64,000 nt of DNA, from assembly GCF_010500615.1 (NCBI RefSeq), contig NZ_JAAGNX010000003.1, positions 682,001-746,000 of the forward strand. The letters run 5' to 3'. This document shows positions 1 through 64,000 of the stretch, one piece after another (the first letter of the stretch is position 1; every line of letters begins with the position of its first letter). The notes below the pieces were generated by a model. It saw only the letters and a program-made list of their open reading frames with translations. It was not told where the DNA came from and did not search any database. The translations under genes and the position numbers were made by a program. Origin of the DNA: Oceanipulchritudo coccoides (GTDB lineage Bacteria; Verrucomicrobiota; Verrucomicrobiia; Opitutales; Oceanipulchritudinaceae).

Positions 1-2
1 TC

Positions 3-152
3 AGCATTGCGGAATTTCTGGCGTCCCCATTCCTGATCGCAGTTGAATGGCCTGAGCACATACCCGGATTTTTCGAGGACTATCCTTGTTATTCAATTGA
101 ACTGAAGCTGCTTGAAGACCATCGGCACCACCTCAAGCTGGTGCAGGATTGA
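3..152 (+). CDS. tsaE: TsaE, tRNA threonylcarbamoyladenosine biosynthesis ATPase (C-terminal 49 residues, cut by window edge)
   Basis: Only the end of the frame is inside the window. The translation contains an IAVEWPEHIPGF-like stretch followed by an acidic and hydrophobic strand, which is the typical C-terminus of TsaE (YjeE), the P-loop protein that helps TsaB/TsaD make t6A37 in ANN-decoding tRNAs. The Walker motifs lie outside the window, so the call rests on the tail alone. It converges on the pcm gene with a 29-bp gap. Confidence 0.7.
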   Translation, partial: SIAEFLASPFLIAVEWPEHIPGFFEDYPCYSIELKLLEDHRHHLKLVQD

Positions 153-181
153 TTCCGGAATGTTCCGTCAGACCCGAATAC

Positions 182-844
182 TCAAGGGGTCTTGACAAGG
201 GGAACAAACCGGACCGGAAAAAGGGATTGTCGCTCGATGCAGCCGTCACGATCTTTTCGATACACACGAAGCTCCTGGCTCCATCTGCCGACCGGGATAA
301 CGAGACGCCCCTCCGGAGCAAGCTGATCAAGGAATACGTTCGGAACAGCCACCGGCGCTGCCGTGACAATAATTCCGTCAAACGGGGCTTCTTCCAGCCA
401 GCCATGACGGCCGTTGCCTGTGCGAAATTCAACGTCCCCATACCCGATTGATCGAAGCCTGCTTTTTGCCTCATCTGCCAAACCCGGCAAGACCTCAATG
501 GTATAGACTTTAAGTCCCATTTCCGCAAGCACCGCCGTCTGGTATCCACAACCCGTTCCAATCTCAAGCACACGCTGACCCGGTTTCAATTGTAGTGCCT
601 CACTCATTACAGCGACAATATAGGGCTGGGAGATTGTCTGGTCTTCGCCGATTGGAAGTGGTCCGTCAGCATAAGCCATTGCCCGGAGCTCCACAGGAAC
701 AAAGAGTTGCCTGGGAACACGCGCCATTGCTTCAAGAACAGCCTCATCCTCAATTCCCCTTGGGCGCAGTTGCTGCTCAATCATTTGATCCCTGAGAGCT
801 CGGTGCTCTCCGGAATCCAAGGGGGTTTCCAAATCATTCTTCAT
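182..844 (-). CDS. pcm: Protein-L-isoaspartate O-methyltransferase
   Basis: 220 residues, normal for the PCMT family, which methylates isoaspartyl residues of damaged proteins with S-adenosylmethionine. Visible features are the N-terminal helical region with R-x-x-F-V-P, the DGPLPIGEDQTISQP segment, and the SAM-binding motif I VLEIGTGCGYQTA. The start is taken at the ATG at 842-844, which overlaps the stop of the upstream gene as ATGA; the longer open frame to 910 lies inside that gene and looks unnatural. Tight coupling to the metallophosphoesterase suggests one transcript. Confidence 0.93.
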   Translation of the reverse strand: MKNDLETPLDSGEHRALRDQMIEQQLRPRGIEDEAVLEAMARVPRQLFVPVELRAMAYADGPLPIGEDQTISQPYIVAVMSEALQLKPGQRVLEIGTGCGYQTAVLAEMGLKVYTIEVLPGLADEAKSRLRSIGYGDVEFRTGNGRHGWLEEAPFDGIIVTAAPVAVPNVFLDQLAPEGRLVIPVGRWSQELRVYRKDRDGCIERQSLFPVRFVPLVKTP

Positions 845-1560
845 GCTGACTTCTTTTTCAGCGGGAACCGGACAACACGGAGCCGTGCGCCATGAGTTGC
901 CGCACCGCAATTGTGAAAGGTAAACCCCTGGTGCTGGAAATCCTCAAAGTGATTATGTGTATGACCAAAGTAGACATGCCGAATGGACCCATTATTCAGC
1001 CAGTCCTCGTGGTCGAGATAAGCCAGAATTCGCGATGCGAGCAGTCTCTTGGGAACCATTCGAAGAGCCACCGACGAGACACGCGACCGGTGTATCGCTG
1101 AATGTGCCATACGCTGCAGGGCATGACCATTTGCCGGTCGCTGTAGCTTGCTCCTGAAAGTACGCAGGGCATCGTTGGTACAACCCGCATGGATAACATC
1201 GCCATGGAGGAATACCCGGTCGGCCACCCGGACGGCAAACTCATGCCAAGTGAGGTTATGATGACTCTGCGCCAGCTCGTCCAAGGCATCCATGTAGGGA
1301 GGTACCGCGTCGTGGTTGCCCAATGTAATGAAGAACTGGCAGTCCGGCGCCTGCTCAATCAGTTCCTTGATAAACCGTGTCGCCGCCGTTACGGAACGGC
1401 TGAATACGCCATGCTCCGACCACTTGAAATCAAAGATATCCCCGTTCAGGACAAAGACCTTCGCCTTGCCAGCAGTTTCCTCAATGTGCCGCAGGTATTG
1501 CTTCGACCGCGAGTGGTGGCTGAAGATGTGCAAATCGGATACGGTTGCCCCGAAGTCCAT
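841..1560 (-). CDS. Metallophosphoesterase of the calcineurin-like superfamily
   Basis: 239 residues with the complete metal-binding set: SDLHIF, NGDIFDF, GNHD, HGDVIH and GHTHNH. These bind the two catalytic metals of calcineurin-like phosphoesterases. The arrangement resembles UDP-2,3-diacylglucosamine hydrolases (LpxH group) of lipid A synthesis, but the W-x-G-D-D features of true LpxH are not evident, so the substrate is left open. No signal peptide is seen, so it is probably cytoplasmic. It lies between sodN (36-bp gap) and pcm (overlap) on the same strand. Confidence 0.82.
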   Translation of the reverse strand: MDFGATVSDLHIFSHHSRSKQYLRHIEETAGKAKVFVLNGDIFDFKWSEHGVFSRSVTAATRFIKELIEQAPDCQFFITLGNHDAVPPYMDALDELAQSHHNLTWHEFAVRVADRVFLHGDVIHAGCTNDALRTFRSKLQRPANGHALQRMAHSAIHRSRVSSVALRMVPKRLLASRILAYLDHEDWLNNGSIRHVYFGHTHNHFEDFQHQGFTFHNCGAATHGARLRVVRFPLKKKSA

Positions 1561-1596
1561 ACTTGGAACCTAGCCCAAGAGACAAGCTGAAGCAAC

Positions 1597-2052
1597 TTAT
1601 TTTCCCTGGTAAGCGTGCTGGAAATCGTGCAACGCTTCGCTCAATTTAGCCGCATTGGCCAGATCCGTGGTCTGCTTGCACTTCATGGCAAGGACAGTGA
1701 TCTCGTGCGCTAGTTCAACCAGTTGCGTGTACTTTTCCGGGGCGGTATCTTTCGCTTCCAATTTGATACGCTGGGCGAGAAAATAGGCGGACATGACATC
1801 CTGAATATTCTGTGCGTGCGCTTCCTTGTTGGTCACCCAGCGAACAAGCTGGTTATAATTGACGGATTCTTCCCCGCCGAGCCGAACGATCTCTTTCATC
1901 GCTTTTTCAATGGTGGCGACATCCGTCGTCAATTCCCCGAATACGACATCATCCCCGTAGATGCCACAAGGGACCTGGCAATGGGCGGATAGCTGGTTCA
2001 TGGACAGGGTAAAAACTGCGAGGAGAACAAGAAGGAGTTTATTGACTTTCAT
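1597..2052 (-). CDS. sodN: Nickel superoxide dismutase with a Sec signal peptide in place of the usual propeptide
   Basis: 151 residues. The nickel hook H-C-x-x-P-C-G-x-Y is present as HCQVPCGIYGDD; the two cysteines and the N-terminal amine of the histidine are the Ni ligands in this family, so His must become residue 1 after processing. Here it is directly preceded by a classic signal peptide (MKVNK, a hydrophobic run, then QLSA), so signal peptidase cleavage after Ala23 would free it. The rest is the all-helical NiSOD body. Export to the periplasm is inferred. No sodX peptidase gene is nearby. Superoxide is dismuted to O2 and H2O2; katG and a peroxiredoxin elsewhere in the window could remove the peroxide. 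Confidence 0.93.
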   Translation of the reverse strand: MKVNKLLLVLLAVFTLSMNQLSAHCQVPCGIYGDDVVFGELTTDVATIEKAMKEIVRLGGEESVNYNQLVRWVTNKEAHAQNIQDVMSAYFLAQRIKLEAKDTAPEKYTQLVELAHEITVLAMKCKQTTDLANAAKLSEALHDFQHAYQGK

Positions 2053-2153
2053 GAAAAGGAATATGACCGGATTCGGGGAGAAGACAACGCTTCAGTGAAA
2101 ATTCCATCCAGAACGGCTCGATAGAACACTTGCTTCTGATGGAAAGGAGCCCC

Positions 2154-2165
2154 TTGCAATTGCAA
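2154..2165. promoter_or_regulatory. Perfect 12-bp palindrome in the sodN/aldehyde dehydrogenase divergent gap
   Basis: The sequence TTGCAATTGCAA is a perfect palindrome 23 bp upstream of the dehydrogenase start and about 100 bp upstream of sodN. Its left half could also serve as a weak -35 (TTGCAA) with TAGAAC 17 bp on. It is a candidate operator only; the regulator is unknown and a chance palindrome is possible. Confidence 0.25.
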
Positions 2166-2188
2166 CGCTCAAGTCATAGAACATAGGC

Positions 2189-3550
2189 ATGGTGAAATCT
2201 GTTAATCCTGCCACAGAAGGGCTAATCCGTGAATACCCGTCCATGGACTTTGGGCAGGTCGGGGAAATCTTGAATAAAACAACCTCGACCGCACAGGAAT
2301 GGGCTCAGGTATCGTGTAACAAAAGGGCTCAGTTCGCCCACCAGGCCGCAGAAGTCCTTGAATCAAGATTGGATGAGTTTGCTCTTCTGATCACACGCGA
2401 AATGGGCAAGCCGGTCAGCCAGTCGCGCGCGGAAATCGAGAAATGCGCCTGGGTCTGCCGCTATTTTGCAGAAAATGCCCCGACGTTTCTCCAAGACGAG
2501 TCAGTTCCTTCGGATGCCGCACTGAGCTATGTCGCTTACCAGCCGCTGGGTGTGGTCCTCGCAGTCATGCCGTGGAACTTTCCATTCTGGCAGGTCTTCC
2601 GCTTTGCCGCTCCGGGACTGACTGCTGGAAACGGGGCCATTTTAAAACATGCCTCCAATGTCAGCGGCTGCGCATTGGCCATTGAAGATGTCTTCCGCGA
2701 AGCCGGCTACCCGGAAAACTTGTTCCGGACGATCATCACCGGCCCGGAGGAAATCCAACAGGCAATTCAGTCCGACGATATTCAGGCCGTTACATTGACG
2801 GGCAGCGAAGCTGCTGGAAGCGCTGTCGCCGCGGCGGCGGGGAAAGCGATTAAGAAGAGTGTCCTCGAGCTCGGCGGGAGCGATCCTTACATCATCCTCG
2901 AGGATGCCGACCTGGATCTGGCAGCTGAAAAGTGCGCCCAGAGCCGCCTCTTAAACAGTGGCCAGAGCTGTATCGCGGCAAAACGCTTCATCGTGCTGGA
3001 TTCCGTCAGGGAGGCGTTTACCGAAAAACTGATTTCCCGCATGACCACGCGTCTCATGGGAGACCCCGAGGAACCCGACACCGATCTCGGGCCGCTTGCG
3101 CGGGCCGATCTCAGGGACGACCTGCACAAGCAGGTTACATCAAGTGTGGCGGCTGGAGCCAGGCTGCTCATGGGCGGTCAAATACCCGACCGTCCCGGAT
3201 ATTTTTACCCACCGACCGTGCTCGACGAGGTCAAGCCGGGCATGCCCGCATACGAGGAGGAAACATTTGGCCCAGTGGCGGCAATTATCGCCGCAAGTGA
3301 TGCTGAGGAGGCCCTGAATATCGCCAATGACTCAGAATTCGGGCTGGGAGCCGCCATATTCAGCAAGGACACGAAAAAGGCCCGCTCAATCGCCTCACGG
3401 ATCAAGGCGGGCAGTTGCTTCATTAACGATTTTGTCAAATCCGACCCGCGGCTGCCCTTCGGTGGCATCCGTAAAAGCGGATACGGGCGCGAACTGGCCA
3501 AGCTGGGAATCCGGGAATTTACCAACATCCAGACCGTGGTTGTGGGGTGA
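2189..3550 (+). CDS. NAD(P)-dependent succinate-semialdehyde dehydrogenase-type aldehyde dehydrogenase
   Basis: 453 residues, one ALDH domain of the short GabD/Sad type. Diagnostic segments are the cofactor-site PWNFPFWQ, the catalytic glutamate in LELGGSDP, the catalytic cysteine in NSGQSCIAAKR, and EEETFGPVA. The family oxidises succinate semialdehyde or similar short aldehydes to acids with NAD(P)+. Exact substrate is inferred from overall similarity. No transaminase or permease for GABA is adjacent. It precedes the redox operon by about 100 bp and may or may not be co-transcribed. Confidence 0.88.
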   Translation: MVKSVNPATEGLIREYPSMDFGQVGEILNKTTSTAQEWAQVSCNKRAQFAHQAAEVLESRLDEFALLITREMGKPVSQSRAEIEKCAWVCRYFAENAPTFLQDESVPSDAALSYVAYQPLGVVLAVMPWNFPFWQVFRFAAPGLTAGNGAILKHASNVSGCALAIEDVFREAGYPENLFRTIITGPEEIQQAIQSDDIQAVTLTGSEAAGSAVAAAAGKAIKKSVLELGGSDPYIILEDADLDLAAEKCAQSRLLNSGQSCIAAKRFIVLDSVREAFTEKLISRMTTRLMGDPEEPDTDLGPLARADLRDDLHKQVTSSVAAGARLLMGGQIPDRPGYFYPPTVLDEVKPGMPAYEEETFGPVAAIIAASDAEEALNIANDSEFGLGAAIFSKDTKKARSIASRIKAGSCFINDFVKSDPRLPFGGIRKSGYGRELAKLGIREFTNIQTVVVG

Positions 3551-3653
3551 CTGAGACAAAATTTTGTTGAGCCACGGGGCGTTTCTTGTAAGAAGAAGAA
3601 AGAGGCGGTGTTCGCGCCGTTCTCGGCAGCTCTCAACCAACCATCCCCCCAAC

Positions 3654-4775
3654 GTGACTCAAGTAGCCAAGAGAAAACCCTTCCACCGCACGGATATCCA
3701 CCTGAAGGAAAAGACCATTGGTGGGATTATTCTCGTTTTGCTGGCTGGAATCGCGGTTGGCATCGTCATGAAAGGCAGTCGCTTTGATCCGGCAACGTAC
3801 ACGGGTGACGCCGGCGCACTTGAATCAACGCGCCAAGCGGTTGAGGGCAAAGCGGCAACATTGCGGAACGAAACAGATTTGAGATCCAATGAGGCGTTTG
3901 TCGCACAGAGTAGCGGAAGCGCTACCGCACCGGCAAAGGTTCTGCCGTCATTTGTCGAGTCCCTCGTCCCCATGGGCACTACCGAGCATTACACGGAGGC
4001 GACCCTTTACGAGAAAATCAACGGCCGGGCGCCGGCCTACTTTGAGTACAATTTCCAGGAACTGACTGCACGGTCATTCTCCCTCGAGGGTTCAGCAGGC
4101 GAATTTGTCGATGTTTTCCTTTTCCGGATGGCCTCCCCGCTGAACGCCTTCGGCATTTTCTCAGCGGAACGCGATCCCTCTGGAATTCCCCTGGAGTTTG
4201 CCGGCGACGGTTACCTCAGCGGCATGGGATTTTTTCTCCGGCACGGGCCGGTCTATGTGCAATTGCTCGCCTCCTCGGATGACCCCACCGTTCTGGCGGC
4301 CGCGGAATCATTTGCCCGGCAGCTCGTCATCTCACTCCCGAATGATGATTCCGGCATGGAGGGCCGCCTCGCCCTACCCGCTTCCGGCCAGTTACCCGGA
4401 ACGCTCACCTATATCAATGAAAACGCCTACGGGCAGGAGGTCCTGAACGCGGTCTTTGAGGCCCGTTACAACATTGACGGTACGGAATTGTCCTCCTTTG
4501 CCCAGCAGTCTGCCGACTCCTCGACCGCCTTGTCCAATTGGGAATCGCTTCGGGAGTTTTATTCAAAATACGGAACCCTTGACGAGGAATTCAAGGAAGC
4601 CGGAACAAGTGTATTCATCGGGGAAGTGTTTGGAGAATGGAGCGTCATCTACACCCGTGACCAACTTGTCTCTGGTGTCATAAATGCCCCTGACCGGGAG
4701 CTCGCGCTGGGATTTGTCATGGCACAGCTTGCCGGGGCAGAGACAAGCGAACCCGAAGAAGACTTTAGCTACTAA
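3654..4775 (+). CDS. Membrane-anchored DUF6599-like protein, first gene of the redox operon
   Basis: About 373 residues. The frame is open further upstream to a TTG at 3564, but the GTG at 3654 gives a sensible N-terminus: a short basic cytoplasmic segment, one transmembrane helix (IGGIILVLLAGIAVGIVM), then a large extracytoplasmic domain. That domain contains YEKINGRAPAYFEYNF and later VDVFLFRM and NAFGIFSAERDP stretches, as in the DUF6599 family that accompanies DUF362 proteins and polyferredoxins. No cysteines for metal or Fe-S binding are apparent. Function is unknown; a scaffold or sensor for the following genes is a guess. The gap to the next gene is 12 bp. Confidence 0.65.
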   Translation: MTQVAKRKPFHRTDIHLKEKTIGGIILVLLAGIAVGIVMKGSRFDPATYTGDAGALESTRQAVEGKAATLRNETDLRSNEAFVAQSSGSATAPAKVLPSFVESLVPMGTTEHYTEATLYEKINGRAPAYFEYNFQELTARSFSLEGSAGEFVDVFLFRMASPLNAFGIFSAERDPSGIPLEFAGDGYLSGMGFFLRHGPVYVQLLASSDDPTVLAAAESFARQLVISLPNDDSGMEGRLALPASGQLPGTLTYINENAYGQEVLNAVFEARYNIDGTELSSFAQQSADSSTALSNWESLREFYSKYGTLDEEFKEAGTSVFIGEVFGEWSVIYTRDQLVSGVINAPDRELALGFVMAQLAGAETSEPEEDFSY

Positions 4776-4787
4776 TAAAAGAAACCC

Positions 4788-5795
4788 ATGCCGCGCCAAC
4801 CCGTAGTCCCCGATCCCAAAGGAATGGATCGCCGCCAGTTTATCCGGCAGCTGACCCTGACCGGTGCCACCTCAGCAGCTGCCCTTGCGGCCGGCTTCTG
4901 GCTCTGGGAACGACAGCATTTTGTGCCCGGATTTGGTGACAAGTCCGGCATTATCCTGCCCGGCTTCACCGTCGAAAACACGGGAACTTTCGCCGATCTG
5001 GCAATTGCCCACGGGCAGGAACGGATCGCGACTACGCGGGCCGCAATTGAGGCCCTTGGTGGCATGAAGCGCTTTGTGAAAAAAGGTGATGTCGTCATGC
5101 TGAAACCGAATGTCGCCTTTGACCGGCCACCCGCACTTGCTGCAACAACGCATCCCGACAGCCTGCGGGCGGTTGCCCAACTGGTCCTCGAAGCCGGCGC
5201 GCGCAAGGTGATCGTCGCGGACAATCCCATCAACAGCCCGGCAGGATGTTTCCTGAAAAGCGGATTGGAGGCGGTTGCCAAGGAACTGAATCTCGAATTG
5301 ATCTACCCGGAACAAGGGGCCTTCACCCACTTGCAACTCGAAGGGGAAATCCTGCGCCATTGGCCACTCTTTCACCGCCCGTTTGAACAGGCGGACAAGG
5401 TTATCGGAATTGCCCCCTGCAAGGATCACAACTTGTGCAGCGCTTCCATGACCATGAAGAACTGGTACGGTCTTCTCGGCGGGAGGAGAAACCAATTCCA
5501 TCAACATATCCACAGCATCATTTCGGACTTTGCCCTGATGATGAAGCCGACGCTCGTCGTCCTCGATGGAATGCACGTCCTCCAAAGCAATGGCCCGACC
5601 GGTGGACGCCTCTCCGATGTCAAGGAAATGGGTACTGTTGTCGCTGGCACGGACATGGTCGCTGTAGACAGTTATGGATACACACAATTGCTTGAGCGGG
5701 ACCTGGCCAATCTGGATTACCTGCACAAGGCGCATGCCCGCGGCCTGGGTAACATCAACTGGAAGGATTCATCCTGGAAGGAGGTGCGCGTATGA
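4788..5795 (+). CDS. DUF362 domain protein with twin-arginine signal
   Basis: 335 residues. The N-terminus carries a Tat motif (DRRQFIRQL) and hydrophobic core ending near residue 40, so the protein is probably exported folded or anchored. The body matches DUF362: [14 protein letters not shown], the [17 protein letters not shown] helix, and a conserved cysteine-containing [18 protein letters not shown] region that in this family is thought to sit near a metal or Fe-S site. The stop overlaps the start of the polyferredoxin (ATGA), indicating translational coupling. Reaction unknown; its fixed partnership with ferredoxin genes points to electron transfer. Confidence 0.8.
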
Positions 5796-7534
5796 GCTGC
5801 AACAAGGAAACCTGCGGTTGCGACGGCGGTGGAGGCTCCACGCCGAATCCTCCGCAAACTGATTCGCCGGTCACAGCCTACATTCAATCAGCAAAAAAGA
5901 AGGAACACTCAGGTCCGGAAAAAAAGAAGAACCTCTTTTCGCGGGCAGTCAGCTGGTTTATCAAGACGGTCATTGCGGACATGCGCATCACACGCGTCCG
6001 CATTGTCTCGCAGACCTTCTTTTTCTGCCTGTTCTTGTTTTTTGTCATCATCACCGACTTGCGTTACCTGAAGGGATATCCGGTCTCGCTCTTTCTTGAG
6101 CTGGATCCCCTGGTTGGATTTGCGACCTCCCTGACCACGGGAACGATTTACAAATCCCTGATCTTGGGACTGGTCCTGTTAATCCCAACCCTTGTCCTCG
6201 GGCGATTCTTCTGCAACTGGATCTGTCCGTACGGAACCCTGCATCAGTTTACCCGTTTCCTCTTTGGCAGCAGGGACGAACAATGGAACATCGATGCCAA
6301 CAGGTTCCGCCATCTGCAACAATTGAAGTATGTCTTGCTTGTCGCGATGCTGGTCGCCGCCCTCTTCGGTTCCCTGCAGATCGGCCTGCTGGATCCGATC
6401 TGCCTCTTTCACCGGTCGATGAGCACCGCCATCCTTCCCGGGATCAACCTCCTTCTTCCCGATTCATTTTACATCAAGCAATACTTTCACGTCGGCGCGT
6501 GGCTGGTGGGATTCATCCTGTTCTTCTTTGTTGGAATGAATGTGATCATTCCGCGCTTTTTCTGCCGCGCGGTCTGTCCCCTGGGCGCTTTCCTCGGATT
6601 TCTCTCACGCTTTTCCCTCTGGCGCATTGAGCGCGATCCGAACACCTGCATCGATTGTGATGCCTGCCTGAAAAATTGCCAGGGCGCCAGCGATCCGCAT
6701 ACACAGTTGAGAAAGAGCGAATGCTTTGTCTGCTTTGAATGTATCGACGACTGCCCGGTAGATGCGATTTCCTTCAGCTTCATGCCGAATAAAGCTCACG
6801 AAGTGAGCGGTCCCCCACTTCCCGGCCGCCGGGCTGCAATGGGGGCCTTGTTCGGCATGGCCGGTTATGCCGTGGCAAGGGGCTCGGGCGACAGCGATTC
6901 CAATTTCAACAAGAAAGTGATTCGCCCACCGGGTTCCGTACACGAGGATGGATTCCTTGAGCGTTGCATCAAATGTGACCAGTGCATCCGGGTCTGCCCC
7001 ACCAACGTCCTTCAACCCACCTTGATGGAGGCCGGCCTGGAAGGGTTCTGGACACCCATCCTCAACATGAAGATTGGCTACTGTGAGCTGAATTGTACCT
7101 TGTGCGGCCAGGTTTGCCCGACGGGAGCCATTCAGCGCATCTCCATTGAGGAAAAGAATGGACGCGGAGAATTTGCCGAGCAGGGACCCGTGCGCATCGG
7201 GACTGCTTTCTATGATCATGGCCGCTGCCTTCCCTGGACCATGGAAACACCCTGCGTCGTCTGTGAGGAGGTCTGCCCCACCTCGCCCAAGGCCATCTAT
7301 TCGCGCGAGGTGACAATCAAGAAACGCGACGGCAACATGATCACGCTCCGCCGTCCCTATGTGGACCCGTCGTTGTGTATCGGCTGTGGAATCTGCGAAC
7401 ATGAATGTCCGGTCAAGGACCATGCTGCCATCCGTGTAACAGCCATTGGTGAAACCCGCTCGGACGAGCGCCGCCTGCTCATGGATGGCGGTGACACCTC
7501 AACCCTTTTGGATCTTGTGAAACGCAAACGCTGA
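5792..7534 (+). CDS. Membrane polyferredoxin (NapH/NosR-like 4Fe-4S protein)
   Basis: 580 residues. An unusual Cys-rich start (CNKETCGC) is followed by about five membrane helices (residues 65-270) carrying the paired NapH-type CNWICPYG and CRAVCPLG motifs. The C-terminal half has six 4Fe-4S cysteine sets: [45 protein letters not shown], a looser set ending [10 protein letters not shown], and [12 protein letters not shown] second hydrophobic stretch near residue 350 separates the first two clusters from the rest. The protein likely moves electrons between the quinone pool and partners across or at the membrane; direction is not evident. Confidence 0.88.
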
Positions 7535-7540
7535 TCAGCC

Positions 7541-7747
7541 ATGCCAGAAAAAAAGATCAAGCTCCAACCAGCCACCCGCGACAAGAAATGCCAAGTCTGC
7601 GGGGCCCCCTACGTATACCCTGAACAGAACAGCAACGCCACTCGCTTTCATTGTGAGGTGTGCGCCCAGCTTCCTCCCGCCCACCGGAAAATCCTCGGCC
7701 GTATGGCTAAACGGATCGATTCCCTCGAACGAAAACTCAAATCCTGA
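7541..7747 (+). CDS. Small two-CxxC zinc-ribbon-like protein
   Basis: 68 residues, six bases after the polyferredoxin stop. Two pairs, CQVCGAPY and CEVCAQLP, spaced by about 20 residues, look like a zinc ribbon or rubredoxin-like knuckle. The C-terminus is a short basic helix with heptad-like leucines (RMAKRIDSLERKLK). No signal peptide. It is not a known assembly factor to me; position inside the operon suggests a metal-binding or assembly role for the redox proteins. Confidence 0.7.
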   Translation: MPEKKIKLQPATRDKKCQVCGAPYVYPEQNSNATRFHCEVCAQLPPAHRKILGRMAKRIDSLERKLKS

Positions 7748-7759
7748 AATAAAAGTGTC

Positions 7760-8974
7760 ATGAAAAAACAAACACCCACATCTCGTCGTAATTTCCTGAA
7801 ATCCAGTGTTGCTATTCCGGCTGCGATTACCGCTATTCCGGCCACAGCCCATGCCAGCAGCAAAAAGGCTGAAGAGCCGGAGCCCCTCCCGATGCGCAAA
7901 CTGGGCCGCAACGGTCCGGAGGTGACCATGCTCAACCTCGGTGGCATGATGTCGGCCCACAATCCCCAATACATCGATCTCGCCTGGAAAATGGGGATTC
8001 GCTATTTTGACACCGCTGATTGCTACAAGAAGGGCAAGTCCGAGCAGGATGTCGGCGCATGGGTGAATCGTTACCCGGAACGCCGGAAGGACGCCTTTAT
8101 TGTCACCAAGGACCATCCGAAAAAGGGTCCCGAAGAGCTCCTGACGATGATTGACAAGCGGCTGGATAATATGGGCATCGACTATATCGACCTGTTTTTC
8201 ATTCACGCAATGGGCGTCAAGGAATATGGGGAGGAATCACTCGAATGGCCGAAAAGCGATCGCCTGAAGAAGGTCTTCGATGAATTGAAGGCTTCCGGCA
8301 AAACGAAGCTCTGCGGCTTCTCCTGTCACGACAAGCACCTCATCGAATATTTGAACGCCGCTGCCGAGGGAGGCTTTGTCGATGTGATCATGCTGAAGTA
8401 CAATCCGATGATGGAACCCGGTGATGACCTGGACAAGGCACTCGATGCCTGCCACAAGGCGGGGATCGGTCTGGTGGCAATGAAGGAAATGCGCCCGTTT
8501 GCCAAGGCTCCCAAGACCCATCCAAAGCTCGAGGGAACCGAGCTCACCACGCATCAAGTGGTTCTCCAGGCAGTCTGGAGTGATCCGCGGATTGCGTCGA
8601 TTTGTTCAGCAATGGAAAATATTTCACAACTGGAGGAAAATACGGTTGCCGCCCGCTCATTCAGCAAGGCTCTTCCATTGGAAACGCGCAGGGCCCTGGG
8701 TGAAGTTGCTGCCCTGACAACAATTCCGATGTGTCCCGGTTGCCCGAGTTGTGATGCCGCGGCAAAGAAGACCGAATACGCTTTCCAGGACATATCCCGC
8801 TACGTCATGTATTACGAATTGGATGGCAACTTCGAGGCACGGGAAGAGTTCAGGAACCTCAACAAGGCTGAGCGTGACTTTGCCCATATTGACCTGGAGT
8901 CGTTGCGTGACCAGTGCCAGTACCGGGTGGATTATCCGGAAATTGCCCGCCGCTCGGAATACTACTTCGCCTAG
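7760..8974 (+). CDS. Tat-exported aldo/keto reductase with C-terminal cysteine cluster
   Basis: 404 residues. The twin-arginine signal TSRRNFLKSS with an AHAS-like cleavage site precedes an AKR barrel beginning at MRKLGRNGPEV. The catalytic tetrad is visible: Asp and Tyr in FDTADCY, Lys in VTKDH, His in FFIHAMG. Near residue 325 a CPGCPSC motif and later cysteines form an extension not found in ordinary AKRs, which may hold an Fe-S cluster. Export and the cluster suggest electrons could come from the neighbouring polyferredoxin instead of NADPH; this is inference. Last gene of the operon, converging on larE. Confidence 0.86.
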   Translation: MKKQTPTSRRNFLKSSVAIPAAITAIPATAHASSKKAEEPEPLPMRKLGRNGPEVTMLNLGGMMSAHNPQYIDLAWKMGIRYFDTADCYKKGKSEQDVGAWVNRYPERRKDAFIVTKDHPKKGPEELLTMIDKRLDNMGIDYIDLFFIHAMGVKEYGEESLEWPKSDRLKKVFDELKASGKTKLCGFSCHDKHLIEYLNAAAEGGFVDVIMLKYNPMMEPGDDLDKALDACHKAGIGLVAMKEMRPFAKAPKTHPKLEGTELTTHQVVLQAVWSDPRIASICSAMENISQLEENTVAARSFSKALPLETRRALGEVAALTTIPMCPGCPSCDAAAKKTEYAFQDISRYVMYYELDGNFEAREEFRNLNKAERDFAHIDLESLRDQCQYRVDYPEIARRSEYYFA

Positions 8975-8983
8975 GTACAGCGC

Positions 8984-9811
8984 CTAGCTGGCGCTTCCAA
9001 GGACCCGGTTTAATTTTCCTGAAACAAATCCTTCAGGATCAATTTCGATCTGCCCAAATCCGATTTTCCTGAAGGCTTGTTGCGTCTCTGCTTCAAGCGA
9101 CTTCAGGCGACTGATCTCTTCCGGTGGAACTTCGATCCGCGCGGCTTCGCCGAAGTGCCGGACACGGCAAACAGGAAAGCCAGCACTGAGAAGATGCGCT
9201 TCCCCTTTCTCAATCTGGCGCAACTTCTCGAAGGTCACTTCCTCACCGTAGGGAACACGTGAGGCAAGGCAGGGACTGGCCGGTTTGTCCCAACATTCCA
9301 GACCGAAGTGTGAGGCCAGGTTGCGGACCCCTTCCTTGTCGATTCCGCACTCGCCCAGCGGTGCGCGTACTTCAAATTCCTTTGCCGCCTGCAATCCCGG
9401 ACGATAGTCCCCGAGGTCGTCCGTATTCTGTCCATTCATCACCTGCCAACCCGGGAAGCGCTCCCGAAAGTTGTCCAGCTCGGTATAGAGCGTATGCTTG
9501 CAGTAGTAGCACCGGTTGTTCGGATTGCTGGTGTAATTCGGATTCTCCATCTCACGGGTGACGATCACCTCGATCGGGATACCGTGTTTCCGGGCAAATT
9601 GCCGCGCTCCGTCCAGCTCGGACATTTTCAGGCTGGGCGAAGCGGAGATCACCGCAAGGCACCGGTCTTTTCCCAGGAAATGAAGGGCCAGAAAGGCGAC
9701 GAGGGAGCTGTCCACCCCGCCGGAAAAAGCGACAAGGGCCCCTTGGGACTTGGAAAACCAGTCCTCCAGCATTTTTAAATGCTTTTGCAGGGATGTCATC
9801 GAGGGAGCCAT
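8984..9811 (-). CDS. larE: LarE, ATP-dependent sulfur-insertion enzyme for the nickel-pincer cofactor
   Basis: 275 residues. The PP-loop SGGVDSS (residues 30-36) activates the carboxylates of the pyridinium precursor by adenylylation. The conserved NRCYYCK segment follows at 100-106, and PCLASRVPYG at 180-189 holds Cys181, equivalent to the sacrificial sulfur donor of lactobacillar LarE. I see no additional cysteine next to this site that would mark the [4Fe-4S] version, so the sacrificial mechanism is more likely. Two ATGs (9811 or 9799) are possible. It is divergent from the transporter-larC-larB genes, with a shared 148-bp promoter gap. Confidence 0.92.
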   Translation of the reverse strand: MAPSMTSLQKHLKMLEDWFSKSQGALVAFSGGVDSSLVAFLALHFLGKDRCLAVISASPSLKMSELDGARQFARKHGIPIEVIVTREMENPNYTSNPNNRCYYCKHTLYTELDNFRERFPGWQVMNGQNTDDLGDYRPGLQAAKEFEVRAPLGECGIDKEGVRNLASHFGLECWDKPASPCLASRVPYGEEVTFEKLRQIEKGEAHLLSAGFPVCRVRHFGEAARIEVPPEEISRLKSLEAETQQAFRKIGFGQIEIDPEGFVSGKLNRVLGSAS

Positions 9812-9959
9812 AACTACAGATTGAATAGAGGCAATCGCTTGTCAACCACTGCCGCGAGAGTGACTTTGGCATACAACTAATACAACTTTGTCAGGCCCTG
9901 GACTCCCTCCGACCCGCTTTTGATTTGCACGATTACGGGACTGCCACAATATTCCATGC

Positions 9960-10685
9960 ATGATCCCGACCGACCCAGGCACATCAGCCCTGCTCCTCAC
10001 CGCATGCGTAATCGGCATCACGCATACCCTGATGGGCCCGGATCATTATCTGCCATTTGTCGCGCTCGGGAAAGCTCGAGACTGGAGTACAAGGCGAATC
10101 TTGACAGTAACCCTTTTGTGTGGAATCGGACACGTTGCCGGATCCATCCTCCTCGGTGCAATTGGATTGGCGGCTGGCTGGAGCCTTGGCGGGCTTGAGG
10201 CCATTGAAGCTGTCCGGGGTGAGCTCGCTGCATGGCTTTTAATCATCCTCGGCTTGCTTTACCTGATCTGGGCAACACGAAACCTGTCCCGGTCAAAACC
10301 ACACGAACACTGGCACGGGCATGCGGACGGCGAAGTGCACTCCCACGAGCATACGCACCACGGAGCGCATGCGCATCCGCATGAGGCAGGACAAGGGGTA
10401 CGCAGTTCCACAACCGCGTGGAGCCTGTTCATTATTTTTGTCTTTGGGCCCTGTGAAGCATTCATTCCCCTGCTGCTCTTTCCCGCCTTTCAACAAAATG
10501 GCCAACTGGCAGTGGCAACAACGCTTGTCTTTGCTGTCTCGACAGTTGCCACCATGATCGGCACCGTTTTCCTCCTCTCAAAGGGTGTTCAAATGGTCGC
10601 CCTGAAACCACTTGCACGCTACGGGCATGTTATGGCGGGACTTGTCATCCTTGGATGTGGCACGGCAATCCATCTGGGCCTGTAA
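9960..10685 (+). CDS. Histidine-rich NicO/UreH-like membrane transporter, probable nickel transporter
   Basis: 241 residues with about six membrane helices. The first helix contains ITHTLMGPDHYLPF, the H-x(5)-DH signature of NicO/UreH-type nickel and cobalt transporters. Between helices 3 and 4 lies a loop of roughly 30 residues with more than ten histidines (HEHWHGHADGEVHSHEH), a likely metal-collecting segment. It is 22 bp upstream of larC, so nickel supply for the Lar cofactor is the simplest role; the neighbouring NiSOD would also need nickel. Direction of transport cannot be read from sequence. Confidence 0.8.
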   Translation: MIPTDPGTSALLLTACVIGITHTLMGPDHYLPFVALGKARDWSTRRILTVTLLCGIGHVAGSILLGAIGLAAGWSLGGLEAIEAVRGELAAWLLIILGLLYLIWATRNLSRSKPHEHWHGHADGEVHSHEHTHHGAHAHPHEAGQGVRSSTTAWSLFIIFVFGPCEAFIPLLLFPAFQQNGQLAVATTLVFAVSTVATMIGTVFLLSKGVQMVALKPLARYGHVMAGLVILGCGTAIHLGL

Positions 10686-10707
10686 TTGTTTCTCACTACA
10701 CTGACTT

Positions 10708-11880
10708 ATGAAGGTATTGCACTACAATTGTCCGGCTGGAATCTGTGGCGACATGCACCTCGGAGCAATGATCGATCTTGGGGTTGATCCAAAGGCACTC
10801 GTTGATGAATTAAACAAACTCGGCCTTGAGGGCTGGGAGATCAACTTTCACAAGGACCAGCGCAAAGGCATCAGCGGCACTCGTTGTGATGTCAATTACA
10901 AGGACGAACACCATCACCGCACCTTCGCGGATATCCGTGACATCATTGAAAGCTCCTCACTGGACAGTGCGGTAAAGGACGATGCCATCCAGGTCTTTCG
11001 CGTCCTCGCGGAGGCAGAGGGAGCAGTTCACGGGAAACCGGCTGATAAGATCCACTTTCACGAAGTCGGCGCGGTGGATTCCATCCTCGACATTGTCGGG
11101 GCGGCCGTTTGCTGGAATCTGCTTGGTGTGGAAAAGATTTCAGCATCCACCATCGAACTGGGCTCCGGGACCGTCCAGTGCGCGCACGGAAAAATGCCGG
11201 TCCCTGCGCCTGCCACCGCCAAGCTGGTCGCGGAATTTCCGGTAAGCCTTGGAGGCACTGCCAAGGAAGCAACCACCCCGACCGGGGCCGCCCTCCTCGC
11301 GGGCAAAGGCTGCGTGTTTGGCGAGGCACTCAACGGGCGCTCCGTCGCCAACGGGATCGGGATAGGTCAACGCGATGATCCGTCAGTGGCAAATGTCCTT
11401 TATGTCACCATGCTGGAAACCGATACAGATTCTGATTCGGGCAATGAGCAAATCATTGAGCTGGCGACCAATCTGGACGACATGACGCCCGAGCATATCG
11501 CCTTCCTGGCTGAGTTGATCATGGAAGCCGGGGCACTGGATGTCTGGCAAACACCGGCCACCTTCAAAAAGGGCCGGATGGGGTGCGTCCTCACGGTTCT
11601 CGCCGACCCCGGAAAGCGGAAAGAGCTCACTGCCCTGATATTCAAGCACAGCACGACGCTGGGCATTCGCTGGAGGGAATGGAACCGCAACAGCCTGAAC
11701 CGTGAATCACGGGAAGTGAAAACTCCCCTGGGAACAGTGAGCGAAAAAATCGCTACACTCAAGGGTGGAACAACCCGCTCCAAAGTTGAATTTGATGATT
11801 TGGCCAAGCTGGCCCGTGAAAACAATCTCTCCCTCGCGGAGATAGAAACCCTTATTCGTAATCAAGATGTCGACAGTTAA
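10708..11880 (+). CDS. larC: LarC, nickel-inserting cyclometallase of the nickel-pincer cofactor
   Basis: 390 residues in one uninterrupted frame. Landmarks are the N-terminal YNCPAGICGDMHLGAMIDLG, the HFHEVGAVDSILDIVGA motif, the TPTGAALLA segment and the C-terminal ATNLDDMTPEH region. LarC inserts Ni into the dithiodicarboxylate pyridinium mononucleotide in a CTP-dependent step. In Lactiplantibacillus the two halves are joined by programmed frameshifting; here they are simply fused. It overlaps larB by 14 nt. Confidence 0.94.
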   Translation: MKVLHYNCPAGICGDMHLGAMIDLGVDPKALVDELNKLGLEGWEINFHKDQRKGISGTRCDVNYKDEHHHRTFADIRDIIESSSLDSAVKDDAIQVFRVLAEAEGAVHGKPADKIHFHEVGAVDSILDIVGAAVCWNLLGVEKISASTIELGSGTVQCAHGKMPVPAPATAKLVAEFPVSLGGTAKEATTPTGAALLAGKGCVFGEALNGRSVANGIGIGQRDDPSVANVLYVTMLETDTDSDSGNEQIIELATNLDDMTPEHIAFLAELIMEAGALDVWQTPATFKKGRMGCVLTVLADPGKRKELTALIFKHSTTLGIRWREWNRNSLNRESREVKTPLGTVSEKIATLKGGTTRSKVEFDDLAKLARENNLSLAEIETLIRNQDVDS

Positions 11881-12610
11881 TACAATTCTACAGGCGGTCA
11901 AAGACGGCCAATTGGATCCCGCGGCTGCGGAAGAGCAGCTTCGTGGAAAACTCTTTCACGATCTGGGCCACTCCCGTGTAGACCACGATCGATTGGACCG
12001 CAACGGCGCTGCGGAGGTTATTTTCGGACAGGGGAAAACTGTTGATCAACTGCGGGACATAATGAACAGCCTCAGCCAGCATGGTCAGGATATTCTGGTG
12101 AGTCGCTTGACCGAAGAAAAAGCCGAGCCCCTGGTGAAGGAATTTCCCGGGTCGGTGTACCATGAGACGGCGAGGATTCTTACACTCCAGCACACCAAGC
12201 CCGAACTCACAAAGACCTTTATTTGTATTGCCTGTGCAGGTACGTCCGACGTGCCAGTCGCCGAAGAGGCACGGATCACAGCTGAGTTCTATGGCAATTC
12301 GGTCAAACCAATTTACGATGCGGGCGTTGCGGGTCTTCACCGGATCCTCGCGGAAACGGAAGTCCTACGACAGGCCCGCGTTGTCATTGCCGTTGCCGGC
12401 ATGGAAGGCGCCTTGCCAAGTGTCGTTGCCGGATTGGTGAAGGCACCAGTTATTGCAGTCCCTACAAGCGTTGGCTACGGGGCCAGTTTCGGTGGTGCCA
12501 CAGCCCTTCTGGCAATGCTGAATTCCTGTGCCTCCGGCCTCAGCGTCGTCAATATCGACAACGGCTTCGGGGCCGGGTATCTGGCCAGCATGATCAACAA
12601 GATCGCCTGA
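11867..12610 (+). CDS. larB: LarB, nicotinate adenine dinucleotide carboxylase/hydrolase of the nickel-pincer pathway
   Basis: 247 residues. The C-terminal two thirds is PurE-like, with CAGTSDVPVAEEA and GMEGALPSVVAGL and a glycine-rich PTSVGYGASFGG near the end. LarB carboxylates and hydrolyses nicotinic acid adenine dinucleotide to give the pyridinium dicarboxylate mononucleotide used by LarE. It is coupled to larC by overlap. The lactate racemase larA, the usual client, is not in the window. Confidence 0.93.
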   Translation: MSTVNTILQAVKDGQLDPAAAEEQLRGKLFHDLGHSRVDHDRLDRNGAAEVIFGQGKTVDQLRDIMNSLSQHGQDILVSRLTEEKAEPLVKEFPGSVYHETARILTLQHTKPELTKTFICIACAGTSDVPVAEEARITAEFYGNSVKPIYDAGVAGLHRILAETEVLRQARVVIAVAGMEGALPSVVAGLVKAPVIAVPTSVGYGASFGGATALLAMLNSCASGLSVVNIDNGFGAGYLASMINKIA

Positions 12611-12631
12611 AGGAGCCCTGAATTTTCTTTA

Positions 12632-14836
12632 TTATTTCTTCGGTCCCAACAGGCCGGGAAGCAACTGTGAACCTGATTCCATAAGCAGGTTGATCAGCAG
12701 GGATTCCGGCTGGGCGAGCGAGCCCCGCAGTGGAAGCGGAGGGCCCGGGAAATAGCCCAAATCGTCCGGCTGATCTGACTTAAGTTGGTTTCCAGTCCTA
12801 AGCGCTTCCGCAAGCTTTCCCTTGGCAAAGAGATTGAAGCGCAAATCCATGGGGAGTTGCATCAAGGATGCGCCTTCCCGGTATTGCAGAATTCCCTCCC
12901 CGCGAATACGTGTCTCCCGGCTTACCAGATCCAACTCCCGGAGAAAGAGATTCAAGTTGTCTTCACGTCCAAAATGAAAACTCATTTGAGTAAAGGGGAT
13001 TTCCTTCAGCTGATCAATGACCTCCTGGACCCAGCCCACCTTGTTGCTGCTTCCCCCGAGGGCTCCCAGCAGCCCGGAGATTCCAGTAGCAAGGGATGTT
13101 TTCTCGCCCAATGGACGAAATATTCCGCGGCTTGCGGAGCGAAGAATAAAATCTCCTGTCAGCTGATCTGCAAGAAAAGCGAGATTGGGGGCGCTTGATT
13201 GAAAGGTTCCCTTGGCGTCGAAGATTCCCTCAAGAATCACTGGACGCCTGCTGTTTGGAGCCTTCAAAAAAGGCGTTACATCCAAACCCTCTACCTTGAG
13301 GGCACCATTCAGGGCATACGGACGGGCAGGAGTAACAGGATTAAAACTCACAGTGGCAATTGCCTCCAATGGGGTTTGTCCAGTACGCCCGCCAAGTTGC
13401 ATTTGAACGGACTTGCCGGCATCAATTGTCAGCGTCGAGACCATGTCCTCAAAGGAACTCTCCCCGATATGAAGGCGCTTGATCCGAACTGTCGCCTTGC
13501 CCTCGAAATTTGACCAAGGGGCAGTCGTATCCGCTGTCGTGTCGCGGGGCTCGGATGGTGCGGATTCCACACTGACGAATGATGCCTTCAGAGGCTCCCA
13601 TTCTTCCGGATTCAACTCATCCAAATCGACCGTACAGTCAAAGCTCTGACGACCCTCACTCCCCGGCACAAAGTCGGCGGCAATTGTTCCGGTGGTCACT
13701 GTCTCTGGACCAACCAGGCGCAACTTGCTCCTCAGCTCGAGGGTTTCGGTGGTCATGCGGGCAACAAGGGCGGGCTCGATCTGCAAGGAAAGTGTCCGGC
13801 CGACATAATTGGCTGGGCGCAAATCCCGCACTTCAAGAAAACCATTTAACGTCGCCTCCTGCCCCTCAACAAATTGACCGCTCAAGCGGCAATCTAATTT
13901 ACCGCTGTCCAAGGGCTGAGGGATGGGGACAATCGAGAGTCCGGACACGAGGGCGAGATCGGAAGTCAATTCAGCCGAATAGGCAACCAACCATGCATCT
14001 TCACCCGGGCGGGTTCCATTCGCTTTCAAATTCCCTTCAATGAGTTTTGTGCTTCCTTTACTCAGCTGCAGGGACTGCACCACTGCGGAAAACTCGGTTG
14101 AGTTGCCTGTGAATCGCGGTTCCATGCTTGCTTCCAGCCATTCGGTTGCCCGCTTCTCGAGCAGCCGAGCATTCAACTGCCCTTCGACTCGATCAAATAT
14201 ACCAGCTTCGCTCTGGTTCAGTGCGCCTGTCATGCGGAGCTCGGCTAATTGGAAGGCCGCCTCCGGACCGATCCCCTTGACATCAACATCCAAGCCCATT
14301 GCACCCGCATTGCCGGGACGAATGTTGTCCATCTTCAGGTTAAAACTCACTTCAAGGTCATTCGGCAAACTGACAAGGCCCTCGAGGCGCACCAGACCAA
14401 TATCAACCGGAATTCCGCCAGCCGTGGTGCCGGGCGATTTTGTCCCTCTCGGAACAGTCTCGGCTTGAGGTGCCCCCAACCCGTTCAAGAGGGAGTTGCC
14501 ACTGTCTGCCGCTACATCGAGATGAAATCCTTCCATCCGCAGCGAGTCGAGTTTGAGCCCTCCCCCGAAGAGTCCACCCAGGGAATACTTCGCATCCAAG
14601 GAGGCGAGATTCAGGCTTTCCGGGCCCGCGACAATCTTCAAACCGTGGATTTGCGCGCTTGAGAGGCGGATCTTCACTGTGTCCACCGAAGCGACAACCC
14701 CGGGCCGCGCCTCGAGAGTCTTGAGAAGAAGACTCTTTTGCAATCCCGGGCTATAAAGCAGAAGGAGTGCGAAACCAAGAAATACCACCACCGTCAGCGA
14801 GACAATGGCCAAAAGAATTTTTAAAAGAAGATTCAT
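12632..14836 (-). CDS. AsmA-like envelope protein
   Basis: 734 residues. One N-terminal membrane helix (MNLLLKILLAIVSLTVVVFLGFALLL is its region) is followed by a long repetitive beta-rich body with the GLQKSLL, VRLEGL and LRMEGFHLDV patterns typical of AsmA/DUF748-type proteins, and a C-terminal AsmA_2-like segment (ITGEGILQYREG-like, GSLAQPE). Family members form lipid-conducting bridges or help outer-membrane assembly. This one lacks a clear lipid-transfer assignment. Its start overlaps the stop of the DUF423 gene as ATGA. Confidence 0.72.
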   Translation of the reverse strand: MNLLLKILLAIVSLTVVVFLGFALLLLYSPGLQKSLLLKTLEARPGVVASVDTVKIRLSSAQIHGLKIVAGPESLNLASLDAKYSLGGLFGGGLKLDSLRMEGFHLDVAADSGNSLLNGLGAPQAETVPRGTKSPGTTAGGIPVDIGLVRLEGLVSLPNDLEVSFNLKMDNIRPGNAGAMGLDVDVKGIGPEAAFQLAELRMTGALNQSEAGIFDRVEGQLNARLLEKRATEWLEASMEPRFTGNSTEFSAVVQSLQLSKGSTKLIEGNLKANGTRPGEDAWLVAYSAELTSDLALVSGLSIVPIPQPLDSGKLDCRLSGQFVEGQEATLNGFLEVRDLRPANYVGRTLSLQIEPALVARMTTETLELRSKLRLVGPETVTTGTIAADFVPGSEGRQSFDCTVDLDELNPEEWEPLKASFVSVESAPSEPRDTTADTTAPWSNFEGKATVRIKRLHIGESSFEDMVSTLTIDAGKSVQMQLGGRTGQTPLEAIATVSFNPVTPARPYALNGALKVEGLDVTPFLKAPNSRRPVILEGIFDAKGTFQSSAPNLAFLADQLTGDFILRSASRGIFRPLGEKTSLATGISGLLGALGGSSNKVGWVQEVIDQLKEIPFTQMSFHFGREDNLNLFLRELDLVSRETRIRGEGILQYREGASLMQLPMDLRFNLFAKGKLAEALRTGNQLKSDQPDDLGYFPGPPLPLRGSLAQPESLLINLLMESGSQLLPGLLGPKK

Positions 14837-15201
14837 GATGCGGATTGTTTAGTGAATGCAAGACTGACCCATCCAGCGATCAGGAGTACCCCGCCAATGG
14901 GGGTAATCGCTCCCAGCCAGCCGATTTGAGTCAGGGAGAGAAGATACAGGCTACCGGAAAAAATACAGACTCCCGAAAAAAAGCCCAACCAGGGCAAAGG
15001 TCGCCAATCTGTACGGAGAACAAGAACCAGCATGACGACAACATGCAGAAGATGATAAAAGGCTGCCGTCTTCCAAGTCTCCAGACGGCCAGACTCCAGC
15101 AAATGACTTTCCAGCCCATGTGCCCCGAAGGCCCCAAGGGCAATTCCAAGAGCGCCAGTTAGAGCCGTGATCCTGAGGGCGAGTTGTTTGTCCATGTCCA
15201 T
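14833..15201 (-). CDS. DUF423 (YgdD) inner-membrane protein
   Basis: 122 residues with four predicted membrane helices. The family hallmark is visible: LGAFGAHGLE after helix 1 and a WKTAAFYHLLH segment before helix 2, then FSGSLYLL and ITPIGGVLLIAGW. The molecular role of DUF423 proteins is not known. Upstream partner of the AsmA-like gene, with which it is translationally coupled. Confidence 0.88.
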   Translation of the reverse strand: MDMDKQLALRITALTGALGIALGAFGAHGLESHLLESGRLETWKTAAFYHLLHVVVMLVLVLRTDWRPLPWLGFFSGVCIFSGSLYLLSLTQIGWLGAITPIGGVLLIAGWVSLAFTKQSAS

Positions 15202-15298
15202 GTTTACGAGTCATCCCAGTTAAACCCATCAACTATCGGATGGCAACTCCTGCTTTTGCATTGTCATTGCCCATGGGACAGGTGAATTTGAAGCATCC

Positions 15299-15682
15299 AT
15301 GAAAAAGTCCACCAAGGTCGTCCTGTTTTCCCTGCTTGTCTTTCCGGGAACAGGACATTTCCTTTTGCGGCTCTGGTCGTGGGGAATCCTGTTCATGGTC
15401 GGGACGCTGATCCCGGTTATCTTTGTAGTGAAATATGCCTACAATCGGGCCAACAGCATCATGGATCGGATCATCAGCGGCGAAGTACCGCTGGATCCAG
15501 CGGCTATTCAAGTCCTGATCTATGAAAAGCCGACCGGGGACGACGCATTGCTACTTGGGATTGCCCATGTCGTCCTGCTCGTCTGCTGGATTGGTTCAGT
15601 GGCTCATTCCTATGTGAAGGCTGAGGCGGGCGGTACGCAAAATGCCCCACCTTTGCTGGATGAGAAAGTCACAGGCAACTGA
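15299..15682 (+). CDS. Small three-helix membrane protein of unknown function
   Basis: 127 residues. The N-terminal helix contains FPGTGHFLLRLWSWG, reminiscent of the P-G-x-G-x-x-Y/F-x-G-x-x-x-x-G pattern of TM2-like small membrane proteins. A second hydrophobic segment (GILFMVGTLIPVIFVV) and a third near residue 92 follow, separated by a soluble loop of about 40 residues. I do not recognise a family with certainty. It stands alone between two leftward genes and ends one base before the next stop. Confidence 0.6.
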   Translation: MKKSTKVVLFSLLVFPGTGHFLLRLWSWGILFMVGTLIPVIFVVKYAYNRANSIMDRIISGEVPLDPAAIQVLIYEKPTGDDALLLGIAHVVLLVCWIGSVAHSYVKAEAGGTQNAPPLLDEKVTGN

Positions 15683-15683
15683 A

Positions 15684-16358
15684 TCAGGCACGGTCCGCTA
15701 TATATAGCGTGTATGCGGGTCGCTTGGCACCGGCATGCACCTTGGCCGGAACAGCCTGCACGGAAAATTCCTGACGGGTCAGCCTCTCTTCAAAGGCTTT
15801 GTCCTGACTCGCTGACCAAAGCACTGCCCTGCCCTTGCGCTTCAATGCCCTGCGAATCGAGTGAGTGCCAGATGGTGAGTAAAGGGAGGCATTCGCCTTG
15901 ACCACCATGGCCACGGGGCCGTTATCCACATCAAGAAGGATGACATCGTAAGTACCTGGATTCGCGCTGCGGATCACTCCCCCCACATCCTCGGTTCTCA
16001 CCTCGACCCGCGGGTCTTCCAGCAACGACCCGTTTAAATCTTTCAGGAATTCACGATTCCAGGAAACCACATCGGGAAACAACTCAACCACTTCGATAAT
16101 TGCCTTGCTGGAAACCGATCTCAGGACGCTTTGGAGCGTAAACCCAAGGCCAAGGCCTCCGATCAGGATCCGGGGAGCTCCATCTTTATCCAGATGTTCC
16201 ACGCCCAATTCCCCCATCAGTGTCTCTGAGGCAGTTGCCCGGGAATGCATCAGTTCCTGACCGTTCAGGCTCATGGACCAGGCGCCATCATGCTCATAGA
16301 GAGCAAGTGTCCCTCCATCGGGTGTCGTGGCGGCGGCGAGCTTGATACGTGGTTTCAT
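15684..16358 (-). CDS. Spermidine synthase-like SAM-dependent methyltransferase fold protein
   Basis: 224 residues. It shows the spermidine-synthase order: an N-terminal beta region with the MSLNGQELMHSR hairpin, ILIGGLGLGFTLQ as nucleotide-binding loop, an acidic strand end VVELFPDVVSWN, and YDVILLDVDNGP where polyamine synthases carry D-(x)n-D. The usual gatekeeper GGGDG is replaced by GGLGLG, which argues against true spermidine synthase. Substrate unknown; cytoplasmic. Confidence 0.75.
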   Translation of the reverse strand: MKPRIKLAAATTPDGGTLALYEHDGAWSMSLNGQELMHSRATASETLMGELGVEHLDKDGAPRILIGGLGLGFTLQSVLRSVSSKAIIEVVELFPDVVSWNREFLKDLNGSLLEDPRVEVRTEDVGGVIRSANPGTYDVILLDVDNGPVAMVVKANASLYSPSGTHSIRRALKRKGRAVLWSASQDKAFEERLTRQEFSVQAVPAKVHAGAKRPAYTLYIADRA

Positions 16359-16449
16359 ACCGGCAGGTGCTCAGCAAAGAGCGATGCTGACAACCTTAAT
16401 CGTTATCAGTGAAAAGTGTGGATCCGGAATCGAAAGGGGCGCGAGCGAC

Positions 16450-19153
<2,704 letters not shown>

Positions 19154-19212
19154 TCAACCCTTGTCAGCAATGAAAAGGCCGCCGAAATCCGCATAGACCG
19201 GAAATTGCGTCG

Positions 19213-20373
19213 CTAAAGCACGGGAGGCTCGATAATATCTGCGATCCGCTTGAAAACGACCTCGAACGAATCCATGCCATCCACTTTAAAAACCTCGTGC
19301 AGCTGGTTGTATTTCTCAATCACCGGGACGGTCTTGGTTTCATGCTCCTGCAAGCGCTTGACGATCTTCGCCGTGCTGCTGTCGTAGGGCATGCAGCGGT
19401 CCGTCTTGCTGCGCTCATCCAATCGCCGGATCAGCTCCAAGGTGGGCACTTCAATCTCAATAACCTTTGAGATGGTCGCATCATGCTTCCGCAGGAGACC
19501 TTCCAGAATGTACGACTGTACGAGCGTACGCGGGAACCCTTTAAAGATGAATCCCCTCACGCCCTTGGAATTCTCGAGCCGTTGCTCAATCAGCGGGACG
19601 ACAATCTCATCCGTGACCAGCTTGCCGCTCTCGTAGAGCGCTTCAATTTTCTTGCCCAGTTCCGTTCCTTCCCGGATCTCCTTCTCAAGCATCGGTCCTG
19701 TGGCCACATACTCGAGGCCGAAGTGCTCGGCCAAGGCTCGCCCCTGTGATCCGCGTCCCGATCCGGGATGACCGAAAATGACCACATTGAACAAGCGCTT
19801 ACGCTGTTCCTTACGCACAATTTCAAGGACGTCGCGATTTACTTCCTCAACCGAGCGGGAGGCATCCACTTGATAGCGAACACCCTTGTCCTTGTAAAAC
19901 TGCAGGACCGGCAGGGTCTTCTCATGATATTCCTTCAGCCGGTTCCGGATGACGGCCTCATTGTCATCGCTTCGGCCGGATGTCTTGCCCCGGTTGACCA
20001 GACGTTCGATGGAAATCTTTTCCGAAACTTCAAGGTCAATCAGGCAAGTGAGGGAGGTGTTGAGCTTGATCATCAGCCCCTCGAGAATGTATGCCTGAAT
20101 CGTTGTTCGCGGAAAGCCGTCGAAAAGGAATCCGTCTGCCTGCGAATTCTCCGCAATTGTCTTCTCGATGATCTGCACGATGATCTCGTCCGGCACCAAC
20201 CCGCCCGAAGCGATGATCTCACGTGCCTGCTCTCCAAGCGCCGTTCCCTCAGTCAATTCCTTGCGCAGGAGTTCGCCTGTCGAGATATAGGTCAGATTGT
20301 ACTTCTCAATCAGAAATTCAGACTGTGTGCCTTTACCGGCACCAGGAGGTCCAAAAAGGGCGATATTTAACAT
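19213..20373 (-). CDS. Tandem double-domain adenylate kinase-like protein
   Basis: 386 residues made of two nucleoside monophosphate kinase domains. Domain 1 (1-190) has an intact P-loop GPPGAGKGT with Lys14 and the NMP-site DGFPRT. Domain 2 (195-386) repeats the fold but its P-loop reads GHPGSGRGS, with Arg207 for the essential lysine, and KGFPRT at the second motif. Domain 1 therefore probably interconverts ATP + AMP and 2 ADP while domain 2 may be structural or regulatory. Neither half carries the zinc-type LID cysteines. The usual bacterial enzyme is one domain of about 215 residues. Confidence 0.88.
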   Translation of the reverse strand: MLNIALFGPPGAGKGTQSEFLIEKYNLTYISTGELLRKELTEGTALGEQAREIIASGGLVPDEIIVQIIEKTIAENSQADGFLFDGFPRTTIQAYILEGLMIKLNTSLTCLIDLEVSEKISIERLVNRGKTSGRSDDNEAVIRNRLKEYHEKTLPVLQFYKDKGVRYQVDASRSVEEVNRDVLEIVRKEQRKRLFNVVIFGHPGSGRGSQGRALAEHFGLEYVATGPMLEKEIREGTELGKKIEALYESGKLVTDEIVVPLIEQRLENSKGVRGFIFKGFPRTLVQSYILEGLLRKHDATISKVIEIEVPTLELIRRLDERSKTDRCMPYDSSTAKIVKRLQEHETKTVPVIEKYNQLHEVFKVDGMDSFEVVFKRIADIIEPPVL

Positions 20374-20396
20374 GTGGAGTATCGTTGTTTGTTTGA

Positions 20397-20402
20397 ATTA
20401 TA
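20397..20402 (-). promoter_or_regulatory. Candidate -10 element upstream of the adenylate kinase gene
   Basis: On the minus strand the sequence TATAAT occurs 24 bp before the ATG at 20373. No good -35 is seen 16-18 bp further upstream (AATTTC at 17), so this is a partial promoter match. Confidence 0.35.
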
Positions 20403-20602
20403 GATGGCTTGGTCCATTAGAAATTGCCAGCATCAAGCGTTTACAACTCCCTTTCAAGAGCAGATTGGGCTCATTTTGAATTGGAATTCGCCCGATTTGG
20501 TCATGTTAAGGAAATGCAACTCCCGGGCCGACCCACTCCCGTCCGCAAAAAAACGCTCTGGATTTGCCATGCATTCCAAATGAACTAGCTTTCGAACGCC
20601 AA

Positions 20603-21817
20603 ATGAAAAAGCCGGCCAAAATCGAGCCCGACGGCAATTCCATGCTATTGCGCGCATCTGCCAAGCGCCTCTTTGAGAGCTTAATGGAACAGACAACCGA
20701 TCGCATCTACATCAAAGATAAAAAAAGCCGTTTCATATCCTGCAGTCAGGCACTCGCTGATATGCACGGGTTTAAGAACCGACACGACCTTGAAGGGATG
20801 ACGGACTTTGATCTCTTCACCAAGGAGCATGCCCAGCAGGCCTACGAGGACGAACAGGAAATCCTAAGGACGGAAAAACCGATCATTAACAAGATTGAGA
20901 AGGAGACTTGGGAGGACAAGCACATCACCTGGGTTTCATCGACCAAGGCCCCGCTTTATCTGAAATCTGGAAAACTCGCAGGCATTATCGGCATTTCGCG
21001 GGATGTCACAAACGAGAAGATCGCTCAGGAAAGACTCGCCAAGAGCGAGCAACGCTTGCGTGAACAAAACGAGGTCATGCGCTCTGATTACGAGAGTGCC
21101 CAGAACGTCCAGAGTGTGATGATCCCGGGTCGGGTTCCCCAAATCAAGCATCTCGAAATTGCCCACCTCTGGAAACCGATGACACTCGTTGGAGGCGATA
21201 TCATCAATTTCCCGCGCAACCCAAGCAACCGCCTGCTCTTCTTTATGGGCGATGTCTGCGGTCATGGCGTGACGGCGGCTTTCTATACGGTCCTGATCAA
21301 ATACCTCACCGCTCATAGTGCTGAAGTGTATAACGATGATCCGCGTGACTTCCTCGACTCCGTCAACAAAGGGATCACCGGTCGAATCAACAACGGCTTC
21401 GTGACAGGACTCGCAGGTCACTTCGAAGCGCGCCGGGAAGACGGTAGCCGCAACCTCATCGTGTCGCATGCGGGACACCGACAAGTGCTTGTCTATCGGA
21501 AGGAAAATTACTCTGTCGAACTGATCGATCTGCCCAACAGCACTGTCATGGGCATCCCCGGCACCACCGCCTCCAAAGCAAACACAATCGATCTTCATAT
21601 TGGTGATCGGTTCTTTGCCTTCACGGATGGAATCATCGAAGCCTCAGACCTTGAGGGGAACGAATTTGGCAACAAGCGCATGATGGACCGTATCAAGGCG
21701 CTCGCAGGAAAGCCGATCCAGGAAACGATCGATACCCTTTATGAAGAGGTTTCTGCATTTACCCAATCACCCAACCAGCAGGATGATATCACCATTCTGG
21801 CCTTTGAATTGACTTAG
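20603..21817 (+). CDS. PAS domain-SpoIIE (PP2C-type) serine phosphatase
   Basis: About 404 residues from the ATG at 20603; upstream in-frame codons lack an ATG. A PAS domain (residues 25-150: [32 protein letters not shown]) is joined by a coiled-coil linker to a SpoIIE phosphatase with the metal-binding aspartates in [27 protein letters not shown] and QQDDITIL. Such proteins dephosphorylate STAS antagonists in partner-switching pathways; the PAS domain provides the signal input. No membrane helix. It stands alone, so its partner must be elsewhere (STAS proteins lie at 45664 and 57681). Confidence 0.9.
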
Positions 21818-21864
21818 CGAAACCGCGTTATCGCTCAGTGCGGCTAACCCTCTGTAAACAAAAC

Positions 21865-21883
21865 AACAGGCCAGAGGCCTGTT
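21865..21883 (-). terminator. Hairpin downstream of tRNA-Cys, candidate terminator
   Basis: A perfect 8-bp stem (AACAGGCC / GGCCTGTT) with a 3-nt loop. Read leftward, the direction of tRNA-Cys transcription, it is followed by GTTTTGTTT, a T-rich but interrupted tract. It could equally end the rightward phosphatase message, although no T run follows on that strand. Confidence 0.45.
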
Positions 21884-21921
21884 ACACATCATGAACCATC
21901 AAAATAATACGCAGTCCCCAC

Positions 21922-21955
21922 TTTTTGTTGTAGACCCCTTTTTTGTTGTAGACCC
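21922..21955. repeat. Two tandem copies of a 16-bp unit (period 18 bp)
   Basis: The unit TTTTTGTTGTAGACCC occurs at 21922-21937 and again at 21940-21955. It lies between the hairpin at 21865 and the palindromes next to tRNA-Cys. Only two copies are present, so it is not an array; its role is unknown. Confidence 0.6.
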
Positions 21956-21956
21956 G

Positions 21957-22005
21957 GGATGGCTTGCCATCCGAAGCTCCGAACAAAGTGAGGAGCGAAG
22001 GATGG
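21957..22005. repeat. Overlapping, mutually exclusive hairpins abutting the tRNA-Cys 3' end
   Basis: GGATGGC-TT-GCCATCC (21957-21972) is a perfect 7-bp hairpin. The same CCATCC also pairs with GGATGG at 22000-22005 in a second hairpin (6 bp, three mismatches, 5 bp, 11-nt loop; 21967-22005). The distal arm includes the CCA end of the tRNA gene. The compound structure looks like a dispersed palindromic element, but copy number cannot be seen from one window. Confidence 0.55.
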
Positions 22006-22076
22006 AGGCGCGGGTCGGAATCGAACCGACGGTAGAGGATTTGCAGTCCACGGCCTTACCACTTGGCTACCGCGCC
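22003..22076 (-). tRNA. tRNA-Cys (anticodon GCA)
   Basis: The minus strand folds as a cloverleaf: acceptor GGCGCGG/CCGCGCC, D arm GCC/GGC with AAGTGGTAA loop, anticodon loop CTGCAAA (GCA), T arm GTCGG-TTCGATT-CCGAC, discriminator T and an encoded CCA. It is 71 nt plus CCA. The second pair of the anticodon stem is a T-T mismatch. The antisense strand gives a spurious protein often annotated at tRNA-Cys genes. Confidence 0.96.
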
Positions 22077-22196
22077 CAAAGAAGATAGGAAAAATCAGCG
22101 ATCTGAGGGAAAGGTCAACGGGAAATTTTAGAAAACCTGCCCTGAAGGCTGACTTTGTCGTTTACTTGAGTGCCATGGATTGGGCACACTCTGGGC

Positions 22197-22982
22197 ATGT
22201 CGGCGACAGTATTTACAATTGCGAATCAAAAGGGCGGTGTGGGGAAGACCACGACCGCCATCAATCTGGCAGCGGGGTTGGCGGACCTGAAAATCCCCAC
22301 CCTGCTCATTGACCTGGATCCGCAGGCCAATGCCACTTCCGGAATGGGGTATGAGAAAAGCCCGGGCGGAAGTGTGTATGGTCCCCTTCACGGTGAGGGT
22401 TCACTGGCTGAGAAAGTCATCGAGACGAAGCGGAAGAACCTCTTCCTGATCCCGTCCGAGGTCGATCTGGCGGCGTTGGAGATTGAACTGGGCCAGCAGG
22501 AAAACTATCTCATCCGGCTCAAGGAAATGCTTGAGCCTCTTCGCAACGAAGGCGAGTTCAAGGCCATCATCCTGGACTGCCCGCCTGCACTCGGGATGAT
22601 CTCAATGAATGCCCTCGCTGCCGCCAATCACCTTTTGATCGCCCTGCAATGCGAGTATCTGGCCCTTGAGGGGCTTGGCCAAATCCTGAAGGTGGTGGAA
22701 CAACTGCGGGAAGCGGAAATCAATCCGGAGCTGGATGTCGGCGGCATCCTGATGACCATGTTCGACGTCCGCACCAATCTCAGCCGTCAGGTCGTGAACG
22801 AGGTGCAGACCCATTTTCCCGAAAAGATTTTCAAGGCAGTCATCCCCCGCTCCATCCGCCTTGGCGAGGCCCCCAGTTACGGGCAGACCATCTATGATTA
22901 CGACGGGCTTTCCGCAAGCGCCCTCGCCTATCGTGAGCTCTCCAAGGAAGTCGCCAAGCGATTTGACCTGAAAAGGAAATAG
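22197..22982 (+). CDS. parA: ParA/Soj-family chromosome-partitioning ATPase
   Basis: 261 residues from the ATG at 22197; a GTG 27 nt upstream is less likely. The deviant Walker [24 protein letters not shown] (Walker A') and ILDCPPALG (Walker B) are those of ParA, as are the C-terminal [14 protein letters not shown] and YDYDGLSA segments. It would pattern chromosome origins with ParB bound at parS. parB is not adjacent here; rnc follows 16 bp later. Confidence 0.94.
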
Positions 22983-22998
22983 GGACAGGCTCTTTCCA

Positions 22999-23703
22999 AT
23001 GGCTGAAGCACTTGCAGGCGCTACCGCATTGGAAGAGCGGATGAAATACCAGTTCACGGACAAGGACTTGCTCCGCCGCGCGCTGACTCACCCGTCCTAT
23101 GGACAGGAGGATCGTAAAAGTGAGCATAACCAGCGTCTGGAGTTCCTCGGGGATGCCGTTCTGGGACTGGTTGTCGCTGAACGACTCTTTGCGGAATTGC
23201 CCCAGGAGCGGGAAGGTGCCTTGACCCGCTTCCGCTCGATGCTCGTCAAGGGCAACCAGCTCTGTCAACTCGCACGGGAACTGGATCTGGGAAGCTATCT
23301 TCGACTTGGCGATGCGGAGGAAGCACAGGGCGGGCGCGACCGGGATTCCATTCTGGAGGATGCCTTTGAAGCGGTCGTCGGGGCAATTTACCTTGATGGA
23401 GGGCTTGAGGCCACCCGCCAAGTCGCCCGGGAAATTTATGGCGAAATAGAGACTCGTCTTGACCGGCAAACGGAAAGCCACAATCCCAAAGGCCGATTAC
23501 AGGAATTGCTCCAGCCGACTCTGGGCAATGAATCCATTGAGTACCGCTTGGTTGAGGAATCGGGTCCGGATCATCTCAAGCATTTCTCAGTCGAGGTCTG
23601 GATTGAAGGGACCTGCAAAGGTGAAGGATCGGGCCCTTCAAAGAAACTGGCTGAGGCCGCTGCCGCTTTGGATGCCCTCGAAAAAATGCCGGTCCAGAAT
23701 TAA
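22999..23703 (+). CDS. rnc: Ribonuclease III
   Basis: 234 residues. The RNase III signature HNQRLEFLGDAVLGLV and the second catalytic segment LEDAFEAVVGAIYLD supply the four acidic metal ligands. A double-stranded RNA-binding domain follows from about residue 160 (NPKGRLQELLQ ... GSGPSKKLAEAAAA). It processes rRNA precursors and structured mRNAs in the cytoplasm. It lies between parA and mfd on the same strand. Confidence 0.97.
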   Translation: MAEALAGATALEERMKYQFTDKDLLRRALTHPSYGQEDRKSEHNQRLEFLGDAVLGLVVAERLFAELPQEREGALTRFRSMLVKGNQLCQLARELDLGSYLRLGDAEEAQGGRDRDSILEDAFEAVVGAIYLDGGLEATRQVAREIYGEIETRLDRQTESHNPKGRLQELLQPTLGNESIEYRLVEESGPDHLKHFSVEVWIEGTCKGEGSGPSKKLAEAAAALDALEKMPVQN

Positions 23704-23739
23704 CGGGCCCGGACTCCCACACTTTCTCATTTCTGATCG

Positions 23740-26700
23740 ATGAAAGCATTCCGCATCCCGGCCGGCAAAAATGTGGGCCTGTATTCGGGCATTGTTCCAT
23801 CCGCGATGCCACTCGCCCTGGCCGACCGGCTACTTGAGTCGAAGTCTCCGGTTTCCGTCATCCTGTGCCCCAGTGCCACCGAAACCCAGAGCTTGATCGG
23901 AACAGTTCCCCTGTTCACTGGGCTTGAAAAAAAAGCTTCCCGCCAATTTCACTTCGCACTCCTTCCAGCTCCCCCGCCTGTGGAAGATCCAGACGACCCA
24001 CTTCCGGAACGCTTGAGGGAAGAGCTTGAATGCGACCGCCTCACAGCGCTGACAGAACTCTCAAACTTCCTCGATGGAACGGGCAAGAGTGAGCGTCTGG
24101 CCATTTTCACAACACCAGAGGGACTTTTCTCACCGGTTCCCATTCGCGATCAGCTCATACGGCTCGAGGTGCGCTTGCGGGCGGGAAAGGCAGTTGATTT
24201 CAAACAGCTCCGGGAACGGCTGGCCGGAGATATGGATTATGATTCTGAGGCAGTTTGTGAGCGCCCGGGTCAATTCGCCCTCCGTGGGGGCTTGATCGAT
24301 GTATATCCGCTAAACGCAAGCGCACCCGTACGCCTCGACTTTTTCGGGGATGAGCTGGAATCAATCCGCAGCTTTGATCCAACGACACAACGATCCCTTG
24401 AAAAGCTGGAGGAGGTAACCATCGCCGCCCGCTCGGTTGGGGAAAGCCATACCTCGGAGCAGGCCCTGTTTGATTACTTCGGGAAATCGGTCCAATGGAT
24501 TCTTTTGGAACCGGCCCGACTGGTTGAATCCGCGCCACAGAAGTTTTCCGTCTTCGAGCGGATTCGCGACCAACGGGCCACACTTGCCTCGCTGATCGAT
24601 TTTCGTCATGACAAATCCGATACATGGATCGGCCTGCAGGAGCTGGAGACGGATCCACAATGTATCGATACGGCCACGACATTTACAACGCTTCCGTTTG
24701 AGTCGCTTGAACCCTACCGGCCACAACCCCTTGAGTCCACACTCGGACTGGAGCATCTCGAGGAGGAAACCCGGGCCCGGAAGGAGTTTTATTCACGTCT
24801 GCAGGAATGGCAGTCCGGGGACGGTGCCCGGATTATCGGACTCGCTTCTTCGGAAGGTAAAGTCCGTGAAATCCAAACCCTCCTCGGGCAGATGGATCAC
24901 GCTTCCCTGAATGTCCAATTTCTTCCCGGGGATATTCCGGAGGGCTTCCTCATCCGGGGAGAAGCAAAGGATTCATTCCGCTGGATGGACAGGCCGAAAG
25001 GCAGCCCACTGGTAGTCGTCTCCGAAAGGGAATGGCTGGGGAGACATATTTCGAGGAAGCAGATCCACCGGCAGAGGCTCCTCCCGCACCGGACACGCGT
25101 CGATTCACTTCTCGATTTTGCCGACCTCGCCGACGGGGATTACCTTGTTCACCTGTCCCATGGCATATGCCGATACAGGGGACTGTCAAAGATGGAGGTT
25201 CGCGGCCGTGAAGAAGAGGTCATTTCAATTGAGTTCGCTGAAAATGTCACCTTGCACGTCCCGCTACACGACGCCCACCTGCTGACCCGTTACGTCGGCC
25301 TGACTCGATCCAACCCCAAACTGGGCAAGCTGGGGAGCAACCTCTGGGACAAGACCCGCGCCGCCGCGGAAAAAGCAACCATCGACTTTGCCTCGGACAT
25401 GCTGCAGCTGCAGGCAACCCGCGCCCATGGACCGGGTAACGCCTTCAATCCGGATACCGACTGGCAACGCGCCTTCGAAAACGCGTTTCCCTACAAGGAA
25501 ACAGAGGATCAGGCACAGGCCATTGAGGATACCAAGCTCGATATGGAACTGGCCAAGCCCATGGATCGACTGGTCTGCGGGGATGTTGGTTTTGGAAAGA
25601 CTGAAGTGGCTATCCGGGCGGCCTTCAAGGCGGTGATGGATGGATACCAAGTCGCCATCATGGTACCCACGACAGTCCTTGCACAGCAACATTTCGAAAC
25701 CTTCCGTGAGCGCTTTGCCGCCTACCCCATTTCAGTCGAGATGCTCAGCCGGTTCCGCAATGCCGCCCAACAAAAGGCGATTATTTCGGAAACGGCTAAT
25801 GGGAAGATCGATCTCGTTGTCGGAACCCATCGCCTCCTGAGCAAGGATGTGCGATTTGCCAATCTTGGTCTTCTTGTCATCGACGAGGAGCACCGCTTCG
25901 GCGTTCGGCACAAGGAACGGCTGAAGCAATTCAAAACCGAAGTCGATGTGCTTTCAATGAGCGCCACACCCATTCCAAGGACACTCTACCTCGCCTTGAT
26001 GGGGGCACGTGACCTGAGTGTCATCGAGACTCCGCCAGCCGACCGCCTGCCTATCGAGACACTCGTCCGCACTTACGACCCCGATCTCGTCAAGCGGGCC
26101 ATCACCCGTGAGCTGGACCGGGGTGGCCAGGTCTTTTACCTGCACAACCGCGTCCAGACAATTGACTCCGTCGCCGCCCAGCTCAATGACCTTGTTCCGG
26201 GCGCTAAAATTGAAGTTGGCCACGGGCAAATGTCGGAATTGCAACTGGAGCGTGTGATGACCCAGTTTGTTGCCGGAAAAACCGACATTCTGGTCTGTAC
26301 GACGATTATCGAAAACGGCCTCGATATCCCGAATTGCAACACGATCATCATCGAGGGGGCTGACCGCTTTGGATTATCCCAGCTCTACCAATTGCGCGGG
26401 CGCGTGGGGCGCTTCAAGCGGCAGGCCTACGCCTACCTCCTTCTTCACCGTCACGCACAGATGCTCGATCTGGCCCGCAAGCGCCTTTCAGCCATGCGCC
26501 AGCATAACCAGCTCGGGGCGGGATTTCGTATCGCCATGCGCGATCTGGAGCTCCGCGGGGCTGGAAACCTCCTGGGCCACCAGCAAAGCGGCCATATTGC
26601 CGGAGTCGGTTTTGACCTCTATTGCCAGTTGCTCCGGCAAAGTATCCAGCGCTTGAAAGGCGAAGAGGTCGCTGCCCGCATCCGCGCCAATGTCGCCCTC

Positions 26701-27183
26701 GACTTTATTTTGGAGGGACGATCCGGGGAGGCCTCTGCGCGCCGGTCCGAGACCGGATTTGGCGCACTTGTGGAGGAGGAAATCGCTGCTACCCGCATTG
26801 ATCCGGTCTCCGCTTACCTGCCGGGTGAATACCTTCCGGAGACCCGGTTACGGATCGATTTCTACCGCCAGCTGGCAATGGCGGGCTCTCTGGAAACGGT
26901 TGATGAGATCGGCGAGGCATTACAGGACCGCTTTGGCAAGCATCCTCGACCGGTCAAACGCCTCCTGACGGTTTCCCGGATCCGCGTCCGCGCGGAAATG
27001 GCGCAGATCCGGTCAGTGGAAACGGAAGGCAATCGGCTGAAGTGCCTCCCAGCCCACGCCAGGAGTGGCCAGTACATCAAATTATCCGGTAGATTTCCCC
27101 GCTTGACCGGCAATACCGCAGACCTAAGGTTACGCGATATTGAACAATTCCTGACACGCCAGTGTCACAACACTAAACCATGA
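23740..27183 (+). CDS. mfd: Transcription-repair coupling factor Mfd
   Basis: 1147 residues. A UvrB-like N-terminal region is followed by the CarD-like RNA polymerase interaction domain near residue 465 (ADGDYLVHLSHGICRYRGL), the helicase with Walker A GDVGFGKTE near 612 and VIDEEHRFG near 714, the TRG motif (GAGNLLGHQQSG) and the C-terminal TRCF domain (LPGEYLPETRLRIDFYRQL). It removes stalled RNA polymerase at lesions and recruits UvrA. The last codon overlaps the start of the following isomerase gene as ATGA. Confidence 0.97.
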   Translation: MKAFRIPAGKNVGLYSGIVPSAMPLALADRLLESKSPVSVILCPSATETQSLIGTVPLFTGLEKKASRQFHFALLPAPPPVEDPDDPLPERLREELECDRLTALTELSNFLDGTGKSERLAIFTTPEGLFSPVPIRDQLIRLEVRLRAGKAVDFKQLRERLAGDMDYDSEAVCERPGQFALRGGLIDVYPLNASAPVRLDFFGDELESIRSFDPTTQRSLEKLEEVTIAARSVGESHTSEQALFDYFGKSVQWILLEPARLVESAPQKFSVFERIRDQRATLASLIDFRHDKSDTWIGLQELETDPQCIDTATTFTTLPFESLEPYRPQPLESTLGLEHLEEETRARKEFYSRLQEWQSGDGARIIGLASSEGKVREIQTLLGQMDHASLNVQFLPGDIPEGFLIRGEAKDSFRWMDRPKGSPLVVVSEREWLGRHISRKQIHRQRLLPHRTRVDSLLDFADLADGDYLVHLSHGICRYRGLSKMEVRGREEEVISIEFAENVTLHVPLHDAHLLTRYVGLTRSNPKLGKLGSNLWDKTRAAAEKATIDFASDMLQLQATRAHGPGNAFNPDTDWQRAFENAFPYKETEDQAQAIEDTKLDMELAKPMDRLVCGDVGFGKTEVAIRAAFKAVMDGYQVAIMVPTTVLAQQHFETFRERFAAYPISVEMLSRFRNAAQQKAIISETANGKIDLVVGTHRLLSKDVRFANLGLLVIDEEHRFGVRHKERLKQFKTEVDVLSMSATPIPRTLYLALMGARDLSVIETPPADRLPIETLVRTYDPDLVKRAITRELDRGGQVFYLHNRVQTIDSVAAQLNDLVPGAKIEVGHGQMSELQLERVMTQFVAGKTDILVCTTIIENGLDIPNCNTIIIEGADRFGLSQLYQLRGRVGRFKRQAYAYLLLHRHAQMLDLARKRLSAMRQHNQLGAGFRIAMRDLELRGAGNLLGHQQSGHIAGVGFDLYCQLLRQSIQRLKGEEVAARIRANVALDFILEGRSGEASARRSETGFGALVEEEIAATRIDPVSAYLPGEYLPETRLRIDFYRQLAMAGSLETVDEIGEALQDRFGKHPRPVKRLLTVSRIRVRAEMAQIRSVETEGNRLKCLPAHARSGQYIKLSGRFPRLTGNTADLRLRDIEQFLTRQCHNTKP

Positions 27184-28172
27184 GATCTACACTGCTCACA
27201 CGACTTTCCTTATTCTGCCTGGCTTTGATACCAGTCGGCTCCCTCATTTCCCAGACTGCCCATAATGTCTGGGATCCTCCCTTTAAGCAAGGGATCGCCG
27301 CGGAAGTCGAAAACACCATCATCACATTTGAGGAACTGCGCCGGGAAATGGCTCCGCTGATCCCCAGAATACGTGAATCCTCACGCTCACGGGCGGAATT
27401 CACCACCAGAATGGAAGAACTGTACTTTGAGGTCCTGCAAAACCTCATCGACCGCGTCCTCATTGTCGAGGAGTTCAAGGACAAGGAATTTAATATCCCT
27501 CAGACCTACGTCGAGAACGAGTACGACAGAATCCTCATCGAGGATTTCGAGAATGACCGTTCCCGCTTCCTCGAATACCTCCAAAGCCAAGGCAAGAATG
27601 TGCGGGAATTTCGCAATGACCTGCGCGAGCGCATTGTCGTGAGCATCATGCGAGCCGAAAAAAGAAAATCACAGTCACAGATTTCCCCTGAGCGCATCGA
27701 GCAATTCTACAACGAAAACAAGATCAATTTCTACGAAGAGGAAGCCGTCAAGTTGCGCATTATCATGTTGCGCCCGCTGGCGGATGAAAACCCGGATCAG
27801 ATGCGGCAAACGATCGAAAACATCTATGCTGAGCTGAATGATGGGGCGGATTTCTCCGAAGTTGCCCAGAAGTACAGTCAGGACTCACGCCGGGAGCGCG
27901 GTGGGGACTGGGGCTGGATTCAGAGACCCGACCTGAAGGATGAGCTCAGTGCGGTAGCCTTCCAATTGGACAAGAATGCCTACAGCAATCCGGTCAAACT
28001 TGGAGACCAGACCTTCATTCTCTTTGCTGAGGATAAGCGCGACGAGGGTATCCAACCAATAAATGAGGTGCGTGACCGCATTGAGGAGATCCTTGCCAGC
28101 CAACTCGCTCGCCAAGCCCAGGAACAGTGGCTTGAGCGCCTGCGCCGGGAAGCTTACATCCGTTATTATTAA
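27180..28172 (+). CDS. SurA-like periplasmic peptidyl-prolyl isomerase
   Basis: 330 residues. A signal peptide (TRLSLFCLALIPVGSLISQ) precedes a SurA_N-type helical chaperone region (VENTIITFEELRREM, LYFEVLQNLIDRVLIVEEF) and one parvulin domain from about residue 190 (LRIIMLRP ... DFSEVAQKYSQDSRRERGGDWGW). SurA of E. coli has two parvulin domains; a single active-type one is common outside Proteobacteria. It probably helps fold outer-membrane proteins. Coupled to mfd by a 4-nt overlap. Confidence 0.88.
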   Translation: MRSTLLTRLSLFCLALIPVGSLISQTAHNVWDPPFKQGIAAEVENTIITFEELRREMAPLIPRIRESSRSRAEFTTRMEELYFEVLQNLIDRVLIVEEFKDKEFNIPQTYVENEYDRILIEDFENDRSRFLEYLQSQGKNVREFRNDLRERIVVSIMRAEKRKSQSQISPERIEQFYNENKINFYEEEAVKLRIIMLRPLADENPDQMRQTIENIYAELNDGADFSEVAQKYSQDSRRERGGDWGWIQRPDLKDELSAVAFQLDKNAYSNPVKLGDQTFILFAEDKRDEGIQPINEVRDRIEEILASQLARQAQEQWLERLRREAYIRYY

Positions 28173-28252
28173 TTTCGGAGGCAGGTCCTTGGGCAGCAAT
28201 CCCGTAAACGCTGCAGGCTACCCTGATGGGAAGCTCCACCAACCGGAATTCC

Positions 28253-30505
28253 CTATCTCCCCTTGAGGGTTTCCCTGACAATCGAACAGACCTGTTCCAA
28301 TTGTTCAGCCGTCAGGCTGGATCCACTCGGCAGGGAAAGAAATCGGCGATGGATATTATTACTGGCTTTGATGCCGAAGTAACGTAAATCCTGGTTCAGC
28401 GATTGTTGATGCATCGGCTTCCACATGGGAGAGGCTTCAATTCGATGCGTGCGAAGATCGGCAACAATTTCTTCAGCGTGGCCGCTACTGTTCACGCCGA
28501 GGCAGCTCAACCAGTAGTTGTTCCGACCATAATCCGGCTCGGGCATCATGGTGACCTCCGGCATTCCTGAAAAGGCCTCCTTGTATTTTTGGAATAGTCC
28601 CGCCTTGCGGGCAAGGCGCTGATCGAGTGTCTCAAGCTGTCCAAGACCAATGGCCGCGGATATGTTGGAAAGTTTGTAATTATAACCCAGTGTATTGTGT
28701 TCGTAACCGATCTGTCCGGCGACCTTACCTTGGTTGGCCCAACTGCGAGCTGCTTGCCGCCGTTGAGGATCCTTGATGTAAAGTGCCCCTCCTCCGCTCG
28801 TAGTGAGGACTTTGTTGCCGTTGAATGAGAAAGCTGCAGCCGCCCCGAATGAACCAACCGATTGATCCCCAATCCGGCTCCCAAAGGCACCGGCACAATC
28901 CTCGAGAACGGGAACCCCTTCTTCGTCGGCGATTTCCATCAACTCCTTCATGGGAGCCGGCAAGCCAAAGGCATGGACAACCACCATGGCCCTGACCGTA
29001 CGCCCCTCCGCTTTCAAGGTGCGGATGGCTTCGCGGGCTGAGTCTGGATCAATTGCCCAGTTGTCCTCACTCACATCCACCAGAACAGGTTCAGCTCCTA
29101 GGTAGCGCACAGGATTCACCGAGGCGATAAAGGTCAAATCCGGGCATATGACACAATCCCCCGGGCCGACACCCAAGGCTCGAAGCCCCAAATGAATTGC
29201 TGCCGTCCCGCTGTTCAAGGCGTGCAGCTCAGACAGCTGCAGGTAACTGGCTAACTTCTCCTCAAACTCGTTCACCTGCGGACCCACCGGAGCAATAAAA
29301 TTACTATCCAAGGCCTTGATGACATTGAGTCGTTCGGCTTCGGTAAGTTCTGGCGGGCTCAGAAATATATCGAATGGCATTATGGAAACAGCTGAGGAAG
29401 ATTGGGAAAGGGAATTGTCATCCCCCGCTCCCTTAACTGTCGAGACAGAACGACCTAATTGTGAATTTTTACGCAACCCGTAAGTCCAGGCAACCACGGC
29501 CAGCCAGACCCAAAGCAGGACACAAAGCTTGGCCCACAGGGGACCCCCCGTCCAGTAAAGCCCCACTCCAACCAGTGCTAAGAGCCCGTAAAAGACACTG
29601 GTAAACTGGTGTCCGGCATCCCTCGTGCCAAAAGTCCCGGCCAATATCTGGTAAACATGCGACCGATGGGCGTTGAATATAGACTCCCGGTGAATGACCC
29701 TTCGTCCAAAGGTCATTGAGGCATCGGCAATAAACGGCCAGACAAAGAACACGGAGGCCTCGAGGGCACGGTCAAACGGTAGCCCTACTGCTGTCGCACC
29801 AAAGGGAATCGCAGCAAAGTAGAACCCGAGAAAGGTGCTGCCGACGTCTCCCATGAAGATACTGGCTGGAGCCCAATTGAGAACAAGGAAACCCACCAGG
29901 CCTCCCAGAATGCCGAGCATAACCAGCTGTTGGACACCTGATGCCTGTGAAACCGCAGGATCAAAAAACCAGATACTGAGCCAACCACCGAGGGCGACAA
30001 TCCCCTGAATGGCGGAAATACCGTCAATCCCATCCATGAAATTGTAGGAATTAGTGAGGCCGGTAATCCAGATAAAGAGCAGTAATGCGACAATCGGGAC
30101 CGGAAGCAAAGTCCCTAGTAATGGCAACGGTGCCCCAACCCAGGCATTTCGCAGAAGTAGCATCAGGAGGATCGCGCAAACTCCATGACCGGCAAACCGT
30201 ATCAAACGGGACAAATCAAAACAATCATCGAAGAACGACAACAGAGCCACGAGGACAGCCGGCAGGAGCATGCCCAGCCAGTAGACTGAATATCCCATGT
30301 TCCGGATCCCCACAAGCAGGAGAGTCACGACCAGGACCGGGAGGAGCAGGCCAATCCCACCAATGCGAGGCGTGGGCACATTGTGAAAACTGCGTTCGTT
30401 GGGCTGGTCAAATAGCTTGAATTTGCGGGCGTAGCCACGGGCCAACCAAACCCCCAAGGCCCCAAGGGCGACGGCAACAATAAACCATGTAAAATAGAAA
30501 TTCAT
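28253..30505 (-). CDS. Fusion of a WecA/MraY-type undecaprenyl-phosphate glycosyl-1-phosphate transferase with a DegT/DnrJ sugar aminotransferase
   Basis: 750 residues in one frame. Residues 1-345 form a polytopic membrane enzyme with FFDDCFDL, NSYNFMDGIDG, MGDVGSTFLGF and the HRSHVYQ loop of the WecA/TagO/MraY group, which puts a sugar-1-phosphate on undecaprenyl phosphate. A Ser-rich linker leads to a complete DegT-type PLP aminotransferase from Met376, with SGTAAIHLGLRALG, LEDCAGAFGS and the PLP lysine in FSFNGNK (Lys565). Such transferases make 4-amino or 3-amino nucleotide sugars. The two may act in one glycan or glycoprotein route. No other glycan genes are adjacent. Internal initiation at Met376 is possible. 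Confidence 0.9.
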   Translation of the reverse strand: MNFYFTWFIVAVALGALGVWLARGYARKFKLFDQPNERSFHNVPTPRIGGIGLLLPVLVVTLLLVGIRNMGYSVYWLGMLLPAVLVALLSFFDDCFDLSRLIRFAGHGVCAILLMLLLRNAWVGAPLPLLGTLLPVPIVALLLFIWITGLTNSYNFMDGIDGISAIQGIVALGGWLSIWFFDPAVSQASGVQQLVMLGILGGLVGFLVLNWAPASIFMGDVGSTFLGFYFAAIPFGATAVGLPFDRALEASVFFVWPFIADASMTFGRRVIHRESIFNAHRSHVYQILAGTFGTRDAGHQFTSVFYGLLALVGVGLYWTGGPLWAKLCVLLWVWLAVVAWTYGLRKNSQLGRSVSTVKGAGDDNSLSQSSSAVSIMPFDIFLSPPELTEAERLNVIKALDSNFIAPVGPQVNEFEEKLASYLQLSELHALNSGTAAIHLGLRALGVGPGDCVICPDLTFIASVNPVRYLGAEPVLVDVSEDNWAIDPDSAREAIRTLKAEGRTVRAMVVVHAFGLPAPMKELMEIADEEGVPVLEDCAGAFGSRIGDQSVGSFGAAAAFSFNGNKVLTTSGGGALYIKDPQRRQAARSWANQGKVAGQIGYEHNTLGYNYKLSNISAAIGLGQLETLDQRLARKAGLFQKYKEAFSGMPEVTMMPEPDYGRNNYWLSCLGVNSSGHAEEIVADLRTHRIEASPMWKPMHQQSLNQDLRYFGIKASNNIHRRFLSLPSGSSLTAEQLEQVCSIVRETLKGR

Positions 30506-30675
30506 TCTTAGAAAATTAGGGGCTGCTGATCAATTCCCAGCAAGCAACCAATCCTGAACAGGCTGAACTGCAACAAAATCCAGTCCAAATTTCTCCCGCT
30601 TTTGGAAGGATGCACAAGCTGTGCCCCGGAAAGCCTGAGGCATCCGTCACGAGAAAGGCCTTTCTTAAATCGCTC

Positions 30676-30697
30676 ATGCCTTAGGGGTTAAAGGCAT
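30676..30697 (-). terminator. Hairpin in the gap downstream of putA, possible terminator
   Basis: ATGCCTT / AAGGCAT form a 7-bp stem around an 8-nt loop, 27 bp after the putA stop on the minus strand. A second perfect palindrome, AGAAAGGCCTTTCT, lies at 30652-30665. Neither is followed by a good T run on the minus strand, so termination by these is uncertain. The 218-bp gap 30506-30723 shows nothing else. Confidence 0.3.
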
Positions 30698-30723
30698 ATA
30701 CAGCAGTAAGTTAAAGGAAAATC

Positions 30724-33666
<2,943 letters not shown>

Positions 33667-33735
33667 GCTTGCAGTTTAGACATTTTTCCTGTGTTGAAAA
33701 CAGCGAAATTGCGGATATTCAGATCAATCAGACAT

Positions 33736-34572
33736 ATGCATTACTCAAAATACCACGCGCTCGGAAATGATTACCTTGTCCTAGATCCGAAGGATTGCCC
33801 GGAGCTCCCCTCCGAGAATGACATTCGGACAATCTGCCACCGTAATTTCGGGCTCGGCTCGGATGGCATCCTGTACGGCCCAATAGAAACAGATAATGCG
33901 GATTTCGGGCTGCGCATCCTGAATCCTGACGGGAGCGAAGCCGAGAAAAGCGGCAATGGCCTGCGGATTTTCGCCCGTTACCTGCGCGACACCGGCCGGG
34001 TCACAACAGCATCTTTCACGGTTGAGACGCTGGGCGGCATTGTCTCCTGTGAAGTCAATAAGGATGCCTCCTCCATCACAGTGGAGATGGGTAAAGTGTC
34101 TTTTGAGGCGGCCGTCATCCCGGTTAATGAGATTGAGGGAGAAGTGGTCGACAAGGAAATCGAACTGGAAGGCACGACGTACCGGATGTACGCCGCCACA
34201 ATTGGCAACCCGCACTGCGTCCTGCCAATGGAGGAGATTTCTTCCAAAACAGCTCACACACTCGGCCCGATAATTGAAAACCATCCCCTCTTTCCCAACC
34301 GCACAAATGTCCAGTTTCTCAAGATTATTGATGACCATACGATCCAAATCGAAATTTGGGAACGCGGTGCTGGTTACACGCTGGCCAGCGGAAGCAGCTC
34401 GAGCGCTGCGGGGGCTGTCGCCCGCCGTATGGGCTGCGTTGGGCCTGATATCACTGTTAACATGCCCGGTGGCCAGATCCAGTTGCACATCGATGATGAC
34501 TTTTCTGTGAGGATGACGGGCCCCGCCACACGTGTCGGCTCCTTTGAATTGGACATGGAGGCCTTGGGCTGA
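33736..34572 (+). CDS. dapF: Diaminopimelate epimerase homologue with both catalytic cysteines replaced by serine
   Basis: 278 residues from the ATG at 33736 (the frame stays open upstream but has no DapF homology there). The fold is clear: YHALGNDYLVLD at the N-terminus, NPDGSEAEKSGNGLRIFARY, GNPHCV and IWERGAGYTLASGSSSSAAG. In DapF the first acid/base Cys sits in E-x-C-G-N-G and the second in L-A-C-G-x-G; here they are Ser72 and Ser218. Substrate-contacting Glu209-Arg210 remain, but the usual Glu of GETL is Tyr214. It may be an inactive or re-tasked epimerase, or a serine-based one. No other lysine-pathway gene is near. Confidence 0.85.
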   Translation: MHYSKYHALGNDYLVLDPKDCPELPSENDIRTICHRNFGLGSDGILYGPIETDNADFGLRILNPDGSEAEKSGNGLRIFARYLRDTGRVTTASFTVETLGGIVSCEVNKDASSITVEMGKVSFEAAVIPVNEIEGEVVDKEIELEGTTYRMYAATIGNPHCVLPMEEISSKTAHTLGPIIENHPLFPNRTNVQFLKIIDDHTIQIEIWERGAGYTLASGSSSSAAGAVARRMGCVGPDITVNMPGGQIQLHIDDDFSVRMTGPATRVGSFELDMEALG

Positions 34573-34581
34573 TGCCCGCCC

Positions 34582-35496
34582 TCAGGTCCGAGACAAAACC
34601 AGGCCAAGGGAAAACAGGACACCGGTGATGACGAGCAATCCCGCTGTCATTCCAAGAACGCGCTGATAGGCTGAACGGTCACGCGCGCCGGCGAGCAATT
34701 GTGTAGCTCGAATCATTAACGGAGTGGCCAGCAACACGAGCAGGCAGAACCAGGCTCCACCAGCGAGAGCAAACCACACCGGGACGGCAATGGACAGGGC
34801 GTTAAGAAGCCCGTATTCCCAAAGTCCGAAAGTCCGGCCCAAGCGCACGACCAATGTTCGTTTTCCAGCCTCGCGATCCAGCGGCTCGTCACGCACATTG
34901 TTCACCACGAGCAAATTTGTCGCCAGGGCTCCCGGAAGCAGGCCCGCGAGCCAGGTCCAATAGAGGCCACTGGCCGACGGCAGGACCAGGACAAATGTCC
35001 CGGACTGGACAAACAAGGTGAACCCGGTGGCAATCCAACCAAAGAAAATAAAGACAAAGACATCGCCCCAGCCATTGTAACCAAGCGGATAAGGTCCGCC
35101 GGTGTAAGCCACTCCGCAGACAATCGAGGCGATCCCGATGATCAACAAGGCAGGCCCACCATATGGAACGAGGGCGCATCCCGCGATGAAGGCAATGGCG
35201 AAGACAAGCCACATGCCGTTGCGCATTGCCTTTGGGCGAATCCATCCCGAGGCGACGGCCCGGTCCGGGCCAATCCGGCGCTCATCATCGGCTCCCTGGA
35301 TGAAATCGTAATAATCATTCGCGTAATTTGTGCCGATTTGGATCAAAAGCGCGAAAACCAGGCAGAGCAGCCAGGGAACAAATGCAAACTGACTGGATAA
35401 AAAGGCCAGTGCCCCGCCAATCATTACCGGGACAGCGGCGGCGGGGAGAGTCTTGGGCCGTGCGGCCCATACCCAGTGAAGAAAACTTTTCATCAT
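34582..35496 (-). CDS. menA: 1,4-dihydroxy-2-naphthoate prenyltransferase
   Basis: 304 residues from the ATG at 35496 (a second ATG follows immediately), with a GGGGAC ribosome site about 8 bp upstream. The longer frame starts at TTG and overlaps the pseudopilin gene. Eight or nine membrane helices and the UbiA-family aspartate motifs NYANDYYDFIQGADD and NVRDEPLDREAGKRT are present. WAARPKTLPAA at the start is typical of MenA. It makes demethylmenaquinone, so the organism likely respires with menaquinone. It follows three pseudopilin genes on one apparent transcript. Confidence 0.92.
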   Translation of the reverse strand: MMKSFLHWVWAARPKTLPAAAVPVMIGGALAFLSSQFAFVPWLLCLVFALLIQIGTNYANDYYDFIQGADDERRIGPDRAVASGWIRPKAMRNGMWLVFAIAFIAGCALVPYGGPALLIIGIASIVCGVAYTGGPYPLGYNGWGDVFVFIFFGWIATGFTLFVQSGTFVLVLPSASGLYWTWLAGLLPGALATNLLVVNNVRDEPLDREAGKRTLVVRLGRTFGLWEYGLLNALSIAVPVWFALAGGAWFCLLVLLATPLMIRATQLLAGARDRSAYQRVLGMTAGLLVITGVLFSLGLVLSRT

Positions 35497-35513
35497 ACTG
35501 TCCCCAAAACCAT

Positions 35514-36065
35514 TCACCAAACCTGAAGAATGGCAAATCCCTCCTTCATGTGACTGTCCACGGCATCTGGAAAGAGCCAGGTCATACGTTCCGGCACTTC
35601 ACCCGGTAACCATGAGCCCTTTTTCACTTCAACATGGATTTCGCCCTGGTAGCGCAGTTGCCTTTGCTGGTAATCGCCCTCTACGCCACTTGGAGTATCC
35701 CAAAGCAACCAGTGTGCTCGGTCACGCTTCAACTCCCAAAAGACAGGATCTCCTCCTGTAGAATGTGTACGCATCCGCAAGGTCGAAAGGTTGACAAAAT
35801 CCCCAATCTGCAAGCCCTCGACCTCCAGCCAGGGTAAATTCTGAAAGGGATGGGAAGACCGTTGATCCCAAGCACGTTGGATAGAATCCCGGAGCCCTTC
35901 CATCTCAAGTAAGCGAACTTGTTGAACCCGGCCAGCTGCAAGACTTTCCATAAATCCATGCAGGGCCCGCATTCCGGCAAGGAAAATGAAAGCGGTAACC
36001 GCAAGGGCCACAAGAATCTCCATCCATATCATGCCTGAGACTCCGCCTCTTCGCTCCAGATTCAT
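35514..36065 (-). CDS. Pseudopilin-like protein (GspJ-type)
   Basis: 183 residues. The N-terminus has a prepilin peptidase site: RRGGVSG followed by MIWMEILVALAV, which puts Glu at +5 of the mature helix. The rest is a variable globular region with several tryptophans (WLEVEGLQIGDF, FWELKRDRAHWLLWD) and no known enzyme motif. Size and position as third of three resemble the minor pseudopilin GspJ of type II secretion. It overlaps the preceding gene by 4 nt. Confidence 0.68.
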   Translation of the reverse strand: MNLERRGGVSGMIWMEILVALAVTAFIFLAGMRALHGFMESLAAGRVQQVRLLEMEGLRDSIQRAWDQRSSHPFQNLPWLEVEGLQIGDFVNLSTLRMRTHSTGGDPVFWELKRDRAHWLLWDTPSGVEGDYQQRQLRYQGEIHVEVKKGSWLPGEVPERMTWLFPDAVDSHMKEGFAILQVW

Positions 36066-36493
36066 TCTTCAGGCAACTCCTCGAGGTTTAAAATACGGGT
36101 CAGTTCAATCCATCGCCCCACCCCGCTGCCATCTTTCATAAACAGACTGATTTTCCAACTGTCCGGGTTTAAAGAAGGAATCCGGCGAAAGAGAAACTGC
36201 CGTGCACGGGCTGATTCAGGATCCATCGGCAGCCAGGAGGAATCCGGAAAGGTCCTGATCATCCAGGTCCCGTTTTCGTCCAAACTGGCCAGCGCAGCAA
36301 ACCCACCCCGCACCTGCCAGGCCATCCAAACCGGCATGATACCGTCTTGTATCAGCAGCATCCGGTGGCTGCGATCCCTCGTCTCCACCGTGTGTGCGAG
36401 AAGGCGTCCAGAAATGGCCAAGGCTCCCAACAAGAGCATGAGCGCAGGAAGAATCTCAAGCAGGACAAACCCGTGGCTGACCTTAATCCTCAT
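36062..36493 (-). CDS. Pseudopilin-like protein (GspI-type)
   Basis: 143 residues. The prepilin cleavage site is in SHG followed by FVLLEILPALMLLLG, with Glu at +5, then a short globular domain (WMAWQVRGGFAAL, SWLPMDPESA). Small size and the middle position suggest the GspI role in the pseudopilus tip. It overlaps both neighbours (11 nt upstream, 4 nt downstream). No secretion ATPase, platform or secretin gene is in the window. Confidence 0.66.
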   Translation of the reverse strand: MRIKVSHGFVLLEILPALMLLLGALAISGRLLAHTVETRDRSHRMLLIQDGIMPVWMAWQVRGGFAALASLDENGTWMIRTFPDSSWLPMDPESARARQFLFRRIPSLNPDSWKISLFMKDGSGVGRWIELTRILNLEELPEE

Positions 36494-36986
36494 CGGTCCA
36501 GCTTTTTGCAGTTAACCTGCCCGCTTCGTCCAGGCTGTAAATAGCCACTCGCGCCCAGATACGGTCGGGCACAATCCCCTCCTCCATTGCTTCAAACTGC
36601 CCGGGTTCAATCCAATGGTCTCCGTCTGAATCCAGAACCAGAAAGAGCCGCGTGTTCCCGAACCCATCCCGGAGGACCCGGTCCAAAACCCGCCGTTCCA
36701 GATAACCGGCCAACGCTTTGGACCAATCCTCGGCTGCAGCATTCAAGTCGGTTTCGCCAGCGCGGAAAGCCTCCGGCCACTCTCCGTGTTCCATCCGGTA
36801 TTGCTGGCAGGCATTCGCGATCTCCATGAATAGGCTCTGGCTCTCACTGGCTGCGAGCCAGTTCTGGATGCCCTTGCTTCCCCCAGTCGCCAACCCCGCA
36901 AGGAGCGAGAGGATTCCCAAAACAACGAGAAGTTCAAGAAGGCTGAACCCGGCTTTTCCATGTGCATCCAGTTTGCTCGAAATCAT
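36483..36986 (-). CDS. Pseudopilin-like protein (GspG/GspH-type)
   Basis: 167 residues from the ATG at 36986; the frame extends upstream only to a TTG. The prepilin site is GKAG followed by FSLLELLVVLGILSLLAG, with Glu at +5. After the helix comes QNWLAASESQSLFMEIANACQQYRMEHGEWP, a pattern common in GspG/H-like pseudopilins, and a C-terminal part with DSDGDHWIEPGQ that might bind calcium like GspG. First gene of the four-gene unit ending in menA. Confidence 0.72.
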   Translation of the reverse strand: MISSKLDAHGKAGFSLLELLVVLGILSLLAGLATGGSKGIQNWLAASESQSLFMEIANACQQYRMEHGEWPEAFRAGETDLNAAAEDWSKALAGYLERRVLDRVLRDGFGNTRLFLVLDSDGDHWIEPGQFEAMEEGIVPDRIWARVAIYSLDEAGRLTAKSWTDED

Positions 36987-37052
36987 GAAAACAATTCTGG
37001 AACCCAGTCTGCCTGTCCCCCAAGTAACTTTTTCACCCAAATTTATCCGGCA

Positions 37053-37082
37053 TTGACAGTCTGGAAAATTGTCTCCTAATGA
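37053..37082 (+). promoter_or_regulatory. Candidate promoter of the rho transcript
   Basis: A perfect TTGACA at 37053-37058 is followed after 18 bp by TAATGA, a poor -10. The predicted leader to the rho ATG at 37229 is about 140 nt, and rho leaders are often long because of autoregulation. No rut-like C-rich track was identified with certainty. Confidence 0.3.
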
Positions 37083-37228
37083 CGGTTATCTTGCGTCAGG
37101 TCGTAGGGATGAGGGATTTATCCTGCTGAGCATATCCAAGACCGGCATTCTGCATGATTCGCTCTCGAGCGTTTGGTCCATTTGTGAAAACGGACTGCAC
37201 TATTAACAAGTTATCATCTTTCGTATCC

Positions 37229-38362
37229 ATGGAATCCGAAAACGGCTCCCAGAATTCTGTCCCGGTTGAGGGGATTTTTGATCCTCAGAACAACAAGGCC
37301 GGCACATTGCTAAATCCTGCCCACAACGGCAAAACACGTCCCAGCGACCCCTTTGTCCCCCGCGAGCTGGTCCGCCGCTTCAAGCTGAAGCGCGGTCATC
37401 ATGTCGAGGGCAACGGACAGGCCGATGGCAAACATCCCAATCCCAAGGTTCGGTTCATCGAAAAACTCGATGGCATGACCCTTGAGGAACGCCGTGAGCA
37501 ACTCGCTTTCGAGCAGCTGACAACGATTGCGCCGGATGAATGGTTGCGGCTCGAGCGATCCGGCTCGGGAAATATGACCTGCCGGGTCATGGATATATTC
37601 TGCCCGATTGGCAAAGGCCAGCGCGGCTTGATTGTTGCTCCACCCCGGACCGGCAAGACAACCCTCCTTCAGGACATCGCCATCGGCGTGAACCACAACC
37701 ATCCGGAATGCAAGATTGTCATGCTCCTCGTCGATGAACGGCCTGAGGAAGTGACGGAAATCAAGCGGAATTGCCCCGGAATCATCTTTGCTTCCTCCAA
37801 CGACGAGGATACCCGCAACCACCTCGCCATTGCCGAGCTCGCCATTGATTACGCCAAACGCCAGACGGAAGCCGGGGCCGATGTCGTCGTCCTCATGGAC
37901 TCCCTGACACGGCTTTCCCGCGCCTACAACTCCGCCAAGGGCGGCAGTGGCCGCACAATGACAGGCGGACTTGATATCCGGGCCCTTGAAAAACCGCGTC
38001 AGCTCTTTTCTGCCGCCCGCAACACCGAGGAAGCGGGAAGCCTGACCATCATTGCCTCCGCCCTGATCGAGACAGGCAGCAAAATGGATGACCTCATCTT
38101 CCAGGAATTCAAGGGAACCGGTAACATGGAAATGGTCCTTGACCGAAAAGTCGCGGAGCTGCGTATCTGGCCGGCCATCAACATCGCCGCCTCCGGTACC
38201 CGGCGCGAGGAATTGATCCTCCCCGAGGACGATCTCAAGAAAGCCCACTTCTTCCGCCGGGCCCTTGCTGCACAGAAAATCGAGGATGCCGCGGAAAGTG
38301 CCGTTGAACGCCTCTCCAAGACCACAACAAACGAACAATTCTTCAAACTCATCGATATTTAG
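37229..38362 (+). CDS. rho: Transcription termination factor Rho, short form
   Basis: 377 residues from the ATG at 37229; an ATG at 37154 would add 25 unconvincing residues. The motor is complete: Walker A APPRTGKTTL, LLVDERPEEVTE, MDSLTRLSRAYN, Q-loop GGSGRTMTGGLD and R-loop KGTGNMEM. The N-terminal helical domain of E. coli Rho is missing, and the RNA-binding G-F-G-F-L-R motif appears as AGTLLNPAHN. It is a hexameric RNA translocase ending transcription. About 190 bp of leader separates it from the divergent pseudopilin genes. Confidence 0.94.
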   Translation: MESENGSQNSVPVEGIFDPQNNKAGTLLNPAHNGKTRPSDPFVPRELVRRFKLKRGHHVEGNGQADGKHPNPKVRFIEKLDGMTLEERREQLAFEQLTTIAPDEWLRLERSGSGNMTCRVMDIFCPIGKGQRGLIVAPPRTGKTTLLQDIAIGVNHNHPECKIVMLLVDERPEEVTEIKRNCPGIIFASSNDEDTRNHLAIAELAIDYAKRQTEAGADVVVLMDSLTRLSRAYNSAKGGSGRTMTGGLDIRALEKPRQLFSAARNTEEAGSLTIIASALIETGSKMDDLIFQEFKGTGNMEMVLDRKVAELRIWPAINIAASGTRREELILPEDDLKKAHFFRRALAAQKIEDAAESAVERLSKTTTNEQFFKLIDI

Positions 38363-38448
38363 AGAACCTTTTTCAGCAGGATGGCGTTTACACGGCTTTT
38401 TAACTTGCCCGCAATTTTGCCCACGCCTTAACTCCTCAACTTTCGAGA

Positions 38449-40209
38449 ATGCAAAACTTCGCAGACCAATGCCTAGATATGGCCCGTGCAATGCTCGGCC
38501 AGAATGTGAGCGCCATTCAGCCGGACGGGACAATCGACCCGGTTCCAGGGGAGGCCAGCCGCCAAGACGAACCCGGGCATGTGGCCCTTGCCTTGGGCGA
38601 ATTCTATCGCGCCACTTCGGACAACCAGTTTGATGGTTCCGATCTGGTCGATCTGACCGCCCGATGCCTGACCGCACAGGCCTTCAATGATGAATCCTAT
38701 GAAAATGGTCTCGGCTATGCCGCCCTCGGACTGCTTTCATTTGGTCCGGCAAAGGAGCGCAACCCGGTCTGGGAACGCCTTCTCGATCCGACCCGGGAGT
38801 GCCTTGACCGGCGCCTGCTCAGCCGGACGGACTACGATAGCCACTTTCAGGCCTTTAACGTCGCAAAGGCAGTCACCCGATTTTCAATGGGGCTTTCCAA
38901 GAAGGATGAGACCGGCAAGATCATTGACCGTTTCATCGAACGCGTCCAGCAAACCAGCTCGGGCGGCTTTATTGACGATAATCCGCGTGTAGGCATTGGC
39001 GGGGTCTTTGATTTGTACGGCCCGATGAGTCTGGTCTTCATGCGCCAGGCACTCCAGTTGCACGCGAATATTCACCTGCGTGACCGGAAACTTCCCAGCC
39101 TGCGCACAGTGGCTGAGAAGTATCTCCGCCTCTTGCCAGACCTGGTCCGCTCAGACGGACAGGGTTGGATTATCGGCAAGTCGATTGGGGTCTACGGACA
39201 GATGCACTGTATTTCCCTGATACTTCAGGCCCTCCGGGACGGCTGGATCACTTCGGACAAGGAGGGGCTCTACATTGATACCTTGCGCCGTCTCTTCCAG
39301 TATTTCTTCCTCACCTATCTCGACCAGGATCAGGGATTTCTCGTGATCCGTGATGGTGAACGGGACACGCGGCCTGAGCATACAACGCGGATGGCCAACT
39401 TCGATGGTGTCCGGTATCTCTCCCAATGGGCTCGACTGGCCAGCGCCATCGGAAAACCGATGGAAGGCGCGGTCACAACACGCAAAGCCGGTGGCCGCTA
39501 CATCATGTTTGATCGCGGTTCCAAGAAGGAACAAGGCCTCTTCTTGTACCAGAATCCGGAGAGTGGACTGCAGTTACAGCTTCCCCTGATGGGCAGTGGC
39601 AAATCCGGGACATCCGACTACCTTCCCTTCCCGCATTGCCCCGGAATTTTTGATTGGCCGGTGAACAAGTACCTCCCGATCATGCTCCCCGAGCTGACGA
39701 TCGACGGAAAAACCTTCATTCCGGCCTTTTATGGTAAACGCTGTGTGACCGGTCTCGGCCTACGCAAAAGTTTTTATTTCCGCTATGAACAGCCCGAGCT
39801 GATTACCACTGACGAGGAAATTGTTTCCGGATTGGGCAGCGTAAAGGTTTCCTGGACTTTCGCCGATGACAAAATCACCAGCGAATTCCTCTTCACGGTC
39901 AAGCGCCAGGTGCAATGCGAAAAATTCCGTTATGCCTTGGCAATCGGATCCCCGCACTCTGAAAAGCATGCCCCGATGACCTTCGCCCTCGGCGAAGAAG
40001 GTCTTGGTTGCAATGTTGAGAAGGATGACTTCCAAGCCGTGTGGCAGGAAACTGAAGTCGTGACCAATGAGCTCGGGTACCGTACCTACTGGGGCAATAT
40101 TCATTATATCCAGACGCTCGTCCGGGATCATCCCCTCGTCATGCGCCCCGGGCAACAATACCGGTTGACCCTCTCTTTCTCGCCGGATGTCGGAATGCTC
40201 GACTCCTAA
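38449..40209 (+). CDS. Uncharacterised 586-residue protein, probable helical toroid plus beta-sandwich
   Basis: I do not recognise the family. There is no signal peptide or membrane segment, so it appears cytoplasmic. The first 360 residues are helix-rich with repeating aromatic and [21 protein letters not shown]-like segments, as in alpha/alpha toroids of polysaccharide lyases and uronate-processing enzymes. The last 220 residues look beta-rich ([33 protein letters not shown]). This layout recalls heparinase II/III-type proteins, but catalytic residues cannot be assigned. It follows rho by 86 bp and precedes hisF by 17 bp. Confidence 0.6.
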
Positions 40210-40226
40210 GGAGTCGCCCCGAAACA

Positions 40227-41000
40227 ATGCTTTCTGTCCGCATCATTCCCTGTCTGGATGTGAATGCCGGACGTGTCGTTAAGGGAGTGCGCTTCAAGGA
40301 GTTGAGGGATGCTGGCGATCCTGCGCAAATTGCCAAGGTCTATGAACAACAGGGCGCCGATGAGCTGGTCTTTCTCGATATCACGGCTTCTTCAAGCGAG
40401 CGCGATATCATGCGCGACATCGTCGAGGAGACGGCCTCTCACTGCTTTATGCCGCTGACCGTCGGGGGTGGCCTTCGCTCTGTTGAAAATATCCGCGACA
40501 TGCTCAATGCCGGGGCGGACAAGGTCAGTCTGAATACGGCCGCTGTTCTCGATCCGGATTTGATATCCTCCGCCTCCGACCGGTTTGGAAACCAATGCAT
40601 CGTTGTCGCGATGGACGCAAAGTGGGATGCCACGGTAGGCACATGGCGTGTTTATACCCATGGGGGTCGTAAACCGACGGAATTGCTTGCTGTCGACTGG
40701 GCAAAGGAAGTTGTCCGCAGGGGTGCAGGTGAGATTCTCCTCACAAGCATGGACGCGGACGGCACCAAGGCTGGTTATGATATTCCGCTGACTCGCGCCC
40801 TTGCAGATGTGGTTGAGGTCCCTGTCATTGCTTCCGGTGGGGCGGGTACGCTCGGACACCTGGTTGATGTGCTCAAGGAGGGACATGCTTCGGCAGTCCT
40901 TGCGGCGAGTATCTTCCACTTTGGTGAATTCACCATATCGGAGGCCAAGGAGCATCTCGCATCCGCGGGGTTGCCGGTTCGCTTGACCGGAGATAATTAA
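40227..41000 (+). CDS. hisF: Imidazole glycerol phosphate synthase, cyclase subunit
   Basis: 257 residues. The two catalytic aspartates are in [16 protein letters not shown] and VVAMDAKW, and phosphate-binding glycines in VGGGLRS and ASGGAGT complete the barrel. HisF uses ammonia from HisH to form imidazole glycerol phosphate and AICAR in histidine synthesis. No other his gene is nearby, so the pathway is dispersed. The next gene starts 12 bp after the stop. Confidence 0.97.
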
Positions 41001-41012
41001 TCCGGTATCACG

Positions 41013-41774
41013 ATGCTTATGAAGGCATTCCGAATCTTTTCTATCTGGGTCACCATAATCGCCTCAGCAGGAATTTGTACCCCCACTATGGGTCAAAGCA
41101 ACGAAGAGGATGTCATCTATGTCCTCGAGCGCTACATCGAGAGCATGGGAGGACGGGCCGCATTGGAAGAAATCCGTAGTGTCCGGCTAAGTGGGGAAAT
41201 CATCTACAGTAACGGCGTCTCAGATGCCATCACGGTCCTCAAGAAAAAGCCCAACCTTGTCCGGGTCATTTTAGACAAGGGTCAAGTTCGCTTTGTCCAG
41301 GCTTACGATGGCAAGGTCGCCTGGTACGCCCGCGAATCCGGGAGGAATTCCTTTCATGACCGGATGCGTGGACAGTTCATGAAGAACTTCATCCGGCAAG
41401 CCCCGCTCGAGAATGTGCTCGTGAATTATACGGAGACGGATGCGGAAATTGAGCTGGGTGAAGATGTGGAGATTGCCGGATTTCCTTGCTACAAGGTGAT
41501 CGCCCGCTTTCCAGATGGGTCCAGCATGGTGCACCATATTGAAAAGAAAACTTTTCTAGAGCGCAGAATCCTTGAGTATGATCAGGAAGGAACGCTTCTT
41601 TCAGAGCTCATTCCCGCTTCTTTTGAATCGATTGAAGGTGTGACCTTTGCGAGGAAGATCAGCCGGATCAGTGAAGGAAAAACACTTTCCACACTTACCC
41701 TCGATGAAATTCAGGTAAACGCCGGGATTCTCAATACCGTCTTCAGTCCACCGGTGGAATTGCCACCGCAGTAA
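41013..41774 (+). CDS. Secreted LolA-like / outer-membrane lipoprotein-sorting type protein
   Basis: 253 residues with a signal peptide (FRIFSIWVTIIASAGICTPTMGQS). The mature protein begins with VLERYIESMGGRAALEEIRSVRLSGEI, the pattern at the start of LolA/LolB-fold domains, and continues with alternating strands (RVILDKGQVRFVQAYDGKVAWY; CYKVIARFPDGSSMVHH). Proteins of this type bind lipid or lipoprotein in the periplasm. True LolA function is not proven. It converges on murJ with a 5-bp gap. Confidence 0.7.
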   Translation: MLMKAFRIFSIWVTIIASAGICTPTMGQSNEEDVIYVLERYIESMGGRAALEEIRSVRLSGEIIYSNGVSDAITVLKKKPNLVRVILDKGQVRFVQAYDGKVAWYARESGRNSFHDRMRGQFMKNFIRQAPLENVLVNYTETDAEIELGEDVEIAGFPCYKVIARFPDGSSMVHHIEKKTFLERRILEYDQEGTLLSELIPASFESIEGVTFARKISRISEGKTLSTLTLDEIQVNAGILNTVFSPPVELPPQ

Positions 41775-41779
41775 ATCGC

Positions 41780-43306
41780 CTAAAGCGCTTTTCTGAGAAG
41801 GTTTTTCAAGGCCGGATGCCTTAAAAACCAAAGGACGAGAAAATAGCTTCCAGCGGCCAGCGGAATCAGAACAAAGATAATAAGGGAATCTTCCAGTTTG
41901 CCGGGCAAATTCAGTTCCTGAATCAATTGCTGTCCGAAAACGGCAAGGGCGCTGAGGGCGCTCAAGCCAAGTAATAGAATTGCGGGAGTTTGCCATCCTT
42001 TCCACTTGATCGAGCGACCAGGAAGAAATGCCTGCAAGGCCAGGCAGTGGACCAATGAGCTGAGCGTGTTGGACAGGGCCAAGCCGACAGCTCCGTAGAT
42101 CCGCATCAAAATTAGTCCAAGGAAAAGGTTCAGAAAAAGGTTTACCGCAGCGAAGAGCACGGGTGTTCGCATCTCCTGCCGTGCGTACCAGGCACGCGTG
42201 AGAAGTGTCGACCACGCAAAAAAGGGTAAGCCACAAGCAGCTGCCATCAAAACCGGTCCGGCAGCTCGCACGTCTCCCGATTCAAACAAACCCCATTCGA
42301 AAAGAAAGCCGAGGATGGGCTCTGCCAGGAGGATGAGCCCGAGGGCGGCGGGAAGGGTGATCATGAAAATGAGACTAAGTCCCTTGGTGAAGACCTTCTG
42401 AAACCCATCCTCTGAGCCACTGGAGCTCAGGCGTGACAGTTCGGGGAAAACAACGGTTGTAATTGCTATGGCAAAGACTCCGAGGGGCAATTCCACCAGA
42501 CGGCTGGAAATGTAAAGCAGCCCGGTGGCCGTGTCATCCAGGGAAAAGGCGAGAAATCGCGAAACGAGAATATTGATTTGGAAAATTGCAGCCCCGAGCA
42601 GTCCCGGAAGGAATAGCCGCATGACTTTGGAGAGCTCTGGATGGGAATCCAATCCAAGGCGCGGGCGCCAACCTTGCTGGACCAACCCGAAAAGGGGAAC
42701 CAGCAATTGAAGCGCGCCTCCGAGCAGGACCCCTGCGGAAATCAGGACGACCCTTTGCCAACCACTCATTGGGACGAAAAAGAGACCCGCAAGGATTGCC
42801 GAGATCATGGCGATATTGAGCCAGGCCTGATTCAGGGCGGCTAAGCCAAATCGTCCAAGGACATTAAGCATCCCGCAAACCAGAGCCCCGAGACAAATGA
42901 AGAACATATACGGGAACAGGATCAGCGAAAGGTCTGAGGCAAGGTACCAGCGTTCAGGAAGACCGGGGATCAGTCGAGTGCCCCAGAAAAGGGGAATGGC
43001 GACCACCTGCAGGAGCAGAAGCCCCAAACCCAGACGCACCATGATCGCATTCAGGAGAGAAAAGGCCTGCTCCTGACCGTCTTTTTCTAGCGAGCTGGCC
43101 AGGACGGGTATTGAGGAGGAAGTCAGGGCTCCCTCACCAAGGAGTCGGCGAAATAAATTTGGAATCGTGAAAGCCAGGATGAAAGCGGAATTCAACGGGC
43201 CCGAGCCAAGCGAGGCAAAGAGAAGAACATCGCGGGCAAGGCCAAGCACACGGGAGGCCATAGTCCAGCCAGCCACTTCGGAGACTCTCCGTGAAAACTT
43301 ACCCAT
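41780..43306 (-). CDS. murJ: MurJ, lipid II flippase
   Basis: 508 residues from the ATG at 43306. About 14 membrane helices; the MVF-family N-terminus MASRVLGLARDVLLFASLGSG and LRRLLGEGALTSSSIPVL-type loop are evident, with conserved charged residues in FAIAITTVVFPELSRL. It flips lipid-linked peptidoglycan precursor across the inner membrane. Together with murA at the window end it shows a peptidoglycan pathway. Monocistronic here. Confidence 0.93.
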   Translation of the reverse strand: MGKFSRRVSEVAGWTMASRVLGLARDVLLFASLGSGPLNSAFILAFTIPNLFRRLLGEGALTSSSIPVLASSLEKDGQEQAFSLLNAIMVRLGLGLLLLQVVAIPLFWGTRLIPGLPERWYLASDLSLILFPYMFFICLGALVCGMLNVLGRFGLAALNQAWLNIAMISAILAGLFFVPMSGWQRVVLISAGVLLGGALQLLVPLFGLVQQGWRPRLGLDSHPELSKVMRLFLPGLLGAAIFQINILVSRFLAFSLDDTATGLLYISSRLVELPLGVFAIAITTVVFPELSRLSSSGSEDGFQKVFTKGLSLIFMITLPAALGLILLAEPILGFLFEWGLFESGDVRAAGPVLMAAACGLPFFAWSTLLTRAWYARQEMRTPVLFAAVNLFLNLFLGLILMRIYGAVGLALSNTLSSLVHCLALQAFLPGRSIKWKGWQTPAILLLGLSALSALAVFGQQLIQELNLPGKLEDSLIIFVLIPLAAGSYFLVLWFLRHPALKNLLRKAL

Positions 43307-43447
43307 ATCTGTCTTTCTGCCCAGAGGGTCGTCCAAGGACGAGAAAATTATCCAAAGTCCTGCCGGAACTTTGATCTCCCATCCGTTTTCCCTTCCACTA
43401 GGTCAATTCTTCACCCATTATGCGCCTCTTTTAAATCACCACTCGTC

Positions 43448-44485
43448 ATGTCATTTATGGATTCATTATTGGGCAAGCTGCAGAGGCACCCAAAACGTGT
43501 CGTCTTCCCGGAGGGAAGCGATCCGCGGATCATCCAGGCGGCTCGTCAATTTTCCACCCAGAAGTGCGGCGTTCCCGTCCTCCTCGGTGACCGTACCGAA
43601 ATTAAGGACCGGGCACAGCGACTGGATATACGCCTTGACGGAATCCGTATTATGGATCCCCAGCGGAGTGATGATTTTGACATGTTCCTCCCAATGATTG
43701 AGGCCTTACCTGCCTATGCGGACCTTTCCCCTGAGGAAAAGAAGAGCCTCCTTCTGGACCGTCACAACTTCGCCGCCCTGATGCTTGTCTCTGGACGTGC
43801 CGATGCCCTTGTAGGAGGCGCCACCGTCACAACCTCGAGCGGTTTGCGATCTCTTTTCCGGATAATTCCGACACAACCCACAGTCAATACCGCCTCATCG
43901 ATGCTTGTCCTGGATCAGGAAAACACGAAAATCGGCATGGACGGATTACTCTTTTTCGCCGACTGCGGGGTTATTCCCGATCCCTCGTCGGAACAGCTTG
44001 CCGACATTGCAGTTTCCACTGCGGAAATTGCCTGGCATCTCACCGGGGAAAACCCACGGGTGGCCTTTCTCAGCTTTGCCTCGCATGCCAAACGTCCCGT
44101 CCATGCCTCCATCGGGAAGATTCGCGAGGCCGTCCCAATCGCCGAAGCAAAGGCAGCCGCGCGGGCTATTCCAGTCGATTTTGAAGGTGAACTGCAGCTC
44201 GATGCCGCTCTCGATCCCGAAGTTGCAGAGCAAAAGGGACTCGCCAATAGCGAGGTTGCCGGAACGGCCAACATCCTTGTTTTCCCCGACCTTAACTCAG
44301 GGAATATTGCCTCCAAGCTGCTCCAGGTGGTCGCGGGCGCGAGAACCTACGGGCAGGTCATTATTGGCCTGCAAAAGCCCTGTGCCGAAATCAGTCGGGG
44401 AGCCCACGTGTACGATATTTTTGGAACAGCTGTTATCACGGCCTCCCAGGCCATCAACCGGAAGCTCCTCTTCGGAAGCCAGTAG
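43448..44485 (+). CDS. pta: Phosphate acetyltransferase, stand-alone catalytic domain
   Basis: 345 residues covering only the PTA_PTB fold. RVVFPEGSDPRIIQAA at the start, ADALVGGATVTT, the CoA/phosphate-site GELQLDAAL and FPDLNSGNIASKLLQ are diagnostic. It interconverts acetyl-CoA and acetyl phosphate. Phosphotransbutyrylase is an alternative, but the downstream DRTGG partner, which is otherwise the N-terminal part of long Pta enzymes, supports Pta. No ackA lies in the window. The gap to the next gene is 22 bp. Confidence 0.9.
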   Translation: MSFMDSLLGKLQRHPKRVVFPEGSDPRIIQAARQFSTQKCGVPVLLGDRTEIKDRAQRLDIRLDGIRIMDPQRSDDFDMFLPMIEALPAYADLSPEEKKSLLLDRHNFAALMLVSGRADALVGGATVTTSSGLRSLFRIIPTQPTVNTASSMLVLDQENTKIGMDGLLFFADCGVIPDPSSEQLADIAVSTAEIAWHLTGENPRVAFLSFASHAKRPVHASIGKIREAVPIAEAKAAARAIPVDFEGELQLDAALDPEVAEQKGLANSEVAGTANILVFPDLNSGNIASKLLQVVAGARTYGQVIIGLQKPCAEISRGAHVYDIFGTAVITASQAINRKLLFGSQ

Positions 44486-44507
44486 AATCCCTCGAGCGCT
44501 TTGTTGG

Positions 44508-45647
44508 ATGAAGGAATACCTGACCAAACCCGAAAACTCATTGACGCCGCGATTGTTTGTGGCCGCGACCCGGCAGAACGATGGCAAGACAACGACCTGC
44601 CTTGGGCTCTTTGCAGCCATCCAGCACAAGCTGGAAAAAGTCGGTTACATCAAGCCGATCGGCCAACGTTTTGTTAAGTTTCATGATCACCTGATTGACG
44701 AGGATACAGTCCTCTTTGATACGACTTACGATATCCACACTCCCATCGAAAGCATGAGCCCCGTGGCGATCGATGGCACCTTTACCCGTCGGTTTATAGA
44801 TGACCCGAAGGGTATGCATCCCGTATTGGTCGATAGCGTCCTGCGGGCCTTCGACCGGTCAGCATATGAAAAGGATATGATAATCATTGAGGGGTCGGGG
44901 CATGCTGGGGTTGGCTCCATTTTCAACCTGTCAAATGCTGAGGTAGCCCGACTGCTTGGAGCCAAGGCCATTATTGTCGCCCGTGGAGGCATTGGGAAGC
45001 CGGTCGATGAGATCTCCCTCAACAAGAGCCTCTTTGATAAGTTTGGCGTCGAGGTCATTGGTGCCATTCTCAACAAGGTTGATCCATCTCGCATGGAGTT
45101 GGTTCGCCAGTATACAGGGAAGGCGCTGGAGGCCATGGGGATTCCTCTTCTCGGGCTCATCCCGGATACCGAAACCCTCACCTACCCGAATCTTTCACAG
45201 GTTGTCGAGGCAGTCGAAGGACGATGGCTCAATGGGGAATCAACCGGCGAGAATAACCGTGTTCGGAACATCGTTGTCGGGGCCATGACCGCCAACAGCC
45301 TGATCGATTACATCAAGCCGGGAATGTTGATCATAACCCCGGGAGACCGTGAGGATATCCTGCTGCTGACAATTGCTGCATGCAGTGTGGCCGGCAAGCG
45401 GCCCCTTGCGGGAATTGTCCTGACCCGCAACATACAACCGTCCCATCACATCATGGAAATGATTGCCCAGACCAATATTCCCGTGGTGATCAGCAAGGGC
45501 GAAAGTTATACCGTCGCGTCCAGGATAAATTCAATGACCGTAAAGACACAACCTCAGGATGCAGACAAGATTCCAGTTATTAAGAAACTGATCGCCGATA
45601 ATGTGGATCTGGAAATGATAATGAAGAAACTCAATATCAACGTCTGA
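44508..45647 (+). CDS. BioD-like P-loop / DRTGG domain protein, detached regulatory half of Pta
   Basis: 379 residues from the ATG at 44508. The frame is open upstream, but that part overlaps pta and is out of frame with it. Residues 17-200 are a dethiobiotin-synthetase-like P-loop domain with ATRQNDGKTTTCLGL and IIIEGSGHAGVG. Residues 230-340 are a DRTGG domain (NIVVGAMTANSLIDYIKPG). In long bacterial Pta both domains form the regulatory N-terminus. Here they form a separate protein made from the same transcript, probably an allosteric partner. Confidence 0.86.
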   Translation: MKEYLTKPENSLTPRLFVAATRQNDGKTTTCLGLFAAIQHKLEKVGYIKPIGQRFVKFHDHLIDEDTVLFDTTYDIHTPIESMSPVAIDGTFTRRFIDDPKGMHPVLVDSVLRAFDRSAYEKDMIIIEGSGHAGVGSIFNLSNAEVARLLGAKAIIVARGGIGKPVDEISLNKSLFDKFGVEVIGAILNKVDPSRMELVRQYTGKALEAMGIPLLGLIPDTETLTYPNLSQVVEAVEGRWLNGESTGENNRVRNIVVGAMTANSLIDYIKPGMLIITPGDREDILLLTIAACSVAGKRPLAGIVLTRNIQPSHHIMEMIAQTNIPVVISKGESYTVASRINSMTVKTQPQDADKIPVIKKLIADNVDLEMIMKKLNINV

Positions 45648-45663
45648 CCAGACCGGGAACAAT

Positions 45664-46047
45664 CTAACGGGTCTGCTTGCGGCGGCGGTATTTCAGAACC
45701 ACCAGTTTATCCAGCCCGGCAAATTCCATGACCCGGTGAATCGCCGGACTACTGATCCGGATGACCATTTTTTTCTTCAGCTCCTTGACCCGGACACTTT
45801 CCGCAAAGAGCCAGTTGATTCCCATTGAATCAACTACCCGGGAAGAGCGCATGTCCAGGTAAAGGGCGTTCCACTTTGCTGGGTCCACCTTTTCCATGAT
45901 CTCCTTGATGCCAATACGGAGATCTGGCACTGGGGTGCTTGTCACATCATCCTTGATTTCAATATGGAGCCGCTTCTTGGCAGCGTCCAGATGGCTGGAA
46001 AGTCTGTCCGAAAGATCGGCTCCCACAATAATTTGTTCCTTGACCAT
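45664..46047 (-). CDS. STAS-domain anti-sigma factor antagonist
   Basis: 127 residues. A STAS fold with the phospho-acceptor serine in SRVVDSMGINWLF, preceded by the strand ALYLDMRS. Basic C-terminus (KYRRRKQTR). It begins 12 bp after the multi-domain phosphatase/kinase gene on the same strand and is its obvious substrate: phosphorylated by the HATPase domain, dephosphorylated by the SpoIIE domain. The final target may be a sigma factor or another switch. Confidence 0.87.
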   Translation of the reverse strand: MVKEQIIVGADLSDRLSSHLDAAKKRLHIEIKDDVTSTPVPDLRIGIKEIMEKVDPAKWNALYLDMRSSRVVDSMGINWLFAESVRVKELKKKMVIRISSPAIHRVMEFAGLDKLVVLKYRRRKQTR

Positions 46048-46059
46048 TCCTAGATATCC

Positions 46060-47613
46060 TTACGCCGGCACAGGGGAAATTTCAAAATCAAAGACCAGTG
46101 ACGTCCCCTTGTTTTCCAAATGAAATTCGTCACTCAAATGCTGGATAATTCCCAACCCCAAATGCTGAGAGCCGGTATGGCCGATATCCTCAAGGCGTTT
46201 CTTCAAGTCGAATGAATGTCCCCGGCCGGGATCATCGATAACAATCCGGAGGCGATCCTTTTCAGGACTAATACTGATCTGTAAATGAGCAAACTTGTCC
46301 GGGGCTTTTTCACATCCATGGATGAACGCGTTCAGCATGCCTTCCCGGATGCAAATGAGGAGATCGTAGAGTCGGTCACCGAGCTTGTCTTCCAAGGCAA
46401 AGGAAATACTTCGACGCCAATTGGACTGAAGGTGGTCGATATGCTCAACCTCCGTCCCGGCGTAGTGCTCGCTTAAAACTGGCTGAAATTGGGAGTTCAA
46501 GGGTATTTGGGATTTCAATGAATAACTGAGAACGAGTATGTCGTCCTTCGGACTAATAGGCAAGTCATAGATAGACTTTTGGCCGTGCATCAAAGCATAC
46601 AGCAAACTAAATGCATTCACTTTCAATTCATCTGCAAATTCGGGCAATCCATCTGTAAAAATTATTAGCTGGGCGTTCCCTTTTATGGGTATTCGAACAT
46701 CGGCAACATCAATTTCCTCCATCCAACCCAGAGGGAATTTTCCAGAGTCACCTGTCTGAATCCTGCCCGTTTCCGAGACGACATAACATGGAGTAAACCC
46801 GAAGTTCCAGTGGCAAATACTGGTCCCACTTGGCGGGATGTAAAAGGTGGAGCAGGAAAGACTGATCACATCCTCATCCAGGGATTGGGAAAACCCTCTC
46901 TTTCTGAGCGTGCTGTTGGACAACTCCAGAAACTCCTGGACTGGGCAACCGTTTTCCAGGCAACCCCTGAACATGCCCTGAATATAAGTGGAGACAAAAC
47001 CGGACTTGATCTCATGTCCTGAAACATCCCCGACCAGCAGGACCCACTCGCCGGGCGATTTAGAATGTGTGATGAAAAAATCTCCCCCAACCTCATGAAG
47101 GGGTTGGTAAAATATCTGGACCCTGTCACTGAGTTCCTCGGGGATCCTGCTGTTCATCTTTTGATCAAACTGCTTCAGATCCCTGAGCCCCTGCCTGTCT
47201 AGAACGGATTGCCTCAGTCGCTGGGTATCGACCACGGCGTCCTTCATGACCCGCTGAAGCTCGCGGTGGGTGACCGGTTTTTCCAAGTAGTGAAAAGCCC
47301 CCCCAGTAAGCGCGCTCTGGACGATCGCTTTTTCGCCCTGACCCGTGATGATCAAAAACGCGAGATTCGGATCTTCGGCATGAACCCATTTCAGGAATTC
47401 GATTCCGTTTCCATCGGGAAGGCGGTAATCGCAAAGAATCGCCCAGAGTTGTGCCAGGGATTCGCTCTCACATTGCCTGCGTGCTTCCGTGATTGATTGT
47501 GCACTGATCACCCGAAACCCGGAAAGGGACAGGCTCGATACCATAAAGCTCAGCCCGTGAGGATCATCCTCGACAACAAGGACTGCGGGGCTTCTTCCGG
47601 TAATCTCCGTCAT
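46060..47613 (-). CDS. Response regulator with SpoIIE phosphatase and RsbW-like kinase domains
   Basis: 517 residues, three domains. REC 10-125 with phospho-acceptor Asp62 (LCDYRLPDGNG) and Lys in LEKPVTHRE. A short coiled-coil leads to a SpoIIE PP2C-type phosphatase at about 160-375 (HEVGGDFF, VGDVSGHE, IIFTDGLPE, PKDDILVL). A HATPase_c_2 domain at about 390-515 has the N box EGMLNAFIHG and the ATP lid DPGRGHSF. Thus one protein can both phosphorylate and dephosphorylate the neighbouring STAS antagonist, biased by REC phosphorylation. The cognate histidine kinase is not in the window. Confidence 0.93.
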   Translation of the reverse strand: MTEITGRSPAVLVVEDDPHGLSFMVSSLSLSGFRVISAQSITEARRQCESESLAQLWAILCDYRLPDGNGIEFLKWVHAEDPNLAFLIITGQGEKAIVQSALTGGAFHYLEKPVTHRELQRVMKDAVVDTQRLRQSVLDRQGLRDLKQFDQKMNSRIPEELSDRVQIFYQPLHEVGGDFFITHSKSPGEWVLLVGDVSGHEIKSGFVSTYIQGMFRGCLENGCPVQEFLELSNSTLRKRGFSQSLDEDVISLSCSTFYIPPSGTSICHWNFGFTPCYVVSETGRIQTGDSGKFPLGWMEEIDVADVRIPIKGNAQLIIFTDGLPEFADELKVNAFSLLYALMHGQKSIYDLPISPKDDILVLSYSLKSQIPLNSQFQPVLSEHYAGTEVEHIDHLQSNWRRSISFALEDKLGDRLYDLLICIREGMLNAFIHGCEKAPDKFAHLQISISPEKDRLRIVIDDPGRGHSFDLKKRLEDIGHTGSQHLGLGIIQHLSDEFHLENKGTSLVFDFEISPVPA

Positions 47614-47668
47614 AATTGGGTGATGTTTGATTGTCAGAGCGCATCCGCTTTGGCAACTTGAAACCCCT

Positions 47669-49087
47669 ATGAAAGACCTTACCCGCCACTACACACAGTC
47701 GCACTGGTCTTTTTTGATGAGATTGGCCCGCTTGTGCGCCGATGCGGGAGGCAAGGCCTACCTCGTTGGAGGCTGCGTCCGCTCAGCCCTTCTGGGAGAA
47801 GAAGTCCTCGATTTTGATGTTGAAGTATTTCAACTGGAACCGGACATCCTTGAATCCCTCCTTCGTGAATTAGCCCCTTTTACAAAGGTTGGAAAAGCCT
47901 TTGGTATCTACAAGCTATCCGGTTGGCCCGTGGATGTCGGTCTGCCGAGAAGAGAATCCAAGAGGGGATCAGGACATCGGGGATTTGATATTTCGATCGA
48001 TCCCGGAATGTCACTTGAGGAAGCGGCCATGCGAAGGGACTTCACGGTCAATGCAATCTACTTCGATATGCTCGAGGAAGGATTAATTGATCCGCTGGGA
48101 GGTCTTGCCGACCTTGAGGCAAAGCGCCTCCGGCATTGCTCGGAACGATTCTCCGAGGATCCCCTGCGTGTTCTTCGCGCAATGCAATTCGCAGCCCGGA
48201 TTCCTGCAACCGTGTGCAGGGAAACAACCGACCTCTGTAAGAACCTCACCCCTGAGGGACTTTCGCCGGAGCGATACTTTGCCGAATGGGAAAAACTCTT
48301 GCTGGAAGGGAAAAGCCCTTCCGCCGGGCTTCATTTCCTGGAGGAATGCAGGTGGCTTCAATACTTTCCCGAGCTGGCAGCCATGTCCGGATGCCCCCAG
48401 GATCCTGAATGGCACCCGGAAGGGGATGTTTATGAACACACTTTGCATTGTCTGGACGCCTTTGCCCGGGAGCGGTCTGGCAATCGGGAGGAAGATCTCA
48501 TCGTTGGATTTGCCGTGCTCTGCCATGACATGGGCAAGCCCTCGACAACCAAATTGATCGATGGCCACCTTCGCTCCTACGGCCATGAGACCGCTGGCTT
48601 GAAACCAGCAAGGGCATTCATGAAACGCCTGAATCTGGCCACGAAGTTGGCCGAGCAGGTTCTTCCGCTCATTAAGTGTCACATGCGACCAGCGATTCTC
48701 TTTCAGGAGAAGAGTTCACCTTCGGCCATCCGGCGCCTTTCGCGGGATTGCGGGCGTCTGGATCTTCTTCTGCGGGTCTTCCGGGCTGATTCGGCGGGCC
48801 GGCCTCCGATCCCGGACAACAGTCATGAAGCCAACGACTGGTTGCTTGCCCAGGCACGCCAATTGAAAGTGACGTCAACCCGACCCAAGCCGCTCTTGAA
48901 TGGACACGACTTGATGAAGAGAGGTTGGACACCCGGCCCTCACATGGGCAGATTTCTGGACAATGCCTACGAGCGACAACTGGACGGGGCATTCACCACC
49001 CGGGCAGACGCACTTGAATGGCTGGAAGATCAAAGGCCCTCGGAGGATCAATTTAAAGAGAACCAATCCGACCGGCTGAAGGAATAA
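47669..49087 (+). CDS. CCA-adding enzyme / poly(A) polymerase-type nucleotidyltransferase with HD domain
   Basis: 472 residues from the ATG at 47669. The nucleotidyltransferase head has YLVGGCVRSALLGEEVLDFDVEVF with the catalytic DxD, then MRRDFTVNAIYFD and the RNA-positioning ERFSEDPLRVLRAMQFAAR. An HD domain follows from about 250 (HDMGKPST, GHETAG). It adds or repairs the CCA end of tRNA; tRNA-Cys in the window has CCA encoded, so repair is more likely. The last 40 bp overlap the subtilase gene on the other strand. Confidence 0.92.
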   Translation: MKDLTRHYTQSHWSFLMRLARLCADAGGKAYLVGGCVRSALLGEEVLDFDVEVFQLEPDILESLLRELAPFTKVGKAFGIYKLSGWPVDVGLPRRESKRGSGHRGFDISIDPGMSLEEAAMRRDFTVNAIYFDMLEEGLIDPLGGLADLEAKRLRHCSERFSEDPLRVLRAMQFAARIPATVCRETTDLCKNLTPEGLSPERYFAEWEKLLLEGKSPSAGLHFLEECRWLQYFPELAAMSGCPQDPEWHPEGDVYEHTLHCLDAFARERSGNREEDLIVGFAVLCHDMGKPSTTKLIDGHLRSYGHETAGLKPARAFMKRLNLATKLAEQVLPLIKCHMRPAILFQEKSSPSAIRRLSRDCGRLDLLLRVFRADSAGRPPIPDNSHEANDWLLAQARQLKVTSTRPKPLLNGHDLMKRGWTPGPHMGRFLDNAYERQLDGAFTTRADALEWLEDQRPSEDQFKENQSDRLKE

Positions 49088-52000
49088 AACCAGGTTGGAT
49101 TTTCCGGTCCTTGCAGGTAATAGATCCAATTCCCGGTGCCATACTGATAGAACCATGGGTAAAGATTCCTGTCTGTCGCCAGCCAGCCCAGATCGGAACT
49201 ATCCGAATAAAGGACATAAGGATCATTGCCCTCGCCATGTCCGCTATAGACCCAACCAAGGGTCGGCAGGTAAACCCAGGGATACAAGTCTCCGTAAAGC
49301 CGTCCAAGTGTTCGATCCTGCCACCAGCCGTTACCCTCATTGGAGAGAATCGTGTAGTTATTTTCCAACTCGCGCCACGGAAGAATCCGCGGTACTCGCT
49401 GTGCCTCGAAGATATCTGCAACAACAGGCAGGGACCCTCCCGAGATAGCTTCTGGGGCAAGGGTTTTGTTCAGGGGCAGATAAAACTGCAGACTGGATTC
49501 GACTCCGGTCAGGCGGCTGGCATGGCGTGCGCCGATAAGCGCGGGAGAAACAACACTGTCCCAGATCCGGAACTCACCCATTGAGCCCTTGAAGGCGCGA
49601 GCTCCCGAGGGGGCTTCACCCATGTAAAGAGGGGCGTTGCTGTTGTCAGCAAGTGGCTGTGAGGGTGCACTGCTCCCCTCAAGAGGATAGCTTAGACTTA
49701 CCGGGACTCCATTGACATACATACGGACCGGCGTCGAAAAATTGCCGCTGTCATAGGAAATCGCTACATGCTGCCATTCATTAAGCTGGATGGAATCGCT
49801 GATCGAGTTGGCTGCGACTGTGGTGAAACCGTCCTCCAGAATGAAGTAGGCGACAAGGCTCTTGTCATTGTAGAAGGAATGATCAAATCCGTTGAGGAAG
49901 AATATGAATGTAGACCGGTCAAAGATCCGCCCGAAGCCAGTCACATATTCGCCGTAGTCTTCCGGATAGATCCATGCTTCCACGGTAAAATCATCCCGGA
50001 TCGAGAGGCCGGGGGCATTATCAAGACGGACAAAGTCATCCTCCCCGTCAAAATCCAGGACAACATCCGCGGACTGCTGGACAATCACGGTGGCCCACCC
50101 CGTGGATATTCCGTCGGAATCATCCGTCAGCTCATACTGGATGCGCTCGACCCCTTTGAATCCAGCGGGCGGCGTGTAGGCTATGGTCCCCTCGCCTGTG
50201 ATTGTCGCGCTGCCATTGACTTCACTCAAGATACGGGTCAACCGCAATGTGTCACCGTCGGGATCAAGGTCATTTTCCAGGACAGGCAATTCAGTAGTGC
50301 TGTCCGCCAGAACCGGAAAGAGATCATTCCGGCCAACGGGACGTGGGTCACGGATTTGAACAATTCGCCGCAGGACCCCGCCGTTGCCGTCTGAAATTAA
50401 GACACTGAATGAATCGAGGCCATTCTTTGTTTGGCCCATCGAGAATCCGATCCGCCTGGATGAGATACTTTCGATGGTTCCAAAGCGTGGCTGCTGGATG
50501 GAGAGGATAGTCAGGGAATCCCCATCCGCATCGGTGACTCCGTCCAGCACGTCGACCTCGATGGGAAAGCTCGTGCTTTCAACAACAAGACTTTCGGCTG
50601 CAGGCGGTTTGTTTTCCTGCGCTGAAATTTCCGTTCCCCAAAGCTCGAGGGACCATCCGAGTAAGGAACCGCTTCCCCCAGTTCCATCGTCGGTAATGGA
50701 AAGCACCCACTCGCCTAGGGATAGTTCATTAAGAAAGTGCGTGGACAAATAGGTCCAGCTTCCCGGGCTTCCGCTGGAATTGGAATTACGATGAGGTTCC
50801 GCAAGAACGCTGCGGGTCCCGTTTGGCGAGCGCAGCTCGAAGCGCAGATCTCCCCAGTCCGAATGGGACAGGCTAACCCGGATGCGCGCGTGCTGGACAC
50901 GGATATTACGGTTAATCTGGAGGGACTGATTTACGAGAGAGCCCTCCGGGAGGAATGTAGATGCGGTGGAGGTGGCCTGGGCAACTTGCCTTGCTCCAAG
51001 GAGCGGCCAATCAGCGGCCAACTGGACAGCGGCATGCGCGTCAACGCGGCCGAAGCCGTAATTGTGACTGGCCCAGTGTCCAGCCGCATTGGAAGTCCAT
51101 TCCCCTTCGATGAAGTCGACAGGAACGGCGGTCAGGGCGAGAATTTTCTGAACATCCCGCCAGCCCAGTTCCGGTCGTCTTTCGAGCATTAGGGCGACCA
51201 CGCCTGAGACAATCGGGGCAGCCGCTGAGGTTCCACTGAAGTTCTCGTAATAGTCTGCATCCGAATATCCGGAAGTACCGGTATTGTCCGTGGTCAGAAT
51301 GCCCGCTCCCAACCCGCGACTTGGGGCTGAAACAAGAAGGTTGGCTCCCGGCTCACTGTATCCCGCCTTTACGTCATTATCCCCCAACGCCGCTACGGAA
51401 ATGGTGTACGGAGAGGCGTTATATCCGTCGTAATTGGAGTTGTCTCCGTTCAGTCCCCCGTTGCCTGCTGCCCACACGTAGATCGTCCCTTTCCCGTTTC
51501 GACCGTTCGAGGTATTACTGGCGAAGGCGCTTTTCAAGACACTGGAAATATCGACATAGCGAATACCCGCATCATCAGAAGGCCCCCAGCTATTATTGTA
51601 GATGTCGACCGGAATCCCGGAAGAGACATGATAGGAAAGGGCCTCCGCTTCCTCGCCAAATTCAAAACCCCCGGCGATAAGGCGAAGCGGAACCAGCGAC
51701 GCATCATACGCGACACCCAAACCGCCCAGCTCGTTCGATGCTGCAAGGGAAATCCCCGCCACCGCTGTTCCATGACGATCATCGGTATCGAAGGGGTCAG
51801 GCGCAGGGTCAGAATCGTCATCATTGTAATCGTAGCCAGATCCGTTGATCCAGTTTGATTGAAGATCCGGATGCGCGTACTGGATACCTTCGTCAACAAC
51901 ACCGATTGTGACACCGGCACCCGTAATTCCAGAATCCCAAACTGGACGGACATTGATATCCGCACCAGGAAGGCCGCCGGATTGGCCGACATTCTCGAGA

Positions 52001-52392
52001 TGCCACTGCTCGGGAAAACGTGGATCCAAGGGAGCAAAACTTCTCGGGTAGCGATAAATAATCCGGTTCTCCTCAAAACGCAGCACTTCTGACCGGGACT
52101 TTAATTGGCGGATTATGTTGTCCCTGCTGGCAAGATCGTCCGGGCGGCTTTGCAGATTCTCTAAAAAGCGAACCCTGTGATAACCCTTCACTCCGCGTAC
52201 GGGTCCGGCATAAATGGCCCCAAGCGATTTGGCAACATCCTGTGGGGAAGCGTCCTCAGCAATCTGGATAAGCCATGAATCGCCTGCCTCCGAGGATGGA
52301 TCAAGGGGCCGATCCAGTGCGAAAACGGGGGAGGAACTACTAATGAGGATCGCGAAGAACGCGATGCATGATAGGGAACGGGCAACAGGCAT
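49048..52392 (-). CDS. Secreted subtilisin-like (kexin-type) protease with P domain, cadherin-like region, LamG and aromatic C-terminal tail
   Basis: 1114 residues from the ATG at 52392. A signal peptide (LSCIAFFAILISSSSPVFA) is followed by a pro-region and the S8 domain with Asp near 166 (VVDEG), His near 207 (DDRHGTAV), Asn in WAAGNGG and Ser near 388 (SGTSAAAP). A P/Homo B domain lies at about 475-595, beta-rich repeats rich in DxDGD to about 780, then a LamG-like lectin domain (DFTVEAWIYPEDYG). The last 100 residues contain repeated LYPWVY, LGWVYS, LYPWFY and NWIYY motifs. It is probably exported and surface-bound. Confidence 0.93.
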   Translation of the reverse strand: MPVARSLSCIAFFAILISSSSPVFALDRPLDPSSEAGDSWLIQIAEDASPQDVAKSLGAIYAGPVRGVKGYHRVRFLENLQSRPDDLASRDNIIRQLKSRSEVLRFEENRIIYRYPRSFAPLDPRFPEQWHLENVGQSGGLPGADINVRPVWDSGITGAGVTIGVVDEGIQYAHPDLQSNWINGSGYDYNDDDSDPAPDPFDTDDRHGTAVAGISLAASNELGGLGVAYDASLVPLRLIAGGFEFGEEAEALSYHVSSGIPVDIYNNSWGPSDDAGIRYVDISSVLKSAFASNTSNGRNGKGTIYVWAAGNGGLNGDNSNYDGYNASPYTISVAALGDNDVKAGYSEPGANLLVSAPSRGLGAGILTTDNTGTSGYSDADYYENFSGTSAAAPIVSGVVALMLERRPELGWRDVQKILALTAVPVDFIEGEWTSNAAGHWASHNYGFGRVDAHAAVQLAADWPLLGARQVAQATSTASTFLPEGSLVNQSLQINRNIRVQHARIRVSLSHSDWGDLRFELRSPNGTRSVLAEPHRNSNSSGSPGSWTYLSTHFLNELSLGEWVLSITDDGTGGSGSLLGWSLELWGTEISAQENKPPAAESLVVESTSFPIEVDVLDGVTDADGDSLTILSIQQPRFGTIESISSRRIGFSMGQTKNGLDSFSVLISDGNGGVLRRIVQIRDPRPVGRNDLFPVLADSTTELPVLENDLDPDGDTLRLTRILSEVNGSATITGEGTIAYTPPAGFKGVERIQYELTDDSDGISTGWATVIVQQSADVVLDFDGEDDFVRLDNAPGLSIRDDFTVEAWIYPEDYGEYVTGFGRIFDRSTFIFFLNGFDHSFYNDKSLVAYFILEDGFTTVAANSISDSIQLNEWQHVAISYDSGNFSTPVRMYVNGVPVSLSYPLEGSSAPSQPLADNSNAPLYMGEAPSGARAFKGSMGEFRIWDSVVSPALIGARHASRLTGVESSLQFYLPLNKTLAPEAISGGSLPVVADIFEAQRVPRILPWRELENNYTILSNEGNGWWQDRTLGRLYGDLYPWVYLPTLGWVYSGHGEGNDPYVLYSDSSDLGWLATDRNLYPWFYQYGTGNWIYYLQGPENPTWFYSFSRSDWFSLN

Positions 52393-52465
52393 AATAAGAA
52401 ACAAATTTAGGACTTGTTGCCGTGAAGACAACTTCCCGTGGAATTTGTTTCGATAAAATTGCCCC

Positions 52466-54028
52466 CTATTGGAGAATCATGAAACAGGCGGCCATGACCA
52501 AAGTCGGGAACAATGCACCGAGGAGTAATTTGCCCGGAGCGACACCATCCTCAAAGTAACGACTGAGCAGGGATTGCCCCGCAGGATTGGGCGCATTCGC
52601 AATGACCGTCAAGCCCCCACCGGTAACGGCTCCGGCGACAACGGCATATTCCTTGATGACTGCCGATTCACCCAACATCGGATCAAACGCAGGTACTTGA
52701 CTGGCAAGGAAAGTGATGGCGGCGTTGTCGTTAAAGGCAGTGAGAACGGTTGCACCTGTAAAGAGACTGAACTCACCCAGCTGACTGAGGATGGGTGCAA
52801 TCCACCATTGTTGCAGGGACCCGTGCGTCACCAGTCCAGCAAGGAAAAATCCGACGAGAATCGGTCCCTTGATCTTTACGTCGTCCTGGTGCGTGGCGGT
52901 GGCTTGGACAAAAGCCATGAAGAAGAGGAAACCGGCGATGAAAATTGGTGGATTATGCAGATTGAAGACGGTCCATGCCATGAAACCCAGCACGACAATC
53001 GTGATCCAAAGCGGAATTGGCTCTTCTTGAGCACCTGTATGCTCAGCCTCACGCGCATCGGCAGTCTCCTTCAGGACAGCAAATTCCTTGCGCAGGAAAA
53101 ACCCGTAAACAGAGGTGGCAATAATGATCCCGACAAAAGCCTTCCAACCAAAATGCGTGAACATGAAGGCAATGTCCCAACCCCATTTGCCAGCCACCAT
53201 GAGAACTGGAGGGGCTGCGAAATGCGTCAAGGTCCCGCCAACCGAGACGTTGACAAAGAGGAGCCCGAGGGTGCCATATTTGAATTTATTGCTGGGTTTG
53301 AGCGTGTAAATCGTCTTCGCCAACAGAAGGGCGGCGATAGTCATTGCTGCAGGTTCTGTTATGAAGGATCCAAGCAAGGGAGCGACAATCAGAATACTAA
53401 ACCACCATGCCTTGGGTGAGCGTCCCCCGATACCCGCAATCCTGCCAAGGATGAGTTCGCTGAAATGCAGCACTGGCCGTGTGGAGGCGATGGCCATGAT
53501 CACAACGACAAAGACCGGTTCAGTGTAGTTAACGACCTCGTCAATGTAGTAAGTGGCGGAACCCCATCCATAGAAATAGAAAATCGAAACCAGGAGAGGC
53601 ACGCACCAGATGCCGAAAATTGCCTCCACTTCCCCAAGGAAATGGTAGATTGTTGCGGAAAAGCTGGTATCCTTGCGTTTGCTGTCAGCCGGGTCCCTTC
53701 CCTCTGCGATATACTTTTTCTCAAGCTCCTCGCGATGCTTAATCTCCAGATGATGAGCCATCTTCTGGAATTTGCTGGCCATGAAGGTATGCACGACCGC
53801 CATCAGGAAAATGATGCTCGCTACAAGATTGAACGGGTTTTCCTGAATCCGGTGCAGCAGAATGCTCGTGAGCGATTCCATCCCGTGCGCCTTTTCATAG
53901 GCTTCGTAGGCTGCCAGCGAAAATGGCAGCGTGACGGTATCTTCAGAGGGGGCATGCCCGCCCCGGGCAGCAAATGCCACAGCTGGGAAAAGAAGAATCA
54001 AAATGGGGAAAAATCGAGCTGTTTTCAT
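52466..54028 (-). CDS. Putative Na+/H+ antiporter (Na_H_antiport_3 family)
   Basis: 520 residues. A signal-like first segment (PILILLFPAVAFAA) is followed by about ten membrane helices. The ion-transport-like motifs STRPVLHFSELILG, SFITEPAAMTIAALLLAK, GTLTHFAAPPVLMV and FNDNAAITFLASQVP resemble NhaD/ion-transporter superfamily conserved helices with paired discontinuous motifs. A charged loop near residues 95-115 is cytoplasmic. Fits sodium-based homeostasis in a marine bacterium. 15 bp after yicC on the same strand. Confidence 0.83.
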   Translation of the reverse strand: MKTARFFPILILLFPAVAFAARGGHAPSEDTVTLPFSLAAYEAYEKAHGMESLTSILLHRIQENPFNLVASIIFLMAVVHTFMASKFQKMAHHLEIKHREELEKKYIAEGRDPADSKRKDTSFSATIYHFLGEVEAIFGIWCVPLLVSIFYFYGWGSATYYIDEVVNYTEPVFVVVIMAIASTRPVLHFSELILGRIAGIGGRSPKAWWFSILIVAPLLGSFITEPAAMTIAALLLAKTIYTLKPSNKFKYGTLGLLFVNVSVGGTLTHFAAPPVLMVAGKWGWDIAFMFTHFGWKAFVGIIIATSVYGFFLRKEFAVLKETADAREAEHTGAQEEPIPLWITIVVLGFMAWTVFNLHNPPIFIAGFLFFMAFVQATATHQDDVKIKGPILVGFFLAGLVTHGSLQQWWIAPILSQLGEFSLFTGATVLTAFNDNAAITFLASQVPAFDPMLGESAVIKEYAVVAGAVTGGGLTVIANAPNPAGQSLLSRYFEDGVAPGKLLLGALFPTLVMAACFMILQ

Positions 54029-54043
54029 GATAAAAAATACTGT

Positions 54044-54919
54044 TTATTCGATATTCTGGATCTGCTCACGGATCCTTTCAACCTCGTTCTTGGCTTCAAT
54101 CACATGCCGACTGATTTCGACATTATTGGACTTTGATCCAATGGTGTTAAATTCCCGGTTTATCTCCTGGAGAATAAATTCCAATTTGCGTCCGATTGGG
54201 CTCCCGGCTGCCAGGCACTCCGCAAACTGGTCAAAATGGCTCTCCAGTCGGGTTTGTTCTTCCGATATATCACACTTGTCCGCAAAGATGGCAATTTCCC
54301 TGAGCACACGTTCATCATTGAGGTCGAGTTCAAGGTTAGCCTGGCCGAGACGCTGGAAGAGGATCTCGCGATACCGGGGGACGGTGCTGGAAGATTCCTC
54401 ACCAATGGTGGTCAGCCCTCCTCTCAACGCACTCAGGCGATCCTTTAAATCGCTCTCAAGGGCAGCGCCTTCAGTGCCGCGCATGTCCTTTAACTCCCCG
54501 GCAGCCAGCTTGACACACTCCATCAGCGGAACGGAAATTTCATCACTGCCCGGAAGGAGGACATCCACTTTATTCAGGGCAGCCAGGCGCACGAGGGCAT
54601 CCGCGCCGGGTGGCCAGTCAATCCCCTGACGCTTAGCAACCTCACCAAGGCGCCTGAGGCTGGAATCCAAGCCAGCCTCGTCCCAGTGAAAGCCGCTCTC
54701 CGCCGCAGCGGGCTGGGCCTGGATACTCACGTGGAGCTTGCCGCGGGCAAAGGCCCCGCGCAGAAGCGCTTGGATGTCACGCTCGAGCAACTGCCACTCA
54801 CGTGGAAGGGAAACCGAAATCTCGAGGTTGCGGCGGTTGACCGAATTGATCTCGACGGAGATATCCATCCCGGCGAAATTCGTCTGGTTACGGCCAAACC
54901 CCGTCATTGAATACATCAT
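54044..54919 (-). CDS. yicC: YicC/YloC-family endoribonuclease
   Basis: 291 residues. The family start MTGFGR is present after one residue, followed by [17 protein letters not shown] and the C-terminal DUF1732 block [23 protein letters not shown]. YicC proteins act on structured or small RNAs and are linked to stress and stationary phase. The start overlaps the trpB stop as ATGA, so translation is coupled. Confidence 0.93.
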
Positions 54920-56145
54920 GATGCATTTTCTCCCATTTCCTTGAGAACCCGTTCAATTTCGCTCACATCCTTGTCTCCCCGCCCGCTCAAATTGACACAG
55001 AGGATTGCCTCCGGCGCCATTTGCGGGGCCCGTTCCATGGCATAAACAATCGCATGCGTACTCTCAAGCGCGGGCAGAATTCCCTCGGTCTGGCAAAGGA
55101 ACTTGAAGGCCTTGAGCACATCATCATCCGAGGCATAGGCGTATTCGATTCGTCCCAGATCCCGGTACCAGGCATGTTCCGGACCAATGGCGGCGTAATC
55201 CAAGCCTGCCGAAATTGAATGAGTGGGCTCAATCTGACCGTCAGCGTTCTGGAGGATATAGGTCTTGCAACCTTGCAGGACGCCCATCTTCCCGCCCTGG
55301 AAGCGCGCGGCATGCTCGCCTTGTGATATGCCACGCCCACCCGCCTCAACGCCGACGAGACGAACAGACGGATCCTCAAGAAATTCGTGGAAAAACCCGA
55401 TGGCGTTGCTGCCGCCGCCGACACAGGCAACCATCTCATCCGGAAGGCGGCCCTCAGCCTCCATGATTTGCGTCCGCGTCTCCTGACCAATAACACTATG
55501 AAAATCCCTGACCATCATCGGAAATGGGTGTGCCCCAAGGGCGGAACCCAGGATGTAATGCGTGTTGCCTGAGCTGGCGACCCAATCACGCATGGCTTCG
55601 TTGACTGCATCCTTCAGCGTACGCTGTCCGGTCTTGACGCCACGCACCTCCGCACCGCAGAGACGCATGCGAAACACATTCAGGGCCTGACGCTCCATGT
55701 CGACTTCACCCATGTAGATCACACATTCCATGCCAAACTTGGCACATACTGTAGCCGTCGCGACCCCATGTTGTCCGGCTCCTGTTTCAGCAATGATACG
55801 CTCTTTCCCAAGCCGCTTGGCGAGGAGAATCTGACCGAGAACATTATTGATCTTGTGCGCTCCCGTGTGCAGCAGGTCCTCGCGTTTGAGGTAGATGCGT
55901 GCACCCCCGAGTTTGCGGGTCATGTTTTCGGCAAAATACAGTCCGGTCGGCCGCCCGGCATAGGTTTTCAGGTAGTGGTGCCATGTCGCCATGAATTCAG
56001 GCTCAGCCTTTGCCTTCTCATAGGCCCGGGTGAGTTCCTGCAGGCAGGTCATGAGCGTTTCAGGCACATAGCACCCTCCGTATGGTCCAAAGTGCCCGGA
56101 GCTGTCCGGAACGCTTGATTTGTCGATTTCTTGCGTGGAAGTCAT
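54916..56145 (-). CDS. trpB: Tryptophan synthase beta subunit
   Basis: 409 residues from the ATG at 56145; the longer frame to 56244 starts at [19 protein letters not shown] opens the protein, the PLP lysine is in [11 protein letters not shown] (near residue 98), the catalytic Glu in [11 protein letters not shown], and the phosphate loop in GGGSNAIG. It joins indole and serine to tryptophan. trpA and other trp genes are absent here, so TrpA must be encoded elsewhere. It is coupled to yicC. Confidence 0.96.
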
Positions 56146-56227
56146 GTATCTAGACACTGTGGGCAGGTTTAGACCAGATGCCAGTCTTCTTGACAATAAA
56201 AACCGTGCCAGCGGTCCCGGGTGGGCA

Positions 56228-57667
56228 TCAAAGGTGTTTCGCAATCACGACCGTGAAATCGTCCACCTGCCCGTCGCCGTCGCCTGAGAACAGGGAAATC
56301 CGGTCCAGAATCCCACTGACCAAGTCCTCTGAAGTGCGAGCCCGCAAAGTACTGACCACCTCGGCCAGGCGTGAGTTTCCAAACTCCACCCCTTCCACGT
56401 TCACGGCCTCCGTCACACCATCTGTGTAGAGAGCGAGAATATCGCCCTTCTTGAAGGGAATCGTTAAATCCTGGATGGCCATGTCAAAGATCTCATTGGG
56501 AACCATTCCAAGGGCCATTCCTTCACTTTGAAGAAATTCATGGGCTACCGGGGCATTATCCGCGGAATGCACGATAATCGGCAGCTCATGTCCGCCCCGG
56601 GCAAAGACAATCTCGTCAGCGGCAAGATCAACCACGGCGTAAATGATGGTGACAAACATCTCCGGGCGCGTCTCGCCGACCATGACTTCGTTCAACTCGC
56701 TCAAGACTCGGGCTGGCGAATCCATATGCCGGGCAAAATGGCGCAGGTTACTCTGGCAAATAGCCATCAAGAGGCTGGCCGGAATCCCCTTTCCAGAGAC
56801 ATCCGCAATGGCGATGCCCACGCGATTCTCATCAATTGGAAAAATATCATACAAATCACCCCCGACCTTTTGCGCGGGCTTGTAGATGGTGGCCATTTCC
56901 AGATTTGGAACTGCTGGAAATTCCTTTGGAAGCAGCATGCTCTGAATCTCGTGCGCCAATCCCAGATCACTGTCCAGTTTGTTCTTTTCAATCTGGGAGG
57001 CCATCAAATCCAGATTGTGGATAGCCAGTCCCGCCTGCTCGGCCAGGCTCTGTGCGAGTGAAAAGTCTGTCTCTCCGAATGATCCACCGTCGGAAGGATT
57101 GACCATCGCAAGGACCCCGATATTCCGGTCGCGGAAGAGGATCGGAACAACGATGACACTGCGCACTTCCAAGGCCGGATCATCATGCTTGATGATGCGG
57201 GGATCCTCCAGGGCGTTTTCAATCAGGATCCCTTTGCCGCTCTGGGCTGCTGTCCCGACAAGCCCCTCGCCTATCTTGAAGACCTCCGACTTGAGGATTT
57301 GCTCAATGAACTTGGCCCGCGTGGTGATTTTCACCCGTGAACTGGGCGGCAGGGGACGGTGCGGGGGAAAAAGGCCTTCCACCGAGACACCACGGATCCG
57401 ATCGCCTTCACACTCGAAAATACAGGCACTGAGCGCACCGGTACTGAGAATGGCCGCGTGCACTACACGCTCAAACAATTCCTGCCGCGTAACGCCCTCC
57501 CCGATTGCCTCGACCATGTTATGGACAAAATCGAAAACGATCAATTTTTCCTGCGCAAGCATCTGACGCTGCTCGTCAAGGCGCGTGTTTTCACGACGGG
57601 CAGTCCACCAGAAAAACCAGCCAATTCCTGTTCCAAGAGCCAACCCGAAGAAAAAAACCAGCAGCAT
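56228..57667 (-). CDS. Membrane-anchored GAF-SpoIIE serine phosphatase (RsbU-like)
   Basis: 479 residues. One N-terminal membrane helix ([18 protein letters not shown]), a GAF domain at about 55-225 ([36 protein letters not shown]), a helical linker, and a SpoIIE phosphatase at about 270-475 with [34 protein letters not shown] and VDDFTVVI. It would dephosphorylate the STAS protein encoded 13 bp upstream in response to a small ligand or redox cue bound by GAF. Confidence 0.92.
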
Positions 57668-57680
57668 GTTGAATCCGTTC

Positions 57681-58199
57681 CTACTGTTCCTCCATCTGGT
57701 TCTTCAGGAAGGAAATGACGTCTTGAAACTTTGTTTTGTTCGAGTCGTCAATTTCCACAAGATTCTCATGGGCCTGCAAAACCAGACGGGCGTTCTCGAC
57801 TTCCGAAAGATGGGACTTGTCCGATTGATCCCCGACCGCCTCAAGTTGTGCATTATCTGCAGCGGTTGCCGCTCCATCATCAAGGATGAGCAGGCGATGC
57901 AGCCCAAGGTTACGCACTAGCTCGCTGTTACGCGCACCCAGGCGAGTCAGAACAACCGTGCCTTTGGGTTTCATCTTCATCAGCTTGATTCCCAGTCCGG
58001 CAAGGATACCGAGGAATGTGCTGTCCATTCCTGAACATTGCTGGAAATCAATGACAAACCGGGTCTTCCCCTGCTCGACCAGACGATCGAACAAATTCTT
58101 GACCGGCCCGCTGTTAATGAAAGAGGCCTTCCCATTGATTTTCACAATAACCGGATCGTCGTAGGGATTGACAAGGAAATGGGGTTCGTCCTGTGACAT
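57681..58199 (-). CDS. STAS-domain anti-sigma factor antagonist with C-terminal extension
   Basis: 172 residues. The STAS core (about 15-110) has the acceptor serine in FQQCSGMDSTFLGIL and a GLHRLLILD strand at the end. The extra 60 residues are acidic and helical (SHLSEVENARLVLQAHENLVE) and absent from minimal SpoIIAA-type proteins. It is encoded between aconitase and the GAF-SpoIIE phosphatase with short gaps (28 and 13 bp), so the pair is a likely cognate set. No dedicated kinase is beside it. Confidence 0.88.
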   Translation of the reverse strand: MSQDEPHFLVNPYDDPVIVKINGKASFINSGPVKNLFDRLVEQGKTRFVIDFQQCSGMDSTFLGILAGLGIKLMKMKPKGTVVLTRLGARNSELVRNLGLHRLLILDDGAATAADNAQLEAVGDQSDKSHLSEVENARLVLQAHENLVEIDDSNKTKFQDVISFLKNQMEEQ

Positions 58200-58227
58200 G
58201 GTGATCGGCTCAACGGGAGTAATTAAG

Positions 58228-60948
58228 CTACTTGGCGTTCTTCAATAGACTCCGTAAAACATAGGGAAGAATACCGCCGTGTCGATAATATTCGACCTCA
58301 ATACCAGTATCGATGCGCACCAGAAGGGATACTGTATCGACATTCCCGTTACTTCGGACGATCTCAAGATCAACCTCTTGGCCAGGTTTCAAATTATTAT
58401 CCAGTCCCTTGAGATTAAACACCTCTGATCCATCGAGGGAAAGGGAATCAACATTCTCGCCATCCTTGAATTCAAGGGGAAGCACTCCCATGCCGATCAG
58501 GTTGGAACGGTGGATGCGCTCGTAACTCTTTGCCACGACCACCTTGACCCCGAGAAGATTGGTTCCCTTCGCGGCCCAGTCACGACTTGAACCCATTCCA
58601 TAATCCACTCCACCAAAGACAATCAGTGGCGTGTTCCGCCTGGCATATTCCTGACAGGCGTCAAAGATGTCCACGACTTCACCTTCCGGCATGAGCTTGG
58701 TGTAACCACCTTCCTTCCCATCTGCCATTCGGTTCTTAATGCGCACGTTGGCAAAGGTTCCGCGTGTCATGATGCGGTCATTACCACGCCGTGACCCGAA
58801 GGAATTAAAATCTTTCCTCTCCACGCCGTGCTCATTCAGGTAACGGCCAGCCGGTCCGGATTCAGGAATATTACCAGCTGGGGAAATGTGGTCGGTTGTC
58901 ACGGAATCCCCGAGCAGGGCCAGCGGGCGCATCCCCTCGAAGGTTGTGATTGAGCCAACTTCCAAATCAAAGCCATCAAAGAAAGGCGGCTTCTGGATGT
59001 AAGTGCTCGAATCCTTCCAGGAATAAATGGCCCCGGTGGAGGATTCGATTTCCTTCCACTCAGGATTGGCATTCAAAATATCGCTGTACTGGCTGGAATA
59101 CATGGCCGGGCGAATCCCGTCAGCCACAGCCTCCTCAATTTCGCGATGGGTCGGCCAGATATCCTTCAGATAAACGGGATTGCCCTCCGAGTCATTGCCG
59201 AGGGATTCCGTATCGAGGTCGATGTCCACACGCCCGGCAAGTGCGTAGGCGACCACCAATGGCGGGGACATGAGGAAATTCGCCTTCACGGCGCTATGGA
59301 CCCGGGCCTCGAAGTTGCGGTTTCCGCTGAGAACAGATGCTGTCACCAGATTACCTTCCTCGATTGCCGCCTCAACCGGTCCATCGAGGGGTCCGCTGTT
59401 ACCGATACAGGTCGTGCATCCATAACCCACAAGATTGAAACCAAGCTGGTCAAGATAGCGTTGAAGACCTGTCTTGTTTAAGTATTCGGTCACCACTCGT
59501 GAACCCGGTGCGAGGGAGGTCTTTACAATAGGATTGACCTCCAGACCGCGCTCGACGGCTTTCTTTGCCACCAGGCCCGCCCCGATCATAACCGAGGGAT
59601 TCGAGGTGTTGGTGCAGCTCGTGATGGCGGCAATGACGACTGATCCATGCGAAAGGCCCGAGCGGGTTGCCGTGAGGGTTCCACCGTTGTCAGGCTTTTC
59701 AATTTCCACCTCAAGCGAGCGACCACGCTCCCCTGCCTCAACACCGAAGCCGCCCTCAGCAACAGGCATTTCCATCAAGCCATTGAAGACATTCTTCAAG
59801 TCAGGCACATCGATGCGGTCCTGCGGACGCTTTGGCCCGGCGACACTCGGAACAATGGTGCCAAGGTCGAGATTCAGCACCTTGCTGTAATCAATCTCAC
59901 CTTCCTTGGGGATACCAAACATCTTTTGTTCAATATAATAGTCGCGAACCTGCTCGATACTTTCCTCTGAGCGCCCGGTCATGCGCATGTAATTGAGGGT
60001 CTTCTCATCGATCGGGAAAAAGCCCATCGTGGCGCCATATTCGGGTGCCATGTTGGCAATAGTGGCCCGGTCCGGCAGTGAGAGGCTCTCGGTCCCCTCA
60101 CCATAGAATTCCACGAACTTTCCGACCACCTTCTCCGCACGAAGCAACTGGGTAATCCGCAGGGTCAGGTCGGTCGCGGTCACGCCTTCACGCATCGCTC
60201 CAGTGAGATTGACACCGATCACTTCCGGGGTCTGGAAAGCAATTGGCTGCCCAAGCATACCTGCCTCGGCCTCAATTCCGCCAACGCCCCAGCCAACAAT
60301 TCCCAAGCCATTGATCATGGTCGTGTGGGAGTCGGTCCCGACAAGCGTATCCGGGTAATAGACTCCGTTCCGCTCAAAAACCACCTTGGCGAGATATTCG
60401 AGATTCACTTGGTGGACAATTCCGATCGCCGGTGGCACCACGGCGAATGTTTCAAAGGCCTGCTGGCCCCATTTGAGAAATTCATACCGCTCACGGTTGC
60501 GGCCAAATTCGATCTTCAGGTTGTCGAGGAAGGAGGAGGCCGTCCCTGAACGGTCAACTTGGACCGAGTGGTCCACCACCAGATCCACAGGAACCAGCGG
60601 CTCGATCACAGCCGGGTCGCCGCCGACCGACTTGACCGCATCGCGCATCGCCGCGAGATCCACAAGCAATGGAACACCGGTGAAGTCCTGCAGGACGATG
60701 CGGCTGACCACAAAGGGAATCTCCTTTGTCCCGGGATTTTTTGCATCGTAGGCAGCAAGGGCACGGACGTCTGCCTCGTGGACGCGCTGTCCGTCACAAT
60801 TTCTCAAGACAGACTCAAGAACGACCCGGATGCTGATCGGCAAACGGGAAATTGGACCGAGGCCCTGCTCCTCAAGAGCTGGCAGACTGTACAGTTCGCC
60901 GGAACGGAAGGGCTTGCGGGCGGAAAATGGATCGCTTGTTACACTCAT
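58228..60948 (-). CDS. acnA: Aconitate hydratase A
   Basis: 906 residues from the ATG at 60948; an in-frame start 24 nt upstream is possible. The three [4Fe-4S] ligands are in [10 protein letters not shown] (near 444) and [13 protein letters not shown] (near 511). [15 protein letters not shown] and the C-terminal swivel segment [11 protein letters not shown] are also typical. It isomerises citrate and isocitrate. Like AcnA/IRP1 it may bind mRNA when the cluster is lost. It is followed closely by the STAS gene. Confidence 0.96.
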
Positions 60949-61011
60949 AGTTACTTTCGACAAAGCCGCCATTTAAGAAAAGGTCGGCCAGCCTTGTCTA
61001 TATTAAACATG

Positions 61012-61044
61012 GAAAAGAAAATGCCCGGCTGTCTAGCCGGGCAT
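61012..61044 (-). terminator. Rho-independent terminator of the peroxiredoxin gene
   Basis: A perfect 10-bp stem (ATGCCCGGCT / AGCCGGGCAT, 61021-61044) with a 4-nt loop is followed on the minus strand by TTTCTTTTCC. It starts 17 bp after the peroxiredoxin stop. This is the strongest intrinsic terminator in the window and separates the peroxiredoxin from the aconitase transcript. Confidence 0.85.
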
Positions 61045-61061
61045 CTTAAAAGAGGATGAAA

Positions 61062-61532
61062 CTAGCGGAGAACCGCCTGGATCTCGTCAAATGGCGGCAA
61101 CTGCTTGGGGTCATCGCTTGACCAGCTGTAGGTCACTTTACCATCCTTGCCGACGACAAAAGCGCTGCGCTTGGCCACGCCTTTCAGACCGAGAAGGTCC
61201 GCGTAAAGCACATCGTAGGCTGTGGCGACTTCCTTGTTAAAATCTGAAAGCAGCGGAATGGTGATGCCCGTGGACTTGGCAAATGCCTCCTGGGCGAAAG
61301 GGCTGTCGACACTGATTGCCCAGACGTCGGCATCCAGATCACTGTATTGATCCAATCCAGCGGAGACCGAACACAATTCCTTCTGGCAGACGCTGGTAAA
61401 GGCGAGAGGGAAAAACAGAAGCACGGTCTGCTTCTTTCCTGCATTATCCTTGAGGGAAACGTCGTTGAGCCCGTCGGCAGTCTTCTGCTTCAAGGTAAAT
61501 TCGGGAGCGATGCTGTTTACTGATATGGCCAT
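61062..61532 (-). CDS. Peroxiredoxin, PrxQ/BCP-like
   Basis: 156 residues. The catalytic P-x(3)-T-x(2)-C is in PLAFTSVCQKELC, where the peroxidatic Cys is followed five residues later by a second Cys, the PrxQ/BCP spacing for an intramolecular resolving cysteine. Later parts (LLSDFNKEVATAYDVLY) resemble AhpE. No signal peptide, so cytoplasmic. It reduces peroxides with thioredoxin, complementing KatG. It has its own terminator and a divergent promoter gap with the rhomboid gene. Confidence 0.92.
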   Translation of the reverse strand: MAISVNSIAPEFTLKQKTADGLNDVSLKDNAGKKQTVLLFFPLAFTSVCQKELCSVSAGLDQYSDLDADVWAISVDSPFAQEAFAKSTGITIPLLSDFNKEVATAYDVLYADLLGLKGVAKRSAFVVGKDGKVTYSWSSDDPKQLPPFDEIQAVLR

Positions 61533-61570
61533 TGTTCAATTGATTGATGATGAATAGTTGAAATCAACAC

Positions 61571-61597
61571 TTTGCAAAGCGATTGTCGCAATGCAAA
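61571..61597. promoter_or_regulatory. 27-bp symmetric inverted repeat in the peroxiredoxin/rhomboid promoter gap
   Basis: TTTGCA-AA-GCGA-TTG-TCGC-AA-TGCAAA: two perfect inverted arms (6 and 4 bp) separated by symmetric AA and a 3-nt centre. It lies 39 bp upstream of the peroxiredoxin start and 88 bp upstream of the rhomboid start. The dyad looks like a binding site of a dimeric regulator, but an RNA hairpin cannot be excluded. Confidence 0.4.
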
Positions 61598-61684
61598 CCC
61601 CGCGGCGTATTTTTTGAGTAATTTGCCCCATGAACTTACTCCGGAGGGTTGCTTTGTGAAAAAGCTGCCTACACTATATCGTCA

Positions 61685-62386
61685 ATGTCGAATCAGTTTT
61701 ATCGCGAATCCAACCAGATCCTCCCGCCGGTAATCATGAATCTCCTGATCGCCAACGGGATGTTATTCTTCCTGCAAATGTTCTTCGGCGGACAAAATGG
61801 CGGAATGCTTGAGAAATATCTGGCCCTATGGCCGATAGGCATTGACCAGTGGGCCCAGTCCAAGGGATTTCTTGCCGGGGCGAATATCAGTTTTTATCCT
61901 TGGCAGATTCTCACCTATGGTTTTCTCCACGGGAATTTTGCCCATATCTTTTTCAACATGCTCGCGCTCTGGATGTTCGGGCGCGAAATTGAACTGCGGT
62001 GGGGCTCCAAGCGTTTCCTCACCTATTACCTGACTTGTGTCGTCGGGGCGGGGATTATCCAGCTCACTGTCGCCTCAATCTCACTTAAAAGCGGCGGCAA
62101 CCCCTACCCCACAATTGGGGCGTCTGGAGGAACCTATGGCATCCTTCTGGCCTTTGGGATGCTCTTCCCGTATCGCCGGATCATGCTTCTCTTCCCGCCA
62201 ATTCCAATGGAAGCACGCTATTTTGTCATCCTTTTCGGCGGCTTGGAATTGTTTCTGGGTGTCTCAGGATTGCGCACCGGCATCGCGCATTTTGCCCACT
62301 TGGGCGGTATGCTCTTCGGGGCCCTCCTCATCCTGTACTGGCGGGGCAAGTTGCCCGTCAAGCCAAAGCACCGGATCTATTGGTAA
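61685..62386 (+). CDS. Rhomboid-family intramembrane serine protease
   Basis: 233 residues from the ATG at 61685; the frame extends to a TTG only. Six membrane helices. The catalytic Ser is in GASGGTYGIL (near 147), the His in AHFAHLGGMLFG (near 203), and the L1-loop W-R motif appears as FGREIELRWGSKRF. FLHGNFAHIFFNMLALW contains the conserved H-x(3)-H/N-x(3)-N. It cleaves membrane protein helices; substrates are unknown. Confidence 0.92.
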   Translation: MSNQFYRESNQILPPVIMNLLIANGMLFFLQMFFGGQNGGMLEKYLALWPIGIDQWAQSKGFLAGANISFYPWQILTYGFLHGNFAHIFFNMLALWMFGREIELRWGSKRFLTYYLTCVVGAGIIQLTVASISLKSGGNPYPTIGASGGTYGILLAFGMLFPYRRIMLLFPPIPMEARYFVILFGGLELFLGVSGLRTGIAHFAHLGGMLFGALLILYWRGKLPVKPKHRIYW

Positions 62387-62400
62387 GCTACCAGTCCCGG

Positions 62401-62772
62401 TCAAATATGCCGTGAGTCCGATTCGTCCTTGGTGGAGTAACCGCTCTCCTGGCGTTCATGGTTGACTTTGTTCTTCTTGGTGTAGGCATCATAGACATCT
62501 TCTGCCGTCATCCCAAGAACCTGGGCCAGCGATACAAGAAAGTGAAAGAGATCCACCACTTCGACTTTTGCATTCTGCTCATCAAATTCCTGGTACTTGG
62601 CCCACCATTTCCAGGGAACGGAATCCACCAGCTCTGCCAGCTCCTGCTCCATGGCCCGCGTGTAATTCAAGACCCAACGCGTCTTTTCAGCCTCATCAAG
62701 TCCTTCAAGCTCCACGCCAATTCGCCGGTTGAGCGTTGCCTGCATCGAGAATATCTCTTCCAACTTATCCAT
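62401..62772 (-). CDS. All-alpha dUTP diphosphatase (dUTPase_2 / MazG-like fold)
   Basis: 123 residues. The Mg-binding acidic motifs are EQELAELVDSVPWKWW and EVVDLFHFLVSLAQ, and the C-terminal KKNKVNHERQESGY is the nucleotide-binding end of dimeric dUTPases. It hydrolyses dUTP (and perhaps dCTP) to keep uracil out of DNA. It converges on the rhomboid gene with a 14-bp gap and is not co-transcribed with neighbours. Confidence 0.85.
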   Translation of the reverse strand: MDKLEEIFSMQATLNRRIGVELEGLDEAEKTRWVLNYTRAMEQELAELVDSVPWKWWAKYQEFDEQNAKVEVVDLFHFLVSLAQVLGMTAEDVYDAYTKKNKVNHERQESGYSTKDESDSRHI

Positions 62773-62876
62773 TCCTAGGTGATGCGATTATCCCGCCTTT
62801 AGGGCAAGTTCATATCCTTTTATCTTGCTGGTTGATGGGCTTTTAACCTTCAATCGGTCCAAGACGGAAGACACTC

Positions 62877-63557
62877 ATGCCAGATTTTGAAAATATTGAT
62901 CAATATGAATCCAAGGGGCCCAAATCGGGTCGCAAACGGATAGTCCCAATTGCCCCGCATTCCATGCAAGCTGTTGATTACAGGCCGGTTAAGCGATCTG
63001 GTGAAAAACCAAGGGAGCGCAAGCGCACTGCGCCTTACCAGAAGGTGGATGTGGAGCCAGTTTCCATCCGCCAGATGGAAAAGGAATTCCGTCAGGCTGC
63101 CCGTATCGATGCAAAGCGACAGGGGCGATCCGGATTGGCCGGATTACTGAAGGCTCTCCGCGAGTTCCTCTCTTCCCTGTTCGGAAAGAAAAAGAAGAAA
63201 AACCGCCGGCCGCGACAACAGCGGGGGCCACGGTCTCGAAATCGTACAAGACGTCCCCAGGGCAAGCGTAAACCCCGTCCAGAGGGAGGAAATCCCAAGG
63301 AAGAGGGCAAACCGTCCGGCAAAAGGCCTCGCAAGCGCAGTCGCTCCAACAAGCCAAAACAGGATAACCAGAAACAGGGGCAGGATAGAAACAGGAACAA
63401 GCCGGGAGAAGGCAGCAGTGAGCGTAAACCTGACGGAGCCAAGTCCAGGAATCGCTCGAGGGGTCAGCGCCGCGGGAGGCGTTCGCAGGGCAACCGCCAA
63501 GGGTCTTCCAGAGATGGACAACCCAAGGACGGCGGACAATCAGGACAGCCAAACTAA
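62877..63557 (+). CDS. Strongly basic, low-complexity protein of unknown function
   Basis: 226 residues. The first 100 have some order (PYQKVDVEPVSIRQMEKEFRQAARID, then an amphipathic LAGLLKALREFLSSLFG). From residue 103 it is almost pure Lys, Arg, Gly, Pro, Gln, Ser and Asn with PRQQRGPRSRNRTRRP-type repeats, so it is disordered and probably binds nucleic acid. It ends 11 bp before murA, with which it is likely co-transcribed. The antisense frames over the repeat are artefacts of its composition. Confidence 0.72.
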   Translation: MPDFENIDQYESKGPKSGRKRIVPIAPHSMQAVDYRPVKRSGEKPRERKRTAPYQKVDVEPVSIRQMEKEFRQAARIDAKRQGRSGLAGLLKALREFLSSLFGKKKKKNRRPRQQRGPRSRNRTRRPQGKRKPRPEGGNPKEEGKPSGKRPRKRSRSNKPKQDNQKQGQDRNRNKPGEGSSERKPDGAKSRNRSRGQRRGRRSQGNRQGSSRDGQPKDGGQSGQPN

Positions 63558-63568
63558 GGTTTTCGGAA

Positions 63569-64000
63569 ATGGACGTTTTCCAAATTGAGGGAGGCCACAC
63601 GCTGAACGGATCTGTCTCCGTGGGTGGGGCTAAAAATGCAGCCCTGCCGATTTTTGCGGCAACACTCCTGACCGGAGAGACATGCCGTATTGAGGCAGTC
63701 CCCGACCTGACGGACATCCGCTTCATGGCCAAGATTCTCCGATACCTTGGGGCAAGGGTTGACCAGACCGGACCGCATTCATGGGAGATTGAGGCTAAGG
63801 AAGTCCATCATCGGGCTCCCTACGAGCTGGTGCGTCAAATGCGTGCTTCTGTCTGCCTCCTCGGTCCGTTGGTCGGCCGGTTGCGGCGGGCCGAAGTATC
63901 CCTGCCAGGCGGTTGTGTCATTGGGCCCCGCCCGATTGATTTGCATTTGAAGGGCTTGAGCCGTCTGGGATGCACCATTGATGTCCGCAACGGTTACGTC
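63569..64000 (+). CDS. murA: UDP-N-acetylglucosamine 1-carboxyvinyltransferase (N-terminal 144 residues, runs off window)
   Basis: Starts at the ATG 63569. VGGAKNAALPIFAATLL near the start is the substrate-binding loop with the conserved Lys-Asn, MRASVCLLGPLVGRL follows, and LPGGCVIGPRPIDLHLKGL holds the active-site cysteine (E. coli Cys115, target of fosfomycin). It transfers enolpyruvate to UDP-GlcNAc in the first committed step of peptidoglycan synthesis. The remainder lies beyond position 64000. Confidence 0.96.
   Translation, partial: MDVFQIEGGHTLNGSVSVGGAKNAALPIFAATLLTGETCRIEAVPDLTDIRFMAKILRYLGARVDQTGPHSWEIEAKEVHHRAPYELVRQMRASVCLLGPLVGRLRRAEVSLPGGCVIGPRPIDLHLKGLSRLGCTIDVRNGYV

Follow-up and report, generated by a model that had tools for sequence, protein, structure and literature searches.

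Locus and gene features

The window, i.e., the whole stretch of DNA that was analysed, comprises 64,000 nucleotides of Oceanipulchritudo coccoides (contig NZ_JAAGNX010000003.1, positions 682,001 to 746,000). It holds a dapF-like gene with an unbroken translation of 278 amino acids (Table 1). The product scores 233.5 bits against TIGR00652 (cut-off 114.65) and 180 bits against PF01678, and a Pfam scan returned DAP_epimerase only. Identity as a glutamate-racemase-type DapF was rejected, as the score against NF038284 (bifunctional DapF/glutamate racemase) is 59 bits, far under the cut-off of 350. The neighbouring frames are putA-like and menA, both on the opposite strand. No dap gene was seen adjoining the dapF-like gene, and a promoter and terminator scan around it found none. 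Elsewhere in the window, a 750-aa frame combines a WecA/MraY-like sugar-phosphate transferase with a LegC-type aminotransferase, and a 586-aa frame beside rho has no NCBIfam match at 1e-10.

The catalytic cysteine pair of canonical DapF is absent from the window protein. An earlier reading of the letters alone (the sequence-only reading) had placed serines at both positions, and the alignment to solved DapFs (motifs EMCGNG and TLACGTG) bears this out for Ser72 and Ser218, both encoded by AGC. Its statement that Glu209-Arg210 is kept holds for all 144 Ser/Ser sequences compared. It had also described a Tyr in place of the Glu of GETL; Tyr214 does follow GAG, but the Glu is not invariant among canonical enzymes. 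Ser/Ser and Cys/Cys in Table 1 and below refer to the residues at positions 72 and 218.

Table 1. Coordinates of genes, frames and active-site codons in the window
Feature	Position	Strand	Remarks
WecA/MraY-like and LegC-type frame, 750 aa	28253-30505	-	
putA-like frame	30724-33666	-	neighbour
dapF-like gene, 278 aa, Ser/Ser subfamily	33736-34572	+	matches to TIGR00652 and PF01678
Asn63, distal DAP ligand, kept	33922-33924	+	144/144 Ser/Ser
Lys71, adjoins Ser72	33946-33948	+	K 138/144, I 6/144 Ser/Ser; M 38/41 Cys/Cys
Ser72, codon AGC	33949-33951	+	first catalytic Cys position
Asn158, distal DAP ligand, kept	34207-34209	+	144/144 Ser/Ser; N in only 19/41 Cys/Cys
Asn191, distal DAP ligand, kept	34306-34308	+	144/144 Ser/Ser
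Glu206	34351-34353	+	E 139/144 Ser/Ser; R 41/41 Cys/Cys
Glu209-Arg210, distal DAP ligands, kept	34360-34365	+	144/144 Ser/Ser, 41/41 Cys/Cys; role from PMC12039745 (excerpt)
Tyr214, subfamily mark	34375-34377	+	Y 143/144, R 1/144 Ser/Ser; E 32, V 5, I 4 of 41 Cys/Cys
Ser218, codon AGC	34387-34389	+	second catalytic Cys position
Ser221	34396-34398	+	S 143/144 Ser/Ser; G 41/41 Cys/Cys
menA frame	34582-35520	-	neighbour
Frame beside rho, 586 aa	38449-40209	+	

Phylogeny and selection

A total of 187 distinct DapF-type sequences was compared: 144 are Ser/Ser, 41 are Cys/Cys and two combine Ser72 with Cys218. Codons were read in 65 sequences; position 72 is mostly AGY and position 218 mostly TCN. 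In an unrooted tree of 102 rows a branch with support 100/99, present in 100% of 200 bootstrap trees, sets all 59 Ser/Ser rows apart. The 41 Cys/Cys rows are likewise all found to one side of a branch (support 99/95), and a long branch carries the two Ser/Cys rows. In close Ser/Ser pairs dN/dS is 0.04-0.28 (24 computable of 25 listed); the Ser/Ser form is under purifying selection.

The serines are accompanied by further changes, namely Ile78 and Gln193 (each in 144 of 144 Ser/Ser sequences), together with Lys71, Glu206, Tyr214 and Ser221. In Anabaena DapF the backbone NH of the Gly at the position of Ser221 contacts the second catalytic sulfur (PMC12039745, excerpt). A comparison of columns between the 144 Ser/Ser and the 41 Cys/Cys sequences gave no conserved replacement cysteine that is new to the Ser/Ser group: Cys34 also occurs in 29 of the 41 Cys/Cys enzymes, and 12 of the 144 Ser/Ser sequences lack Cys161. 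A replacement active-site cysteine was thus rejected, no Cys column being both conserved throughout and specific to the group. The window protein is best filed as a member of an old, separate and conserved Ser/Ser sister subfamily of DapF. It is not called a canonical DapF because the defining feature, the catalytic cysteine pair, is absent.

Ligand residues and fold

The residues by which Anabaena DapF binds DAP-like inhibitors, as listed in the available text of PMC12039745, were mapped onto the window protein by alignment. Asn63, Asn74, Asn158, Asn191, Glu209, Arg210 and Gly219 are present in all 144 Ser/Ser sequences, and Gly73 in 143. Residue 220 is Ser in 136 and Thr in 8 of them (Thr in 37 of the 41 canonical sequences), and a hydroxyl is therefore retained. 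Asn11, found in 143 of 144 with one gap, is probably a DAP ligand as well. No residue of the set that recognises the distal L-amino-acid end of DAP is lost, an argument for DAP as the substrate.

The AlphaFold model of the window protein (mean pLDDT 97.2) shows the two-domain fold of DapF, with predicted helices that begin at residues 73 and 219, immediately past each serine. Its best match in the PDB is the inhibitor-bound DapF of the cyanobacterium Anabaena, 9mro (TM 0.93, Z 39.1, rmsd 1.7 over 272 residues), and the nearest solved relatives by sequence are also DapFs, 9mro first. The O-ureidoserine racemase 7vdy is nearly as close (Z 37.1 vs 39.1), so that the fold alone cannot settle the substrate. 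Structures of the proline racemase superfamily reach Z 29.0 at 13-19% identity, under the top DapFs (39.1), and the Pfam scan gave no proline racemase superfamily match for the window protein.

Occurrence of the Ser/Ser form

The order to which the window belongs was surveyed in 132 genomes, 111 of which have a DapF-type match; residues were read in all matches. Ser stands at both positions in 92 of the 111 genomes (in G037 on two fragments). In G015 and G088 the fragment has Ser72 but stops short of position 218, and the fragment of G131 covers neither position. Thirteen genomes are Cys/Cys, G089 shows Cys218 only, and two genomes of family f28 (G125, G034) have a Ser/Cys pair. Of the 111 genomes, G064 (f8) alone carries both types, with Cys/Cys and Ser/Ser genes at L052 and L053; contamination could account for its Ser/Ser contig. 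At L047 and L048, in reduced genomes of f28, the DapF homologues combine Ser with Cys and fall on a long branch.

The phylum was searched in 240 genomes, and residues were read in 38 chosen stretches. Beyond the order, the Ser/Ser form was found in families f52, f58, f77 and f72, in genus g73 of f14, and in the f42 genomes G155 and G300; all remaining stretches that were read are Cys/Cys, two of them from f42. The Ser/Ser sequences at L082 and L083 (G317 and G237; f14, g73) have extra stretches inserted before residue 58, and at L085 (G296, f72) the Gly of the SGNG motif is replaced by Val.

GTDB contigs were scanned with two short patterns, one containing Ser72 and none containing position 218, which gave at least 573 relatives. 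Both serines are present in 80 of 80 loci read, these being the best 80. Position 218 lies outside both patterns, so the presence of Ser218 in all 80 is independent of how the loci were chosen, unlike that of Ser72, which one pattern contains. The record titles of the best 80 of the at least 573 relatives include delta-proteobacterial or Desulfobacteraceae labels (12), Planctomycetota (3), Cyanobacteriota (3, Westiellopsis prolifica among them), Chloroflexota (3), Lentisphaeria/Victivallales (2), and one each of Armatimonadota, Thermoleophilia, Atribacteria, SAR324 and Kiritimatiellota. The Ser/Ser records thus bear labels of about ten phyla, and MAG labels can be wrong.

Lysine and diaminopimelate pathway

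In the window genome (G000; 3.52 Mb, 99.42% complete) TIGR00652 matches this gene only, and PF01678 adds no further one. A hidden second dapF, for which the sequence-only reading had suggested a search, was dismissed by these two models. The Ddh/DapL route, also named there, is present in one half: DapL is found with 568.5 bits, and Ddh (TIGR01921) has no match in the genome. The product of DapL is LL-DAP, which still requires an epimerase. With DapL present and no Ddh, a DAP epimerase is expected, and the window gene is the only candidate seen; the suggestion that meso-DAP must come from elsewhere found no source in the DAP_epimerase-family and Ddh searches of this genome. A LysA-like gene (G000:C2:394953-396176, minus strand; L057:3954-5177) scores 245 bits, under the TIGR01048 cut-off of 297.9, and its product reads EPGT where other LysAs read EPGR or EPGK. 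This low-scoring LysA type recurs in the order.

Thirty-one Ser/Ser genomes were reached via named loci. A single TIGR00652 match was found in 23 of them (records without stated completeness), and the other eight have further DapF-type genes; the copy was read in seven of these (all except G366) and is Cys/Cys. The Ser/Ser protein could have another role in such genomes. G365, a chromosome record of 5.57 Mb, combines the Ser/Ser form with DapL and one TIGR00652 match. The plant-type DapL model matched nine of 24 named Ser/Ser genomes (one under the cut-off) and none of the ten Ser/Ser genomes of families f17 and f20, so that many Ser/Ser genomes must make LL-DAP by another route.

Genes for dapA and dapB lie near the Ser/Ser dapF on the same strand in four of the 80 named loci (the best 80 of at least 573 relatives). 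The gene order is dapF-dapA-dapB in L127, L138 and L174; in L121 it is dapB-dapA-dapF, with dapA broken into two frames. Several loci in these data have a Cys/Cys copy close to dapL, dapA or lysA, which indicates that such links are detectable here. A Chloroflexi record (L188:4624-6840, plus strand) contains a 739-aa open frame in which LysA (residues 31-443, 330.4 bits) is followed by a Ser/Ser DapF (458-726, 222.7 bits), both over their cut-offs, and the roughly 90 bases before the DapF part contain no in-frame ATG, GTG or TTG. A DapF fused to LysA is hard to reconcile with an unrelated substrate.

Neighbouring genes were scanned with Pfam and NCBIfam for 105 of 241 coding-like frames, in 49 of the 80 named loci; the remaining 31 loci, mostly Opitutae, were only clustered and compared. 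The clustering was dominated by close relatives and antisense open frames. MoeA frames recur near Ser/Ser loci (6 of 105), with two MoeA-like clusters mostly in Desulfobacteraceae-type loci; this is read as shared descent.

Replacement by Ddh or Cys/Cys DapF

Ddh was searched in 11 genomes of the window's family and in 29 chosen genomes, with G000 in both sets; three of the 21 DapF-less genomes of the order fall in neither. The GTDB families f17 and f20 together comprise 17 genomes, ten with Ser/Ser DapF and seven without DapF. Six of these seven have Ddh with 438-465 bits (cut-off 180.6), namely G038, G053, G082 and G103 (f20, g40) and G016 and G115 (f17). Ddh is also over the cut-off in two of the ten Ser/Ser genomes, both f17 (Fisher p 0.015 for the replacement, relatedness ignored). 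The seventh DapF-less genome, G081 (f17, one contig, 2.3 Mb), has no match to DapF, Ddh, DapL or LysA. A Cys-type DapF is present in all eight f8 genomes and in seven of eight f24 genomes (one read at position 218 only). Genes that replace one another usually perform the same job, and the replacement by Ddh or by Cys-type DapF is the strongest indirect evidence that the Ser/Ser form does so. An apparent joint loss of DapL and DapF in the Ddh genomes was set aside as uninterpretable, the TIGR03542 DapL being missing from the Ser/Ser sisters in f17 and f20 too; these sisters may use another route to LL-DAP.

The replacement pattern has exceptions: eleven genomes (0.8-1.3 Mb) lack both DapF and Ddh and may make no DAP at all. 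Several other small genomes (about 0.8-1.1 Mb) keep the Ser/Ser DapF; those of 0.8-1.0 Mb, e.g., G006, G025, G043, G059, G077 and G120, have no second DapF-type match.

Proposed function

Catalysis by cofactor-free racemases of the DapF fold is accounted for by a thiol/thiolate pair, the pKa of which is adjusted in a dry site. As an acid/base partner, serine is far weaker than cysteine. From the comparisons above we infer DAP as the substrate, its epimerisation as the reaction and the two serines as the acid/base pair. That the window protein epimerises DAP, by whatever residues, is likely; that it does so as a member of an old and separate subfamily with Ser72 and Ser218 as the acid/base pair is somewhat less certain but still probable. 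The Ser/Ser form, often the sole such enzyme found in a genome, probably does the same job by different chemistry. The usual 1,1-proton transfer would turn LL-DAP supplied by DapL into the meso-DAP needed for peptidoglycan and lysine; one serine, acting as an alkoxide-like base, would take the proton from one face of the proximal alpha-carbon and the other would give a proton on the opposite face. The logic of DapF, with a closed dry site, helix dipoles and a zwitterionic substrate, would be retained. Lys71, Glu206, Tyr214, Ser220 and Ser221, together with the helix N-termini after the serines, might make a serine basic enough in the closed, dry site.

Comparison with known enzymes

Canonical DapF (TIGR00652; Anabaena 9MRO, Arabidopsis 3EJX, Haemophilus influenzae 1GQZ) resembles the window protein in fold, length, DAP ligands, helix N-termini and pathway setting. 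It differs in the Cys/Cys pair and, typically, in Met71 (here Lys), Arg206 (Glu), Glu214 (Tyr), Gly221 (Ser), Cys78 (Ile) and Asn/Glu193 (Gln). The PDB entries 2q9h and 2q9j are the C73S and C217S forms of H. influenzae DapF. Another point of comparison is the aspartate/glutamate racemase EcL-DER, which we take to have a glutamate-racemase-like fold. It resembles the window protein in that Thr replaces one catalytic Cys; unlike the window protein it keeps the other Cys, and it is reported to be irreversible for Asp (PMC8142540, excerpt).

Precedents with a single serine exist in the proline racemase superfamily. Ser-Cys and Ser-Thr types, then of unknown function, were recorded there (PMC4364671, excerpt). 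According to a figure legend in the available text of PMC4113996, the body of which differs in protein names and in one cysteine number, 4HypE with Ser93/Cys236 epimerises and t3HypD with Ser90/Thr256 dehydrates. The 4-hydroxyproline 2-epimerase B9JQV3 (Avi_0518) resembles the window protein in its related two-domain fold and in having a Ser as an acid/base residue, a role that is putative in the window protein. Its own epimerase activity was measured, but it belongs to the proline racemase superfamily, acts on another substrate and has Cys as its second residue (PMC4113996, excerpt). The trans-3-hydroxyproline dehydratase B9K4G4, like the window protein, has no Cys at either position, and its Ser is called catalytic, but it dehydrates, holds its Thr in a non-catalytic orientation and belongs to a different family (PMC4113996, excerpt).

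The histidine racemases HisR of F. nucleatum and CntK have a DapF-like fold, and HisR was first predicted to be a DapF; unlike the window protein, both are Cys/Cys and act on histidine (PMC11602996, excerpt). The HisR variants C67S and C209S are strongly impaired (same source), so that a plain swap of Cys for Ser would be insufficient and compensation is to be sought in the co-varying set. In Chlamydia DapF, Cys-to-Ala mutants lose the complementing glutamate racemase function (PMC5885031, excerpt).

Alternative explanations

Proton transfer in a DAP epimerase might instead be carried out by Tyr214, by a Lys71-Ser72 pair or by His160; the serines would then do no more than position water or substrate. 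This is rather unlikely. Tyr214 and Ser221 (143/144 each), Glu206 (139/144) and Lys71 (138/144) do change together with the cysteines, but Lys71 is Ile in six Ser/Ser sequences and Tyr214 is Arg in one, so that neither is strictly needed, and with Cys34 and Cys161 excluded the group has no conserved new cysteine to take over. We also regard it as unlikely that the protein is an epimerase, racemase or dehydratase of another amino acid, comparable to HisR/CntK or the hydroxyproline enzymes, with meso-DAP made by an unrecognised enzyme. DapF-like proteins have been misassigned before, as with F. nucleatum HisR (PMC11602996, excerpt), and serine-bearing relatives of proline racemase include a dehydratase (PMC4113996, excerpt); the structural closeness of O-ureidoserine racemase and the eight of 31 genomes with another DapF-type gene point the same way. 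Against this, the distal ligands Asn63, Asn158, Asn191, Glu209 and Arg210 are invariant in 144 of 144 sequences, the gene gives way to Ddh in f17/f20 and to Cys/Cys DapF in f8/f24, and one LysA fusion, four dapA and dapB loci and the single DapF-type match in 23 of 31 genomes tie it to the DAP pathway.

It is very improbable that the gene encodes a non-catalytic relic or a regulatory pseudoenzyme, or that its serines stem from an error in sequencing or assembly. Both usual acid/base residues are gone, and the Cys-to-Ser mutants of HisR are strongly impaired (PMC11602996, excerpt), but the 144 distinct sequences form one tree group with low dN/dS and near-invariant ligands, and the gene is kept in small genomes. 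The relic proposed in the sequence-only reading is accordingly unsupported, given the low dN/dS, the near-invariant active site and the retention in several genomes of about 0.8-1.1 Mb. Sequencing error, pseudogene and stop-codon recoding were rejected on the same dN/dS, on the codons read and on the spread of Ser/Ser over many genomes (144 of 187 distinct sequences, the window's included). The intact Cys/Cys DapF that was looked for in related strains is absent from the window's own family, where 10 of 10 genomes with compared residues are Ser/Ser. That reading had also allowed for a known Ser-tolerant subgroup; a large Ser/Ser subgroup does exist, but no description of a DapF with a Ser/Ser pair was found in the literature searched, a search that left most subscription papers outside. 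Of its three options, the best supported is an enzyme with different chemistry but an unchanged substrate; a change of substrate is less likely, and the relic finds no support.

Direct use of LL-DAP by an altered LysA and MurE, which would make the epimerase step dispensable, is hardly credible. The LysA-like protein of the window genome, with 245 bits against a cut-off of 297.9 and EPGT for EPGR or EPGK, would suit it. However, the low-scoring LysA type also occurs with Cys/Cys DapF in f8 (G007, G032, G048, G078), the f14 genome G013 combines Ser/Ser DapF with a LysA of 448.2 bits, over the cut-off, and DapF would be expected to be lost rather than conserved. A linked change of LysA was rejected, LysA type and DapF type being unlinked.

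Implications and diaminopimelate in Opitutae

A natural, conserved Ser/Ser branch offers a direct test of the need for a thiol and of how a serine becomes basic enough. The balance leans towards the view that the thiol pair is replaceable by the co-evolved set Lys71/Glu206/Tyr214/Ser221, and that bacteria with this form should resist thiol-directed DapF inhibitors; aziridino-DAP, for example, should fail to alkylate the Ser/Ser form. The branch also bears on annotation, as the short motifs of the subfamily recover at least 573 relatives, of which the best 80 were read and are all Ser/Ser.

The finding further bears on claims of Opitutae without DAP and peptidoglycan. Coraliomargarita akajimensis is said to lack muramic acid and DAP (PMC3035286, excerpt). 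In Opitutus terrae PB90-1, DAP was detected by GC/MS at 4 nmol per mg, compared with 63 nmol in E. coli in an earlier study (PMC5303756, excerpt). The available text of the same source reports DAP by GC/MS in three Lacunisphaera strains, without giving the isomer, and no DL-DAP by TLC of Lacunisphaera strains. The physiology agrees with a working, possibly weak DAP pathway and is no proof of meso-DAP. Genome G222, taken as O. terrae PB90-1, has a single DapF-type match, which is Ser/Ser.
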